The translations under genes were made by a program, and so were the position numbers. The notes beneath the pieces are model-generated. The model searched no databases and was not told where the DNA came from. It was given only the letters and a program-made list of their open reading frames with translations. A stretch of 64,000 bases of DNA from Nematopogon swammerdamellus (taxonomy: Eukaryota > Arthropoda > Insecta > Lepidoptera > Adelidae): NCBI GenBank assembly GCA_946902875.1, contig OX336343.1:2332754-2396753 (forward strand), read 5' to 3'. Each line of letters begins with the position of its first letter. Position 1 is the stretch's first letter. Below, in pieces: positions 1 through 64,000 of this stretch.

Positions 1-20
1 TCTCGCTCCTGCACGACCGA

Positions 21-255
21 CGCAGACGGGCGTGCGGCTCGGCAGCGTCACTCGCGGTGGTCGTTCGCGGGTGGTGCGATGGGTCGACCGTAGGTGTGCT
101 TCACTTCGAGCGGTGCTGCGACCGTCTCGCTCACTCGGCGACGCGGCGACGGTCTCTCTCTCTCGCGGCCGGCGCAGACGGGCGTGCGGCGCGGAGAGAT
201 CACTCGCGGCGGTCGTTCACGGGTGGTGCGATGGGTCGACCGCAGGTGTGCTTCA
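21..255. repeat. GC-rich direct duplication, about 152-bp period
   Basis: The phrase cgcagacgggcgtgcgg occurs at 21 and again at 173, and both copies continue through near-identical text (a cactcgcgg... ggtcg block, then gggtggtgcgatgggtcgacc, then ggtgtgcttcac). This gives a 152-bp offset with a few substitutions. The repeat is very CpG-rich and runs off the left edge of the window, so more copies may lie outside. No gene can be assigned here; the open frames in this stretch result from GC-rich composition. Confidence 0.75.
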
Positions 256-263
256 CCTCTTCT

Positions 264-457
264 TCCTCGACCGTTACGCTAGGGCGCAGGGAGGTGGTGT
301 CCTTCCTCGACCGACACGCCACGTGGCGTAGGGAGGTAATCCTCGACCGTAACGCCACGGGGCGCCGGGAGGTGGTGGTGCGATCGCTCGACCGTACGCC
401 GCGGGGCGCCGGGAGGTAATCCTCGACCGATACGCCGCGGGGCGCCGGGAGGTAAAC
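264..457. repeat. GC-rich minisatellite, units of about 35-46 bp
   Basis: Five consecutive units start with cctcgaccg or ctcgaccg (264, 304, 340, 386, 420) and end with gggaggt. The middle and last units share cggggcgccgggaggt exactly. The array is open on the minus strand and would encode a Pro/Arg-rich repeated peptide, but unit lengths vary and are not all multiples of three, so I do not call it coding. Confidence 0.75.
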
Positions 458-687
458 GTAGCGAAGCGTTTAGGTAAAAGAAATGCGTGGGTGGCTTTAC
501 GAAGCCACGCACTGAGTAGCACCCGGGACGTGCGTGGGTGGAGCACTCGCCGCGAGAAGAACCGTCCGATCGGCCGAGGCAGTCGTTCCGCTCTGAAGAC
601 TCTCTTCCGACTGTTCGCTCCTCGGTCGACCGGTGCGCCGAGCTCAGGCTCCAGGCGTCTTCTCTTCGTGGTGTTGCGGCGAATACT

Positions 688-801
688 AACTGAACCGGCC
701 GAAACGCGCTATCTTTATACACGCGCGGGCGCGCCGTGCGCCGTGAGAGGTGCGGAGGCTGCGATATCTCTCCGTCAGTCTCCGCGCCGACCAATCACAG
801 C
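688..801 (-). promoter_or_regulatory. Candidate TATA/Inr promoter reading leftwards
   Basis: On the minus strand a TATAAAG box (713-719) lies 28 bases upstream of the A of a TCAGTT initiator (688-693, putative +1 at 691), which is the spacing and initiator consensus usual in arthropod core promoters. A CCAAT box (plus-strand ccaatcac, about 790-797) lies roughly 100 bases upstream, in a CpG-rich stretch. Transcription would run into the minisatellite at 264-457. I see no convincing coding region downstream within the window, so the target gene would be spliced to sequence to the left, or the promoter may be that of a mobile element, or the match may be chance. Confidence 0.35.
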
Positions 802-1039
802 GCTCCGCGCCCGCGGCGCGCCCCGGCTCGGCTCATTTTCCTAATGATCGCGGCGAGTGCACACCTCCCGCCTGTCCCGAATGAAACCCAGTACGCAGCA
901 ACATATTTATTTTCCGTATAACTTATGTCTAATTCTATCTATCTTATAACTATGCCTACCTATCTTATCATATTTTTACCTATCTTAAGCTAGATTTACC
1001 TATGTTTAACTTATTTTAACTTATTTATCTTATATTTAC

Positions 1040-1415
1040 ATCTTAAAATTACCTAACTAAGCTATGCCGGCCGCTTCCTACTTTTTCCTGCTACGGGGGT
1101 GACGACGTGCGCGTCGTGTCCCAGGCCGGGGTCCGTCGTCGCCGCTCCGGCTGGCCGTCGTCCTGAACAACTATGGATTGAGATAGGACAGGAACTGCTG
1201 CCTAATTGGGATGATTTAAGTCCAGAAGATAAAAACAAAGATAGTGAGTAAAACTCTAATAATAAAAACGCTGCAAGAGCAGTGATCATGGGCGGGTCCA
1301 TTTTGAAGAGTGAGCAATCGCAGCGTATAAACGCTAGCGTGTAGAATGACGGTCTGCAACAGCGTATTCGAGCGTTTTTCCGCCGGCGTTTAAACGCAAG
1401 TGTAGAATGAGCCTA
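1040..1415. mobile_element. Possible Harbinger-like DNA transposon remnant
   Basis: The phrase tgtagaatgagcc (1401-1413), next to ctaa, looks like a transposon end abutting a TWA target site, and a related tgtagaatgacgg occurs at about 1340. A 79-codon minus-strand frame (1062-1301) rich in Leu near its start and in Ser/Pro later may be a coding scrap. No partner TIR is visible, so this is weakly supported. Confidence 0.25.
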
Positions 1416-2105
1416 ACAGTGAAATCAGTATGTAAATCGATAAAGCGGTTCTCGATTTATATATAAGGGTATTCATATATTGACGTACGCTACGCAGTCG
1501 CCCATAGAAACTTAGATTTATTTATTAGGATCATCCCCTATTTTCCCTCCTTGATGGATGATTTTGCAAAAACGCTAAAACACGTTATTCTTTATTATTT
1601 CTTACCAAAAGATTAAATACAAATGTTCATATTCCCTTACTTACTTGAGAAATTATGGGTTCTCCAAACAAAATTTCCCCTACTTCTCCTCCTTTCTCAT
1701 TCCTACGATTTCAGTGTAATTTAATTTTTTTACTTTACTTTAAATTGTGACAAGTTCGAGTGCAGTTTTACTGCCATAAAATGTTCAATAAACAATTAAC
1801 AACAAACAACAGTTTCTATTGTATGTAACGTCACGTCAGTAATAATAATGTCGTTCAGTTTTGTATTGTATATATAGATGGCGCTAGGAATACGTATGTA
1901 CACCGATATTGCTAGATACAATTTACAGTACAAAACGGATAGAGATTTTAAAATATTCACCCAAAGATATATTGTAATAATATTTCCTATTAAGTTCAAC
2001 ATCAAATTTTTTTTAAAGGCCAACACAGAATTATCTCTCTTGTCTGGTCTTCTTTCCAAAGAGGATATAACCACTGTGTTTTCTTCTTTCTTACTTAAAT
2101 AATAA
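1416..2105. other. AT-rich stretch without recognisable gene
   Basis: No splice-bounded coding region, repeat family or RNA gene is recognisable. Short open frames on both strands at 1796-2102 overlap each other and have no recognisable motif. Confidence 0.6.
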
Positions 2106-2109
2106 ATCG

Positions 2110-2278
2110 TGTTTTCCTTTCCGTCCAGTTCAGTCAGTTTAGCTTAGCCGATAATGCCGACATGAAATGAAGGAAAGCACTGACATGGCACCTAGGCACC
2201 TACCTAACCTAGTTTACCCGGTGTTATGGGCTGACATCACGGATGTTGTAGCCAAGCGTGTCAGTTTCCATAAAAAAA
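2110..2278 (+). repeat. SINE-A, 5'-truncated copy
   Basis: Carries the 3' body of SINE-A: ttttcc...ccgtccagttcag, gacatgaaatgaag, gtgttatgggctgacatc, then ggatgttgta, cagtttccata and a run of A. The tRNA-like head is missing. Confidence 0.8.
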
Positions 2279-2429
2279 ATGTGCACTGCTTCCTCTGACA
2301 AGGCCACCCATATCGGATTACTTATAAAATTCAGCCAAGAGCCAAGAGTCTCAGTTTCCATGAAAAAAAAAATAATAATAAAAAAGTTATTTATCAATAC
2401 TCAATAGGTACAAATAATAAATCTGTAAT

Positions 2430-3990
2430 TAACTTATGAACTCGCCTTACCGGTGCGATGATGGCGAGCGTATCGCTGCAGCTCGACGTTTCGAGTCCTC
2501 TATGGGCCCCGTTTTCAAGAGGACGTGCTAGCTCCTCCGGCAGCCAGCACGTCACTGACAGGAGCCCGCCTGCTTCTCAAATTGTAGTGGTGGGTGAGTA
2601 TAACTTCCGGATTCGCTGCGTTCCTTGCCTCTTCGGACCAACAGAAGTTGCTGACGGTGTCGAGCTCTAGGAGATCGTCGCTTCGGTTCTGTGTTGACTG
2701 CAGCGTAGCCAGTACCGGCTTCCATATCGGCGAGATCTTGAAAGAATCTTCGCGGTTGAAGTTGTCGTGTTTAGAAATTTCTATCGACTCACGGACAATA
2801 CGCGGCAGATGTCGTTTTTCGGTGGCGAGAATCTTCACCTGATCGAATCTAATCCAATGATTTTGTCCGGAGTCGATGTGGTCACAAATCTCTGACTTGT
2901 CCGCTTGACCTTTCTTGACCGCTCGAATATGTTCAGTCACCCTTGTACTGACACTCCGTTTTGTCTGTCCTATGTAAGATTTTCCTCAGGAACACGGTAT
3001 CTTGTATACCCCTGATGATTGTATCGGCAGCCTGTCCTTAGCCGATCGCAGCATGCTTGAGATCTTGCGATGCGGGTGTAACACCGTCTGTATGCTCTTC
3101 TTCCTAAGAAGTTTCGCTATCCGGTCTGTTACACCACGTACGTACGGCATGTAGGCAGAAAGTCGCTTCACATCCGCCACCCGTTTCTTTTTTCGCGTCT
3201 TCATTTTTCTAAACCGCGAGCCATAGCCATTTTCTTTTAGGACACGATGAATTAGCGTGGTTTCTTCGGTCATATAGTCAGCATCACACAGCCGTTGTGC
3301 ACGCTGTAATAGTGACTTCGCCACAGACTGCAAATGCGCCGGGTGGTGGTGCGAAGTTGCGTGTAGATATCGGTTTGTATGGGTGGATTTCCTGTACACC
3401 GTGCTGCCGAAAGAACCGTCCTCCTTCCGAAGTACCAGCACATCCAGGAACGCCAGAGCACAGTTTTTCTCTAATTCCATAGTGAATTTTTTTTGAGCAT
3501 GTACCGTGTTGAGGTGTTCCAGGAATCCTTGTAGTTCATCCATGCCGAGTGTCCAGATGGCAAAGACGTCATCCACGTACCGGATCCATAGGCTCGGTGT
3601 CTTCTCCGCTGTCCCGAGGGCGAGTTGTTCAAAACACTCCATATACAGGTTCGCCACTACTGGGGCCACCGGAGAGCCCATCGCCTCGCCACGCCGTCTG
3701 TTTGCCTGTAATATTGGACATTCCATAAAAAATATGTTGTCTCTAGTACATGTTTCAAGAGTGCTATGTAACCTATGGATATGTCATTTTCCTTTAGTAA
3801 CTCTTCAATGACCTGTAGTAGTGCGTCTCCTACAGGCACATTAGTGTACAGTGATTCGACATGAAAACTCACAATAATGTGGTCTGGCTCAGCATTTATG
3901 TTCGACAGAATTTCCAGAAAATAGCTCGAATCTTTAACATAAGACGAAGTCCCGCCCACAAGCGGGCTTAGTACAGCTGCCAGAAAGAAA
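2430..3990 (-). pseudogene. Penelope-like retroelement, RT plus GIY-YIG endonuclease, degenerate
   Basis: Reading leftwards, three pieces form one Penelope-type protein. The first (3990-3690) has VSFHVESLYTNVPV, the RT motif-A region, with His where the catalytic Asp is normally found. The second (3683-2986) has AMGSPVAPVVANLYMECFE and RYVDDVFAIW with an intact YVDD. The third (2985-2515) has SYIGQTKRSVSTRVTEH, the GIY-YIG nuclease core, and a tail ending HHYNLRSR. The first frame shift falls at a 5-bp tandem duplication (tcgcctcgcc at 3681-3690). The second break is a single TGA at 2986-2988, inside the Cys-rich KIPCS stretch just before the nuclease. The N-terminal part is absent, so the copy is 5'-truncated near 3990. 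This is a dead copy. The family synthesises DNA from its RNA at nicked targets; here nothing is likely to be produced. Confidence 0.9.
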
Positions 3991-4224
3991 ATCTGTAATG
4001 CCTACAACACTCCTGTTTCGTCTAGTCGCACGTACCTACAACCAAACTTGTGCCGTGGCGTGTGTGAGCCATACGGGCGTCAAGCAGACTTGCACTGCAC
4101 AAGTCTGGACTTGTTAATTGAAGGTGTGTGGGCATGGGCACGTGTGGGGTCCATTTTAGGGATGGTCACATGAAGTAAGTTACTTTGTTTTACGGAATAA
4201 AGCGTGTGGTATGTATTTTTTTTT

Positions 4225-4555
4225 TTTTTTTATGGAAACTGACACGGTTGGCTTACATCACCTACAACATCCATGATGTCAGCCCATAACACCGGGTGAA
4301 CTTGGTGCCACGTCAGTGCCTCCCCTCGGTCGTGCCGGCTACACTGAACTGGACGGAAAACACAAACTATTTACATAGCCGTTTCGACCGACCTTTCATT
4401 CAGTGCGGTGGTACCAATCCGGGCGGGTTAAACCCTACCACCCAGTAATATAAGAAGGGAGTCATATCCCTTAGTCGCCTTTTACGACATACACGGGGAG
4501 AGATGCAGTGGGGCTATTCTTTTAAAGTACCGGCCCCACACGGTACATGTATGTA
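4225..4555 (-). repeat. SINE-A copy, minus orientation
   Basis: Starts with the complement of the poly(A) tail (t-run at about 4219), then aaactgacacggttgg, the SINE-A body, and ends in the ctctccccgtg/ccccacacggtac block. The tRNA-like boxes are absent: the body is joined directly to the ccgtgtggggccggtac block, as in the copy at 4725. It forms an inverted pair with that copy. Confidence 0.85.
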
Positions 4556-4724
4556 TCACCGTGGGTATATATGTATGAATGTATGCATTTATGTATTCCA
4601 AATTTCAAATTATTTAATTGTGAAGTAGAATTAAGAGAATTAAGAGTTTCATTATCTTAAGCCGAAGTTAGTATCATAATAATGTTTTGAACAGAAAGAG
4701 GAGAAGAGTAGACACAGAAAACCG

Positions 4725-5345
4725 TTTGCACCGTGTGGGGCCGGTATTTTAAAAGAATAGCCCCACTGCATCTCTCCCCGTGTATGTCGTATAAGGCGAC
4801 TAAGGGATATGACTCCCTTCTTATATTACTAGGTGGTAGGGTTTAACCCGCCCGGGTTGATACCACCGCACTGAATGAAAGGTCGGTCGAAACGGCTATG
4901 TAAATAGTTTGTGTTTTCCGTCCAGTTCAGGTGTAGCTGGCACGACCGAAGGGAAGCACTGACGTGGCACCAAGTTCATCCGGTGGTATGGGCTGACATC
5001 ACGGATGTTGTATGTAGGTAGGGTTGCCATCCGTCCGGATTTCCCCAGACAGGGTCATGTATTTTAGGGTGTCCGGGGAAGTCCGGGCGGATTTTTTTAA
5101 TCGTCCTAGGTTTTAAATACCACGCCAAATGTCCGTTTCTCGGGTCTCGGCTCAGCGAACCCATGCTAGTTTCTCTTTCATACAATGCTAAGAAAATGAT
5201 TAAATTTTTATTTTGTGTCCGGGTTTTTGTCCAAAATGTCAGGGATTTTAGATTTTCTTGTCCTAGTTTTACCAACATGGAGATGGCAACCCTATATGTA
5301 GGTGATGTAGCAAAGCCAAACGTGCCAGTTTACATAAAAAAAAAA
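4725..5345 (+). repeat. SINE-A copy split by a MITE
   Basis: Begins caccgtgtggggccggta, runs through ctctccccgtg, the gtagggtttaacccgcccggg block and ccgtccagttcagg, and ends tgatgtagc...cagtttacata plus A-run at 5336-5345. It is interrupted at 5019-5294 by a MITE. It is the inverted mate of 4225-4555, about 170 bp away, so the pair could fold on itself. Confidence 0.85.
5019..5294. mobile_element. hAT-type MITE with 8-bp target duplication
   Basis: Ends are TAGGGTTGCCATC (5019-5031) and its reverse complement (5282-5294). Identical 8-bp TATGTAGG flanks sit at 5011-5018 and 5295-5302. The element interrupts SINE-A, whose text resumes on the far side. An 8-bp duplication plus TAGGG ends fits the hAT superfamily. 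It carries no transposase; the open frame inside is not recognisable. Confidence 0.9.
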
Positions 5346-5584
5346 TTAACAAAACCACATTTGGTTGCGATATTCTTGCTCAAAACAAATAAAATATTAA
5401 TAAAACAAGTGTTTATAAAAAAATTATTAAAATGAAAGAAATAAGTTTAAAACCGATTTTTTTTTGCGAAATTTTGCGAAGCCCTTTCATATGGATACGG
5501 AACCCTAAAAAGTAACTTTTTACTAGCTAAGGGACTTATCCAGCTTCAACTATTATTAATTATTATTGCTGCTGCTTCACGTTC

Positions 5585-5790
5585 GCAATCGGTGTAAAAC
5601 TGTAGGTCCCTTCCCTTGACCCTTACTAGGTGGTAGGCTCAAATTGGAGCCGATTAGGTTGGTACTTGGTACCACACCGTACTGGATGTAAGATGTCCCC
5701 ATAGCAGCGTCGACTGTGTTCTCTTTCCAGTTTAGCCAGCAATCCAAAGGTGGTGCCGACCGGCCAATGTCACCTTCTCGAAGGTCCTAG
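5585..5790 (+). repeat. SINE-B fragment
   Basis: Contains cggtgtaaaactgtaggtcc, actaggtggtaggctcaaatt, the accgtactggatgtaagatg block and agccagcaatccaaagg, all SINE-B body phrases. The tRNA-like head is missing. Confidence 0.75.
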
Positions 5791-5830
5791 TGGTCCTTGC
5801 GTCCTTGATTTAACAAGTAAATGCGCTTTC

Positions 5831-6334
5831 TATATAAGGTCTTTTAAAATTAGTTCAGAGTACGCTAAGGGGGGGTTCTGTATCGGAAATAGATCACTTT
5901 TGAAGAACAAAGAATTTTTTTTTTACAAAAAAAATTTTTTTTATTGTAAAATGTAAAAAAAATATTTTTTTGTAATCGTTCCAGTTTCATGCCAGGAACA
6001 AAAAAGTCTTCCAACACATAGATCTCTTTCTTTCAGAAGTGGTGAAAAACCACAATTTTAGTTTTATTAGTATGGAATAGAAAGAATTTGATTTTTTTTA
6101 CCAACTTACACGTGTTAGATCATAATGGCGATGAAGACTTATTTGTTACTGTTATGAAACTGAATCGATTAGGCTATAAAAATCGACCACATTTTTTTTA
6201 TTTAAATACATAAAAAAATATTTTACATAAAAAAAAAGCCCAAGGTCCAAAAAAAATTATATAGGTTTTACTCCCTATATGATACAGAACCCCCCCTTAG
6301 CGTACTCTGAACTAATTTTGAAAGACCTTATATA
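5831..6334. mobile_element. 504-bp element with 54-bp terminal inverted repeats
   Basis: 5831-5884 is the reverse complement of 6281-6334 with one mismatch, including a G7/C7 run. The arms begin tatataagg, so the outer ends may be bounded by TA. The core is made of A and T homopolymer runs with no coding potential. This looks like a non-autonomous TIR element (MITE); the superfamily is uncertain. Confidence 0.85.
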
Positions 6335-6548
6335 CATATTGTATAAAAAAAACTAGAAGTAAACGCTCAATTTGTAAGACTATTACGGTCTTCATCAATA
6401 GATGGCGTGGTAAGCGAACTAAGGTGAGGGAAGGGGCAGGCTGGAGTCGCCGCGATCCACAAACAAAGAGCAGCGGAGTGGGACCGGATCTGTCGCGAAA
6501 CTGTGTCAGACAACCGCATAGAGCTGTGCTAGCAAGCTGTCGATAGCG

Positions 6549-6942
6549 GTCACTAGTGTTACTTCGCGAGCGTCACTGTTGCTAGTGTTACTTCGCGAAC
6601 GTTACAGTTGCTAGTGTTACTTCGCGGGCGTCACAATTTTTAGTGTTACTTCGCGAGCTTCACTGTAAATTGCTAGTGTTACTTCGCGAGCGTCACTGTT
6701 GCTAGTGTTACTTCGCGAGCGTCACTGTTGCTAGTGTTACTTCCCGAACGTCACAGTTGCTGGTGTTACTTCGCGAACGTCACAGTTGCTAGTGTTACTT
6801 CGCGAACGTCACAGTTGCTAGTGTTACTTCGCGAGCGTCACTGTTGCTAGTGTTACTTCGCGAACGTCACAGTTACTAGTGTTACTTCGCGAGCGTCACT
6901 GTTGCTAGTGTTACTTCGCGAACGTCACAGTTGCTGGTGTTA
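6549..6942. repeat. 29-bp minisatellite, array 1 (about 13-14 copies)
   Basis: Tandem units of gttgctagtgttacttcgcg followed by agcgtcact or aacgtcaca, period 29 bp. Two spacer-like variants occur (near 6640 and 6665). The same unit makes the larger array at 17700-19007, in the same orientation. Period 29 rotates the reading frame, so it is not coding. Confidence 0.95.
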
Positions 6943-6949
6943 AAATTTA

Positions 6950-8540
6950 GCTACCGGTTAACTCCGATCAACTGCATGAGGAATACTTTTCTTTAGATAA
7001 ATGCAAAGCCGAAAATAAAGAGAAAAAATACGTCCCGACCAGGATTGCATTGCACGAGGAATGTAACTTTAACCGACAGATAACTGATAGACAAGACTTA
7101 ACTGGAGATGGTGAAATCTAATTTAAAATCTAAAAAAGCCGTTTGTGGTGAACGCAATCAATGAAACTATCGACAACGTCAACATACAGTCCTACCCGTT
7201 ACAAACGCGTACAGTTCACAACGCCATGAATCACTGAACCCTCCCCTCTGCCGTCTCTCTTACACGCGCACCAAGCGCACAGACTTGCTCACAGCCACAG
7301 ACAACACGGCGGAGTTGCACACAGACGCAGATCCCGGTGCAACGCACCGAACGGGCATTATCTCTAAACTAACCTAGTTGCATCCCATCACGGCGTTTGT
7401 TCCAACAATGATTTATTGTTTGGAATCTGCATTGGTTGTATTGAATTACCTGGAACGATGTCTCGAGATTGTGTGGAGGGATAAACTGGGGTGAGGGTAA
7501 ACCGGAGCATCATTCTTGCATTATGGTAAACAAGTCGGATTTAGTAAGTTTTACAAACTTGGAGTTAGGGGATTTTATGTTATGTAGGCATTTCATCGGG
7601 AAAGTTTTCTATCCTCGATCGTGTTAGACGGTCAAACTTACATGACTTCATAAATTTAGTATTTTAACCAGCTATTCGAAACGATTATTTAAGAAAAGTA
7701 ACAGGAATATCACACGAACAGTAATACAAGTTTACCATTCGAAATTCTGCAGTTTATTTTTAATAATATTCCGAAGAAGTTAAAAAGTGTATTGCTTTTT
7801 TTATTTTATTTTTTATGGGAAGCACGCATGACATATGGCGCGCGCCAGACTAATGTAGAGGTGTAGTCCGACGGCGCCCATGGGCATTCGGATATTTATG
7901 TACGGTGGCTGCGAATACCATGTCGGCCGGCTAGGTGCACTTTCACATTATGTTTGAAGGACTCCAGACTGTACATTAGAGGAAAGGATGCAGGTTGTTC
8001 TTTTATTCCTTTTAATTTTTTTTCTAAGCAAGTTGCGAGTGTTTTATTATAAATTCTGTTTTATTATAAATTTACATTAATTTTAGCTTACTTTAATATT
8101 TTAATTTGTTCGTGTTTTGTTTATCCTTACGTACAGATAGTTCAGTCCATGTTACATTTATATTTTAAGATTTGTATTTTTGTATTTATATAATGATTCT
8201 GTTTGGAACTCTCTCGTAAAAAAAATTAAGGGCAAAAACATATTGCTTAGTAATTAAAACCTTCTAAAGTGCTTTACGCAGTAAAGGTAAAGCTGTTTTT
8301 TGCCTCAGTACGGTTATGTGTGAATCTTTCTTCCAATATTCAGATTTTATTGTCCATCTGTGTCTGTTTCTGTGCATTGTACTTTCTGAACATCGCCGCT
8401 TCTGAAATTCTGAATACGTACGACATGGTACTGCTGTCAGGTCCATTTTCATAATTTATCATCAGTCCTTAGAATTTAGTTAAGACTCACTGCTGGAGAT
8501 GCTGAGAACGGACTCCCCTCCCTCGCTCACTACATTATTT
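6950..8540. other. Stretch without recognisable gene before the coding exon
   Basis: No repeat family or coding frame is recognisable. Composition is AT-rich with a GC-richer patch around 7230-7350 and 7830-7940. If the exon at 8563-9417 is real, this may be intron or 5' flank. Confidence 0.5.
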
Positions 8541-8647
8541 ATTATGTGTATGATTGTTGCAGGTGGCGGCGGTAGGGGGAGGCGAGGGCGCGTGCGGGGC
8601 GCGGCGCGCAGGGCGGCGGGGGAGGGGGCGCGCGGGAGCGGCGGGAG

Positions 8648-9417
8648 ATGAGCGTAGCGCCGCTGCATCCCGCGCACCCGCCCCCGCTCTCCGCCGCCGA
8701 GGCGCTCTCTTCGCTGCTCTGGCAGCCGTACGACTGCCGCTCCGCCGCCTCCCCGCCCCTCACCGCCTCCGCCCGCATCGCTCGCTCCTTCACCGATGAC
8801 TTCCTGGCGGCGCGCGGGCGCGGGGAGCCGCCGCTTCCGCCGCCCCCGCCGCCCGCGCCCTGCGCCCGCGCACCGCGCGCTCCCCACCCGCGCCAGTCGC
8901 CCATCGGCGGTCGACATGCTCGCATGCGGCTCGAGCGCCCGCGCCCGCGAGACGAGATCCAGCGCAGCGAGAACGAGATGCGGCTGGCCGTGCCGGCGCC
9001 GGCGCCCGCGACGGCGCGCAAGTGCGCCGTCACCGTGCGTGTGCCCGGCGAGACGAGCGCCTGTGCGAACGTGTCCAGTGTTCACATTGTGCCCGAGTTA
9101 GACGACAGTGCCGACGGGAACGGAAGTGCCGAACGCGAGAGGACCTTCGCGTCCGCCGAGTGCCAAACCGAGGAGCCCTCGAGGCGAAGACGGCAGCGGC
9201 GCGCGCGCGCCGGCGCTCCGGCGGCGGCGGGGCTGCGCGTGCAGTGTGGCCAGGTCGTGCCGGACCTGCTGGACGCGCACGTGCCTCCTCCGCCGCCGCC
9301 CTACAGCACCCTCCCCCCGGCCGCGGCGGCCACCCTCATGGCGGGTCCACCGCCATCAGCGCTCGTCTCCGCACCGCCCACACACCGGTTCCCCTTTCAG
9401 CCGATCCCGCTCAGAAG
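8648..9417 (+). CDS. Proline-rich N-terminal coding exon, function not recognised
   Basis: A GC-rich open frame starts at ATG 8648 and stays open to a consensus donor AAG|GTAAAA (exon end 9417), giving 256 full codons and a phase-2 junction. A plausible acceptor, gattgttgcag, ends at 8562; the same frame meets a TAG at 8573-8575, so 8563-8647 would be 5' UTR and 8648 the first start. Visible features are a Ser/Ala/Pro-rich start with LLWQPYDC (residues 23-30), a polyproline run (about 61-70), an acidic patch (PELDDSADGNGSAERE, about 149-164), a basic patch (RRRRQRR, about 178-184) and a second polyproline run ending in a PPPY motif at Tyr219. PPPY and polyproline runs are known WW/SH3 ligands. 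No signal peptide or membrane segment is seen. The remaining exons would lie beyond 9417 and I cannot find them. Other frames here are also open because of GC content, so coding status rests on the splice signals and the clean fit of the frame to the donor. Confidence 0.55.
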
Positions 9418-9429
9418 GTAAAATGATCC

Positions 9430-9790
9430 CTTTCAATTCATCGAACCTATAAAGACGCCAACTGGCGGTCGAGGAGAGCGCGAAGCGAGCGGCACAAGAG
9501 AAAGGTGTTTCGAATCGGCGCGACGAGACGCCGACAACGCGCCGGCGCGCGGAGCAGTTTTGTTTATTTTCTAATTTGGCTCGAGCTGAGCGACGCGGCG
9601 CGGCGGACTGCAGCGATGTCGAAACCTCGCCTAGTCACGTTGTTTTTGAAGGCTCGCCATAGCATCGCACGCAAGAGGAGCCACAAACTAATTATCAGCA
9701 CTTAGAAGGAATTAGATTGCGTCTGGCGGATGCTTTACCGTTCTCTATAATGCTTTGTTAGAATCGTCTAGGAAAGGTTTGACCAGCATG
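9430..9790 (+). other. GC-rich flank after the donor, putative intron start
   Basis: GC-rich sequence continues to about 9620 and then becomes AT-rich. Short frames here have no recognisable content. I read it as the beginning of the intron following the exon ending at 9417. Confidence 0.4.
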
Positions 9791-9799
9791 AGATTTACT

Positions 9800-10185
9800 G
9801 AGTGGTCCCACTTCGAGCTATACAAGAAACTTTAGGATGCGGGCTTAAACCACATTGTCTGACGTTCCTGGAGACATCGCTGGAGTGCTGGTTGTACTGG
9901 ACTAGAGGAGAACACAACCGAGGCTGCTATGCGGCCATCTTACATCCAGTACGGTGGTACCAACCCAGTCGGCTACAATTTGAGCCTACCACCTAGTAAG
10001 GGACAAGGGAAGGGACCTAACAGTTTTACACGGGTTCCGAACGGTGAAGCAGCATGTGTAAGTATGCGCGTAAATTTTTTTTCGTCAAAAAAACTCATTG
10101 GTACACGCCGACCGGATTCGAACCTCGGTCCTCCCGCATGAGAAGCCGATGCCCAAACCGCTCGGCCATCCGCCGCTTTGGCCAC
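9800..10185 (-). repeat. SINE-B copy, near full length
   Basis: On the minus strand the tRNA-like head has a tggccgagcgg box A (about 10159-10169) and a ggttcgaatcc box B (about 10111-10121), followed by the usual cggtgtaaaactg-like, actaggtggtaggctcaaat and agtacggtggtacc blocks. Pol III internal boxes are the expected promoter for this class. It is a SINE head, not a functional tRNA gene. Confidence 0.85.
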
Positions 10186-10439
10186 AAGCGGAGAATTCCC
10201 ACCGCAAGTTCACATCGCCAATGCAGTGGCCTTCAGGGACAATGGAGTCATTTGTCACCACGTGCACCTTGACACCCACATACAGTTTGGGAGAAAAGAA
10301 GAATGCGTGCTTAAGCACCGATAAGCACTATTTATTTGCATAGCAATTTGTCACAAATCTAGCGAGGCAGATCCACTTTCTACTTGTATCTACATATTTA
10401 CGTAGGTATATTTAAAATCACCATTTAGTTGAGAAGTGT

Positions 10440-10622
10440 CGCCCTAGACACACGTATCTAGACCAGATCGGGTATGTGCTCAAAAAGGGGCAAGTGCATA
10501 GTACCCGTAACCGACGAGCATGCATGAAGAACATGAGAGTGGAAGAGGCGGTAGAGGTGTGTCAGGATCGTGACACGTGGAGCTCCGTTGTCTCTGCCTA
10601 CTCCACTAGGAAACAGGCGTGA
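10440..10622 (+). pseudogene. C-terminal scrap of a non-LTR retrotransposon ORF
   Basis: An open 60-codon tail reads YLDQIGYVLKKGQV, STRNRRACMKNM, EVCQDRDTWSSVVSAY and ends at TGA 10620-10622. The same tail recurs, more decayed, on the minus strand at 26353-26532. I recognise this as the conserved end of an arthropod non-LTR retroelement polyprotein but cannot name the clade with certainty. Confidence 0.7.
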
Positions 10623-11227
10623 CGCTATGTACGTTTATATGAATTGATCTGTCAGACGGAGATTGTCAAATATTCGTGTAACAAAGATCACTCGGGACAA
10701 GAAAACTTGAAAATATGAGTAGAAATTGATATCTGGCTTAGAATATTGCACAAATCTCTTCTTAGAATCTCAAAAGGTTTCGAAAATCCTAACACTCGTA
10801 AAAAAAGGAGCGCAGTTGAAAAGCTTCAACGACAAGACAACCATCATCCAAATGTACCCCTAAGACAGCTTATATATTGTGGCATAGCTAAAACAACTAG
10901 AAATCATTCAAATCAAAATAAAATCAAAACATACTTTATTGTACACCATAATAAAAAGGAACACAACAGGCGAGTTTAATGCAAAGTAGCATTCTTTACA
11001 AACTAACCTGTGGTGTGCGGAGAAGATAATAGGGCGGACAATGCAGTGCAAAAGAGAAGCGTGAAAAATAAAACTATTAAATAAATGGACACAAACATAT
11101 ACATAGATACATACATAAAAATCATTGATAAGGAGAACAAAAAATCCGTCAGTCTCAACTGTCATTAATAAGTATCTATATATCGAACTATTATACAATA
11201 ACAAGGATATAGTATAAATACGTGAAC

Positions 11228-11465
11228 ATCACGCTGTATCCCGCCAATCGAGGTAAGCAGTTGTGCTCCAAGAACTTCGGTAGGTAATAATTACAGCACA
11301 ACACCGACTGACCAACACGTTTGGCAAAATAATTAGGACAAGATAACCATCAGGCCATATTTATGAACACAGTTACCCACTGCATGGAAGGACAGTGCAG
11401 AAGGAAGGTGAGAGGCATCTAATCTGTCGCCCTTTATCGCTGCATCTTGTCCTTTAAGACATGCA
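11228..11465 (-). repeat. Rep-F copy, diverged
   Basis: Complement of the Rep-F 3' half: gctgtatcccgccaatcg, aattacagcacaacaccga, ggcaaaataattaggacaag and ggtgagaggcatct. The 5' block is missing. Confidence 0.7.
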
Positions 11466-11639
11466 CAGGAGGCGATGCAGTGAAACTTTGAAACTTTAAA
11501 CTGAAAATTTAGATGCAGTGGGGTTAAATTATTTTTAAGTATCCGTTTGAACACGCATTGCAAGGATTCCTCAAAGATAAACTTATTACAGTCACTGATT
11601 GATCTGCTAACAAAATCGACTACTTTCACAAGGTGTGGG

Positions 11640-12310
11640 CAGTCGAAACGGTTTCAGAATTAGCAAACAATCGCGGCATCTCATTAACCCGTAAAATGTC
11701 CATCGTCATTGATTTTGCGACGATTCGACAATCGACGCGTACTAAAAAATGGCTAATAGAACAACGTTGAAGTAGACTCGCTCGGTTTGGTAGCGGACGA
11801 ATCGGCGCGGGGAAAGTGGTTGCGTAGGCAGCACGCAGTGGTCTATTGATGGGAGGATAACGATGTACCGAGAGACGGAGTAGACGTCGTCGGTTTGACT
11901 GTACGTTTGTTAGCTGTGTGAATTTTTGTACATTATTGTGCTTTTGTCTTCTGTGTGCGTGGGAGTCATCATTGTTCGCTTAAATTGTGTGATTTCTGTA
12001 AAATATGCTTGAATGAAATGCTTTCTTTGATTTTGGTTAGATTCATTTTTCCTTTGAATTTTCCTTTGCTAATCTTTTCTGATGTTGTATTGTACGTTAC
12101 ACTATTCTTGTTCACCTGCATGTACTTCTCCCACATCCCAAAGGTTAGTTAGAATAGAATGCCTCGCGTCATTAAGCTCGCCTAATGTGCCTAATTTGTA
12201 TACATTGGTGTTGAATAAAACATACATACATACGTTTACAATTTACAGCGAGCGATTGGATAACATTTGCATGAACTGCGTACCAAAAAATCTCCCTTTC
12301 ACTAATTGAA
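11640..12310. other. No recognisable gene
   Basis: The segment 12125-12230 (ccacatcccaaaggttagtt, gcctcgcgtcattaag, then catacatacatac) matches a repeat tail also present at 15785-15865. Nothing else is recognised. Confidence 0.5.
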
Positions 12311-12504
12311 GGGGAGATTCACTATTATTCACTCTGCAAACCTATATTGTATCCTCGATTGTATCTACCTCCAGTAGTTGGCATGGTATCTAGTTCCGAC
12401 GACAGGGTGTAATGGGCTAACATCACGTGTGTATCAGATGATGTAGGGGCTGCTCAACAAAATTATACCAATACTAGCTTTCGCCGCGCGTTTATCCTTA
12501 TGGA

Positions 12505-12905
12505 TACACTAGCTTTTGCCCGCGGCTTCGCTCGCGTGAAATTTGTTTTTAAAAAGAAGAAAGTAAGTAAGCCCGCTACAGTACCTTTATTTTGGCGCGT
12601 GGAACAATTCGGTTTGTATGAGAGCCACATCTTGGCGTAACCGGAACTGAATTTTATTTAGCTTATCCTGTGTCTCATATAGTTAAATGTGTTTATACTA
12701 AGTTTCATAGAATTTTGAGAGTTAGGAGTATGTATGTATGTACATAATATGTACATACATACATATAAACAGAAAATATTTCTAAACATCATCAATTTAG
12801 TTTTAGTATCATAAATAGAGTCTACAAACGCAATATCTCATAAAAAAAGTAACTTACTCCATGACCATCCCTTACAGATTTTATTATTAGTACCTACCTA
12901 TTGAT
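12505..12905 (+). repeat. Rep-E copy, near full length
   Basis: Starts ctagcttttgcccgcggctt, passes through gaacaattcggtttgtatg and the (TATG) run, and ends aagtaacttactccatgacc. Reverse-orientation copies lie at 43065, 58385 and 58880, so the ends can be compared. Confidence 0.8.
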
Positions 12906-13027
12906 ATTGATTGATTGATTGGACTGTTACTTTCTTATGTTTATTATTAGTATTGGTTGCTACTGGACTTAAATACAGCGCTGAGTCTAGTGAAATCTTC
13001 ACTAGACTCAGCATAGGCTGGGTTCAG

Positions 13028-13050
13028 TCCTCCCCCCCCCCCCCCCCCCT
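13028..13050. repeat. Poly(C) run
   Basis: Almost uninterrupted C run ending in ttccc; low-complexity tract, prone to length error in sequencing. Confidence 0.9.
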
Positions 13051-13199
13051 TCCCTCTGTAATTGTTTAAATGTGTGTGTTAATTAATATCCCTTGTTATT
13101 TCTTGATTGTTTAAATGTGTCTTAATATGTAAAAAATAATGTAATGCTGTAAGGGAAAAAATAAATATTTCTTATTTCTTGATTATTGATGATGATTAG

Positions 13200-13556
13200 A
13201 GACCAGTGCTTCTAAACCCGCAGGACTCTTTGTTTTCTTCAATGCATAACAATTTGCTTACAAGCAACGATATGCCCATGATCATCGGTTCGCTAGATAG
13301 CTTCATAGCGGTGCATCAGAACGTGCGATCTCAACCGACCTCGTCAAAATCCGGCCGTTTCGACAGCCGAGATGCTATCACCGCCCTCGTTACCGAACAT
13401 TACTCGTATAAACAAACCGAACGTGATGTTTTAGCTTTCTTCATGGCTACACTGCATGGTAATACGCGCATAGAAGAGGCATTACTTGTCGAGGACGTCA
13501 AACAAGCAAAAAGACAACATTACAATAAAAATTCACAGATCTCATGCATTACATGA
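13200..13556 (+). CDS. Unrecognised ORF, possible exon or transposon scrap
   Basis: The frame is open from just after a TAG at 13197-13199 to a TGA at 13554-13556, about 118 codons. The first in-frame ATG is about 14 codons in, so either it is an exon (a weak acceptor, gatgattag, ends at 13199) or the start is there. The protein is of mixed, normal-looking composition (SLDSFIAVHQNV, SRDAITALVTEHYSY, ERDVLAFFMATLHG, ALLVEDVKQAKRQH) with no low-complexity or repeat signature, unlike most open frames here. I do not recognise a family. It sits between a poly(C)/AT-rich stretch and Rep-H-like sequence, which weakens the case for a host gene. Confidence 0.35.
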   Translation, partial: RPVLLNPQDSLFSSMHNNLLTSNDMPMIIGSLDSFIAVHQNVRSQPTSSKSGRFDSRDAITALVTEHYSYKQTERDVLAFFMATLHGNTRIEEALLVEDVKQAKRQHYNKNSQISCIT

Positions 13557-13714
13557 CCTTGGGGTAGGTACATTTAAAATGACTTTTAGGGCGTATTCAA
13601 ATATTTGTCAATTTTGAAAAAGTGAAAAAAACAACAAATTAAATTAAATTAAAAAAACATGTGTTCTTTTTCAATAAATAATAAGAAGCACTAAAAAGTG
13701 ATATGTATATCCTT

Positions 13715-13950
13715 ACCTATAATAAAATCCAACGTCTGCTTTCTGTCTGAGTGTCTGTCTGTCCGCTTATAACTCGAGAACCACTGAACCGATTTTAATA
13801 AAAAAAAAATCTACGGATAGCTTGATTCTTCCCATCAACTATAGGCTACTTACTATCACGCTAAATGGCTTATGAGGTTAGCAGTGAAGTGAAATATGAG
13901 AGCGGGCGGCGCCGCGGGCACAGCTTGTTTTCTTATAATATAAAAATACA
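13715..13950 (+). repeat. Rep-H copy
   Basis: Begins cctataataaaatccaacg, has ctgtctgtctgtccg, gagaaccactgaaccgattt and ctataggctactt, and ends gccgcgggcacagctt. This text pattern (start, 'accactgaac', 'cgcgggca...agct' end) recurs at 23430, 23890, 28205 and 32365. Confidence 0.7.
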
Positions 13951-13969
13951 AGCTGTGCCCGCGGCACGG

Positions 13970-14065
13970 TAATCCGTTGAGTCGGTAGGGTCCGAGAAGG
14001 TAGGTGCCATACCGGAGACTTCCCTGAATTGCCGGCTATACTGGACTAGACGAGAACACAGCCGA
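13970..14065 (-). repeat. SINE-B 3' fragment
   Basis: Complement of the SINE-B end: gagaaggtaggtgccatacc, ggctatactggactag, gaacacagccgaggctg. Confidence 0.6.
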
Positions 14066-14159
14066 GGCTGATATCTGTCTTAGTAATCAAGTAATTATGA
14101 AGTAAAAAAAAAACTACGTCTCACGCACGGATATACCGACTTGGAAGCGTTTTTTTTTT

Positions 14160-14395
14160 AAAGGTTGAAATAAAAGTTAAATTACAAATTTAAAAAACCC
14201 CGACTCTTAAAAAATTAAAAATAATTTCTGTTTACTTAAAGCAGTCGGGGGACCGCTAACTAAATAAAATATAAGAACTCAGAGCTGCGCGGGTATTTAT
14301 TTAGCGGTCCCCGACTCCTTTTTCAAGTAGGTAAGTAAACGGAAATGATTTTTTTACTTTTTAAGGGTCGGGGTTTTTTTAAAGTAATTTTTTCC
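14160..14395. mobile_element. Rep-G palindromic element
   Basis: Left arm (aaaaaccccgactcttaa ... gggggaccgctaactaaat) is the imperfect reverse complement of the right arm (atttatttagcggtcccc ... aagggtcggggtttttt), with a loop containing ctcagagctgcgcggg. The same palindrome occurs at 21351 (nearly perfect), 42550, 44240 and 62740. Confidence 0.85.
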
Positions 14396-15274
14396 AATAG
14401 CTCATGAGCTCAGGAATCGAGTGGTGGTAATACTATGCACTAAATGTGGGATATCCTGTATTATGCAAAGTACTAAAATGGCGTTTCTACATCTTCATTT
14501 CCACGGCTGTACTGTTAACCCAGTCCAATAGACGTCGAAATATCTACGGGATTTTAGAAAAGTGCGGACGGCTTCTTTGTTTATTTGTCGGTTGTAATGA
14601 CGGACAAAATTGTTCTCCAGTCTGTTCTTGAGTAAAGGCAGCCAAGCGTTGAAGTGTTTGTTTGCGCACGCAAACCTTGTCATTTTAGTCAATACTTTCT
14701 ATAGTCAGTTGGGTACACGGTACGACAAAGGAATCGCTTATGTCTTTTACAGTTATTACAAGTTTAGGTTAGAATTAATTTTTCTCATATAATTTTGATC
14801 AGTTCTTGGCCTGATAAGTATAAATAATATAACAGTACCTATAAATAATAAGGAGAAAGAAGTGAAATTAGCACTTGTTGCCATCAAAGCAAAACGGAAA
14901 ACATACAAAAAACATAAAGTTTAAAAAAAACTGAAATTTAAATAATTTACATAATTAAATTTAATATGGAATGAATACATGACAATATGGGCCCATCTAG
15001 AATGTGATACAGTTGCGCAAGGCGTCCTATAGCTCTGTTTTTTTTGCAGATGTGCCTAAATTGTAAGAAATTACACTAACTAGTTAAATAAGAAATTTTC
15101 AATAACTAGGCCAAGAGGTAAAGGTCTAAAGGTGCGGAGGGTGCGAGCGGGGCTTAGGAATTCGGAAACACACGGACGCTTGTGGACGTCCGAGCTGACT
15201 TGCCTTGCAGTAAAATTTGTACTTCTATGAAAAGAAAATGCTGCATGTTCAAAACATTTTGCAAACTACGTTTA

Positions 15275-15500
15275 CCGGTTTTTAACCGACTTCAAAAAAG
15301 GAGGAGGTTCTATGTTCGGCTGTATGTATTTTTTTATGTATGTTCAGCAATATCTTCCCCAATTGTGAACCGATTTCGATGATTCTTTTTGTGTTCGGTT
15401 CAGTCTAGCTCCAAGGTGGTCCCATTTTTTTTTGTCAAGATCGGATTGGAAGCGAGGCGGAATCGCGAGGCCGAAGGCCAAGCGATTCCGCCGAGTACAT
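15275..15500 (+). repeat. Dispersed repeat 'accgacttcaaaaaaggagg'
   Basis: Starts with a phrase I know to be widespread in Lepidoptera, then gaaccgatttcgatgattct, and contains a short palindrome ggcggaatcgc...gcgattccgcc (about 15458-15494). No coding potential. Confidence 0.6.
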
Positions 15501-15587
15501 TAATAGCAAGTACGAGTACATTAATTACTAAAAAAACTGTGAAATAAAAAACTATTTAAAAAAATATAAAAACCGCCTTCAAAAATG

Positions 15588-15703
15588 TATGAAATAAAAA
15601 AATAAAAATCGAACCCTAGAGTTGAAGGCGGTGGTGCTAAAGCAAGCAAAAATAACCGACCGCCTTCAACTCTAGGGTTCGATTTTTATTTTTTTATTTC
15701 ATA
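15588..15703. repeat. Perfect 44-bp hairpin
   Basis: 15588-15631 and 15660-15703 are exact reverse complements separated by 28 bases. The arms carry gttgaaggcgg next to the loop and an A/T-rich outer part. A further aaccgccttcaa lies just upstream (15571). Probably the end of a TIR or foldback element. Confidence 0.9.
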
Positions 15704-16129
15704 AATTTTTGTATTCTTGCGATATGTATAAATACAAGTTTAATACATTGTCACAAACTTCTTTTTCGCCTGCATATACTTCTCCCACATAACAAAGGTT
15801 AGTTAAAATAGAATGCCTCGCGGCATTAACCCCGCATGTTGTGCCCAATTTGTTCCCAATAATATGTTCGTATCTTCGCATCGCTACATCAAATTAATGG
15901 AGTTTACCGTTTATCGCTACATCACTTGCTGGTACCTCCTGTGCCCACGCATAGAATGTTTTAACGTTACTGACACGCAATCGTCTCGAAGCAGCGTCTT
16001 CTAGAGGAAGTAATCTATTAAACGAATGGCCATGAGGTGGTGTAGAGATATTTTGTGATGCATGATTATTTTTCATTGCACGTTCTAAATCTAAAATAGA
16101 ACTCTCTAATAGATGTTTTATATTTATGT

Positions 16130-16440
16130 ACGCGTTACGGTTTTTAGGTTTCCGTACCCCGTACGGAAGCCTATTACTAAGTATATCTGTCTGTATGTCC
16201 TACTGCTGTATCTTTGGAACCGTAGCTGCTACGGTTCCAGTTACGGAGCCAGTTGAAATATTCACAGATTATTTGTTATTACGAATATAACAACAAATAA
16301 TAAAACATAGAAAATGTAAAAAATTAAGGGGACCTACGTTCATTTTACCACATACCAGAAAATTGTTTCTTCAATGTATTTTTTTTTTTGTGGTGCGGAA
16401 ACTTCGGTGCGCGTATCCGACTCGCACTTGGCCGGTTTTT
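16130..16440 (+). repeat. Rep-D copy
   Basis: Starts ttaggtttccgtacccc and cctattactaag, has aataacaacaaataataaaa-like text, and ends cgtatccgactcgcacttgg then ccggtttt. The order of blocks matches the copies at 29820 and 62110. Confidence 0.8.
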
Positions 16441-17237
16441 ATACATTGTAGATGGGCTATGTATTTTTTTGCATTCAATGTTATATAATATAACACATTT
16501 TAGCATTGCATTTGCTAGTGCAAGGAATTCCTCGCGGTGGTTTCCTTCAGCAGCGGAGTGATGGTGAACCACGCACATGTTTCTATATTTCTGGAAAATT
16601 CGAAAATGTTATTACTGCTGCGCCCTGCCTGCCTGTTTTGTATTAGCGGTTATAAATCGCAAAAATAGCGATCGCCGCAGCTCTGTCTCACAGAAGCTCT
16701 TTGGAGCTTGGAGACAAAACATGAAAAATTGCGTAGCGATGAATTGCTAAGTGAGACATAAAAAATAGTGCAAGTATTAAAAGAAAAAAGGTGTGGTGTC
16801 GTGAGACACCCGATAGAAGTGAAGCTTCTTAAACTTTGTGTAAAAAAAAATATTAATATCATTTAATTTAGATCGGGATAGCGCCATCTATGCGGTATTT
16901 ATTACTTTCAATTTATTCTTTCACAACCTAGCCAACAACCAATACAAAGGTTCGACTTAAAAATATAGGACGGACGGACAGACCTGATTTAACCACGTCG
17001 CTGTCTATGGAACCCTAAAAAAATGTTCCAACAAGAATTTGGATACATCTACAGAAGAATATTCAATTGATTGCTTCTTAATTGATTAATGAAGCAACTC
17101 TAAGAACTTTCTCCGTCTTATTATAATTGATCGCTTCTGAAACTGAAGATATCGATTTCATCAAATTGAAATAGTGTTTCATCTCTGCAACCAACCGTGA
17201 CCTTGGACTGCCTACCCCACCGGGAAATAGGCGTGAA

Positions 17238-17270
17238 GCTATATATATATATATATATATATATACGTAT
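17238..17270. repeat. (AT)n microsatellite
   Basis: Dinucleotide run of about 15 units following a retroelement 3' tail phrase (caccgggaaataggcgtgaa). Confidence 0.9.
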
Positions 17271-17699
17271 GTATATGTAATGACTACTAGAAAATATCAT
17301 AGTTACCAATAAAATGGAATAGCCAATAGATAAATAATTATTACGTATAAAAGATGTTAAAGAAATTTCTTCACACATTTCACATAAACAATTTATAACC
17401 AAGTGAAAATTGCCGGTGCTTAGAATACACGTTTTATATATAACGTACACGCTGACACAAGTACTCGTATTTACATAACAAATTATTTGCTAACTAAGTA
17501 CCTAATTGAATTTTAACTCGTCGGCTGAGATTAACATGATACGACATAATGCTAAGTATAAAATTTTTTATAACAGTTTTGTGAAAACAAAAAAAAACAA
17601 TCAATTAAAACCAGACTACGAAAAAAGTGCGATTGCCGGGACTCAATGTTAAGATGTCTAAACAAGCGATATCTCACTCACTGCACGCGAGTTACTTTT

Positions 17700-19007
17700 A
17701 TTTTACTCGTGTTACTTCGCGAGCGTCACTGTTGCTAGTGTTACTTCGCGAGCGTCACTGTTGCTAGTGTTACTTCGCGTGCGTCACTGTTGCTAGTGTT
17801 ACTTCGCGAGCATCACTGTTGCTAGTGTTACTTCGCGAGCGTCACTGTTGCTAGTGTGACTTCGCGTGCGTCACTGTTGCTAGTGTACTTCGCGAGCGTC
17901 ACTGTTGCTAGTGTTACTTCGCGAGCGTCACTGTTGCTAGTGTGACTTCGCGAGCGTCACTGTTGCTAGTGTTGCTTCGCGAGCGTCACTGGTGCTAGTG
18001 TTACTTCGCGAGCGTCACTGTTGCTAGTGTTACTTCGCGAGCGTTACTGTTGCTAGTGTTACTTCGCGAGCGTCACTGTTGCTAGTGTTACTTCGCGAGC
18101 GTCACTGTTGCTAGTGTTACTTCGCGTGCGTCACTGTTGCTAGTGTTAATTCGCGAGCGTCACTGTTGCTAGTGTTACTTCGGGTGCGTCACTGTTGCTA
18201 GTGTGACTTCGCGAGCGTCACTGTTGCTAGTGTTGCTTCGTGAGCGTCACTGGTGCTAGTGTTACTTCGCGAGCGTCACTGTTGCTAGTGTTACTTCGCG
18301 AGCGTCACTGTTGCTAGTGTTACTTCGCGAGCATCACTGTTGCTAGTGTTACTTCGCGAGCGTCACTGTTGCTAGTGTGACTTCGCGTGCGTCACTGTTG
18401 CTAGTGTACTTCGCGAGCGTCACTGTTGCTAGTGTGACTTCGCGTGCGTCACTGTTGCTAGTGTTACTTCGCGAGCGTCACTGTTGCTAGTGTGACTTCG
18501 CGAGCGTCACACTAGCAGTTAAATAGTAACAGTGTAACAGTAGTATTAACAGTGTAAGGTTACTGTTACTAGTGATTCTTCGCGAGCGTCACTGTTGCTA
18601 GTGTTACTTCGCGAGCGTCACTGTTGCTAGTGTTACTTCGCGTGCGTCACTGTTGCTAGTGTTACTTCGGGTGCGTCACTGTTGCTAGTGTTACTTCGCG
18701 AGCGTCACTGTTGCTAGTGTTACTTCGCGAGCGTCACTGTTGCTAGTGTTACTTCGCGTGCGTCACTGTTGCTAGTGTTAATTCGCGAGCGTCACTGTTA
18801 ATCGTGTTACTTCCGAGGTTACTTCGCGAGCATCACTGTTACTAGAGTAACTGTGTAAGGTTACTGTTACTAGTGATTCTTCGCGAGCGTCACTGTTAAT
18901 CGTGTTACTTCCGAGGTTACTTCGCGAGCATCACTGTTACTAGAGTAACTGTGTAAGGTTACTGTTACTAGTGATTCTTCGCGAGCGTCACTGTTGCTAG
19001 TGTTACA
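17700..19007. repeat. 29-bp minisatellite, array 2 (about 45 unit lengths)
   Basis: Same unit as array 1: gttgctagtgttacttcgcg plus agcgtcact, with recurring variants (tgcgtcact; gtgacttcg; gttgcttcg). The regular array is broken at about 18517-18575 by diverged text and turns at its right end into a 98-bp higher-order repeat (ctgttaatcgtgttacttcc at about 18794 and 18892). The minus-strand frame at 18870-19055 is only translated repeat and is not a gene. Confidence 0.95.
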
Positions 19008-19267
19008 GTTGCCAAATTGTACCAAATTCACTTCATCCCCGAAAAATATTCTCACGGTCCCAAGACCCCAGAAACAAGATATATTGTGGTCTTGAAAAGA
19101 AATAGAAAATGGTACCTAACTCACTATGACCGTCAATGATTGCGGCTAATTAGCAAAATGTAAATTATCTGCAGAGTGAGGCAACGCAAGATCGCAATGG
19201 GAGCGTGAACGGTCACAGCGTAATATATGACTCCATATACCATAATATATATTTTCCATATATTATA

Positions 19268-19640
19268 TTTGTCAGCCTCGGTAGCTCAGCGGTGCGGTCG
19301 GTCGACTGTTAAGCAACGCTGGGAACGGTCAGTTCTTGGATGTGTGACCGCTGTTGGATGGGTGACCGGGTGGTTAAACTGTAGTTCCCTTCATTTCATT
19401 TCATGTCGTCTACACTGAAATGGACGGAAAACACGAACTATTTACATAGCCGTTTCGACGGACGACGACGTTTCATTCATTGCGGGATAAACCCTACCAC
19501 CTAGTAAGGTAAGAAGGGAAGGGACCTACAGTTTAACGTGGAATCGGAATCACGGTCAGCCTCCAACGGTCGAACGGTCACCCATCCAAGTACTGACCGC
19601 GCTCAGGGTTGCTTAACATCAGTCGACCGACCATATTGAT
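19268..19640. repeat. SINE-A head joined to an inverted SINE-A piece
   Basis: 19268-19390 is a plus-strand tRNA-like head (gcctcggtagctcagcggtg; the box B region is disrupted). From 19395 the body blocks run in plus-to-minus mixture, and 19480-19640 is clearly minus, ending in the complement of the head (ggtcagcctccaacgg, then gcttaacatcagtcgaccga). The two heads face each other and could pair. Confidence 0.7.
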
Positions 19641-20195
19641 TTTTATTGATAAATTACTTGAATTTGATTTTTCTGCGGTCACATCAGCTAGAGCCGAGAG
19701 TATTAGAGCATAGAGAAACCTTCGAACAACGCAGGAAGAGAACAGTATTAAAATGCACGTATATTGTGTTACAAACAAACATAGGCCCACTTGCACCAAC
19801 ACGAATTTAACTATAAACCAGTTTAACTCGTTAAACTAGCACCCGTTGTATGTGGGAACCGCGTTTGAACCGCGTTTAAATCCATAACTCGCTATTTAAC
19901 TATAATCTGGTAACACTGAATACACCCTTGTCGAACTCACTGACTTGCTGCACACACTATGAGAGATGGACATACGCGAGTAAGACAACGTTCCAAAATG
20001 GGTCTTGAAGACGTGTAGTGTAATACAAGGTTGTTTGAATATGGAAAGGATTTCATTACTGTCGGGTTTAAATAACATTTAAGGTGTGCGTGAGCGAGCG
20101 GATGAAGACGTCGCTTAGCTTGGAAGAAGCAGTTGGTTTGAACCAGTTGATAAGTTTGATAATAAATGAATTTATACCGCACGGTTCATCCCGAC

Positions 20196-20358
20196 AATTG
20201 GTGTAAGCAGAGTAATCAGTGTTTTGTTGGGTAACTTGCAGCACAATACCGACCACCAAGTTTCGCAAGGTATTCGGACAAGATAGCTATCAAGCAAGTT
20301 ATTGGGATGTAGACACATCTGCTGCATGACTCGGTGGAAGGACCGTTCCATGATGAGA
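20196..20358 (-). repeat. Rep-F fragment
   Basis: Complement of Rep-F: gcagcacaataccgaccacc, ggtattcggacaagatagct, gactcggtggaaggaccg. Confidence 0.7.
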
Positions 20359-20849
20359 TTCACAATCGGCCTAATGTGTTTATATTTACAGTACAAAAAA
20401 TATGGTTTTCATAAAACATAGCAAGTACACAAAAAAAAAACTTGTCCTTATCAAGAGGCGCCACTGTACTATGAAGCTACCTACCTAATATACAAATGTT
20501 TATACTACAACAGAAGGACTGCGTCGAATCGTCGAAACAACTATTGTTATTGTTAAAAAGATCGAATAAAGATTCAAATATCGTACAGGGGAATCGTACA
20601 AACTGAATATGGCAACATAGAGTTCAGGCTAGCCAACTTTATAGCTAGAGATAAAATAACTGTGGACGGTCCGTAGAGTCCGTCTCACGAAAGAAGTCCG
20701 CGGCAATAAATGGAAGTGTATGACCGTAGTGCTGCCTCTACGGGACATCGTGGTGAGACGGAATATATGTCGTTATACTGTTTTCTGGACCGGTGACGTT
20801 TTCAGTGTTGCCATTGCCAGACGTTTCAAAAGTTAACGTTACTTATATG

Positions 20850-21060
20850 ATGGTAGGCTCAAATTGTAGCTGACTGGTTTGGCACCACCGTACTGCACCG
20901 TACTGGCCGCATAGCAGTCTCGGCTGTGTTCTAATCTAGTCCAGTATATCAAGCAGTTCAAACGGAGGTCTCTGATATAGAACCATCTCGGTCGTGATAT
21001 TAGCTGGTCGAAGCATATTGTGCTCGGGCCCCTTTGACTCAGCCACGCATACCGGATTAC
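20850..21060 (+). repeat. SINE-B 3' body fragment
   Basis: Contains tggtaggctcaaattgtagc, accgtactggccgcatagca, ctagtccagtata and ttagctggtcgaagcat, in SINE-B order. Head missing. Confidence 0.75.
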
Positions 21061-21064
21061 AACA

Positions 21065-21108
21065 TCGTTTTTAACCCCCGACGAAAAAACGGAGGGGTGT
21101 TATAAGTT

Positions 21109-21149
<41 letters not shown>

Positions 21150-21345
21150 TGTCTGTGGCATCGTAGCTCCCAAACGGGTGGACCGATTTGGATGCGGTTT
21201 TTTTTATTAGGAAGCTTGTTTAATCGGGATGGTTCTTAGCTATGTTTGTAATCAAGTAATAAAGTAATTAAGTAATAAAAAAAATAATTCTCTTAAAAAG
21301 TGGACCAATTTGCATACGGTTTTTTTTAAAAAGCTTGAAATAAAA
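21065..21345 (+). repeat. Dispersed repeat preceding Rep-G, with (GT)n
   Basis: Begins ttaacccccgacg, has ggggtgttataagtttgacg, a GT run (about 21112-21146), gtggcatcgtagctcccaaa and gaccgatttggatgcggttt. Partial copies at 43995, 57715 and 61990. It runs directly into the Rep-G palindrome here and at 44240, so the two may form one element. Confidence 0.75.
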
Positions 21346-21350
21346 GTTAA

Positions 21351-21560
21351 ATTACAAATTTAAAAAACCCCCGACTCTTAAAAAGTCAAAAATAATTTCC
21401 GTTTACTTACTTAAAGGAGTCGGGGGACCGCTAAGTAAATTAAATATAAAGACTCAAGAGTTGCGCGGGAATTTACTTAGCGGTCCACCGACTCCTTTAA
21501 GTAAGTAAACGGAAATTATTTTTGACTTTTTAAGAGTCGGGGGTTTTTTAAATTTGTAAT
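21351..21560. mobile_element. Rep-G palindrome, 90-bp arms, 89/90 match
   Basis: 21351-21440 and 21471-21560 are reverse complements with one mismatch, around a 30-base loop (taaatataaagac...gcggga). This is the best-preserved copy. No coding content; it would extrude as a long hairpin. Confidence 0.92.
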
Positions 21561-21964
21561 ATAGAAACTGAATGTAATTTCATCTAGTGCCGTTCTAAAT
21601 GAAAATAATTTTCCCATGGACAATAAATAACTGGAATTGCCAGCACAATTGCACCCTACCGCAATATATCGCCGGCGAAACGAGCTGTCAATAACCGACT
21701 CGTGTCATCACTAAATCATACATAACAGTGACAGGACCGCAGGGAAAAAATACATCTTTTCTCCCCTATTCCCTCCGAATGCGGCTTTTAATATTGCCAG
21801 CACAATGAAATAAATTATGTCAGGGAATATACAGAGCTATCCGTTTATAGCTGTTGTCTGTGGTCTGCGTGGGGAAAAATCGAACGATGATTCCATTTTC
21901 AAAACGCTCGTTGCAGCGTCGATGTTATGACGATAGCTCGTGTTTTATTGAACGTTAACTTACA

Positions 21965-22850
21965 TATTTTTAGGGTTTCGTCTCCATACAAAAGCCTATT
22001 ACTATGTTTATGTTGTCTGTCCGTGCGTTCGAGTGCTGCATCTTTTGAACCGTAATAGGTAGCCGCTTGAAATTTTCACATAATATGTGTTATTTATTAT
22101 ATTATGGCGGATGTGCCAACATTTATTATATTATGGCGGATGTGCCAACAAATAATTGAAATAAAAAAAGCGGTCAAAAGCTCTCAGGCTCAGGTTCGCA
22201 CAAATGATGGTTCCGTACTAAAACAAAAATATGTTTTTTTCCCCGATGTAATGGCTCAATATCTATTAACCCTATGAAAGTAAAAAGGGGGGACGGTAAT
22301 GTTTTGCATATTTTTAGCTATATCATTAAGACCACTAACATAATATTGTACAAAAAATATGTTTAGAATCCTTACTGTTAGCTCTTTCACGATTGTTAGT
22401 TTCTTTTCACACGATATGTTAGTTTAAATTTTTTTTTATTGGTAGTTATCAAATTGGCCGCCCATATTAATGTAAAATAAATTTTTATCTAGTTTTGGAC
22501 GAGCGATATATGTGTCATCCATCATTCATTAGCCAAATTTCAAGTTTCTACTATACTTAGTTTTCGAGAAAGACCTCTGTGACAGACGGACGGACACCGG
22601 AGTGATCTTATAATAGTTCCGTTCTTCCTTTCAAGGTACGGAACCATAAAAAGCTAAAAGCATAAAATTAAGAATACTCCCATACAAGAAACTTGATAAG
22701 AATCGATTCACGCTACTGTATAAAATAATAGATGCCGCCACAGGTTTTAATAGATGCCGCCACAGGTTTTTATAATTTAAATTTGACAGGTATGATAAAG
22801 GGGATCTACGGAACCCTCTGCGCGCGAGTAAAACTCGCACTTGGCCGATG
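21965..22850 (+). repeat. Rep-D sequence, expanded and rearranged
   Basis: The start (tttttagggtttcgtc, cctattacta) and end (gcgagtaaaactcgcacttgg) of Rep-D are about 880 bp apart. Two internal short duplications are visible: a 29-bp unit tattatggcggatgtgccaa repeated at about 22093-22150, and agatgccgccacaggttt repeated at about 22730-22768. It probably represents two copies or an insertion. Confidence 0.6.
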
Positions 22851-22954
22851 TTTTAACGGCCGATGACTGAACGCGGCGATTTAGCCCAGGAAATAAATTT
22901 TTAAGTCGAATCGCCTAATTTTAAATTCGACATTTGAACACAAGAACGATTCTG

Positions 22955-23215
22955 TTTTTTTTTTTTATGTAAACTGACTGACACGTTTGGCTACATCACC
23001 TACAACATCCGTGATGTCAGCCCATAACACCGGGTGAACTTGGTGCCACGTCAGTGCATCCCGTTTCGGTCGTGCCGGCTACACTGAACTGGACGGAAAA
23101 CACAAACTATTTACATAGCCGTTTCGACCGACCTTTCATTCAGTGCGGGTGCGGTGGTACCAACCCGGGCGGGTTAAACCCTACCACCTAGTAATATAAG
23201 AAGGGAGTCATATCC
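22955..23215 (-). repeat. SINE-A copy, head missing
   Basis: T-run, then ctgacacgtttggc, gatgtcagcccataacaccg, gtgccggctacactgaactg and ccctaccacctagtaatata. It ends at gggagtcatatcc. Confidence 0.85.
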
Positions 23216-23429
23216 AAATCGACTGAGAATATCATATATCCTCAGTCGATAAAATTGTCAAATATGGGTCATTAACACTTTGATAATATAAAATATTCAA
23301 ACCTAATTATGCTAAAGTCTGTATTACACCGATCACAATTTGGAGAATATCTCTTTTTAAATGGTGAAGACTATACTTTTACATATAGGTATCCGACAAG
23401 CACGATATGTCTGATGATAATCTATACAT

Positions 23430-24045
23430 CTATACATATAATAAAATCGTAAAGGTAAGAAAGTCTGTACATTGAATGTATTCGGAAAAAAACTAACCAG
23501 GGTGGCTTAAAATGAGATACTGAACATATTAGAACAGTTTTTAAAATTTTTGTTTGTTTGTTTGTTTGTTTGTCTGTACGCGCATCACGCAAAAACCACT
23601 GAACGGAATTAGACGAAACTTTGTATAGTGGCAGTTTATATGCCGGGTTAACATAATACGTAAAAAAAAAATAACAAAATAAAAAAAAATAAACAATTAT
23701 AAATATTATTGCGCGTTTAAAATCACGTAGTCCAAAGTACATAATTATATCTTGAGAACTGGCAGCAAATACAATTTGAATAAAATATTCATTCCAAATT
23801 TAAAAACAAGTAGATACAACGAAAATGACAGTTCTTCTTTTTTATAACTTGAACACAATAGTCTATACATATTATATCTATTCTTTCTATACATATAATA
23901 AAATCGTAAATGCAAAAATGTCTATTTGTACGCTCATCTCGCAAAAACCACTGAACGGAATTTGACGAAACTTTTTATAGTGACAGTGTATATCCCGGAT
24001 TAACATAATAATTAAAAAATATAATAAAGTAAAAAACAATTTTAA
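23430..24045 (+). repeat. Two Rep-H-like copies in tandem orientation
   Basis: Both begin ctatacatataataaaatcg (23431 and 23889) and contain gcaaaaaccactgaacggaa and taacataata. The first contains a (GTTT)n run. They are separated by about 220 bp. Confidence 0.7.
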
Positions 24046-24177
24046 ATGTCATGTTGACAACGGAGAACTGTCATCCCGACGTGAGCTGGCCGGTGACAAA
24101 TTGTTTGATAAATAAAAAAATATAATTGAAAGTCGAAGTTATGTCGCTGTCATCGGTGCAATAAAATTTATATATTT

Positions 24178-25976
24178 GTTGCCCGCGGCTTCGCTCGCGT
24201 GAAATTCGTATTTCAAAAAAAGAAAGTAAGTAATTAAAGGCGGGCCCGAAGGCGGATCTGCGCTCACGTAAACGATATTCTTTCTCGATGAAAGTAACTA
24301 AGGGCGAGGCGGAAGGCGGAGCTGAGTTCAGCAAGAAGAAAAACATTCTTGAAGAAAGTAAGTAACTAAGGGCGAGGCCGAAGGCCGAGCTCTGTTCTGG
24401 AAGACCATAAACCTTCTCGAAGAAAGTAAGTAACTATGGGCGAGGCCGCAGGCCGAGCTGCGTTCAGGAAGAAGCTAAACCATCTTGAAGAAAGTAAGTA
24501 ACTAAGGCGAGGCCGAAGGCCGAGCTACGTTCGAATAATTGAAAAACCATCTCGAAGAAACAAGTAACTAAGGGCGAGGCCGAGGGCCGAGCTGCGTCCA
24601 GCAAGAAGCTAAAGCATCTTGAAGAAAGTAAGTAACTAAGGCGAGGCCGAAGGCCGAGCTACGTTCTGATAATTGAAAAACCATCTCGAAGAAAGCAAGT
24701 AACTAAGGGCGAGGCCGAAGGCCGAGCTGCGTTCAGGAAGAAGTTAAACGATCTTGAAGAAAGTAAGTAATTAAGGGCGAGGCCGAAGGCCATGCTCTAT
24801 TCGGGAAGAACATAAACCATCTCGAAGAAAGCAAGTAACTAAGGGCGAGGCCGTAGGCCGAGCTGCGTTCAGGAAGAAGGTAAACATTTTTGAAGAAAGT
24901 AAGTAACTAAGGCGAGGCCGAAGGCCGAAGCTACGTTCTAACAAATGATAAACCATCTCGAAGAAAGCAAGTAACTAAGGGCGAGGCCGAAGGCCGAGCT
25001 GCGTTCAGGAAGAAGCTAAACCATCTCGAATAAAGTTAATTAATATTAAGATTGAGTTAATTTAATTTAAATTTTATTATAAAGTCCACGCTTCTGACGG
25101 CAAATATCCTAGAACCTCGCGGTTATTCCCGGCTGGATGGCAAGAGGCCCAATGCTATCACCTTAGTGCCATGGACTAAGGATTGTTCTTGGATGTGGGA
25201 CGCCACTTGTGTTCTCACATTGGCTCCAAGTCACGTTAGGACATCTTCAAAAGCGGCTGGCGCGGCCGAGGCTGGGGCGGAGAGCCTCAAACGCAACAAA
25301 TATAGAAATATAATTCAAGATTTCGAATTTGTTGTGTTTGCGGTTGAAACCCTCAGTCCGAGGAGCAGTGAAGCCAAAAGAGGCTTGGGCCTCTGCTGGT
25401 TGACGCAACTGGTGTCCCGCCATCAAGGGCTGTATGTACTGCATTCAAAGGGTAAGCCTTGCCATCCAGCGGGGTAATGCCGCAAGTGCTCTAAGAACAT
25501 TTGAAAATGCCCGTTTTGATACTTATTTTAATGTTTGTTAGGTAGGTTTTAATTCTTTAGTTATTAATATTACTTTTTTATTTTTATGAAATAAATAGAT
25601 TGAGTAAACGATATTATATTCTATCGAAGAAAGGAAGTCTTTAAGGGCGAGGCCCGAAGGCGGAAGAGGGTTTTTGGTTTACCTGAACGCAGCTCGGCCT
25701 TCGGCCTCGCACTTAGTTCCTTCCTTTCTTCCAGAAGGTTTATCGTCTTCCTGAACGCAGCTCGGCATTCGGCCTCGCCCTTACTTACTTCCTTTATTTG
25801 AGAAAGGTTTATCGTTTACCTGAAAGCAGCTCGGCCTTCGGCCTCGCCCTTAGTTAGTTACTTTCTTTGAGAAGGTTTATCGATTACCTGAACGCAGCTC
25901 GGCCTTCGGCCTCGCCCTTAGTTACTTACATTCTTCTTTGGAATACAAATTTCACGCGAGCGAAGCCGCGGGCAAC
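24178..25976. mobile_element. Foldback-like structure with opposed tandem arrays
   Basis: The outer ends gttgcccgcggcttcgctcg (24178) and its reverse complement (to 25976) are inverted. Inside, 24230-25040 holds about 12 units (period about 60-70 bp) of the type gaagaaagtaagtaactaag + ggcgaggccgaaggccgagc, and 25680-25930 holds four units of the same sequence in the opposite orientation. The spacer 25060-25640 contains a retroelement coding scrap. No matching target duplication is visible at the ends, so the boundaries are provisional. The right end extends further (cagctagt), as in Rep-E and Rep-H ends. Confidence 0.75.
25090..25545 (+). pseudogene. C-terminal scrap of a retroelement polyprotein inside the foldback
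   Basis: Pieces in different frames read SRLFPAGWQEAQCYHLSAMD, NIIQDFEFVVFAVETLSPRS and VSLAIQRGNAASALRTFENA. The combination of a VETL block followed by a closing AIQRGNAAS block is one I know from invertebrate retroelement-derived proteins; the clade is uncertain. At least two frame changes separate the blocks. It lies exactly between the opposed arrays, so it may be captured sequence or the remnant core of the element. Confidence 0.65.
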
Positions 25977-26352
25977 AGCTAGTGAAAAATAAAAACACAT
26001 CACGTGTTAAAATAAAACATAAAACGTAGTGGTACAGGTGAAGGCTTCGAAGGAGATTAGAAGGCAGTGCGGCGGCAACAAAGGTGCGGCCTGCATCAGA
26101 TAGAGAGGTCTAAATGTCAGCCTGCAGCCGGACCCCACTTCGCCGTACAGCCTTCTTGCCTCATGCCCGGAAAACCGATATACTCATACACGAACACATT
26201 TGGCGATGCAAGTACCGCGATAGGCGTTTCGCTGGCGCGAAAATCTGGTATTGCAACAATGCTTGTTGGAGAATACACTGATGTTGTTTTGACTGAACTG
26301 AGCTACTTAGGCTTTTGTGCTAACTTTTTGTGTAAATATTACATACATAGCG

Positions 26353-26532
26353 TCACGCCTGTTTCCCAGTGGGGTAAGCAGAGACAACGGATCTTCACGT
26401 GGCACGATCCTGACACACCTCTGCCGGCTCTTCCACTCTCGTAATGTTTTTCATTCACGCTCGTCGGTCACGGGTGCTACGCACTTGACCATTTTTGAGC
26501 ACATGCCCGATCTGGTCCAGGTACGTGCGTCT
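26353..26532 (-). pseudogene. Decayed retrotransposon C-terminal tail
   Basis: Same tail as at 10440-10622: TYLDQIGHVLKNGQV, STRDRRA then a stop, EVCQDRAT then a stop, RSVVSAYPTGKQA. Two in-frame stops show decay. The 3' flank is the usual ttacccc...gcgtgacgctatgtatg. Confidence 0.7.
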
Positions 26533-26832
26533 AGAGTCTAGAGCGACCCTGCCCGACTCTTTCGTTTTCGCTTTCGTTTAGTCTCCTGTCATACAACAAA
26601 GTAAATATTAGCTTTATTCTTATTACAACGACTTACAAAATTATTAAAAGTAAGACCAATATTATACTTTCTGAACGTAATATTTTACAATGCAAGATAA
26701 TATAAATGAAATTATTGCGACACCGCAAAATTTTACTACGCGAGCCCCGCGCCGCGCCGTACAAGTCCGGCGTCGTCGCCCACACACTGCGCGGCGGAGC
26801 GCCGCTCGCGGCTCAAGACGACGAGCTACGGG

Positions 26833-27161
26833 TAGGGTTGCCAGGTGTCCACGTTTACCGTGGACAGTTCATGTTTTCGATGCTCTGGCCACGGTAAAAA
26901 TATAAACAACGTGGACTATGAAGTGTCTTTGTTTTTAAATTTTGGCACACTAAAGCGATTGTTCAAATTGTTGAAACCACTTGCAGGTGATTTAAAATAA
27001 AAAATTAAAAGTTGAAATACTATGCTCATAGTATTTCCTTACTGCCTCCATATTGGTATTTCAATCAAAATTTCATTTTTCGAAACAAACCCGAAAAATC
27101 AAAGTGGGATCCTTTCGTGAAAAATGTCCACCTTATTTATCTGGGCCACCTGGCAACCCTG
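26833..27161. mobile_element. hAT-type MITE with 8-bp target duplication GCTACGGG
   Basis: Ends tagggttgccaggtg (26833-26847) and cacctggcaaccctg (27147-27161) are inverted, with one mismatch at the outermost base. Flanks 26825-26832 and 27162-27169 are both GCTACGGG. The host sequence on either side is one continuous GC-rich stretch (26735-26832 and 27162-27300). It shares ends but not its interior with the MITE at 5019. Confidence 0.9.
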
Positions 27162-27169
27162 GCTACGGG

Positions 27170-28200
27170 CCGCGCGCGCGCCGAGGTCCACGCCGCGAGC
27201 CGAGGTCCACGCCGCGCGCCGAGCCGTACCGTGCGTGCGGCATTCACACACGGATATATCGCTGGCGACAAATCCCGCGTACGTGCGCGCGTGTGAATGT
27301 GGGGCTTTATTAGGTTTTCGTGTTACGTGCTGGCAATATAGGCAATTCCTGCTGATTGGCGTAAGTACTACAATAGCCGAGACAATAGCACGTGTATTAC
27401 AGACATTGCAACCTTTATTCGTTCGCAGCAACTTCGTACATTGAAGTTAGATTGAAACTGTTGAAATAATATTGTTACTCCCCCGCAATTTTAATAAATA
27501 AGTAATTTTGAAAATAATTCAATTGGTTCAAATGCAAAGGTTTCTTAGCTAGCCAAGCAGGGATACCTGTAGGTATACCAGAATCTCAAGGCGCAAAAAA
27601 GTTCTTTTGATTTTCATTTATGGCAATCCCTACCCCGTGTGGCCGATTTTTTTGTATTTTAAGGGCGCGCATTTTGGTTTCCTGTTGGCGACGGTAGCGC
27701 CAAAACGACTCGTTGTAGAACTAAAGCTGATGTCATTAAAATTTCATTTTCATTTTGATGACGGGCGACTGCCTATAAGACCAAATTATTGGTCCAGTTT
27801 AGGCACAAGTGAACGCAACAATAAATAAAAAACCAAACGTTTATCAGCGAACAACACTCCATGTATTCAACACTCTGTGCAAACCAAAATCTAGCAGTGC
27901 ATACTTAGATTTTCACTGACCTTTAAAACGGATAACTCAAAAAAAAAAATTAAGACACGAATAATACTCTCGAATGTCCATTCACACACTTTTTTCTCAG
28001 GCGCGCATTCATTCGACCGCAATTTCACAAAGAAAGAGAATCGTACTAAAGAAATCGTATTTTCCGATACAAAAATCTGGTCAATTCAGCGTTACAACCG
28101 CTGCGCTGCACGTTGAGTGTTGCGCAACGTAATTGGTTCATTGTAGACGCCGCCGCCGCCGCCGCAGCCGATGTAAGTACCCTCTCGTGAGAGAGCTGGG
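27170..28200. other. No recognisable gene; GC-rich then AT-rich
   Basis: 27170-27300 continues the GC-rich stretch interrupted by the MITE and contains a direct repeat (gaggtccacgccgcg at about 27182 and 27201). 28140-28175 has a (CCG)n run. The remainder is AT-rich with no recognised family; ggcacaagtgaacgcaacaa near 27802 has a partial echo at 51095. Confidence 0.5.
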
Positions 28201-28204
28201 GAAC

Positions 28205-28622
28205 TATCCACCTAATCTCTATATCTACATAGAATAAAGGGAATGTCTGTCTGTCTGTATGTATGTATGTATGTTTGAGGTTAACTCCGGAACCACTGAA
28301 CAAATTTAGATGCGGTTTGCACCAATGTAAAGAGCAGTTCTTGAGGCTCACTATAGGCTATAATACCATCACGCTAAAGCAAATAGGGCCGAGCAGTATC
28401 AAAGAAAGCATAATATGAAGAGAATTTAGAGTCGAATGGTAGTGCAGGATGCAAGGGGTAGAAAAGGAAGGTGGGGAGTGGTGGGAGGGTAGGAGGCGGA
28501 GAGAGAGTGAGAGAGAGAGAGAGAATATAAGAGAAGCTATAGTTTATTATCATATTTTCGTTTAAATCGGATTTGCTATTAAACCGAGTTTACCGCGAGC
28601 GAAGCCGCGGGCAAAAGCTAAT
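28205..28622 (+). repeat. Rep-H copy, near full length
   Basis: Starts tctatatctacatagaataa, has tctgtctg/tatgtatg runs, ggaaccactgaac, ataggctataataccatcac and a purine-rich tract (28490-28522), and ends gcgagcgaagccgcgggcaa then aagcta. Confidence 0.75.
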
Positions 28623-28834
28623 CGTACCGTACGTAGTTATAGACTAAGCGTAGACTTGTGCGACGCGTGACAGAGACATTTGGATCGTCGTCGTCGTCGT
28701 TCGTCGTTCGTCATGGGAAAGTCGATGAGTATTTGGAGAATAGATTGTGAATGCAATTACACTAATTATGTATGTTGACATTAAAAATGTCTTTTGTCTT
28801 TACGTCTGTTGTATTCTTTATTCGAAGTAACGTT

Positions 28835-29055
28835 ATTTTTTTTAATGGACACTGACACAGTTGGCTACATCACCTACTACATCCGTGATGTCAGCCCATA
28901 ACACCTTGGTCAACTAGGTGCCATGTCAGTGCTTTCCTTCGGTCGTGCCGGCTACACTGAACTGGACGGAAAACGCGAACTATTTACATAGCCGTTTCAA
29001 CCGTCCTTTCATTCAGTGCGGTGGTACCAAACCCTACCACCTAGTAAGGCGAGTA
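28835..29055 (-). repeat. SINE-A copy, head missing
   Basis: T-run, cactgacacagttggctac, gtgatgtcagcccataacac, ctacactgaactggacgg and accctaccacctagtaagg in order. Confidence 0.85.
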
Positions 29056-29127
29056 GTTATAAATATTTGTAAATTTTATAATTTAATAAATTTTATAATA
29101 AAATTTTATAATAAGTCAGTCGGTCAG

Positions 29128-29575
29128 TCAGCGTGTAAGCGTCCACTGCTGGACATACGCCTCTCCAATTTTCCTCCAGTCCTCCCGGCCTTCAGCGGTA
29201 CGGAACCACTGCTTTCCGCGGACGTACTTGATGTCGTCGTCCCACCTAGCGGGTGGTCTTCCCACACTCGGTTTTTCTGTCCACGGCCGCCAGTGTAGGA
29301 CACGGTTACTCCAATGGTAATCGTCTCTTCGCCTAAAATGCCCAGCCCACTGCCACTTGAGCTTAGCCACCCGGTATCCAATATCGTCTACTTTGGTGCG
29401 TCGGCGGATTGCCTCGTTACGCACCATATCACGTAGCGATATTCCCAGCATGGCTCGCTCCATTGCTCGCTGGGCAACAACCCAAAACTTGGCAAACCTC
29501 AAATCTGTCCCAGTCTTGCTTCTAGAGAGATCCGACAATACCTTCTCCGAGTAGGCTGTTTCGACATGTCACTTT
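29128..29575 (-). pseudogene. RTE-type LINE, C-terminal coding fragment
   Basis: The minus-strand frame 29538-29128 is open for 136 codons and reads AMLGISLRDMVRNEAIRRRT, RVAKLKWQWAGH, SVGRPPARWDDDI and YVQQWT. These are the closing blocks of RTE-clade reverse transcriptase proteins. The 3' side carries ccactgctggacatacgcct, the usual tail. The RT core is missing, so this is a 5'-truncated insertion. The open frame suggests it is fairly young. Confidence 0.88.
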
Positions 29576-29819
29576 CACCGCTCCACCAGCTCTGTGACAA
29601 ATCACTTCCATTCTATACTATCCGGCGATAAATCTTATAGCACCGTGTCTAGTGCTACACTCAATTAAAAGCCGAGGAAAAATTTTTTGGAACGAAATTC
29701 CTTATCTCACATTACACTCCAGACACTTAGCGAATGAGAGCTGGGCCGAAAAAAAGTGTAAGACTTCGGCCGTCACGACACTTTTGCTGTATATATATTG
29801 CTACATTATAGACGTCATT

Positions 29820-30225
29820 TTTAGGATTCCGTATGCTTCGTACGGGAACCTATTATTAAGCCTACACCGTCTGTCTGTCCGTCTGTCTGTCTGTCTGTCC
29901 GAGGGCTGTATCTCTTGAACCGTAATAGGTAGTCAGGTTGAAATTTTCACAGAATATGTGTTATTATGGCCGATATTACAGGAAATAATAAAAATAAGAA
30001 AAAGTAAAAAATTCACGGGGGTTCCCATAGAAGAAACCAAAAAGTGTATGCGCGCGCGCCATCTACCGAATAGAGCGTGAAGCATTTTAACTAATCATGA
30101 CATTTAAAACTAATATGAAGCATTTCATAACGCGCCATAGATAGCGTGAGTGGCGCTAACGATGACATGGCGTAACGGAACCCTCGGTGCGCTATTTCGA
30201 CTCGCACTTGGCTGATTTTTTTTCA
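29820..30225 (+). repeat. Rep-D copy, near full length
   Basis: ttaggattccgtatgcttcg, gggaacctattattaag, a GTCT run (29872-29900), ttgaaccgtaataggtag, aaattttcacagaatatg, gcgccatctaccgaa, gatgacatggcg and tcgactcgcacttggc in order. A second short tail copy follows at 30290-30350. Confidence 0.85.
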
Positions 30226-30537
30226 TTTAATTACTCTCAAACGTTGTTAATTTATTTCAATTTCAAACTTCGTTCCAATAAAAACCGGTCATGTGCGTGG
30301 TGGTACGGACGGAACCCTCGGTGCGCGAGTTCCACTCGCACTTGGCCTGTTCTTGCTAATTTAACTACGCGTTTGATGCAGTACTATACGAGATATCGTT
30401 TAATCTCCATATCGCCTGGACCGGTTTCAACACTTAAATCTGTAGGCCCAAACCAACGAATTAAATGTCGTTGGCCCAAACATGATCTGATGAATCAACG
30501 AGAGAATTGATAGACTTTTAAGTAACTTGTTTCATTT

Positions 30538-30586
30538 GTTGAATACCACTTCGGCCGTGCTCATGACACCGAAGTGGTATTCAACA
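30538..30586. repeat. 17-bp perfect hairpin
   Basis: gttgaataccacttcgg (30538-30554) and its reverse complement (30570-30586) around a 15-base loop. Confidence 0.85.
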
Positions 30587-31067
30587 AAATGACATTTCTC
30601 TCGCAGCTCTCTCGCAGTGTGAGCGCAGCCAATCATATCTTTTGATATTGGAAATGTCTTTTCGTTCGCTCCAGTGTAGGTTCCGATTTCACGAAAAAGT
30701 GCGATCCCCTTATATCTCGGAAAATTGTAAAGATATTATATTCAAAAAGACGCGTATTAATGAGAGCTGTAGGGTGCAAAAAGAATTATTCGAGAAAGTC
30801 AAAAACGAAAAAAGTTATGGCCGAAATAGTGAAAAAAAATCTATTTTTTCCGAATTTTGATTTTGGCGCTCGATATTTTGGAAACCAAGAATGATATCAA
30901 AAATTTGAGAAAAACTCCTCTGGACATTTAGTCAGCTACAATTTGAGCCTAAAACAAAGAAGATCGGGTTAAGGGTTTGCCCTGTACCTAACCTTTTTGA
31001 AAAAAGTCAAAAAGTCAGAACATTTTTTTCGAATTCCGTAGATTCATTTGAGGCACGAAATCTGTGA

Positions 31068-31444
31068 ATTTTTTTTTATCGAAACTGACACGGTTGGCTA
31101 CATCACGTCAGCCCATAACACCTTGGTGAACTAGGTGCCGTGTCAGTGCTTCCCTTCGGTCGTGCCGGCCGGCACTGAACTGGACGGAAAACACGAACTA
31201 TTTACATAGCCGTTTCAATCGACCTTTCATTCAGTGCGGTGGTACCAATCCCGGCTGGTTAAACCCTACCACCTAGTGAGGTAAAAGGAGAAGGGACCTA
31301 CAAAGTTTTTACGTGGAATCCGAACCCCGGTCAGCCTCCAACGGTCGAGGGGTCACCCATCCATCCACTGACCGCGCCCAGGTGTGCTTATGTCCCGACC
31401 GACAGTCGACCGACCGCACCACTGAGCTGCCGAGGCTGACAAAA
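31068..31444 (-). repeat. SINE-A copy, full length
   Basis: Reads on the minus strand from the tRNA-like head (tcagcctcggcagctcagtg; box A cagctcagtgg; box B ggttcggattcc at about 31315-31326) through the body to poly(A). The best minus-strand copy for defining the family. Confidence 0.88.
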
Positions 31445-31469
31445 TCTCTACGGTGACCAGCCAATTTTT

Positions 31470-31620
31470 TGTTTTATGGAAACTGACACGGTTGGCTACA
31501 TCACCACAACACCCGTGCCAACACATTCCTAGTAAGGGGCAAGGAAAGGGACCTACAGTTTTACACCGGCTCCGAACGGTGAAGCAGCAGGTGGAGGTAT
31601 GCACGTAAATATGTTTTTTA
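31470..31620 (-). repeat. Chimeric SINE-A tail and SINE-B piece
   Basis: tatggaaactgacacggttg (SINE-A end) is joined near 31520 to ctagtaaggggcaaggaaag, gttttacaccggctccgaac and gaagcagcaggtggaggtat (SINE-B). It may be an internal deletion or template switch. Confidence 0.65.
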
Positions 31621-31624
31621 ATAA

Positions 31625-32030
31625 GTGGCCTCGTGGCCGAGTGGTCTGGGCTTCAGCTTCTCTTGCGAGAGGTCCGGGGCTCGAATCCGGTCGGCGTGTA
31701 CCAAAAAGTTTTTTCTGATGGAAAAATTTACGTGGATACCTACACCTGCTGCTTCACCGTTCGGGACCGGTGTAAAACTGTAGGCCCTTTCCCTTGCTCG
31801 CCCCTTACTAGGTGGTAGGCTCAAATTGTAGCCGACTAGGTTCGTACCACCGTACTGGATGTAAGATGGCCGCATAGCAGCCTTGGCTGTGTTCTCCTCT
31901 AGTCCAGTATAGCCAGCAATCCAAAGGGAAGCCTCCGGTATGGCACCTACCTTCTCGGAGGTGATATTGACTAGTCGTAGCATGTGCTTCGGCCCCTCTG
32001 ACTCACCACTCATACTGAATTACGTAAAAC
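31625..32030 (+). repeat. SINE-B copy, full length
   Basis: tRNA-like head with box A tggccgagtgg (31635-31645) and box B ggctcgaatcc (31678-31688), then acctgctgcttcaccgttcg, gtgtaaaactgtaggcc, actaggtggtaggctcaaat, gtactggatgtaagatgg, ctagtccagtatagccagca and the agcatgtgctt...cccctctgactc end. The head resembles a Ser/Leu-type tRNA but lacks a credible full cloverleaf and CCA-side stem, so it is a SINE. Confidence 0.88.
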
Positions 32031-32364
32031 AATTACAAAAATCAATGCAAAACTAATCACACCGCTCATCACAGAACTGTGTGGTTCTATTCGTAGGGCA
32101 GTGAGTAAGTCACTGCTGAAAGGAAAACTTAAGCAAAACAAAAGCGTGAGAGCGAGAAAGTGAACGTGGGAGTTAGGCGAGAGAGAACGAGATAAAATAG
32201 AACTTCTCGCGAAATAAACTCGCGTGAATCTATATGATGTGATGTGTTATGGCACGATGGTTATGGACTGAATGAAATGACTGAAGAACTGCAGATATTT
32301 CGCACTCCCGTAGTTGGTGAACCCAAATTAACTAAAGTCGATTTTGAAATTAGTTGAAATCTAC

Positions 32365-32530
32365 ACTATCTATACTAATATTATAAAGATGTATAGTTTG
32401 TAAGTTTGGATGTAGGAGGTAATCTCCGAAAATACTCATCCGATTTTAAAAATTCTTCGACCAATATTTAGAATTGACCTTCAGGATGGACATAGGCTAT
32501 GCGAGCGAAGCCACGGGCAAAAGCTATAGT
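32365..32530 (+). repeat. Rep-H short copy
   Basis: ctatctatactaatattata, gataatctccga-like text, and gcgaagccacgggcaaaagc at the end. Confidence 0.7.
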
Positions 32531-32674
32531 ATATTTTAATGATGAATATACATCTGAGTGAGAAGCATTGCTGTTTCTTTATTTCTCTTTTGTTCACATG
32601 CAGAAGGCGTATGAGCAAAAGAGAAATACTTTGCTCTTTTTTGTCCGTCTAAATTAAACCTTTCCACTGTAGGA

Positions 32675-32922
32675 AGAGAGCGTTTCAACTAAAAGTTCCC
32701 TTCGCCGTTATGTTGGCTCCACTGTTAGTGTTACTGTCAGTGTTGCCAGGTTGTGAAGATTATATTACCTAATAATGTAATCGGTATTACCGTATAATAA
32801 ATACGGTAAATACCGATAATTACGGGTAAATCTGTACACATAGCAACCCTCAACGCTGTTTTGACAGATAGACAGTGGAGCCAACATAACGGCGAAGGGA
32901 ACTTTTAGTTGAAACGCTCTCT
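32675..32922. mobile_element. 248-bp MITE with perfect 51-bp TIRs
   Basis: 32675-32725 and 32872-32922 are exact reverse complements (outer bases agagagcgtttcaact). The core includes tgttgccagg and agcaaccctc phrases and an AT-rich centre. No certain target duplication is visible. Perfect arms imply recent insertion or gene conversion. Confidence 0.92.
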
Positions 32923-33579
32923 AGATACTATTTCCAGCTTATTTTGTGACCAGTACAAAGTACGAGGGAACACGGAGTACGGAGCAGCGCAAAGTTGAAC
33001 CAGTTTGAATACAATGGCGCTGGTCGCATTCTGATCCCTGACCCTTACCTACACCTTTTGTTACCTTAGCTATTTGGAATTATGAGGGCATGATGGTGTT
33101 GATCGCACGAAAGTTTTTTTTTAGAATACTTAGTATTCGCAGTGATCGTATGGATGGATGGTAAAAAATTTTGTAAAATTTAATATTGAAAATCGCGTTA
33201 ATATGTATATATTAATCTTTATTAAATAACTTTAGTACTTACAGCACAACACAGATTACTCTGCTTACCCCGATTGTTGATATACAGCCTGTCTGTGCTC
33301 TGTATGTAAATAACATTATCAAAACAAAAAGAGATTCAATAAATTAAATCTAATTTAAAAATAATTTCCCATCAAAGTGGAATTAACCTGAAGCTACAGT
33401 TATAATCTAATCTAAAACAAAAAGTCCAACCAAGAAATATAAAAAAATATATAAGATTACCTAATAAGTAAATAAATGAAAACTTTAAAACTGTATTGAA
33501 AATGTCGCTGAAAAGGTGAAATTTAGAGAGAAGCTGGAAAAATTAGAAAGCGATTGCCCACGTATATCAGGCGATAGAA

Positions 33580-33830
33580 AAACATTATGGCCGAAATAAT
33601 AACGAATAAATAAGAAGAAGTAAAAAATTTGCGGCGCTCCCTATAGAAGAAACTAAAAAGTGTGTGCACGCCATCTACCGAAAGGAGTATGAAGCACTAA
33701 CTAATCATTAATTCTAACTAATATGAAGCATTTCATAAACACGTCGTAGATGCGTGAGTTGCGCTAACCATGACATGGCGATACGGAACACTCGGTGCGC
33801 GAGTTCGACTCGCACTTGGCCGGTTTTTCT
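33580..33830 (+). repeat. Rep-D copy, 3' half
   Basis: atggccgaaataataacgaa, gcgccatctaccgaaagg-like text, aaccatgacatggcgatacg, and cgcgagttcgactcgcactt then ggccgg. Confidence 0.8.
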
Positions 33831-33944
33831 CTTTATTGTCGGGCGTCTCGTTGGAGCGCTAACAATATTGCCAGTGCCAGCGAGGATCGAGGAGAGGCTC
33901 GCAACGCAACAATAACAACCGCCAGCTAGCACTATCTTGACCAC

Positions 33945-34255
33945 TGGCGCAGTGGTGTGAGCGGTCGCTTCCAATTACGGCGGCGCGGGTTCGGATCCCG
34001 ACCGCACCCTCACCGCCCGACCGAGCGCGCCTCGACCTACCCCTCGGGATTCGTGTGCGAGGTCGAACGCCGAAACGGTCGAAAATATCTATCGACTACA
34101 GTCTCGGGTCCTTCGAGAGGGGCGTGAATGGGCACCTGTCAGGCCGGCATGACATTCGCAACTCCCGCATACGACCGAATGTCCATGGGCGTCGTTAGGC
34201 ACCTTATGGGCGGTTCGGCGCCATATGTCGGTTTTTAAATAAAAACAAATAAATT
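33945..34255 (+). repeat. SINE-C, third tRNA-derived family
   Basis: A head with tggcgcagtggt (33951-33962) as box A and ggttcggatcc (33988-33998) as box B is followed by a GC-rich body (cgaccgagcgcgcctcgacc; gggattcgtgtgcgaggtcg) and an A-rich end (taaataaaaacaaataaa). Seen once in the window, so the limits are approximate. Confidence 0.6.
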
Positions 34256-34302
34256 CCTTGTTGGATAGTACACCATCCATGCTGTCAGCCCATAACCACT
34301 TT

Positions 34303-34797
34303 GTACCGTGTGGGGTCGGTACTTAAAAAGAATAGCCCCACTGCATCTCTCCCCGTCGCATGTCGTAAAAGCTCGCGTAAAAGTCGACTAAGGGATAAGA
34401 AAATTCGTCAGCCTCGGTAGCTCAGTGGCGCGGTTGGTTAGTCAACTGTTATTAAGCAACGCTGAGCGCGGTCAGTGTTTGGATGGGTGACCGCTCGACC
34501 GTTGGAGGCTGACCGTGGTTCGGATTCCACGTTAAACTGCAGGCCCCTTCCCTTCTTACCTTACTAGGTGGTAGGGTTTATCCCGGCCGGGTTGGTACCA
34601 CCGCACTGAACGAAACGTCGGTCGAAACGGCTATGTAAATAGTTCGTGTTTTCCGTCCAGTTTAGTGTAGCCGACATGAAATGAAGGGAAGCACGGAAGC
34701 ACTGACATGGCACCTAGTTCACCCTGTGTTATGGGCTGACATCACGGATGTTGTAGGTGATGTAGCTAACCGTGTCAGGTTCCATAAAAAAAAAAAA
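34303..34797 (+). repeat. SINE-A full-length copy 1 (5' block, tRNA head, body, poly-A)
   Basis: Starts gtaccgtgtggggtcggtac, ctctccccgtcgcatgtcg; the tRNA head has tagctcagtgg (34418-34428) and ggttcggattcc; then the SINE-A body and A-run. Nearly identical to 37925-38416 apart from a 12-bp insertion in the 5' block (ctcgcgtaaaag), an 8-bp duplication (ggaagcac), and a few substitutions. Confidence 0.9.
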
Positions 34798-35195
34798 CTA
34801 GGTGCCATGGCAGTGCTTCCCTTTGGTCGTGCCGGCTACACTTAACTGGAGTAAAAACAGCCGCGGTATCAACCCGGGCGGATTAAACCCTACCACCTAG
34901 TAAGGTAACAAGGGAAGATACTTACAGCTTTATGTGGGATCCGAACCATGGTCAGCCTACAACGATCAGAACGGTCGTCCATTCAAGCTCTGACCGTGCT
35001 CAGGTGTGCCAATTTTTTTTGTTTGTTTTTGTTTTTGTTTTTTTTTATGGAAACTGACACGGTTGGCTACATCACCTACAGCGTCCGTGATGTCAGCCAC
35101 CAAGTAAGATTAGGAGGGAAGGGACCTACAGCCTATATGATGCACGAGCGCCAGTCGACCGATCGCACCACTGAGCTACCGAGGCTGACAAAAGT
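34798..35195 (-). repeat. Two minus SINE-A pieces abutting copy 1
   Basis: 34798-35010 is a minus body plus head remnant (ctaggtgccatggcagtgct ... accgtgctcaggtgtgcc). 35040-35190 is a second minus tail and head with most of the body deleted (ggaaactgacacggttggct ... gatcgcaccactgagctacc). Together with 34303-34797 they form an inverted SINE cluster. Confidence 0.75.
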
Positions 35196-35209
35196 TTCGA
35201 TAGATCCGT

Positions 35210-35425
35210 AGACCCAACGCCCCGGCCCCGGCAGCAACAATCCAATTTACGAAGCGTATTGTGAATGCGCCTCTCATTCTGCTGCAATCTTTATGAACGT
35301 ATCACGTCGGCGGACCTGCGGGGCGGCACACGGCCGCCGTCGTTGTACGTTGTACCACCGCCGCACCGGCCGCCGCCGCGCCGCCCGCCGGCCTGGCCGC
35401 GGCAAGCCTATGCACACGGAGAATT
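35210..35425. other. CpG-rich island, no gene assigned
   Basis: About 200 bp of GC-rich sequence with CCG/GCC runs (about 35330-35402), unlike the surrounding AT-rich DNA. No start codon, splice-bounded frame or repeat family is recognised. It could be a CpG island or a fragment of a GC-rich element such as that at 48898-50322. Confidence 0.4.
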
Positions 35426-35469
35426 CAAGTAGAGAGGAGCACTGATCTAAAGTAGGTATTATAAAAAAA

Positions 35470-35790
35470 ATCTGTTAAGTGCGAGTTTTACTCGCGCACG
35501 GAGGTTTCCGTATCTATCCGTTTTCAATAACCGCTCAATCGGAGAGAAGCCTCAATGAGGTCGATCGCAATTTACGGTGGGGAAATGACAGCACCTCACA
35601 TTGCAATGTATAAAAGGCTATGGTGCCATCTATTATTCAATAGTGTGACTAATCTATTTTATTGTACGTTTCTTGTATGGGGGCCTCCCTTAATTTTTCG
35701 CATTTTCTTATTTTTCTTATTTGTTGTTATATCAGCAGCAGTAACGCATATTCTGTGAAAGTTTCATCTGGCTAACGCCCCTGTCCCTGC
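35470..35790 (-). repeat. Rep-D copy
   Basis: Starts with the complement of the Rep-D end (agtgcgagttttactcgcgc, ggaggtttccgtat), then gccatctattattcaatag, cgtttcttgtatgggggcct and attctgtgaaagtttcatct. Confidence 0.75.
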
Positions 35791-35799
35791 TCCCCATTC

Positions 35800-36250
35800 C
35801 GCTGAGCGCATGACGTCACTATGAGTGGAAGAGGCTTAACTCCACGAGTCACGCGCGACCCAGCGAGTCGTGTGGCGTGGGTGCCTCCTCCGCTACTCCG
35901 CACCTACGGCGACACACATTTCACTAGAAATTAGGGCAAACAGCAACTCCTCTCTACCTATCTCCTCCGTGCACCCGCTTCACACACAGCCAGTCGTAAT
36001 GACCACCCGAGGGTTTTTGTTAGTTATTTTGTTAAACCGCTGGGAATATAGAAATATGCGCCGTTATTTTAACTGTCTGGATAACTTTTGGAATTTCGAA
36101 TGGAGCGCCTGTGGATTATTTTTGGTGATTATAAATTCGTATTCTGTTAAATTGCTCTTTAGGCCGATCTACACTTATTGCCAATGTTTTTGCCAAAGCG
36201 TTTGCCAATACGTTGGCCGGCGTGTAGACGGGGATATTTATAGTGTGTAC
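35800..36250. other. No recognisable gene
   Basis: The open frame at 35870-36277 runs into the MITE at 36254 and has no recognisable motif, so I do not call it. Confidence 0.5.
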
Positions 36251-36253
36251 AGT

Positions 36254-36516
36254 TATAGTATCTGCGCTCCAGTCTGACAATAGCGGTCATTCACCGCTTC
36301 CTCTCAGCACGCACACATGCGCAGAGAGGCGTGTGTATCATAAAATAGTACGAACGGTCAGCGGCCGCCCGGCTACCACAACAAGCGCGACAATAATAGC
36401 GACAGTAATTTCGCTCGATACGCAGAACATAGGGAAGTATCGCTTCCGCAAATACGAGTACATTGGTAGGAAGGGGTGAATGACCGCTATTGTCAGACTG
36501 GAGCGCAGATACTATA
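36254..36516. mobile_element. 263-bp MITE with perfect 42-bp TIRs
   Basis: 36254-36295 and 36475-36516 are exact reverse complements (tatagtatctgcgctcc... outer). The outermost TA of each arm can be read as a TA target duplication, which would fit Tc1/mariner-type elements. Confidence 0.92.
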
Positions 36517-36523
36517 GTGCAAC

Positions 36524-36664
36524 TATAGTATTATCAAAACCTCGTGTCCGGTTGGGCAATAAAGTTATATGGCTTAGGGAAGCGAATCTGCGCACGGCGC
36601 CATGGCGCAAAGCCATAAAACTTTATTGCCCAAACTGACAGGAGGTTTTGATAATACTTATATA
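36524..36664. mobile_element. Short foldback MITE (related to next element)
   Basis: 36524-36573 and 36611-36664 are inverted with several mismatches (tagtattatcaaaacctc; gggcaataaagtt-tatggc). The loop carries ggaagcgaatctgcgcacgg, which is also found in the arms of 36660-36996. Confidence 0.8.
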
Positions 36665-36997
36665 GTAGTATAAAACGGTCCTGGCAGGTCCGGCAATAAA
36701 GTTTTATGACCTAACGAAGTGAATCTGCCCGCAGCGCTTTGTCGATAAAAAGTCACCTCGATCGATAGATCTGATAGGCTGAAAGAACAAATACTACAAG
36801 GCAGTGATATACTACTTGAGTATGTGAAATAGGTACCTATTATAAATAAATAACTTAAGGATATTATTAATAATTCAAATAAATAAAAAAAAACAGTGAA
36901 TAACTTTCTATCGACAGAGAGCCGCGCACAGATTCGCTTCCCTACGTCATAAAAATGTATTGCCCAACCTGCCAGGACCGTTTGATACTACTATAGT
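36660..36997. mobile_element. Foldback MITE with about 85-bp imperfect TIRs
   Basis: Left arm tagtagtataaaacggtcct, aggtccggcaataaagtttt, gaagtgaatctg; right arm is its reverse complement (cagattcgcttccctacg, tattgcccaacctgccagga, tttgatactactata). It shares arm text with the element at 36524, so the two are relatives side by side. Confidence 0.8.
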
Positions 36998-37134
36998 GGA
37001 CCGCTAACTATGTCGCGCGAAGCGGCTTTTAGCACTTAACTGCGGTCACGGCGCGACCGCGCGCGACACAGCGTTCCTTCAACCCGTTCGAGACACTTTG
37101 ACACCTTAAGGGTAGTCTTAAGTGCGGCGCGGTA

Positions 37135-37240
37135 AGCTGGGAGTGTTATTACTAGGAGGTAGTGTTAAAGCCTGTCGCCCTTTAGCACGGCATCGTGTCG
37201 TGTTCTTAGTCGCCTTTTACGACATGCGCGGGGAGAGATG
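37135..37240 (-). repeat. Rep-F fragment
   Basis: Contains cctgtcgccctttagcacgg, catcgtgtcg, agtcgccttttacgacatgc and ggggagagatgtagtgg, the complement of the Rep-F/SINE-A 5' block. Confidence 0.7.
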
Positions 37241-37327
37241 TAGTGGACCTATTGTTTCCTACCTGGGCACACACATTATCATTAATCATTATACACAATA
37301 TTAGAACATATTATATATATACATACG

Positions 37328-37615
37328 GGTGACCGCTCGACCGTTGGAGGCTGACCGTGGTTCGGATTTCACGTAAAACTGTAGGTCCCTTCCCTTCTTA
37401 CCTTACTATTTGGTAGGGCTTATCCCGCTCGGGTTGGTACTACCGCACTGAATGAAACGTCGCGTCGGTCGAAACGGCTATGTAAATATCGTGTTTTCCG
37501 TCCAGTTCAGTGTAGCCGACATGAAATGAAGGGAAGCACTGACGGTACCAGGGTGTTATGGGCTGACATAAATGATGTAGGTAGTTGATATAGCCAACTG
37601 TGTAAGTTTCAATTA
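37328..37615 (+). repeat. SINE-A copy, 5'-truncated in the head
   Basis: Begins gggtgaccgctcgaccgttg, box B-like ggttcggatttc, then the body through ccgtccagttcagtgtagcc and the A-rich end. Confidence 0.85.
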
Positions 37616-37924
37616 AAAAATTAGCCCTTTCGGTCGATATCCGGATCGTGAGTTGAAAGCGGGTAGTTCACGGGTTGCAGGTTGGGTTCTCTACGGAGGA
37701 CAAGATTTACTGAGCCCGCGCGGACCGAATCCGGCCTTCTATACCAGGGGTTCTCAACGTTTTTTACTCTGCGACACATCTCAAGATTTTTTTTAGACTG
37801 GCGACACACTCAATGAAAACACAAGTCTTACAAGTGGGTACGTAAATAATTTTATTACAATTATAGATTTTGGAAGCATACATACGATTAATATCAATTA
37901 TCTAAGTAATACAAGTAATACCGT

Positions 37925-38416
37925 TTTGTACCGTGTGGGGTCGGTACTTAAAAAGAATAGCCCCACTGCATCTCTCCCCGTCGCATGTCGTAAAAGTCGA
38001 CTAAGGGATAAGAAAATTCGTCAGCCTCGGTAGCTCAGTGGCGCGGTTGGTTAGTCAACTGTTATTAAGCAACGCTGAGCGCGGTCAGTGATTTGATGGG
38101 TGACCGCTCGACCGTTGGAGGCTGACCGTGGTTCGGATTCCACGTTAAACTGTAGGTCCCTTCCCTTCTTACTTTACTAGGTGGTAGGGTTTATCCCGGC
38201 CGGGTTGATACCACCGCACTGAACGAAACGTCGGTCGAAACGGCTATGTAAATAGTTCGTGTTTTCCGTCCAGTTTAGTGTAGCCGACATGAAATGAAGG
38301 GAAGCACTGACATGGCACCTAGTTCACCCTGTGTTATGGGCTGACATCACGGATGTTGTAGGTGATGTAGCCAACCGTGTCAGGTTCCATAAAAAAAAAA
38401 AAAAAAAAAAAAAAAA
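37925..38416 (+). repeat. SINE-A full-length copy 2
   Basis: Same structure and almost the same text as 34303-34797, 3.6 kb away; poly(A) of about 28. The flanks are unrelated apart from a shared few bases (tttgtaccg), which argues for two insertions of a young subfamily rather than a segmental duplication. Confidence 0.9.
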
Positions 38417-39004
38417 TAGTTTGAACACTAAACATTAGGCTGCTGAGTAGATCCTAATGTGATACTTGAGCCTGATGACCTTTACACAGATCTTCTATAC
38501 GTGGACGAATTTTGGATAAACAGACTCACTGTCCACATTGAGCAGTCTTGATCTGTTTTTGTTGAATTTGATGTTTTTCAGTGCGGAAGGGCAACATTTT
38601 TTAATTTTTAGAAATTCTCGCGATACACCTAACACATGCTCACTGCGACACCTGACACACTGGTTGAGAATGGCTGTTCTATACAATATTGGAGGAGAAT
38701 TTGGTATTCAATAGAAAACATTGCCATCTAGCGGCAAACTAATGCAACGCTTTGTGAAGTAGTATCACAGTATATATATGGCTAAAGCAGTATGGAAACT
38801 ACGTACAAAACGATCGAAACGACGCACTCACACACACGCACGCCTCAATAAGGCCCCGAAGCGAATGTCGCAAACAATCAGTCGCGGGTGCCGGCCGCGT
38901 CCGAGTGGTCGTGTTTGTTTTTGTTGCATGCGCCACGGACAGTCCGCGATCTTTTAGAATGCAAAAAAATGGTTACAAACGTTTTTCGACTGTTGTCACT
39001 TTAT

Positions 39005-40305
39005 ATTAACTTTTGACAAATGTTGACAACTTTTGTCAACTTTTCTCATCTTTTGCCAACTTCTGTCACATTTTGTCAACTTTTATCGACTGTTGTCAAC
39101 TCTTGTCAACTTTTCTTATCTTTTGCCAACTTCTGTCACCTTTTGTCAACTTTTATCGACTGTTGTCAACTCTTGTCAAGTTTTGTAAACTTTTGAGAAC
39201 TTTTGTCAACTCTCGGTAACTTATGTCAACTCTTGTCAACTTTTGTCAACTTTTCTCATCTCTTGCCAACTTCTGTCACCTTTTGTCAACTTTTATCGAC
39301 TGTTGTCAACTCTTGTCAAGTTTTGTAAACTTTTGAGAACTTTTGCCAATTCTCGGTAACTTATGTCAACTCTTGTCAACTTTTGTCAACTTTTCTTATC
39401 TTTTGCCAACTTCTGTCATCTTTTGTCAACTTTTATCGACTGTTGTCAACTCTTGTCAAGTTTGTAAACTTTTGAGAACTTTTGTCAACTGTCGGTAACT
39501 TATGTCAACTTTTGTCAACTTTTCTCCTCTTTTGCCAACTTCTGTCACCTTTTTTCAACTTTTATCGACTGTTGTCAAGTTTTGTAAACTTTTGAGAACT
39601 TTTGCCAACTCTCGGTAACTTATGTCAACTCTTGTCAACTTTTGTCAACTTTTCTTATCTTTGCCCACTTCTGTCACCTTTTGTCAACCTTTATCGACTG
39701 TTGTCAACTCTTGTCAATGTTTGTCAACCTTGGTCAACTTTTGTCAACTTTCGTCAATATTTGTCAACTTTTGTCATCTTTTGTCAACTTTTATCGACTG
39801 TTGTCAACTCTTGTCAATGTTTGTCAACCTTGGTCAACTTTTGTCAACTTTCGTCAACATTTGTCAACTTTTGTCATCTTTTGTCAACTTTTATCTACTG
39901 TTGTCAACTCTTGTCAATGTTTGTTAACCTTTGTCGGCTTTTGTCTACTTTTGTCATCTTTTGTCAACTTTTATCGACCTGTGTCAACTTTTATCGACTG
40001 TTGTCAACTCGTGTCAATGTCAACGTAACCTTGGTCAACTTTTGTCAACTTTCGTCAATATTTGTCATCTTTGTCAACTTTTATCGACTGTTGTCAACTG
40101 TTGTGGTTGTTTGTCAACCTTAGTCAACTTTCGTCAACATTTTGTCATCTTTTGTCAACTTTTGTATACTTTTCTCGACTTTTGTGAACTTATAGCCACT
40201 TTCGTCATCTTTTGTCAACTTTTACAAACTTCTCTCAGCTTTTATCATATTTTAACCACTGTTGTCAACTTTTGTCACTATTATGAACTTTTGTCAGCTT
40301 TCGTT
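39005..40305. repeat. 10-bp periodic array (GTCAACTTTT), left arm
   Basis: Basic unit gtcaactttt with variants (gtcatctttt, atcgactgtt, gtcaactctt). Higher-order units are marked by ttttatcgac: spacing is 70 then about 140 bp at 39081-39561, and 100 bp at 39681, 39781 and 39881. The protein-like frames (CQLLSTFVNF type) are only the translated repeat. Confidence 0.95.
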
Positions 40306-40309
40306 AACA

Positions 40310-41228
40310 AGGAGTTGACAAAAGTTGACAAGAGTTTACATAAGTTGACTAAAGTTGACAAGAGTTAACGAAAGTTGACAAACTGGACAAAAGATGGGAA
40401 AAGTTGACGAAAGTTGACAAACGTTTACAAAATATGAAAAAAGTTGACAATACTTAGTTGAGATTATTTAACAATAGTTGACGAAAGTTGACAAACGTTG
40501 ACAAGAGTTGACAAAAGTTCACGAAAGCTGACAAAAGTTCATAAAAGTGACAGAACTTGGCAAAAGTTGACAATAGTGGTTAAAAGTTGACAGAAGTTAG
40601 TAAAGTTGACAAAAGATGACGAAAGTTGACAAAGGTTGACGGAAGCTGGCCTAGGTTCATAAAAGTGTCAGAAGTTAGCAAAAGTTGACAAACATTTCCG
40701 AAAGTTGACAACAGTCGTTAAAATTTTACAAAAGCTGATAGAAGTTGGCAAAAATTGACAAAAGATGACGAAAGTGGCTATAAGTTAACAAAAGTCGACA
40801 AAAGCCATAAAAGTAGACAAACGTTGACGAAAGTTGACAAAAGTTGACAAAAGTTGACGAAAGTTGACAAAAGTTGACCAAGGTTGACAAAGATTGACAA
40901 GAGTTGACAACAGTCGATAAAAGTTGACAAAAGATGACAAATGTTGACGAAAGTTGACAAAAGTTGACCAATGTTGACAAACATTGACAAGAGTTGACAA
41001 CAGTCGATGAAAGTTGACAAAAGATGACAAATGTTGACGAAAGCTGACAAAAGTTTACCAAGGTTGACAAACATTGACAAGACTTGACAACAATCGATAA
41101 AAGTTGACAAAAGATGACTGAAATTGGCGAAAGATGAGAAAAGTTGACAAACATTTACAATGGTTGACAAGAGCTGACAAAAGTTGCAAACAATTTACAA
41201 AAGTTAATAAAAGTTGACAAAAGTCGAG
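40310..41228. repeat. 10-bp periodic array (AAAAGTTGAC), right arm
   Basis: Reverse-complement orientation of the left array, with the same higher-order blocks (gttgacaacagtcgataaaa at about 40904, 40994 with a variant, and 41084). The turn-over point is around 40306-40312 (ttaacaaggagttgaca). The two arms could pair over most of their length. Confidence 0.95.
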
Positions 41229-41474
41229 TAAAGTTATATCAATTCATATTTATAGCAACCACGTTTTGAACTTATTATTGATGATTGATTATATTGATTA
41301 TTTGATCATTACATTACAGAACCTAAATAAATGTTTTAATGAATAATAATTTTACAATTTTACAAAAAAATTTGATTGACATCCCTAACGCTCCAATGGA
41401 GCGTAGGTACTTATTTTAACAAATAGGCCTAGTTTCCATACTGCTTTAGCCATATATATGCTGTGGTAGTATGC

Positions 41475-42540
41475 TGGGCAAGGACCGCGCTGTCACAGCG
41501 CTGTTGAAGTGAAGGATAACCTAGACTAGAGTACCTATTACCAACGAACGTTCGGCGAACGGTCGTCGGTCCGCATCGGCGATTTGTTAATATTTTTGAA
41601 AATATTTGATATACGTGGACTTATTTGTGATATGTGACGCCGTTATCCTTGTTACTGTTCCCGGTAAGATTTTTACAGTGTCGCAAGGGACACGTAGGCC
41701 TTATATTTGTAGAGCTCGCCGAGCGTGCGAGCGTGCGACTGACAGACCGTCAACTCGAGATCCACCGTTTGGCTTATGTCAGCAGGAACCGAACGAGCGT
41801 ATTTGATGTGAAGTCTATTACGCAGTATAAGTCAATGGCCGTGAGTGTGTGACAGATCCGGGCGGATGCGGCCCGCGGGCCCCAGTTCGAAGGCTGCTGT
41901 TCTAGTCCATACAAAAATGAGGTACTTCGAAGGTCGGTAAAATATTTTCAAATGTCACATTGTCTGTCGATTTTTTTTCTACATCAATTCGGTCACCTTT
42001 CTGCTATCCGCTCGCGTCAAGGTCGTTTTGAAATCTAAGTACTAAACGGACTCAATTCAAATGGCCTGTATTACAACAATGACCTCCAAGTACTCGACTT
42101 CGTCGTCTCGTGCATATTAAATAATATTTTAATATCGTACATACGAACGGCTGAGTTATTGGAGTGAATGTAACTCCCCAGCCTTTTGTTACGCAACTGA
42201 TACTGTCTAACCGCAGTTGTGTGGCCGACACAAATGAGACAGTTTTAGATTGATGGCTATTGTCATGTGTGTGTATTGAAGCACTGATCTATAGTACTAG
42301 ATGGTTCTTTCTCAAAATAAAAATCGGGGTGTGGCTGTGTCGTGGAAACGGCCGTGTGTTTTACGTGAATACGTGTACGTATTCTTTGATCCTTTACCTA
42401 TCGAGTGGTGTAAATAAATTTTGGATGTAGATGATAGATATGAAGCTACAACACCAAACCCTATCCCCCGATTTTGTTATCATCAGTTTTCTGGATTGGC
42501 TCCCACTATGGAAGCAAATTTAAAGACGTATTCACATAAA
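41475..42540. other. No recognisable gene
   Basis: Mixed-composition DNA. An open frame at 41606-41852 has no recognisable motif. No repeat family is recognised. Confidence 0.5.
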
Positions 42541-42544
42541 AAAA

Positions 42545-42665
42545 AAAACATTACAAATAAAACAAAACCCCGAACCCTTAGGACCGCTAAGTAAACTCCC
42601 GCGCAGCTCTGAGTTTTTATATTTTATTTACTTAGCGGTCCACCGACTCTTGAAGTTGAAAATAA
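42545..42665. mobile_element. Rep-G partial copy
   Basis: aaaaccccgaacccttagga, ccgctaagtaaactcccgcg, ctctgagtttttatatttta and ttacttagcggtccaccgac: the loop and inner arms of Rep-G in reversed loop orientation. Confidence 0.8.
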
Positions 42666-43064
42666 ATTCAATGGAACACAATTTGTCCGTCATTTTGCAT
42701 TCCGTTTACAATTTTTTTTAATTGTTAAATCATTTCATCTGACAACAGCCACGTTATTTGATTCGCACAGTAGACGCAGGTCCCTAGGGAAATATTTATT
42801 TCAGGTGATGTCTTCGCCCGCTTCAGAATAGTGGAATGATTGGCGGACCACGTCAATACTAGAAGACAATTTGACAGATAGAGCTGTGAAGCCGCAGGGA
42901 ATTGAGTGTCCTCAGGCCTTTTAGATGCGAATGTTGTGTTAGGACATTTTGCTAAGAGTGTGCCGTGTGTGATTTGGCGATAAGTAGTAGGTTTAGGTCA
43001 CACCCTCTCTCGTACACACAAGAAAAGATAGTTTATTGAATAAATATAAGGGATTTTGACATAA

Positions 43065-43290
43065 TACAATCAATCATTATCAATACTAGTAATAAATCTG
43101 CACCTAAGGGATTGTCATGGAGTAAGTTCCTTTGTTTTATGAGATACTGCGTTTGTAGACTCTATGTGTGATACCAAAACTAAATTGACGATTTTTAGAA
43201 ATCTTTTCTGTATGTATATTCCAGGTTCCTCCATAACTCTTAAACCTATCATCCGAATTTGATGAAACTTAGTAAAATCAAATTTAACTA
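43065..43290 (-). repeat. Rep-E partial copy
   Basis: ggattgtcatggagtaagtt, gagatactgcgtttgtagac, gatttttagaaatcttttct, ctcttaaacctatcatccga in order. Confidence 0.8.
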
Positions 43291-43319
43291 TACACAAGAC
43301 ACTTTCTGCAAGTACTTTT

Positions 43320-43525
43320 GTAAATTACAGCACAACACCGACCACCACATTTAGCAAAATATTAGGACAATAAAACAGCAAGTAAGGCACGAAGACCCAC
43401 CTGATATGACTCGGTGGAAGGACCGTGCCGCGGTGAGAGTTGGCTAGCCTGCCGTCCTTATGCACGGCATCTTGTCCTCATCACTTAGTCGCCTTTTACG
43501 AAATGCACGGTGAGAGATGCAATAT
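43320..43525 (-). repeat. Rep-F copy, partial
   Basis: aattacagcacaacaccgac, caaaatattaggacaa, cctgatatgactcggtggaa, ccgcggtgagagttgg, cacggcatcttgtcctcatc, agtcgccttttacgaaatgc. Confidence 0.82.
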
Positions 43526-43794
43526 ATGAAATAAAATTTAATGAAGAGAAATTCCCACTAAGCCACAAGCTCCTCCCCCTATACAAACATAATAAATGAC
43601 CCCCTCGCCGTGCGTAAATGCTAGCAGATCCCAATGATTTATGTAAATTGTAATAACCCAGCATCCCCATCTCCCAGTTATTAGGTTTGAATACAAACAA
43701 TTGAATTGGGATTACGAGAGTTGGGTTTCAATTATTTCTGTGCGGGCCGCGGGAGATATACACATGGAATCGCCATGGTACCTACCGCGGTTCG

Positions 43795-43925
43795 GCTTCT
43801 CTTGCGAGAGGTCCGAGGTTCGAATCCAACTGGCGTGTAACAATGAGTTTTTTTTATTTGAAAAAAAATTACGTGCATACCTTCATCCGCTGCTCCATGG
43901 TTCGTTTTCCTGTAATGTAGGTAAG
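43795..43925 (+). repeat. SINE-B head fragment
   Basis: ttctcttgcgagaggtccga then box B ggttcgaatcc (43816-43826), ctggcgtgta and acgtgcataccttcatccgc. Box A is lost. Confidence 0.75.
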
Positions 43926-43929
43926 ATAA

Positions 43930-44465
43930 TTATTTTTTTTATTACTTAATTACTTGATTACAGACATATCTAAGGACCATCCCGATTAAACCAGCTTTCT
44001 AACAAAAAGAGGGGTGTTATAAGTTTAACGTGTGTATGTATGGGTGTGCCTTCCTGTGGCATCGTACTCCCAAAGGGATGGACCGATTTGGATGCGTTTT
44101 CTTTTTATTAGAAATCTGGTTTAATCGGGATGGTTCTTAGCTATGATTGTAATCAAGTAATTAAGTAATAAAAATTTATTATCTTAAAAAGTAGACCGAT
44201 TTTCATGCGGTTTTCTTGATAGAAAACCGCATGAAAATCTTCAAATAAAAGTTAAATTACAAATTCAAAAAATCCCCAACCCTTAAAAATTCAAAAATAA
44301 TTTCCGTATAATGGAGTCGGTGGACCGCTAAGTAAATATATAAAATATAAAAACTCAGAGCCTCGCGGGCATTTACTTAGCGGTCCTCCGACTTCCGAAG
44401 TAAACGGTAATTACTTTTAAATTTTTAAGAGCCGGGGTTTTTTTAAATTTGTAATTTAACTTTTT
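43930..44465 (+). mobile_element. Rep-G copy with an extra inverted flank
   Basis: 44240-44460 is the Rep-G palindrome. Upstream, 43937-43995 (ttacttaattacttgattac ... ggaccatcccgattaaacc) is the reverse complement of 44115-44180 (ggtttaatcgggatggttct ... gtaatcaagtaattaagtaa). Between them is the ggggtgttataagtttaacg repeat. A perfect 19-bp hairpin with a 4-base loop lies at 44198-44239. Confidence 0.8.
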
Positions 44466-44469
44466 GAAA

Positions 44470-44940
44470 AAATTATTACCTATGTATTTACATTATAACT
44501 TTATCTATGGTGAAAAGTTATGATATATTTGACAATGGCATTTCGGGTTATTTATTTCGGTGGGAGGGTCGTGTTCGACCCCGCCCGGGGGTGCGCTTTG
44601 AAAAATTCATTAGAACCGTATTGAGTTGCGTGGGACCTACGATTTTGAATAGGAATAAGTAATTCTCAAACATTTTTGACTCATTCGATGAAGGTGGATG
44701 TTATAAATGTCCTATGGTGTCTTGTCTTTTTCTATGAAGACCAGCAAGGGGTGGCTGTGCCGAGGTACCAATGGTGCAGTCGACAGAGGCCTCTGCTCGC
44801 GAATCTACGCTCATTGAGATACCATGCAGCCAGCTGATTTTACTGTGGCTGGACTGTCTAGCGGAAACACACTCGCCCATGTCTTCCACAACCTAGCGGA
44901 GTGACAAAGTAATGATTTTGATAAAAGTTTGTCGTCTGTA
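44470..44940. other. No recognised gene
   Basis: A short minus-strand frame (44701-44889) with normal-looking composition (MEDMGECVSARQSS start) has no recognisable domain; too short to support as a gene. Confidence 0.4.
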
Positions 44941-44949
44941 TGTTACTTA

Positions 44950-45085
44950 AGAAACGCCGGGTGGCCGAGTGGTTTGGGCATCGGATTCTCATGCGAGAGG
45001 TCCGAGGTTCGAATCCGGTCGGCGTGCATATTGGCTGGTCGGAGCATGTGCTTTGGCCCCTCTGACTGAGCCAACCGGATTAAAT
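44950..45085 (+). repeat. SINE-B copy with internal deletion
   Basis: Head with tggccgagtgg (44961-44971) and ggttcgaatcc (45006-45016) is joined near 45029 to the 3' end block ttggctggtcggagcatgtg, cccctctgactgagcc. The whole middle of the element is absent. Confidence 0.85.
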
Positions 45086-45099
45086 AATAAAAAGGAAGA

Positions 45100-46130
45100 T
45101 ATTCCCCGGAAGCTCGTTCCACACATTTGCAGTGCGACACAAGAACGATTTAGAGAATCGTGCAGTTCGAAGAACAGTTCTGTCGACTAAAAATTTTTTG
45201 TTATAGGAAAAAGAGGAAAAATACTACATCAAAATTTCATGTTTAATTACTATACATATTGTAATACCATATTACAATATAGTATCTAATAATATCATAG
45301 TAATATTATATGGTACACACCACGTGTAGCAAACAAAACCCAAAATAACCACTTCCACTTCACCTGCATCAACCTGCTGCAGTGTGTTGTTGTTTGATGT
45401 CAACCCCCCCCCCCCCTCTATTCCCCCCTCCCCCCTCTTTCCCCCCTCCCCCCCCCTCTATCGCCCCCCCCTCCCCTCCCCTCTATTCCCCCTCCCCCAC
45501 AGCCATTCACTGGCTAGGGCAGCCGGGCGCCTACAAATCTACAAACTATAATATCTACTGTCCGCCCTATCAATAGCGCCCTAATGAGGAACCGACACGT
45601 CCCAGTTTGTATTGTGTTTCGTGTGCGCCCTCCTCAAGTCTTCCTCCCTTATTTCCGTCGGATATCTGGGTTATAATAACGTATATAATTTATTTGTGTG
45701 CAAACATTTATGCCGGCTGTAGGTAGGGTGAATTGAGATTTCGCGTAACTTGAAAATTCAACTGTGACTCGCTAAAACGTAAAATATTAACTTTTGGCCA
45801 AAATTGTTGTAACTTGCATGAATGTTAGGAAGCTGAGTATTTTACTATGTGTGAAAGTACAATTCATGCGGATTATCGTAAAAAATCTGAACAAAACACA
45901 GCAAAAAAAAAAATTAAGCCGATCCGGCCAAAAATATCTAAAAAAAAATCATAACTCGGAAACTATAAAAAATCGGGGAATATACATGGGGTATATTTGG
46001 ATACCTCTGGATGTATGGAATATAAGTTAGCATACATACTTTTGTTTTGTTTAAATATGAATACTACTTATCTGTTTAATGTAATCTTAGCTTGTTTTTT
46101 TTTTTGGTTTAGTTCTGCACTTAATGATTC
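45100..46130. other. No recognised gene; pyrimidine tract at 45405-45500
   Basis: 45405-45500 is an almost pure C/T tract (runs of C interspersed with ctctattcccc). The translated Pro-rich frame over it is an artefact. The rest is AT-rich and unrecognised. Confidence 0.6.
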
Positions 46131-46137
46131 TGTGGTA

Positions 46138-46220
46138 TGATTCATCATCATCATCAGCCTGGTATCGGTCCACTGCTGGACATTGGCCTCTCCCAAGGCA
46201 CGCCACCACACGCGCGTATC
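46138..46220 (-). repeat. RTE-type 3' tail fragment
   Basis: (TCA)n followed by gcctggtatcggtccactgc, tggacattggcctctccc, the same tail as at 29140-29170. Confidence 0.7.
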
Positions 46221-46509
46221 ACTGTATGATTATTACTGAATAAATAAAATAAAAATAAAAACCATAAATTTAATTTTTGAACGTCAACATTCATTCTGTA
46301 TATCTATAGACTCTCCCATGCAGAGTTAAAAAAGTATTTTCCGCAAAATCCAAAATAGCCCGACCAAAGTTTGTAAACACGCGTTGCTCTCCTAAACGAG
46401 CGGTGAATCGCCGCGCTGCGACTGCGCAGCAGGTAGAAAGTAGATTACCTCCTGCCCTGCACCACCGCTCTTCATTCACGCAGACAACGGACCCCGCTTC
46501 CAAACTGGT

Positions 46510-46680
46510 TCCATGCACGCTTCTCTACCGCACACCATCACACCTTCTCTATCGCACACATTTACACTTCTTTACCGCACACATTCACACTCCTAATACG
46601 GCACACGTTCACACTTGTCTGCGCGTACACAATAAACGCTACGCTTCTATGTCGCATACAATCACGCACACGCATACATA
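46510..46680. repeat. Imperfect short tandem repeat around 'taccgcacacattcacac'
   Basis: Units such as ctctaccgcacaccatcaca, ctctatcgcacacatttaca, ctttaccgcacacattcaca and atacggcacacgttcacac recur every 25 bp or so. The open frame across them is not evidence of a gene. Confidence 0.7.
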
Positions 46681-46789
46681 TACAACTTGAACTCGTCTTC
46701 CTTCCCACTCCTGCGCAGATGAAAAGAACACACACACACACACAGTTATAGAGCGTCCGTGCACAAACCGTATACGATACTCATAGGTA

Positions 46790-47035
46790 TGTACCGTGTA
46801 GGGCCGGGTACTTCAAAAGAATAGCCACACACTGCATCTCTCCCCGTGCATGTCGTAAAAGGCGACTAAGGAATGAGGACAAGATGTCGTGCTAAAGGGC
46901 GACGGGTTAGCCACCTCTCACCTTGGCGCGGTCCTTCCACCAAGTCACGAAACTAACGAAGAGTAACGAAGTCGTGGTTCTTTGCTAAATTTGGTGGTTG
47001 GTGTTGTGCTGTAATTTACGTGAGTACTTGCACGA
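46790..47035 (+). repeat. Rep-F copy
   Basis: gtaccgtgtagggccgggta, ctctccccgtgcatgtcgta, gaggacaagatgtcgtgcta, ccacctctcaccttggcgcg, gtccttccaccaag, ggttggtgttgtgctgtaat. Confidence 0.85.
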
Positions 47036-47439
47036 GTATGAGAGTACGAGAATTTACGAGAGTATTGTATTTATTTGTATTTATTTTTTATTGTACACCA
47101 TTTTTCGATAAAATAAGGTACAAAAAGGTCGGCTGAATGCAGATCTGCATTATGTTAGAGCAAACCTTTGGGATGTGGTAAATGTGTATAAGTAGGCGCA
47201 CAGATAATGTGAGAGAATAGTAATTAAATAAATAGGTTTGAATAAACATACATACATGATTACAATATATAATATATAAGTATACATAGTAATTGTTCCT
47301 GTATATTATATATACATATATTAAAATACCTAAATATATATTTATACAATACAATAATTAGTAAATAAATACATACTCACATACATATATAATTCTGTAC
47401 GAGAATTACGAGAGTACGAGAGTACGAGAGTACTATGGG

Positions 47440-47700
47440 AACAATTCGGTTTGTATGGGAGCATCTTAGCGTGGAACTTTATTTGTCCTATCCTGTGTCA
47501 CTAAGTTTCATCTAATTCGGATGATCGGTTTAAGAGTTATGGAGGAACATACATACATACATACAGAAAAGATTTCTAAAAATCGTAAATTAGTTTGAGT
47601 ATCATACATAGAGTTTACAAACTCAGTATCTCATATAACAAAGTAACTTACTCCATGACCATCCCTTACAGATTTATTATTAGTATTGATTGATTTATTT
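47440..47700 (+). repeat. Rep-E partial copy
   Basis: ggaacaattcggtttgtatg, tcatctaattcggatgatcg, (CATA)n, then gagtttacaaactcagtatc and cttactccatgaccatccct. Confidence 0.8.
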
Positions 47701-47759
47701 ACTTGCGCTTTAATGTAGACCAGATGTCGCTGCTATCCTGTGCTGCTATCTTTGGTTTT

Positions 47760-48425
47760 TAGGATTCCGTAGGTACCTCAGAAGAGGAAAAAAGCGGCCA
47801 AGTGCGAGTCGAACTCGCCTCGTCGTTCCGTATCCCCATGTCATGGTCAGCGCCACTCGTGCCATCTATGTATATATTATAGCTGCTCGATAGTTATCTT
47901 GTCTTCATACTTTTTGTGCGGTGGTTGGTGTTGTGCTGTAATTTACAAGAGTACTTGCAGTACAACAGAGATTACTCTGCTTACCCCGATTGTCGGTATA
48001 CAGCGTGTGGTATGTATGTGTGTATGTATTACTTAGCTACTTGTTTTATTTTCTATTTTAATTAGTTTAATGTTTTTTTCTTTACTAATAAATAATATAT
48101 AAGTGTATCTTAGATTCTTTTCAGCAATCTCTCTCATTATTTAAAAGCGGCGCGGCGAGCGAATCGCTGAGTGGCCTGCGAAGGCGTAGGTATTCGCAGC
48201 GACTCAGATCGAATGGGACTCATTTCCGAAATAATTGGATCATATTTTCTTTCATTTCCCCTCATTCGCTGCAAATTGTTCATTTCTCTCCGGGGCCCAA
48301 AAGAATCTCCGAAGCCGAGGACGCCCCCGTCTAGTGAATAGGACCTAATGGTTATCGGACTAAGGGAATATAAAAACCGGTCAAGAGCGAGTCGGACTCG
48401 CGCGCCGAGGTTTCCGTATCACCAT
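47760..48425. repeat. Rep-D ends and Rep-F end, fragments
   Basis: 47762-47885 has two Rep-D ends (taggattccgtaggtacc; gcggccaagtgcgagtcgaa). 47915-48030 is a Rep-F 3' end (gttggtgttgtgctgtaatt, ctgcttaccccgattgtcgg). 48372-48423 is a minus Rep-D end (accggtcaagagcgagtcgg) directly abutting the LINE at 48424. 48140-48360 is not recognised. Confidence 0.65.
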
Positions 48426-48897
48426 GAGGCGTGTCTTAAAAATACATACATGCACAAACTATAATTTTGGAAGTAACAGCCAGTGTGACTGTTACAGTTT
48501 AGAACAAGTAAAAATTATAAAATATCTGGGTCTACAATTAGATTATGGATTGTGCTGGGACACACATTTACTCTCACTAGCCAGAAACACAAGGAAATTA
48601 ATCTACGTTTTTAAGGGTCTTAGAAACATAGCGGATACTCAGCTCCTAAAAACTATTTACCTAGCCTTGTGCCAATCGCGATTGACATATTGCATCACAT
48701 GTTGGGGAGGAGCCGCCAAATCGCATCTAATTTTACTAGAGAGAGCCCAACGGGTTATTCTAAGAGTAATGTTAAAAAAACCTTTCAGGTACCCCACTCA
48801 TGACCTGCTAAAAGAGTGCCGCTTTTTAAGTATACGCAAACTACCTATTCATTGCCGCAGCCATTAAACAAGCTCACCTACATCAGAACATTGAGAA
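48424..48897 (+). pseudogene. LINE reverse-transcriptase C-terminal region, 5' part
   Basis: Open frame reading KIIKYLGLQLDYGLCWDTHL, ARNTRKLIYVFKGLR, LLKTIYLALCQSRLTYCITC, WGGAAKSHLILLERAQRVIL and LLKECRFLSIRKL, then a frame slip at about 48840 and continuation in another frame as LFIAAAIKQAHLHQNIE up to 48897. These are post-RT blocks of jockey/CR1-like non-LTR elements. The 5' end is truncated against a Rep-D tail. The 3' part resumes at 50323. Confidence 0.88.
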
Positions 48898-50322
48898 CAG
48901 TGGCGGCTGGTGACCTATGGGACTGGGTGTGCGCTAGCTACTTAGTACTATACCCAAACGTGAATCTAATGGATACCGCGGTCTTGACTTATTTGCAAAA
49001 ATTATGTACCCACCCAGCGTCCTAATTGCTCGAAGAACCAAAGCGACACTTCACTGCGCGCGCAGTGGCCACGAGCGAGCCGCGCCTCCCGCGCACCCGC
49101 GCGCGAGGCGTCGTCGGCCGCGCCCGCCCGGCCAGACAGCGTGCGGTACTGATATTAATGTTTGTGTCGCGTCGGTGTCGCGTCCTTGCCGCGCCGGGCA
49201 ATGAAGAAAAAGAAGCAATCACAATGTACATGTTAACTGACGAAGTCGTTCAAACTGCTAAAAAACGGATTTGCAAAACATCCCGGCGCGGCGGCGCCGG
49301 CGCGGCGATTGTCGGTCGACCGACGCGTCACGCGACGACGGGTCTCGCCCCGAACTGAGAGGCGCGGCGCGCCAAACAACGCCTGCCTAGCTCTTTGGGT
49401 GATTCCATTTTTTGACTTTAACTAAAATAGCGAAATATTTTCGTAACGCATTAATGTTTGTCGTAACATTCGAATATTTTATAAATTACCATTCGAATAT
49501 GTATCAAATCGATATTCGAATAATTCAAATATTCAATTGCAAACTCGATCTGTTATATATAAGAAACAACCCATATTCCAAAAATGGACTCGCCTGTCGA
49601 GTCTTGCAACAGCGTATAGTGCGCGGGACGGATCTCGGCGTGTCGTCGCCACGCGAATACACTATACAAGTACGGTGCGGGTGCGAGGGAGAACACTGAC
49701 GAACCGCTGCGGAGGCGACACGCCGAGATCCGCCCCGCGCATTATACGTACATGTAGGTACTTAGCGCTTGTGTGTATCTTCGACCCAGAGTTTGGATCG
49801 CCCCCGCCGCGCCCGCGCGCTCCCGCCCGCACGTGCCCGCGGTCGGGTTCACGATCTCGGCTTACTTCGGCTCATCGTCGGCTGGCTCGGTCGCGACGTG
49901 TCGCACGCGCGTCTATCCACAATATACTGTCCTTCTTTTTCCGTCGTGTGTCACACGCAGAACGCAACCTTGTTCCACACATAATCGTATGAAGAGTGTT
50001 TTGTTTCACGCGGCGGGGCAGCGGCGTTAGACATTTTCTCATAGTATCAATACAAGAGACGTTCGCGGTGTTTTCTAATGCACTCGGCGGCGCGGCGGCG
50101 AGCTCGGCGGCGCGGCGATGCGTAGTATGTAGTACGTATTACGTACAGCAAAATCGTGCCTTGTTGTCTAGGAAATAGGAACGAATCCAGTTTGATATTT
50201 TTACTTCGATCGGTGATATTCATGGAAATGTTTAATATTTTAATTTGTTTATTTCTTTCGGGTGAAGGCGCTGTTTTGTGGTAGTGCGGCGCACGAGTGC
50301 ACTTAAGGGCCAGCCGCCACTG
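48898..50322. mobile_element. 1425-bp non-autonomous hAT element inside the LINE
   Basis: Ends are CAGTGGCGGCTGG (48898-48910) and its reverse complement (50310-50322). ATTGAGAA flanks both sides (48890-48897 and 50323-50330). The reading frame of the host LINE is continuous across the two flanks. CAGTGGCG-type ends with 8-bp duplications are typical of hAT elements. The interior lacks any transposase: it is GC-rich at 49050-49390 and 49780-50130, AT-rich between, and holds an inverted repeat at about 49612-49651 and 49710-49750. Confidence 0.93.
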
Positions 50323-50565
50323 ATTGAGAAGGTACAATCCCACCGGCACAACACACGGCACGCTCTGCAAATTTCTGTGCCTGCTTCATCTACCACTTTC
50401 GGTCAACGCTTCATTTGGTTTTTGGCACCATTCTTATATAAAAAAATTGATAAAATTTGTTCAATTGGTTTACTAAGCAGTCATAAATTTAAAAAAGTAG
50501 TATATGATTGGTTATTGAATATAAAATGTATAGAGGCAGAGGACCTACTATCTATAATGAGATGA
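50323..50565 (+). pseudogene. LINE C-terminus, 3' part, continuing after the hAT insertion
   Basis: Reads EKVQSHRHNTRHALQISVPA, TTFGQRFIWFLAPFLYKKID and FKKVVYDWLLN, ending in a TGA at 50563-50565. It belongs to the same protein as 48424-48897. An A/T-rich 3' tail follows to about 50750. Confidence 0.85.
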
Positions 50566-50569
50566 TTTA

Positions 50570-50961
50570 GACAAATTAAAAATATAATGTAACTAAATAT
50601 TTCCTCAAGTGTATCAAATACAACACTATATTTTATATAAGTAAAACACACTTCTTATAGTATTAATTATAATATATTTATGTGAGTGAAAAAAAAATCA
50701 TAAATAAATAAAATTAAAATCAAATAAAAATAAAGAACAAAGTCAAATATTCTAATATATACCTAATATTCTAAATGTTTTTCTTTTTCTTTTTAAATAT
50801 TCATATATTCTGAGAAGAAAAAAAAAGATAAATTCCAATATTCTAATATAAATAGATATGTACTTCTTTTTCATGGGAAACTAGACTGATAGTGCTATCT
50901 GTTCAGACATTATGTATTCTCTGACTGAATGTGAACTATTTTTTGTCCCATCACTTCTTAC

Positions 50962-50992
<31 letters not shown>

Positions 50993-51415
50993 CCTCACAA
51001 ACACAAACACACCCACATGTAAGTTTGATTGAAAGAAGAAGGTAGATAGATTTTAAAATGGTAAAATAACGAATGCCTATAAGACGGCCAATTGGGCCAG
51101 TTTAGGCACAAGTGTACAAAATTAAGTGAACACAACAAGGTATGCTTTCGTTCGCCATACTGTATTTTCTTGAGTATCTAACTTCAAGTACTTACTGTTT
51201 CTTCTGTAAATTGAAGGAGATAAGTAGCGTTTAAGTAATGAATGAATGACAAGTTAGATTTAAGAAAATTGTATAAGTACGTATGTAAATCTTGTTTTTG
51301 GTACAATAAATAAGTTTTTGTTTGTTTTTTTGTTTTTTTGTGTCGTACTAATTTGGACACGTCGATGCGTCGTCGTGTGGTTTTTGCTTCGGGTAGTTCT
51401 TTGTGGAGATTAAGT
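50570..51415. other. LINE 3' tail then unrecognised AT-rich DNA
   Basis: AT-rich tail to about 50750; (CA)n at about 50968-50994; no gene recognised. ggcacaagtgtacaaa near 51103 echoes 27802. Confidence 0.6.
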
Positions 51416-51707
51416 GGACTGTACACTGCTGGGTAAATTTCCGAAATTTTTCAAAAAGTGAAAAATTTCACTAATATTTTTCCGGAAATTTTTCCAAAGT
51501 TACAATTTTTCGGTAATTTATTTTTAACCCCGAAAAATCAATGCGAAAATCAAAGGAAGTAATTTATAATTGTTATTTTATGACATTATTTATTTTTCTT
51601 TAACTGAATGCATTGAATAAGCTTTATCAAATGAAAATTTCGAGAACTGGAAATTTTTCCAAAATTAAAATGTATATAAGTATGCATATTTATTTATTGT
51701 ATTGCAT

Positions 51708-52050
51708 TTAATCACTGTCGTCGGAGGTGTCAGATCCCTCACAAGAAATAAAACTAAAATTCGCCAATGAGGGATGGTGCACTCCCGACGTCGAAGGTCC
51801 ATCTTTAAACTCATGATCTTCATCCGATGATCCCTCTTCTCTGCTCATCTGCTCGTCACCTCTGCTCGTGTCGATTTCTTGATTTTCTTTATTTGTTTCA
51901 CTTTTGTGTAAAAGATTCCAATTATATGACACAAATGCCATTTTTCCGGCCCTGTCTGTGTCTAGTGAATGGCGTTTTTCGCTGTGAATGTGGCTAAAGG
52001 TACTGAAAGACCTTTTTGTTGCTGCAGAGGTTATAGGTGCAGTAAATATG
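51708..52050 (-). pseudogene. hAT transposase, C-terminal dimerisation region
   Basis: Reading leftwards from 52050: IFTAPITSAATKRSFSTFSH, then a KRHSL block, GKMAFVSYNWNLLHKS, and an acidic Ser-rich tail ending DTSDDSD at 51711. TSAA-x-RSFS and the NW block are hallmarks of the hAT C-terminal dimerisation domain (the usual Glu before Arg is Lys here). The frame matches that of 53249-53335 on the other side of the Penelope insertion. Confidence 0.88.
52042..52050. repeat. Target duplication, left copy (GTAAATATG)
   Basis: Identical 9-mer to 53240-53248, flanking the Penelope-like insertion. Confidence 0.9.
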
Positions 52051-53239
52051 TGTTCGTTTAGGCTTTTACCGCTACTTATTGCACATTATGACAATGCTTT
52101 CGGTTACGCGGTATACTGAAAGCGACTCACTTTATTTGTCGACGTTTCGTCCCACACTCCGGGGACATCTTAAGGGCGTTTTTGCACTTGCGACCGCACG
52201 ACACGATTTGCGGTCACGTTTCTTAACACACAACGTACTGCACACAACATGTCGTTCGTACGTTTTTCCACATAGCGGCACGGACGACATAGCCAAAAAG
52301 TCGTTTGCAAAACGTGTGTCGTGCTGTGCGGTGTCGTTGCGTGAGTAAACGGCTCATATAAATATATGGCGCTCGGAGTCGTGACCGCATTTTGTCGTGT
52401 CGTGTCGTCGCAAGTGCAAAAACGCCCTAAGGACTCGCGGTACTGCGACGACCTGGAGGACACCCGACACATCGTCCAGTCAGATGTCAACTGCCGGTCG
52501 CCGCTGACGTAGATTGTAGCGATGCGAGGGTACTTCGGCCGATGCGGGTAGGTTGGACATCACTTGCTGGAAAAGGTCGGTGCACACGTAGCTCACTGTG
52601 TCTATGGCTGCAAGAGCTTGATGCTGGTTACCACCCGAGCCATGCTTTGCCAGCACAGGAGTCCACGACCAAGAGTGTACAATGCTGTTAAAATTGGCAT
52701 GTCTGGAAATTTCAATGGATTCCAGAACCAAACGTGGTACATGGTGTTTTCCCCTGACATCGTACTGGTTTGGTCGAATCGAATCCAATGAATTGTGCCC
52801 CGGTCCAGAGCATGCTCACAGATGGCTGACTTGTGGAACTCGTTCTTCATCGCCCTGATGTGTTCCGACAACCTTGTCTGAACACTCCGCTTCGTTTGTC
52901 CGATATATATAACACCTCACACAGCTACATGGTATTTTGTATACACCTGGAGCCTGCAGTGGAATCTGGTCCTTGACTATTATCAACATGCCTTGGATTT
53001 TTGGGAGAGGTTTGTAGAAGGTCTTTATGCTCAACTTGCTCATCAACTTACCTATACGGTCCGTGATCCCCCGTATGTATGGTAAGTAGGCGCACCGCCT
53101 TCCGACCTCTATCCTCTGCCGCCGCCGCCCTGTTGTTGCACATTGAACAGATAGGCAGGCTCGTGGTTTGAAGCCATTCTGCCGCAACGCTGTCCTTACT
53201 TTGGCAAGTTCCTCCTCGATGTGATCATCATCACAGATC
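52051..53239 (-). pseudogene. 5'-truncated Penelope-like element inserted in the hAT gene
   Basis: Reading leftwards from 53239: EEELAKVRTALRQNGFKP, CAYLPYIRGITDRIGKLMSK, QAPGVYKIPCSC and then, after a small insertion near 52912 that shifts the frame, GQTKRSVQTRLSEHIRAM (nuclease core) and a tail ending HRYNLRQRRPAVDI at about 52490. Only the part after the RT core remains, plus a 3' region with cgtttcgtcccacactccgg. It aligns by eye with the C-terminal half of the Penelope element at 2430-3990 but is clearly a different family. It lies exactly between two GTAAATATG copies. Confidence 0.92.
52174..52427. mobile_element. 254-bp Harbinger-like MITE inside the Penelope 3' region
   Basis: Ends gggcgtttttgcacttgcga (52174) and its reverse complement (to 52427), perfect for 21 bases and imperfect further in (cgcacgacacga / cgacacgacacga, then tgcggtcacg). 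TAA stands on both sides (52171-52173, 52428-52430). A TWA duplication and G-rich ends are typical of PIF/Harbinger. Confidence 0.88.
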
Positions 53240-53248
53240 GTAAATATG
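53240..53248. repeat. Target duplication, right copy (GTAAATATG)
   Basis: Identical to 52042-52050; it marks the Penelope insertion point within the transposase codons for IFT. Confidence 0.9.
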
Positions 53249-53760
53249 ACTGCAGCGATTTTACTCAGTTTTGTTGACCGACATAGCCCTGTCCACCAGG
53301 ACAATGGACTTGCCTGCGATGCCGAAGCCCACACAAAGTTACGTGCCCATCCATAAGCCCTGTTTCGATTTGAAATCTGACAACTCGCCCATCACATCTA
53401 CATCCAAGTACCTGGAAAGTTCTTCGATGAACTCCATTGCCGTGACGTCTTCGTTTGGCTCCAAGTTCATACCGAGTGAAGAAGGATCCAGTAGATTGGC
53501 AGCTAGATGAATAGGTTTTACACACGTTGCCGTACGCTCTTCGAATTTTCGCAGTAGTGCTGTTTCCTCTTCTTCTGAAAGCACGTTTGTAAGCAGGAAG
53601 GTACTCCCGAAGACTCTCTTGATGTCATTGAATGACGAATGCACTTTATGGATAAGGCAATTATTTCCCTGAAGTTTGTTCAAGTTTACAACCACAGGCT
53701 CGATGAGGGCTGCCGAAACAGCAAATCATAATTTTGTTTCTTCTCATTCAAACCCCAAAT
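53249..53760 (-). pseudogene. hAT transposase, preceding region
   Basis: Reading leftwards: FAVSAALIEPVVVNLNKLQ, HLAANLLDPSSLGMNL (the usual hAT A-x-x-LDP block), then after one frame slip near 53337 NFVWASASQASPLSWWTGLC and STKLSKIAAVIFT. The N-terminal BED/catalytic part is missing, so the gene cannot encode an active enzyme. Confidence 0.85.
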
Positions 53761-54110
53761 TAGCGCATAAAATTCATTCAAAACGAAGAAAAAATAAATT
53801 TAAACATTTTTGAAAAATTTCGGAAAAATAAAGAAATTTGTTCAAGTTTACAAACACAGGCTCGATGAGGGCTGCCGAAACAGCAAATCATAATTTTAAT
53901 CAAACCGAAGAAAAAAAAATTTCAACATTTTTGAAAAATTTCGGAAAAATTTATAAATTTGTTCAAGGTTACAACCACAGGCTCGATGAGGGCTGCCGAA
54001 AGAGCAAATCATAATTTGGTTTTTCTCATTCAAACCCCAAATTAGCGCATACAATTCATTCAAACCAAAGAAAAAATAAATTTCAACATTTTTGAAAAAT
54101 TTCGGAAATT
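53677..54110. repeat. Triplicated segment at the 5' edge of the hAT coding remnant
   Basis: The phrase ggctcgatgagggctgccga occurs at 53697, 53859 and 53980, each followed by aaatcataatt and AT-rich ttgaaaaatttcgg text. The spacings are about 161 and 121 bp. The copy at 53697 is the one joined to the coding region. Confidence 0.88.
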
Positions 54111-54456
54111 TATTTATTTTTCCGAAAAATTTCAATATTTTTCATTTCCTTCAAAATGAAAAATTTCCATTGCCCAGCAGTGGGACTGTATGGCTAAATT
54201 TAGGTTGATTTGGAGGCAAAACACTTTGTATTAAAAATACTTTGAATTCACTCACGTCTTTATTTTATCATGGCGGCAGTAACAACTACGTAATTCGCCG
54301 GTTTTTATTATTTGTTTATAATTTTAGAGTTAGTACTATAATTACACCAAGTTTTACGCTTAAGTATGTATCACGGTTTTTACGATAGCGCAACAACAAA
54401 ATAAAAATCTGAGTGTCTTCAAAAGTCGCATTAGCACGCTAGGCAGCCTAGCAACA

Positions 54457-55074
54457 GAACCGCACATACTAAAACGTCACATACTAAGAGTGGTGCCCGC
54501 AAATCTGCTGGCACGGCTTGTTGACTGCACCTTCGGTCTCTCGCCACAGCCACCCATGTTCGTTTACATAAAAAAAACCGGCCAAGTGCAAGTCGGACTC
54601 GCGCGCCGAGGTTTCCGGACCGTCACGTAATTGATCGGTTCTTATTATCCGTTCCGTTTAGGTTTTCCTGTAGACTATAATAGAGGCCCTATATTCTGTA
54701 GTTTTTCCAAATTTTACACTCAGTAGTTTCGGAGATGGGGGGGGTTGACGCTCGATTTTTTTTTTAATTTCTTTTAAACTATTATAAAAAACGTATAGGT
54801 AAATCGAGAAGCTTTGTCATACAAATTGAAAACCTAAACATTTTATTCGTTTAGCACATGGCTTAAATAAAATCTTGTCTTTCAAAAGGTTTTTTATTTA
54901 TTATTTCGTGCTTTTTAGTTTTCTTTTTGTACAGTTTTGAGTACACTCGATTGTATTGTCATCAGCGCCAAACGTCTGCGCAAAATTTCAGCTCAATCGT
55001 TTGGGTGGAACTGGCTTAAAATTCAGTTGCAAGAATTGAACCGCACATACTAAAACGTCACATAGTAAGAGTGG
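54457..55074 (-). repeat. Rep-D-containing block between 37-bp direct repeats
   Basis: 54457-54493 and 55038-55074 match at 36 of 37 bases (gaaccgcacatactaaaacg ... taagagtgg). Between them: a gactgcacc...cacccatg phrase also seen at 63650, then a minus Rep-D end (ccggccaagtgcaagtcgga at about 54588) followed by an extended 450-bp body. Confidence 0.8.
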
Positions 55075-55079
55075 AAGAT

Positions 55080-57040
55080 AAATGAAAGCTTGTATAAAAG
55101 CACCGAACTAGAAACAATTTTGTATTTTGTGTGTGAATAAATGACAGGTAGGTATTATGTAGGTATAAGTAAGCTTTCTAAGTTAAGCCTAAGGCTTATT
55201 TGCTTTACCTATTACGATTTGGATTGTGCGGGGATTGGTAGCAAACGTACATAAAACATATTTGCTATTCAATTGTGGGTTTATTTATTTAGGTACATAA
55301 TAGGTATTTTTTTTTTTATTTAGTTCCAATAAATGACACCTCGGCTATATATGCAGAGTCCTTTTACAGTCCTTACGCTACTTCCCACCATCATACGCCC
55401 CCCTGCACACTGGTTCCAGCAGTGGTGCAGGTTCCTTCTCTTTCATTCTTTTTTATTCAATTTAATATACATATTTTCATTTACACATTTACAATTATTA
55501 TACATATTTTCCATTATTTTATACATTTACATATTTACAATTTATCATACATCTTATAAGAGATACATACAATGAAAATAATTAAAATGTAATTTGAATA
55601 GTGTTATACGTCGTTACACGTGAAGTTATTTTTCTTTGGTGCTGTGTCCATTCTGTTTATGATCGTTACCTACTACTAATACAAATAAAATATATACTTA
55701 AACTTATCATTACGTTACCGTACTGTTACTAATAAGTATGGCCAGTATCTATTGACTATCTCGCTAGGACCTTGGATTAAGAATTTTAGACTTAGAGTTT
55801 ACACTGTAATTTTTACACACACTGTTCCTACTACTAACAATTTATACCTACCTACATAATAGGTATTATGTAGGCACTTGTGAAGGTTAAATATTTGATT
55901 GAGACCGAAGAATGTGTAGAGTTCGAGAAAGATGTAAGTATAGATAAGGATAGACATAAGGATAGACTTTAGAAGCTTTAAAAATAAAATAAAAAATTAC
56001 ATAAGGTTATTGCTTAGATACTCTGTATGGATACGGAAGCCTAAAATGTGTGTTGAATGGACGTACATACACGTGTGAGTACAAATACAAATATAGTTAA
56101 TTGTACACCATAAAACCTGGAACACAATACGATGCAGCATTCTTTACAATGTATGTTACAAGCGCATGGGGCGGAAAATGCAGTCAAAAGTAAAGTGTGA
56201 GACATAAAAATGATTAAACAAATGAATGTAAACATATAAATAGATACGCACATAAATAAATACTATAATATAGGTACATAATATGATATTTATGTATAAA
56301 TTTCATATAATACAAAAATAGAAATAGGTAACACTTCGTATAGCTATAGAAAATGAACAAGTACAGAAGCGAACGATAATCATTAGTAAATTAGCAACTT
56401 AATTTGCTTTCTTCTTCCAATTACGAAGACTCGTGCGAGATAATTATGTTTTCTGTTTCCTCTTTACGTGTAATACTTGCTACTGCATGGTGTGATGTAA
56501 CACGCTCTGCTTGTCTGTTCGTATGTTTTAAGCGGCGGCGGAGGCGGGTGGCCATGTGCGAGAGGTAGATAGAAGCGTTATTTCGCATTCGTCACCGTTA
56601 AATGTTTTATGAAAAAATCGGTTTCTTGCACTAATTCTTCGCATTCGTCACCGGTTTTGGGCAGGTACAGTTTGGAGATAAAATGAAAGTGCGTATTCAA
56701 TAATCAATAATATTTTTTATTTAGGTACCATGAATGTTTATTGTTTATACATGCAGTTTCTAAAATGAATTATTTATTGCTCCACAAATATTTCACAAGA
56801 ATAAAACTATGAATACAGTTAGGTACATGAGGTGCAAAGGCGGATTTATCCATTGAAGAGTATTCTTACAGCCAACCTTTAGGTGTGCGAAATGTGTAAA
56901 AAATGGAATGTTAGGTAGTAGCAGAGAATAAGATATGACAATTTTTTATTTAAAAATATAAGGTTTTACGAAAACCTGAAAAGTAGAATTATATTTATAT
57001 AATTAATACTACGTAAGAATAAATATAAATTAGGCGACAT
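55080..57040. other. AT-rich, no recognisable gene
   Basis: Several short homopolymer runs and scattered taggtattatgtagg phrases (55150, 55860). The stretch 56090-56260 (ttaattgtacaccataaaac, ttctttacaatg) echoes 10930-11060, suggesting a diverged LINE 3' end. No gene is supported. Confidence 0.5.
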
Positions 57041-57049
57041 GAATTGTAT

Positions 57050-57412
57050 TAAGATAAAGATAAGGAGTCCGAGAGAGGTCCGAGGTTGGAACTTGGAATC
57101 TGGTCGATGATGTACCCAGTGAGTTTTTTCTGATGAAAAAATTTTCATTCATACCTACACCGGCTGCTTCACCGTTCGGAACCGGTGTAAAACTGTAGGT
57201 CCCTTCCCTTGCCACTTACTAGGTGGTAGACTCAAATTGTAGCCGACTGGGTTGATACCACCGTACTGGATGTAAGATGCCCGCATAGTTGCGTTCTCCT
57301 CCAGCAATCCAAAGGGAAGTCTCCGGTATGGTACCTATCTTCTCGTAGGTGATATTGGCTGGTCGGAGCACGTGATTTGGCGGCCCCTCCGACTCAACCA
57401 CCCATTCCCTAC
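57050..57412 (+). repeat. SINE-B copy, head damaged
   Basis: gagaggtccgaggttggaac (damaged box B), gcttcaccgttcggaaccgg, gtgtaaaactgtaggtccct, actaggtggtagactcaaat, actggatgtaagatgcccgc, agcaatccaaagggaagtct and ggctggtcggagcacgtgat. Confidence 0.85.
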
Positions 57413-57414
57413 AA

Positions 57415-57615
57415 GTTGAACCTACCACCTAGTAAGGGGCAAGGGAAGGGACCTACACTTTTACACCGGTTCCGAATGGTGAAGCAGCAGGTGTAGGTAT
57501 GCACTTAAATTTTTTCGTTAAAAAAAAAATCATTGGTACACGTCGACCGGATTCGAACCTCGGACCTCTCGCATGAGAAGCCGATGCCCAAACCACTCGG
57601 CCACCCGCCGCTTGT
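57415..57615 (-). repeat. SINE-B 5' half, minus, abutting the previous copy
   Basis: Complement of the SINE-B head with intact box B (ggattcgaacc at about 57549-57559) and box A (ccactcggcca at about 57593-57603). With 57050-57412 it makes an inverted pair. Confidence 0.85.
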
Positions 57616-57714
57616 GTTCCAGCATTGAGCCTGCTAAACCACCAAACTATAATATACTAGAAGCGGTAAACCGCAATGAAACGAAATCTGATTGTGTCTA
57701 GCTTTTTATTATTT

Positions 57715-57910
57715 TTAACACCCGACGACGCAAAAGGAATGGTGTTCTAATTTTGACGCCTACGTCTGTCTGTCTGTGGCGTCGTAGCGCTAGGGACCCC
57801 CTTAATTTTTAACTTATTGGTTTTTTCCTAGAATATCCGGCATAATCACACATATCCTGTGACAATTTCAACCGGCTACCTATTACGGTTCAAAAGATAC
57901 AGCCCTTTTG
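57715..57910. repeat. Fragments of the 'taacacccgacg' repeat and Rep-D
   Basis: taacacccgacgacgcaaaa, tctgtctgtggcgtcgtagc; then minus Rep-D text (acaatttcaaccggctacct, attacggttcaaaagataca). Confidence 0.65.
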
Positions 57911-57949
57911 TAATAAAGAAGGTTTGGTTAGCTTAGGTTAGGTTAGTTT

Positions 57950-58090
57950 TAGGATTGACAAACAATTGTCTTTGCCAGATTTAGGATTGACAAACAATTG
58001 CCTTTGTCAGGTTTACGATTGACAAACAATTTGTCTTTGCCAAGTTTACGATTGACAAACAATTATTGTCTGCCAGGTTTAGGATTGGCG
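57950..58090. repeat. 32-bp tandem repeat, about 4 copies
   Basis: Unit aggattgacaaacaattgtc + tttgccaggttt starts near 57952, 57984, 58016, 58049 and 58082 with small differences. Confidence 0.88.
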
Positions 58091-58384
58091 TCAATTTACT
58101 GCCAATATCTACAATCCGTTTTCCAATTCACAGCAATGTACTGCCTTGAAGTACATCAATCAAAAGAAGTCCGACTTACTCTGTGAAGGTTTTCCAATAC
58201 TTGAAGCAAGTTTGAACACGGTTTAAAAGGGAAACTCCGTCCTTTGGGAAGGTGCAGCCATAGAACTTGGACACCAGTGCGAGTGAAGTCAGTAGCTAAA
58301 AATTAAAGTCTTTGAAGTCTGAATGGACAAGTATGTGTGTATATATTTATGTATTAAATCTTATATAAACTGTAATCAATCAAT

Positions 58385-58815
58385 ACTAATCATCTTAAGG
58401 GATGGTCATGGTCATGGAGTAAGTTACTTTGTTTTATTAAATATTGCGTTTATAGATTCTATGTATGATACTAAAACTAAATTGACTATTTTTAGAAATA
58501 TTTTCTGTACGTATGTATGTAATGTCCATAACTCTTAAACCGATCATCCAAACCAAATCCGATCAAACTTAGTACAAGCACATTTAACTATACAGCTCGA
58601 CGTGAGCTTGAATTTATATGTGCGACCGACCGTGTAACGTACGTCATTATATAAATATCCTTATAACTCAAGAACTACTTTATCGATTTGCATACGGTTT
58701 TCGCTGTTACATTCTGCCATTTCATAACGCTACGTCATCGACGGCCTGAGCTGTGAGCAAAAAGGTAAAACCCTTAACACCCGAAGCGAAGCCGCGGGCA
58801 AAAGGTAGGAAGTAA
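58385..58815 (-). repeat. Rep-E copy, diverged
   Basis: gggatggtcatggtcatgga (with a short internal duplication), gtttatagattctatgtatg, ctcttaaaccgatcatccaa, and at the far end cgaagcgaagccgcgggcaa. Confidence 0.75.
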
Positions 58816-58879
58816 TAATTTTGTTTCTTTAGTAAAGTGGTGCTAGGCGAAAGATAAAACCTAAATACAATCAATCAAT

Positions 58880-59275
58880 CATCAATATCAATATTATTAT
58901 TATTTTTTATACTAATAAGGGTGACCATGGAGTAAATTACTTTGTTTTATGAGATACTGCGTTTGTAGACTCTATTCATGATACTAAAACTTAATTGACG
59001 ATTTTTAGAAATCTTTCCTGTATGTATGTATGTTCCTCCATAACTCTTAAACCGATCATCCGAATTCGATTAAACTTAGTACAAGCATAATTAACTATAC
59101 GTGACAGAGCATAGGCTAAATAAAATTAAGTTCTGGTTACGCTAAGATGTGGCTCTCATACAAACCAAATTGTTCCGCGCGCCGAAATAAAGGTACGGTA
59201 GCGGGCTTTACCTACTTACTTTCTTCTTTTTAAACGTGAATTTCACGCGAGTGAACCCGCGGGCAGAAGCTATAG
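58880..59275 (-). repeat. Rep-E copy, near full length
   Basis: ggtgaccatggagtaaatta, gagatactgcgtttgtagac, ctcttaaaccgatcatccga, ggctctcatacaaaccaaat, and tttcacgcgagtgaacccgc then gggcagaagct. It covers the same span as 12505-12905 in reverse. Confidence 0.85.
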
Positions 59276-59279
59276 CTTA

Positions 59280-60695
59280 ATAAGCTCGTTTATTTAGTAA
59301 AGTGATGCAAGGCGAAATACAAAACATACCTAAAAATACAATATGAAATGAAATAATGAAACAAGATAAGTATGTATATTTATACACTATTTCACATGTT
59401 GACATTCTGCATATTCTCTGGCACAACGTATTCGAGACTGTGTAGAAATTCTTTGTAAATAAAATACTTGCAAAGTCCCGTCCCAACAAGTCAAAGGTTT
59501 AAAACCCATTGAAGGAATCCTTTAAAATCTTATTTTCTCCTTTACAGTCGCTTGCAGAACTGCGAACAAAATTGTATTTTGTGCCAATACGTTTAGGGTT
59601 GAAAATCCATTGAAGTATTCTTACGGTAGACCTATTATAATTTGGTTCGGTACTCCACAAAGCCCGGCCTCTACATAATGTTGACGAGAAATGTTGGGAA
59701 TCAATTTATTACCGTTTTATTTTTTCTTGCCTTTGAGTTCATATTTTGCTGTTGATCCTGATATTATTTGCTGTAATGTAGTCGTGTTAAAAATATTGTG
59801 ATGATCATCATAATTAGTGAATAATTTTATATAATAATTTTATTTAACAGCAAAAATACCATTACATAATAGAAAGTCAATTAACTAAAAACTATAATAT
59901 AGTATAAAAAATCTCGTTCAAAGAGTTCAAACTGTTCCCGAAATGACCGCGAAAAGTAGGTACCCTTGCGGCGGGTTACTTTGGCTTATTTTTAAATAAT
60001 TTTAGAATTTGATCTGTAGTTTGTTTCGGTATTGTCATTTTAGTATTCTTATATTTTATATACAAGCTCAAAGATGTAACTAATGATATGCAAAGTGTAT
60101 TTTAGAAATATGCTAAGCATAACTTAGGTTTTTTTTTTGTAAAGTTTGGGCCAAAGTTGTTCTTAGGAAAGGGTTACTTAAATCCCATGAAAATTTATCG
60201 GTGAAAAGTCGCATTTAGAGCTATCAGTGGCTAAAGTAACCCCCAAGGGCGGTAAGATTGAATATCTAGGACAGGTTTAATGTAAGAAATAGTTCAAAAT
60301 AAATAAAAGTACGATAGAAAATCATCATTACCAAAATAATTTACTTCACTCAAAAGTTTGCAGCACAGTAATTCGCCGGTTTTAGCTGTCAAAACTTCAA
60401 ATGCCACAGACCAACAAACTTGCTCGCGGCGAGTCGGTAAATGTACCGCAAGTACTAGAGATGCCGATCGGTTTAAATACAATAAGTTGCACACTGAATA
60501 ATACCAAAAATTTGGTATAAAACCGGTATAATACCGATAGATCACCGTTGCTTTGGTGACTAACCTAAAAAATCATAAGCGTATAAATAACATTAAAAAA
60601 GGACGTTTAGTACTCCCGCATAAGGTTGATTCTTGGTTTAATAGGTAGGTAGTATCCCCCACGAGGCCGCCCGTAACGCCAAAGAGCGCGTGCAC
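59280..60695. other. No recognisable gene
   Basis: AT-rich; short frames on the minus strand (59277-59489, 60294-60545) lack recognisable motifs. 60490-60540 has a small ggtataaaaccggtataata tandem. Confidence 0.55.
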
Positions 60696-60699
60696 CGCC

Positions 60700-60812
60700 G
60701 TGAAATAGCCGTTTCAACCGACCTTTCATTCAGTGCGATGGTACCAACCCGGGCGGGTTAAACCCTACCACCTAGTAATATAACAAGGGAGTCATATCCC
60801 TTAGTCTCTTCT
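60700..60812 (-). repeat. SINE-A middle fragment
   Basis: atagccgtttcaaccgacct, ttcattcagtgcgatggtac, ggcgggttaaaccctaccac, gggagtcatatcccttagtc. Confidence 0.8.
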
Positions 60813-61204
60813 GAATTAAGTCAACCTATCATGGAAGGTGTGTCCACGAACGAGCCGTCGCGTCGCCCGTAGTCCGTAGTACGCACGTTGAAACCAGTTC
60901 TCCGAACCGGGATAGCTTCGGTCAGGCATAAGAACTCCTGCACCGGAACTCCCCTCTCGTTCTCGCTATAGGCACATTATAGAGGGCAGAAGGAGACAGA
61001 CATACCCCAACATATGCCGTGGGAAGGCTCACTACATCGCATGTAATATTTAGACATTCTTGTCAGTAATTATTTCTGATATTGATGTGATTGTACCATA
61101 CCGGCAGGTACCTACTTAAAAGGTTCGCTTCCGAATTCCGATACATATGTGTATCAATAAAACAAATCCAAATTCTGTACTTTTGTCCAGACTCATAATG
61201 GTGA

Positions 61205-61600
61205 ACAATCGGTCAAGCGTGAGTTTTACTCACCCACAGAGCGTTCCGTAGATATAGCTATAGGCATCGATGGCTATAGTTGCCATACCTGTCGAAAAAC
61301 CATATCTGTCTTTTGTATCTGTCATACCAAACTGCCTGTCGCGCCATCTATCATTGAGTAGCGTAAACACAATTGATTGCTAGCACGTTTCTTGTATGGG
61401 GACCCCCTTATTATTCAATCATGTTTCCTTTTTTTATTATTTGTTGGCATATCATCCACATTATACACAAATATTCTGTGAAAATTTCAACCGGCTACCT
61501 ATTGCGGTAGCCCTAGGACGGATGGACGGACAGACGGACAGACGGACAGAAGTTGTAGGCTTAGTAATAGGCTTCCGTACGCATACGGAACCCTTAAAAT
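61205..61600 (-). repeat. Rep-D copy, near full length
   Basis: cggtcaagcgtgagttttac, gcgccatctatcattgagta, acgtttcttgtatggggacc, attctgtgaaaatttcaacc, a GGAC(A/G) run (61515-61550), taataggcttccgtacgcat, acggaaccc. Confidence 0.85.
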
Positions 61601-61989
61601 GTAATCTAAAAGCCTTATTATAAAAGCTTCAGTTACGAAATGAATGTGTAATTATTAGAAAACAAAATAAAAAAATTTTTGCTCACAGTTTAACATTGTG
61701 GCAAATACCAGGCGCCCAGCGACCGTGAAGAGCCATTGTTCGACAATGCACTCGAGTCTCTATGGAATTAACCTTACGGATTCGCGTTAAGTCACAGCTG
61801 TGGGTGGCGTGAAACGCGCGCGTTACATACAGGTTGTTATTATAGAGTGAAATGTTTCTCTATGGTACGAACGCATATTTCCAAAGACTACTAAACGGGA
61901 GTTTGCGAAAGCATTATTTATTTATTTTTTATTTTATTTTTTCACCAGTGTCATGTATAGTGAGGATTCATGGTCAGGTGCGGTCATTT

Positions 61990-62460
61990 TTAAACACCGA
62001 CGCAAAAGTATGGATGTTATAAGTTTTACGCCTCCGTCTGGCTGTGTGTCTCTGTGTCTGTCTGTGGCTTCGTAGCTCCCAAACGGATGGGCCGATTTGC
62101 ATGCGGTCTTTTTTAGGGTTCCGTATCCGTCGTATGGGACCCTATTACTAAGCCTACGCCGTCTGTCTGTATGTCTGTCTGTCCGTCTGTCCGTCTATCC
62201 GAGGGTTGTATCCACGCTGTATCGCTGTTGAAATTTTCACAGAATATGGCCGATATAACAACAAATAATAAAAATAAGAAAAAGTTAAAAATTCACGGTG
62301 GTCCCCATACAAGCAATTAAAAAGTGTATGCGCGCCATCTACCGAAAAGAGTATGAAGCATTTTAACTAATACATAGATGAAGTGAGTGGCGCTGACCAT
62401 GACATGGCGATACGGAACCCACGGTGCGCGAGTTCGACTCGCACTTGGCCGGTTTTTATT
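61990..62460 (+). repeat. 'accgacgcaaaag' repeat fused to a Rep-D copy
   Basis: 61995-62110: aacaccgacgcaaaagtatg, gtggcttcgtagctcccaaa, gggccgatttgcatgcggtc. 62112-62455: agggttccgtatccgtcgta, cctattactaagcctacgcc, GTCT/GTCC run, gcgccatctaccgaaaagag, accatgacatggcgatacgg, gcgagttcgactcgcacttg. Confidence 0.85.
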
Positions 62461-62734
62461 AGAAAGCTTTTAACCGGGACGGCTATGTTTGATTTGATGA
62501 AGATCAGTTCAGCCGATTCGAAGATCATCGATATTTTTCCTAAATTGGTGAAGGGATATCTGCTGTAAAATGGAAATGTATTACACTTTCACTCGTCGCC
62601 TTTTATGTCAATAAACGGAATTTATTACAAGACTAATTTATGTAGGTACCTTGTAACCTAACATTACCTAACTAAGTTAGGTAAGGTTAGGTTACAAGTT
62701 AAGTTCAAATTACGGCTCTTAAAAAGGTTGAAAT

Positions 62735-62845
62735 AAAAGTTTAATTACAAATTTAAAAAAAGCCTTCCGACACATCAACATCCTCAAAAAGTCAAAAATA
62801 ATTTCCGCATAGTTAATTAAAGGCGTCGGGGGACCGCTAAGTAAA
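62735..62845. mobile_element. Rep-G left-arm fragment
   Basis: aataaaagtttaattacaaa, gtcaaaaataatttccgcat, aggcgtcgggggaccgctaa; the loop and right arm are missing. Confidence 0.75.
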
Positions 62846-63084
62846 AAGAAAATCAACTCGATCTTATTAATTACGGTCAAAATGTCTCAAAACAGATAAT
62901 CACCAAAGAATATAAAAATAAATACAATTCTTTCGCAAACTCCAATAGTAGACTTTGGAAATATGCGGTATGGGCTGAGAAGTCGATACCTAACCGAATG
63001 TTTATACGAGAGTGCGGAAAATAGCTGCGCGGAAAAGCAAACAGAACCGGCTACAGTTGTTTCACATTTTCAAAGGTTTAAAAT

Positions 63085-63530
63085 TGGGTACCGTGTGGGG
63101 CCGATACTTAAACATAATATCCCCACTGATCACTGAATCTCTCCCTGTGCACGTCGTGAAAGGCGATTATGGGATAAGGCGCCGTGCTAAAGAGCGACAG
63201 GACAGCCACCTCTCACCTTGGCGCGGTCCTTCCACCGAGTCATGCAGCAGGTGGGTCCTCGTGCCTTACTTGCTGCTTGATAGAGTTATCTTGTCCTAAT
63301 ACATTGCTAAACGTGGTGGTCGGTGTTGCGCTGTAATTTACAAGAGTACCCGCAGCAAAACACCGATTAATCTGCTTACCCTTATTGTCGGGATACAGTA
63401 CCTTGTCCTAATACATTGCTAAACGTGGTGGTCAGTGTTGTGCTGTAATTTACAAGAGTACCTGCAGCACAACGCCGATTAATCTGCTTACCCTTATTGT
63501 CGGAATACAGCGTGTGGTATGTATGTATGT
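63085..63530 (+). repeat. Rep-F full-length copy with a duplicated 3' part
   Basis: Starts gtaccgtgtggggccgatac, ctctccctgtgcacgtcgtg, ccacctctcaccttggcgcg, cttccaccgagtcatgcagc. The 3' block (cctaatacattgctaaacgt ... ctgcttacccttattgtcgg) occurs twice in tandem, at 63296-63400 and 63407-63511, and the copy ends in (TATG)n. Confidence 0.88.
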
Positions 63531-63821
63531 TTTAAATTTGGACGATGCTGTATAGTTTTACAACAATTAATATATACATTTTGAGGGTCCCAGCGCGAAA
63601 TTATTTGTGTTTGATTTTGAAATTTTAGCCATATCAAGCCTAACTATCGACTGCACCATGTGTTCCTCAGCACAGGCACCCATGCTGGTTTCATAAACAA
63701 AAACTAGACAAAGGATTTACCGTTTGGCTATATTTTCACTACTGCGGAACAACAAGCGATGCGGACGTGAATTCATTGAAGCGCGACAAAGCAGAGCTGT
63801 CACTGTGACAGATGAAGCAAT

Positions 63822-63956
63822 ATGGCGGCGATGACGCGGCTGGTCGCCGCGCGGGTATCATCTCGTGGGAATATCAAGCTGTTCGTTCACAGACTTCAGA
63901 TAGTCTCGTCGTACCATTATTATGATTCAAAGAGATTAAAATTAAAGGAAGTTTAA
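63822..63956 (+). CDS. Small ORF or first coding exon, unrecognised
   Basis: ATG at 63822 has A at -3 and G at +4 (aatATGG). The frame is open for 44 codons: MAAMTRLVAARVSSRGNIKL, then a basic, Tyr/His-containing tail, with TAA at 63954-63956. The N-terminus is Arg-rich, without acidic residues in the first 34 positions, and amphipathic-looking, as in mitochondrial presequences. Upstream is a short ctgtcactgtgacag palindrome. It lies near the window edge. It could be a real first exon with a donor I cannot place, or chance. Confidence 0.25.
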   Translation: MAAMTRLVAARVSSRGNIKLFVHRLQIVSSYHYYDSKRLKLKEV

Positions 63957-64000
63957 TGTCTTTGTTATTATCAGATTTTAATATTTAATTGATGAAGGAT

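Follow-up and report, generated by a model that had tools for sequence, protein, structure and literature searches.

Opposed 10-bp arrays and a transposase-bearing relative in a probable P-superfamily foldback family of the lepidopteran Nematopogon swammerdamellus

P elements are mobilized by a THAP-containing transposase that cuts at the element ends and reinserts the element with a staggered cut. The Drosophila P element has short ends without arrays, and the terminal motif of the superfamily is CANRG, a motif that we did not find in print in the literature searched. Among foldback elements, FB of Drosophila makes a 9-bp target duplication. A P-superfamily foldback is already known as a kind in Galileo. 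In the available portions of the Galileo reports (PMC4168063, PMC3573991, PMC3688188), these elements have a P-type transposase with a THAP domain, a mostly 7-bp duplication and a palindromic target motif, as well as internally repetitive long arms and many gene-less copies, all of which are shared by the family described here. The newest Galileo survey found covers Drosophilidae in its accessible part (PMC10990002), and a partial literature search yielded no P-superfamily foldback besides Galileo of Drosophilidae. Most foldbacks are assigned to Mutator, including Tetris and Tm1 with duplications of 8–10 bp, and coding copies of Tetris were not found, according to the accessible parts of PMC4079207 and PMC3169594; as far as its available text goes, the former cites one further non-Mutator exception (Badal et al. 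2013).

The locus examined here resembles these systems in different respects. Like FB, Tetris and Tm1 (accessible parts of PMC4079207 and PMC3169594), it has opposed arms of short tandem repeats, while with the Drosophila P element its transposase-bearing relative shares the set of domains and, in alignment, the D, D, E residues; the P element duplication is 8 bp in the available part of PMC4168063 compared with 7 bp here. The differences from Galileo are structural. In the same portions of the three Galileo reports the tandem units are ~140 and 210 bp, whereas here close ends of 36 bp are followed inward by opposed 10-bp arrays, and an array also lies in intron 1 of the transposase gene. Galileo has long terminal inverted repeats that contain tandem repeats; here the ends match at 35 of 36 positions and the array arms are 71–82% complementary. 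The target is also looser than that of Galileo. A family of this kind, with 10-bp opposed arrays, one intronic arm and a loose target, was not found described in a partial literature search that included the accessible text of PMC3688188, PMC4168063, PMC3573991, PMC4079207, PMC3169594 and PMC10990002.

The window, the whole 64,000-nucleotide stretch of DNA that was analysed, contains an element of 2,700 bp (38766–41465) that carries no enzyme gene and is made up largely of two 10-bp arrays facing each other. Its 36-bp terminal inverted repeats, CACAGT...AACTA at 38766..38801 (+ strand) and its partner at 41430..41465 (− strand), pair at 34 of 35 bases between 38766–38800 and 41431–41465, one base less than the full repeat length. 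Exact copies of GTAGTAT directly adjoin the two ends on the outside, at 38759..38765 and 41466..41472. The left subterminal segment (38802..38958, + strand) is common, in interrupted pieces, to the transposase-bearing copy, where it constitutes the leader before exon 1, and is followed by ATGC at 38959..38962 (+ strand), likely a relic of the transposase start codon judging from the alignment with the coding copy. The similarity to exon 1 of that copy ends here, and the array starts shortly beyond. The left array (38978..40301, + strand, period 10) has 132.6 copies of the unit AACTTTTGTC; the opposed right array (40313..41235, − strand, period 10) has 92.4 copies, and the right subterminal segment (41236..41429, − strand) recurs in all 19 of the other copies examined, although that of L019 is strongly diverged. 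Array analysis places the turning point at 40302..40312. The initial annotation had described the ends, the exact duplication and the opposed arrays as they are, with the reversal put near 40308. Together, the arrays (~225 units) make up 2,247 of the 2,700 bp, and the six reading frames of at least 100 residues are, as judged by eye, array translations. Inverted arms of 319–570 nt were 71–82% complementary among the 25 longest pairs listed, and 1.4 kb of the element folded as RNA at −564 kcal/mol, a value without a shuffle control at that length.

Other repetitive units occur elsewhere in the window. A foldback-like unit at 24178–25980 has inverted ends TTGCCCGCGGCTTCGCTCGCGTGAAATT and opposed 68-bp arrays (24220–25036 and 25665–25935); a simple scan gave no target duplication for it. 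Two arrays of one 29-bp unit, GTGTTACTTCGCGAGCGTCACTGTTGCTA, lie 11 kb apart at 6553–6942 and 17709–19006, and no ends were found for them in a simple scan.

The 2.7-kb element belongs to a large family. Its 34-base end has 291 exact matches on each strand of the genome, 582 in total, compared with 0 for the reversed control, which argues against chance matching and bears out the expectation of further copies with the same ends; pairing of all ends would correspond to about 290 copies. The left 135 bp, used as query, yielded 681 first-look candidates, and all 40 that were scored match at 97–100%. Twenty of these 40 places supplied the other copies examined with flanks, of which 19 have both ends and 18 of those 19 an exact 7-bp duplication; one end of L010 is damaged, and only the left end of L015 is present, with no array, no second end within 29.6 kb and no transposase frame visible by eye in the 14 kb downstream. 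A flank-printing pattern search returned 28 end pairs among 100 of the 406 places listed, 27 of them with an exact 7-bp duplication. When the 6 elements common to both sets are counted once and the window element is added, the exact 7-bp duplication is found in 40 copies out of 42 for which both ends could be read. Both opposed arrays occur in 19 of the 20 copies drawn, the window's included, the exception being L014 (775 bp), which has the left array only. Pairwise identity of the end segments of 20 copies is high (medians 98.5% left and 98.6% right, means 98.0% and 97.1%), and the median of 98.5% points to recent spread of the family. A search for ends in which ACTA is followed by A or T, which might indicate different interiors, gave 10, all with A; one of them, C7:1912193, is the right end of L016. 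A further pair of family ends lies 12.2 kb apart at C4:14563494–14575679.

Target preference was read from 71 sites (27 paired and 44 single ends, one mismatched pair left out), with a search pattern that constrained only the first printed base, outside the seven positions. The consensus is the palindrome nYWnWRn: a pyrimidine (C or T) occupies position 2 at 67 of 71 sites and a purine (A or G) position 6 at 69 of 71, with A or T favoured at positions 3 and 5. GTANTAC occurs at 3 of the 71 sites, and the window's GTAGTAT differs from it by one letter. Of the GTAnTAC-like 7-bp duplications of Galileo-type elements cited initially, the length held here and the consensus did not. Empty sites could be read for several insertions. 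The joined flanks of a 21.4-kb copy on contig C6 align across the junction to 38389..38561 of the window (+ strand, 81% over 187 columns), an unoccupied relative of that insertion site with a single CCTTTAC that lies outside the window element. Among the examined loci, 4 of 19 insertions (the window's and 18 others) likewise have a repeat relative that spans the junction without an insertion. That of L021 has a single exact GCAGAGG, and those of L009, L019 and L024 have one target each with substitutions or small gaps. The suggested comparison with empty sites was in this way successful for the C6 copy and four others but not for the window's own insertion, across whose junction no relative was found among the loci compared.

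The C6 copy (C6:22512235–22533634) carries the family ends and CCTTTAC on both sides, and the P-type transposase match between these ends was found independently of the end-pair search. Read in the pieces L037, L034, L038 and L039, it has 10-bp arrays on both sides. Its left end and leader match the short copies at 97.6% (L024) and 96.1% (window) over the first 127 bp, after which insertions interrupt a similarity that reaches as far as ...CTTTTAGAATGC. Predicted exon 1 (L037:420–517) begins at the ATG of the leader, directly after the shared left end, and encodes the start of a THAP domain. Predicted exon 2 starts at L034:1911, in phase with exon 1; alone it covers only THAP profile positions 29–87, and the predicted splice of the two exons gives a whole THAP domain (1–87 of 87, E = 1.1e-15), in line with the suggested check for a relative with a THAP-domain P-type transposase. 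Exon 2 also matches the profiles RNaseH_N (2.1e-26), GBD (2.5e-22), RNaseH_C (5.5e-8) and P-type HTH (1e-5), its nearest solved structure is the P element transposase 6p5a (E = 1.7e-30), and D290, D379 and E608 of P0002, presumably the catalytic triad, align with the D, D, E of the P element. Structure prediction without relatives was unusable (mean pLDDT 33.7).

The arrays of the C6 copy connect this gene to the short elements. Intron 1 contains 10-bp arrays (L034:864–1775) of the same unit as the window's left array, oriented mainly as in the left arm apart from two short reversed segments, and the start of the short copies' left array resembles, by eye, the sequence at about L034:1128. Before the right end, 205 bp in the left-arm direction (L039:6115–6319) are followed by 422 bp of opposed array (L039:6322–6743). 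The right subterminal segment recurs, inverted, at the start of the intron arm, which suggests that one of the two arms is a duplication of the other. The right arm is 85–86% identical to those of the two short copies compared, which together with the 96.1–97.6% identity of the left end over 127 bp indicates a cousin and not a direct parent. The frame stops ~60–80 residues short of four other P-type proteins of the genome, so the transposase may be inactive. The C6 copy shows the type of element to which the family belongs; it need not be the copy that moved the short ones.

Near-identical coding copies number one only among the best 57 of 250 candidates scored. Broken relatives of the C6 gene lie at C23:7600160–7602484 (most pieces 64–82%), C3:6142194–6144440 (50–63%) and C30:9285349–9286084 (70–87%); in the last, the match passes directly from residue 115 to residue 626, as would be expected of an internal deletion. 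The remaining P-type matches listed are 26–43% identical to the C6 protein, except for one 55% piece (C23:19490011). P-type transposase genes are numerous genome-wide, with 71 matches from 85 candidates, including sets of 2–4 copies that score equally and keep open frames of 784, 821, 829 or 831 codons. Contig C23 holds 25 of the 71 matches, as well as 15 of the 21 that contain stop codons, and is perhaps a sex chromosome or heterochromatin. Other P-type genes were rejected as partners of the family: L031 has its own ends, beginning CAAAG where the family ends begin CACAG, and its own 8-bp duplication (GAAAGAAC), and L033, L035 and L036 have no similar ends in the 6.0–6.8 kb around them. The L033 gene (L033:2121–4574, contig C22) is an 818-codon frame with K at the aligned third acidic position, possibly an inactive or domesticated copy.

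Taken together, these observations are best explained by a non-autonomous cut-and-paste transposon family of the P superfamily, deletion-derived from a coding ancestor and moved in trans by a P-type transposase, a reading to which we assign a probability of about 0.88. The short copies and the C6 copy share their left leader, their 36-bp ends with the 7-bp duplication, and the 10-bp arrays, and the P-superfamily features comprise THAP, HTH and RNase H with a GTP-binding insertion in the 21.4-kb copy along with the 7-bp duplication. The assignment of the window element to non-autonomous foldback-type members of this superfamily, first proposed from its letters, gains support because the first exon of the coding copy adjoins the shared left end. 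The window element, in which the leader and start codon are retained and lead into the array, thus probably arose by deletion. Counting against this explanation are the finding of a single near-identical coding copy among the candidates scored, its cousin-like distance from the short elements, the early end of its frame and the ~15 kb between the C6 gene and the right array, for which the model gives no account.

It could be argued that the P-type gene in the C6 copy is a passenger brought in by an unrelated P element, and that the family itself uses a different kind of transposase. The copy is long, parts of it match dispersed repeats, two other long copies do carry nested elements, and the link to the P-type gene rests on one locus, the sole coding copy known. 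Nevertheless, exon 1 continues the shared leader, whose last bases with the start codon survive in the short copies, the THAP domain is whole only when the end-linked exon 1 is spliced, as predicted, to exon 2, and the exact 11-base inverted matches in the 6.5 kb around exon 2 are simple repeats and a lone 11-mer only, all of which make a passenger improbable. Nested insertion did account for the 8.4-kb copy L012, rejected as a coding parent: its extra 5.9 kb (L012:942–6846, contig C11) is an element that is bounded by ends CATTGATTTTATA and flanked by a separate 8-bp duplication, CTTTATAT.

A Mutator-type foldback similar to Drosophila FB, Tetris or Tm1 would agree with long arms built of short tandem repeats and with the assignment of most foldbacks, but we consider it very unlikely given that the duplication is 7 bp in nearly all readable copies, compared with the longer ones of Tetris and Tm1, and that the single coding copy found is P-type. 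Transib elements, which are RAG1-like, duplicate 5 bp of target. They come into question through the first bases of the family ends and the 6.8-kb copy L032, which holds an intact frame of 751 codons matching the Transib transposase 6pqn (E = 2e-167), with a weak RAG1L match (0.019). That Transib, however, occupies L032:2115–6809 (contig C1) with its own ends CACAGTGGGGCGATACCG, which begin with CACAGTG, the heptamer of recombination signals; it has inserted into the left end of the host copy, where it is flanked by a separate 5-bp duplication, CGTCG, while the host bears the 7-bp duplication of the family. The nested duplication refutes Transib as the source, and an origin of the family among these elements can practically be dismissed.

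For the P-superfamily family favoured here, internal deletions in the coding ancestor would have fused the beginning of exon 1 with the intron array and the intron array in turn with the right one, leaving a short element. A P-type transposase supplied in trans would then bind the ends of the short copies and make 7-bp staggered cuts at nYWnWRn sites, with the arrays offering additional docking sites for THAP domains and lengthening or shortening largely by 10-bp steps. The spacing within the arrays can be compared with these steps. In the window element, the distance from one GTCAAC core to the next is a multiple of 10 in 45 of 51 and 33 of 39 cases, and alignment gaps between copies are multiples of 10 for 979 of 2,004 array gaps, compared with 20 of 167 in the ends; 392 of the 2,004 are 1-bp gaps. 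These counts come from 105 pairs among 15 copies, and the same gaps therefore recur. The THAP domain of Galileo binds sites within the Galileo tandem repeats (available part of PMC3688188), and by analogy the arrays may represent extra transposase binding sites in helical phase. No conserved core was found in the array unit, all ten positions having 0.8–1.15 bits, and the ends of copy L024 gave no significant match to the unit (top score reached in 95 and 22 of 300 shuffles), so that a simple binding-site reading is weakened.

A bolder and rather doubtful extension is that the arrays constitute a platform born in the intron, in which helically phased binding arrays flank a coding exon and deletion automatically yields a short two-array element. 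Such derivatives would outcompete their parent and may silence it through the leader and a long hairpin RNA; the census behind this idea is that of all exact ends set against the one near-identical coding copy. More generally, the family would join Galileo as a second P-type foldback family, and it offers hundreds of young copies together with a coding relative and empty sites that can be read. It lets one ask whether repetitive arms persist as transposase-binding platforms, and here one arm is traceable to the intron of a transposase gene. Were the platform extension true, the transposon would be generating, from its own intron, the hyperparasites that exploit it.
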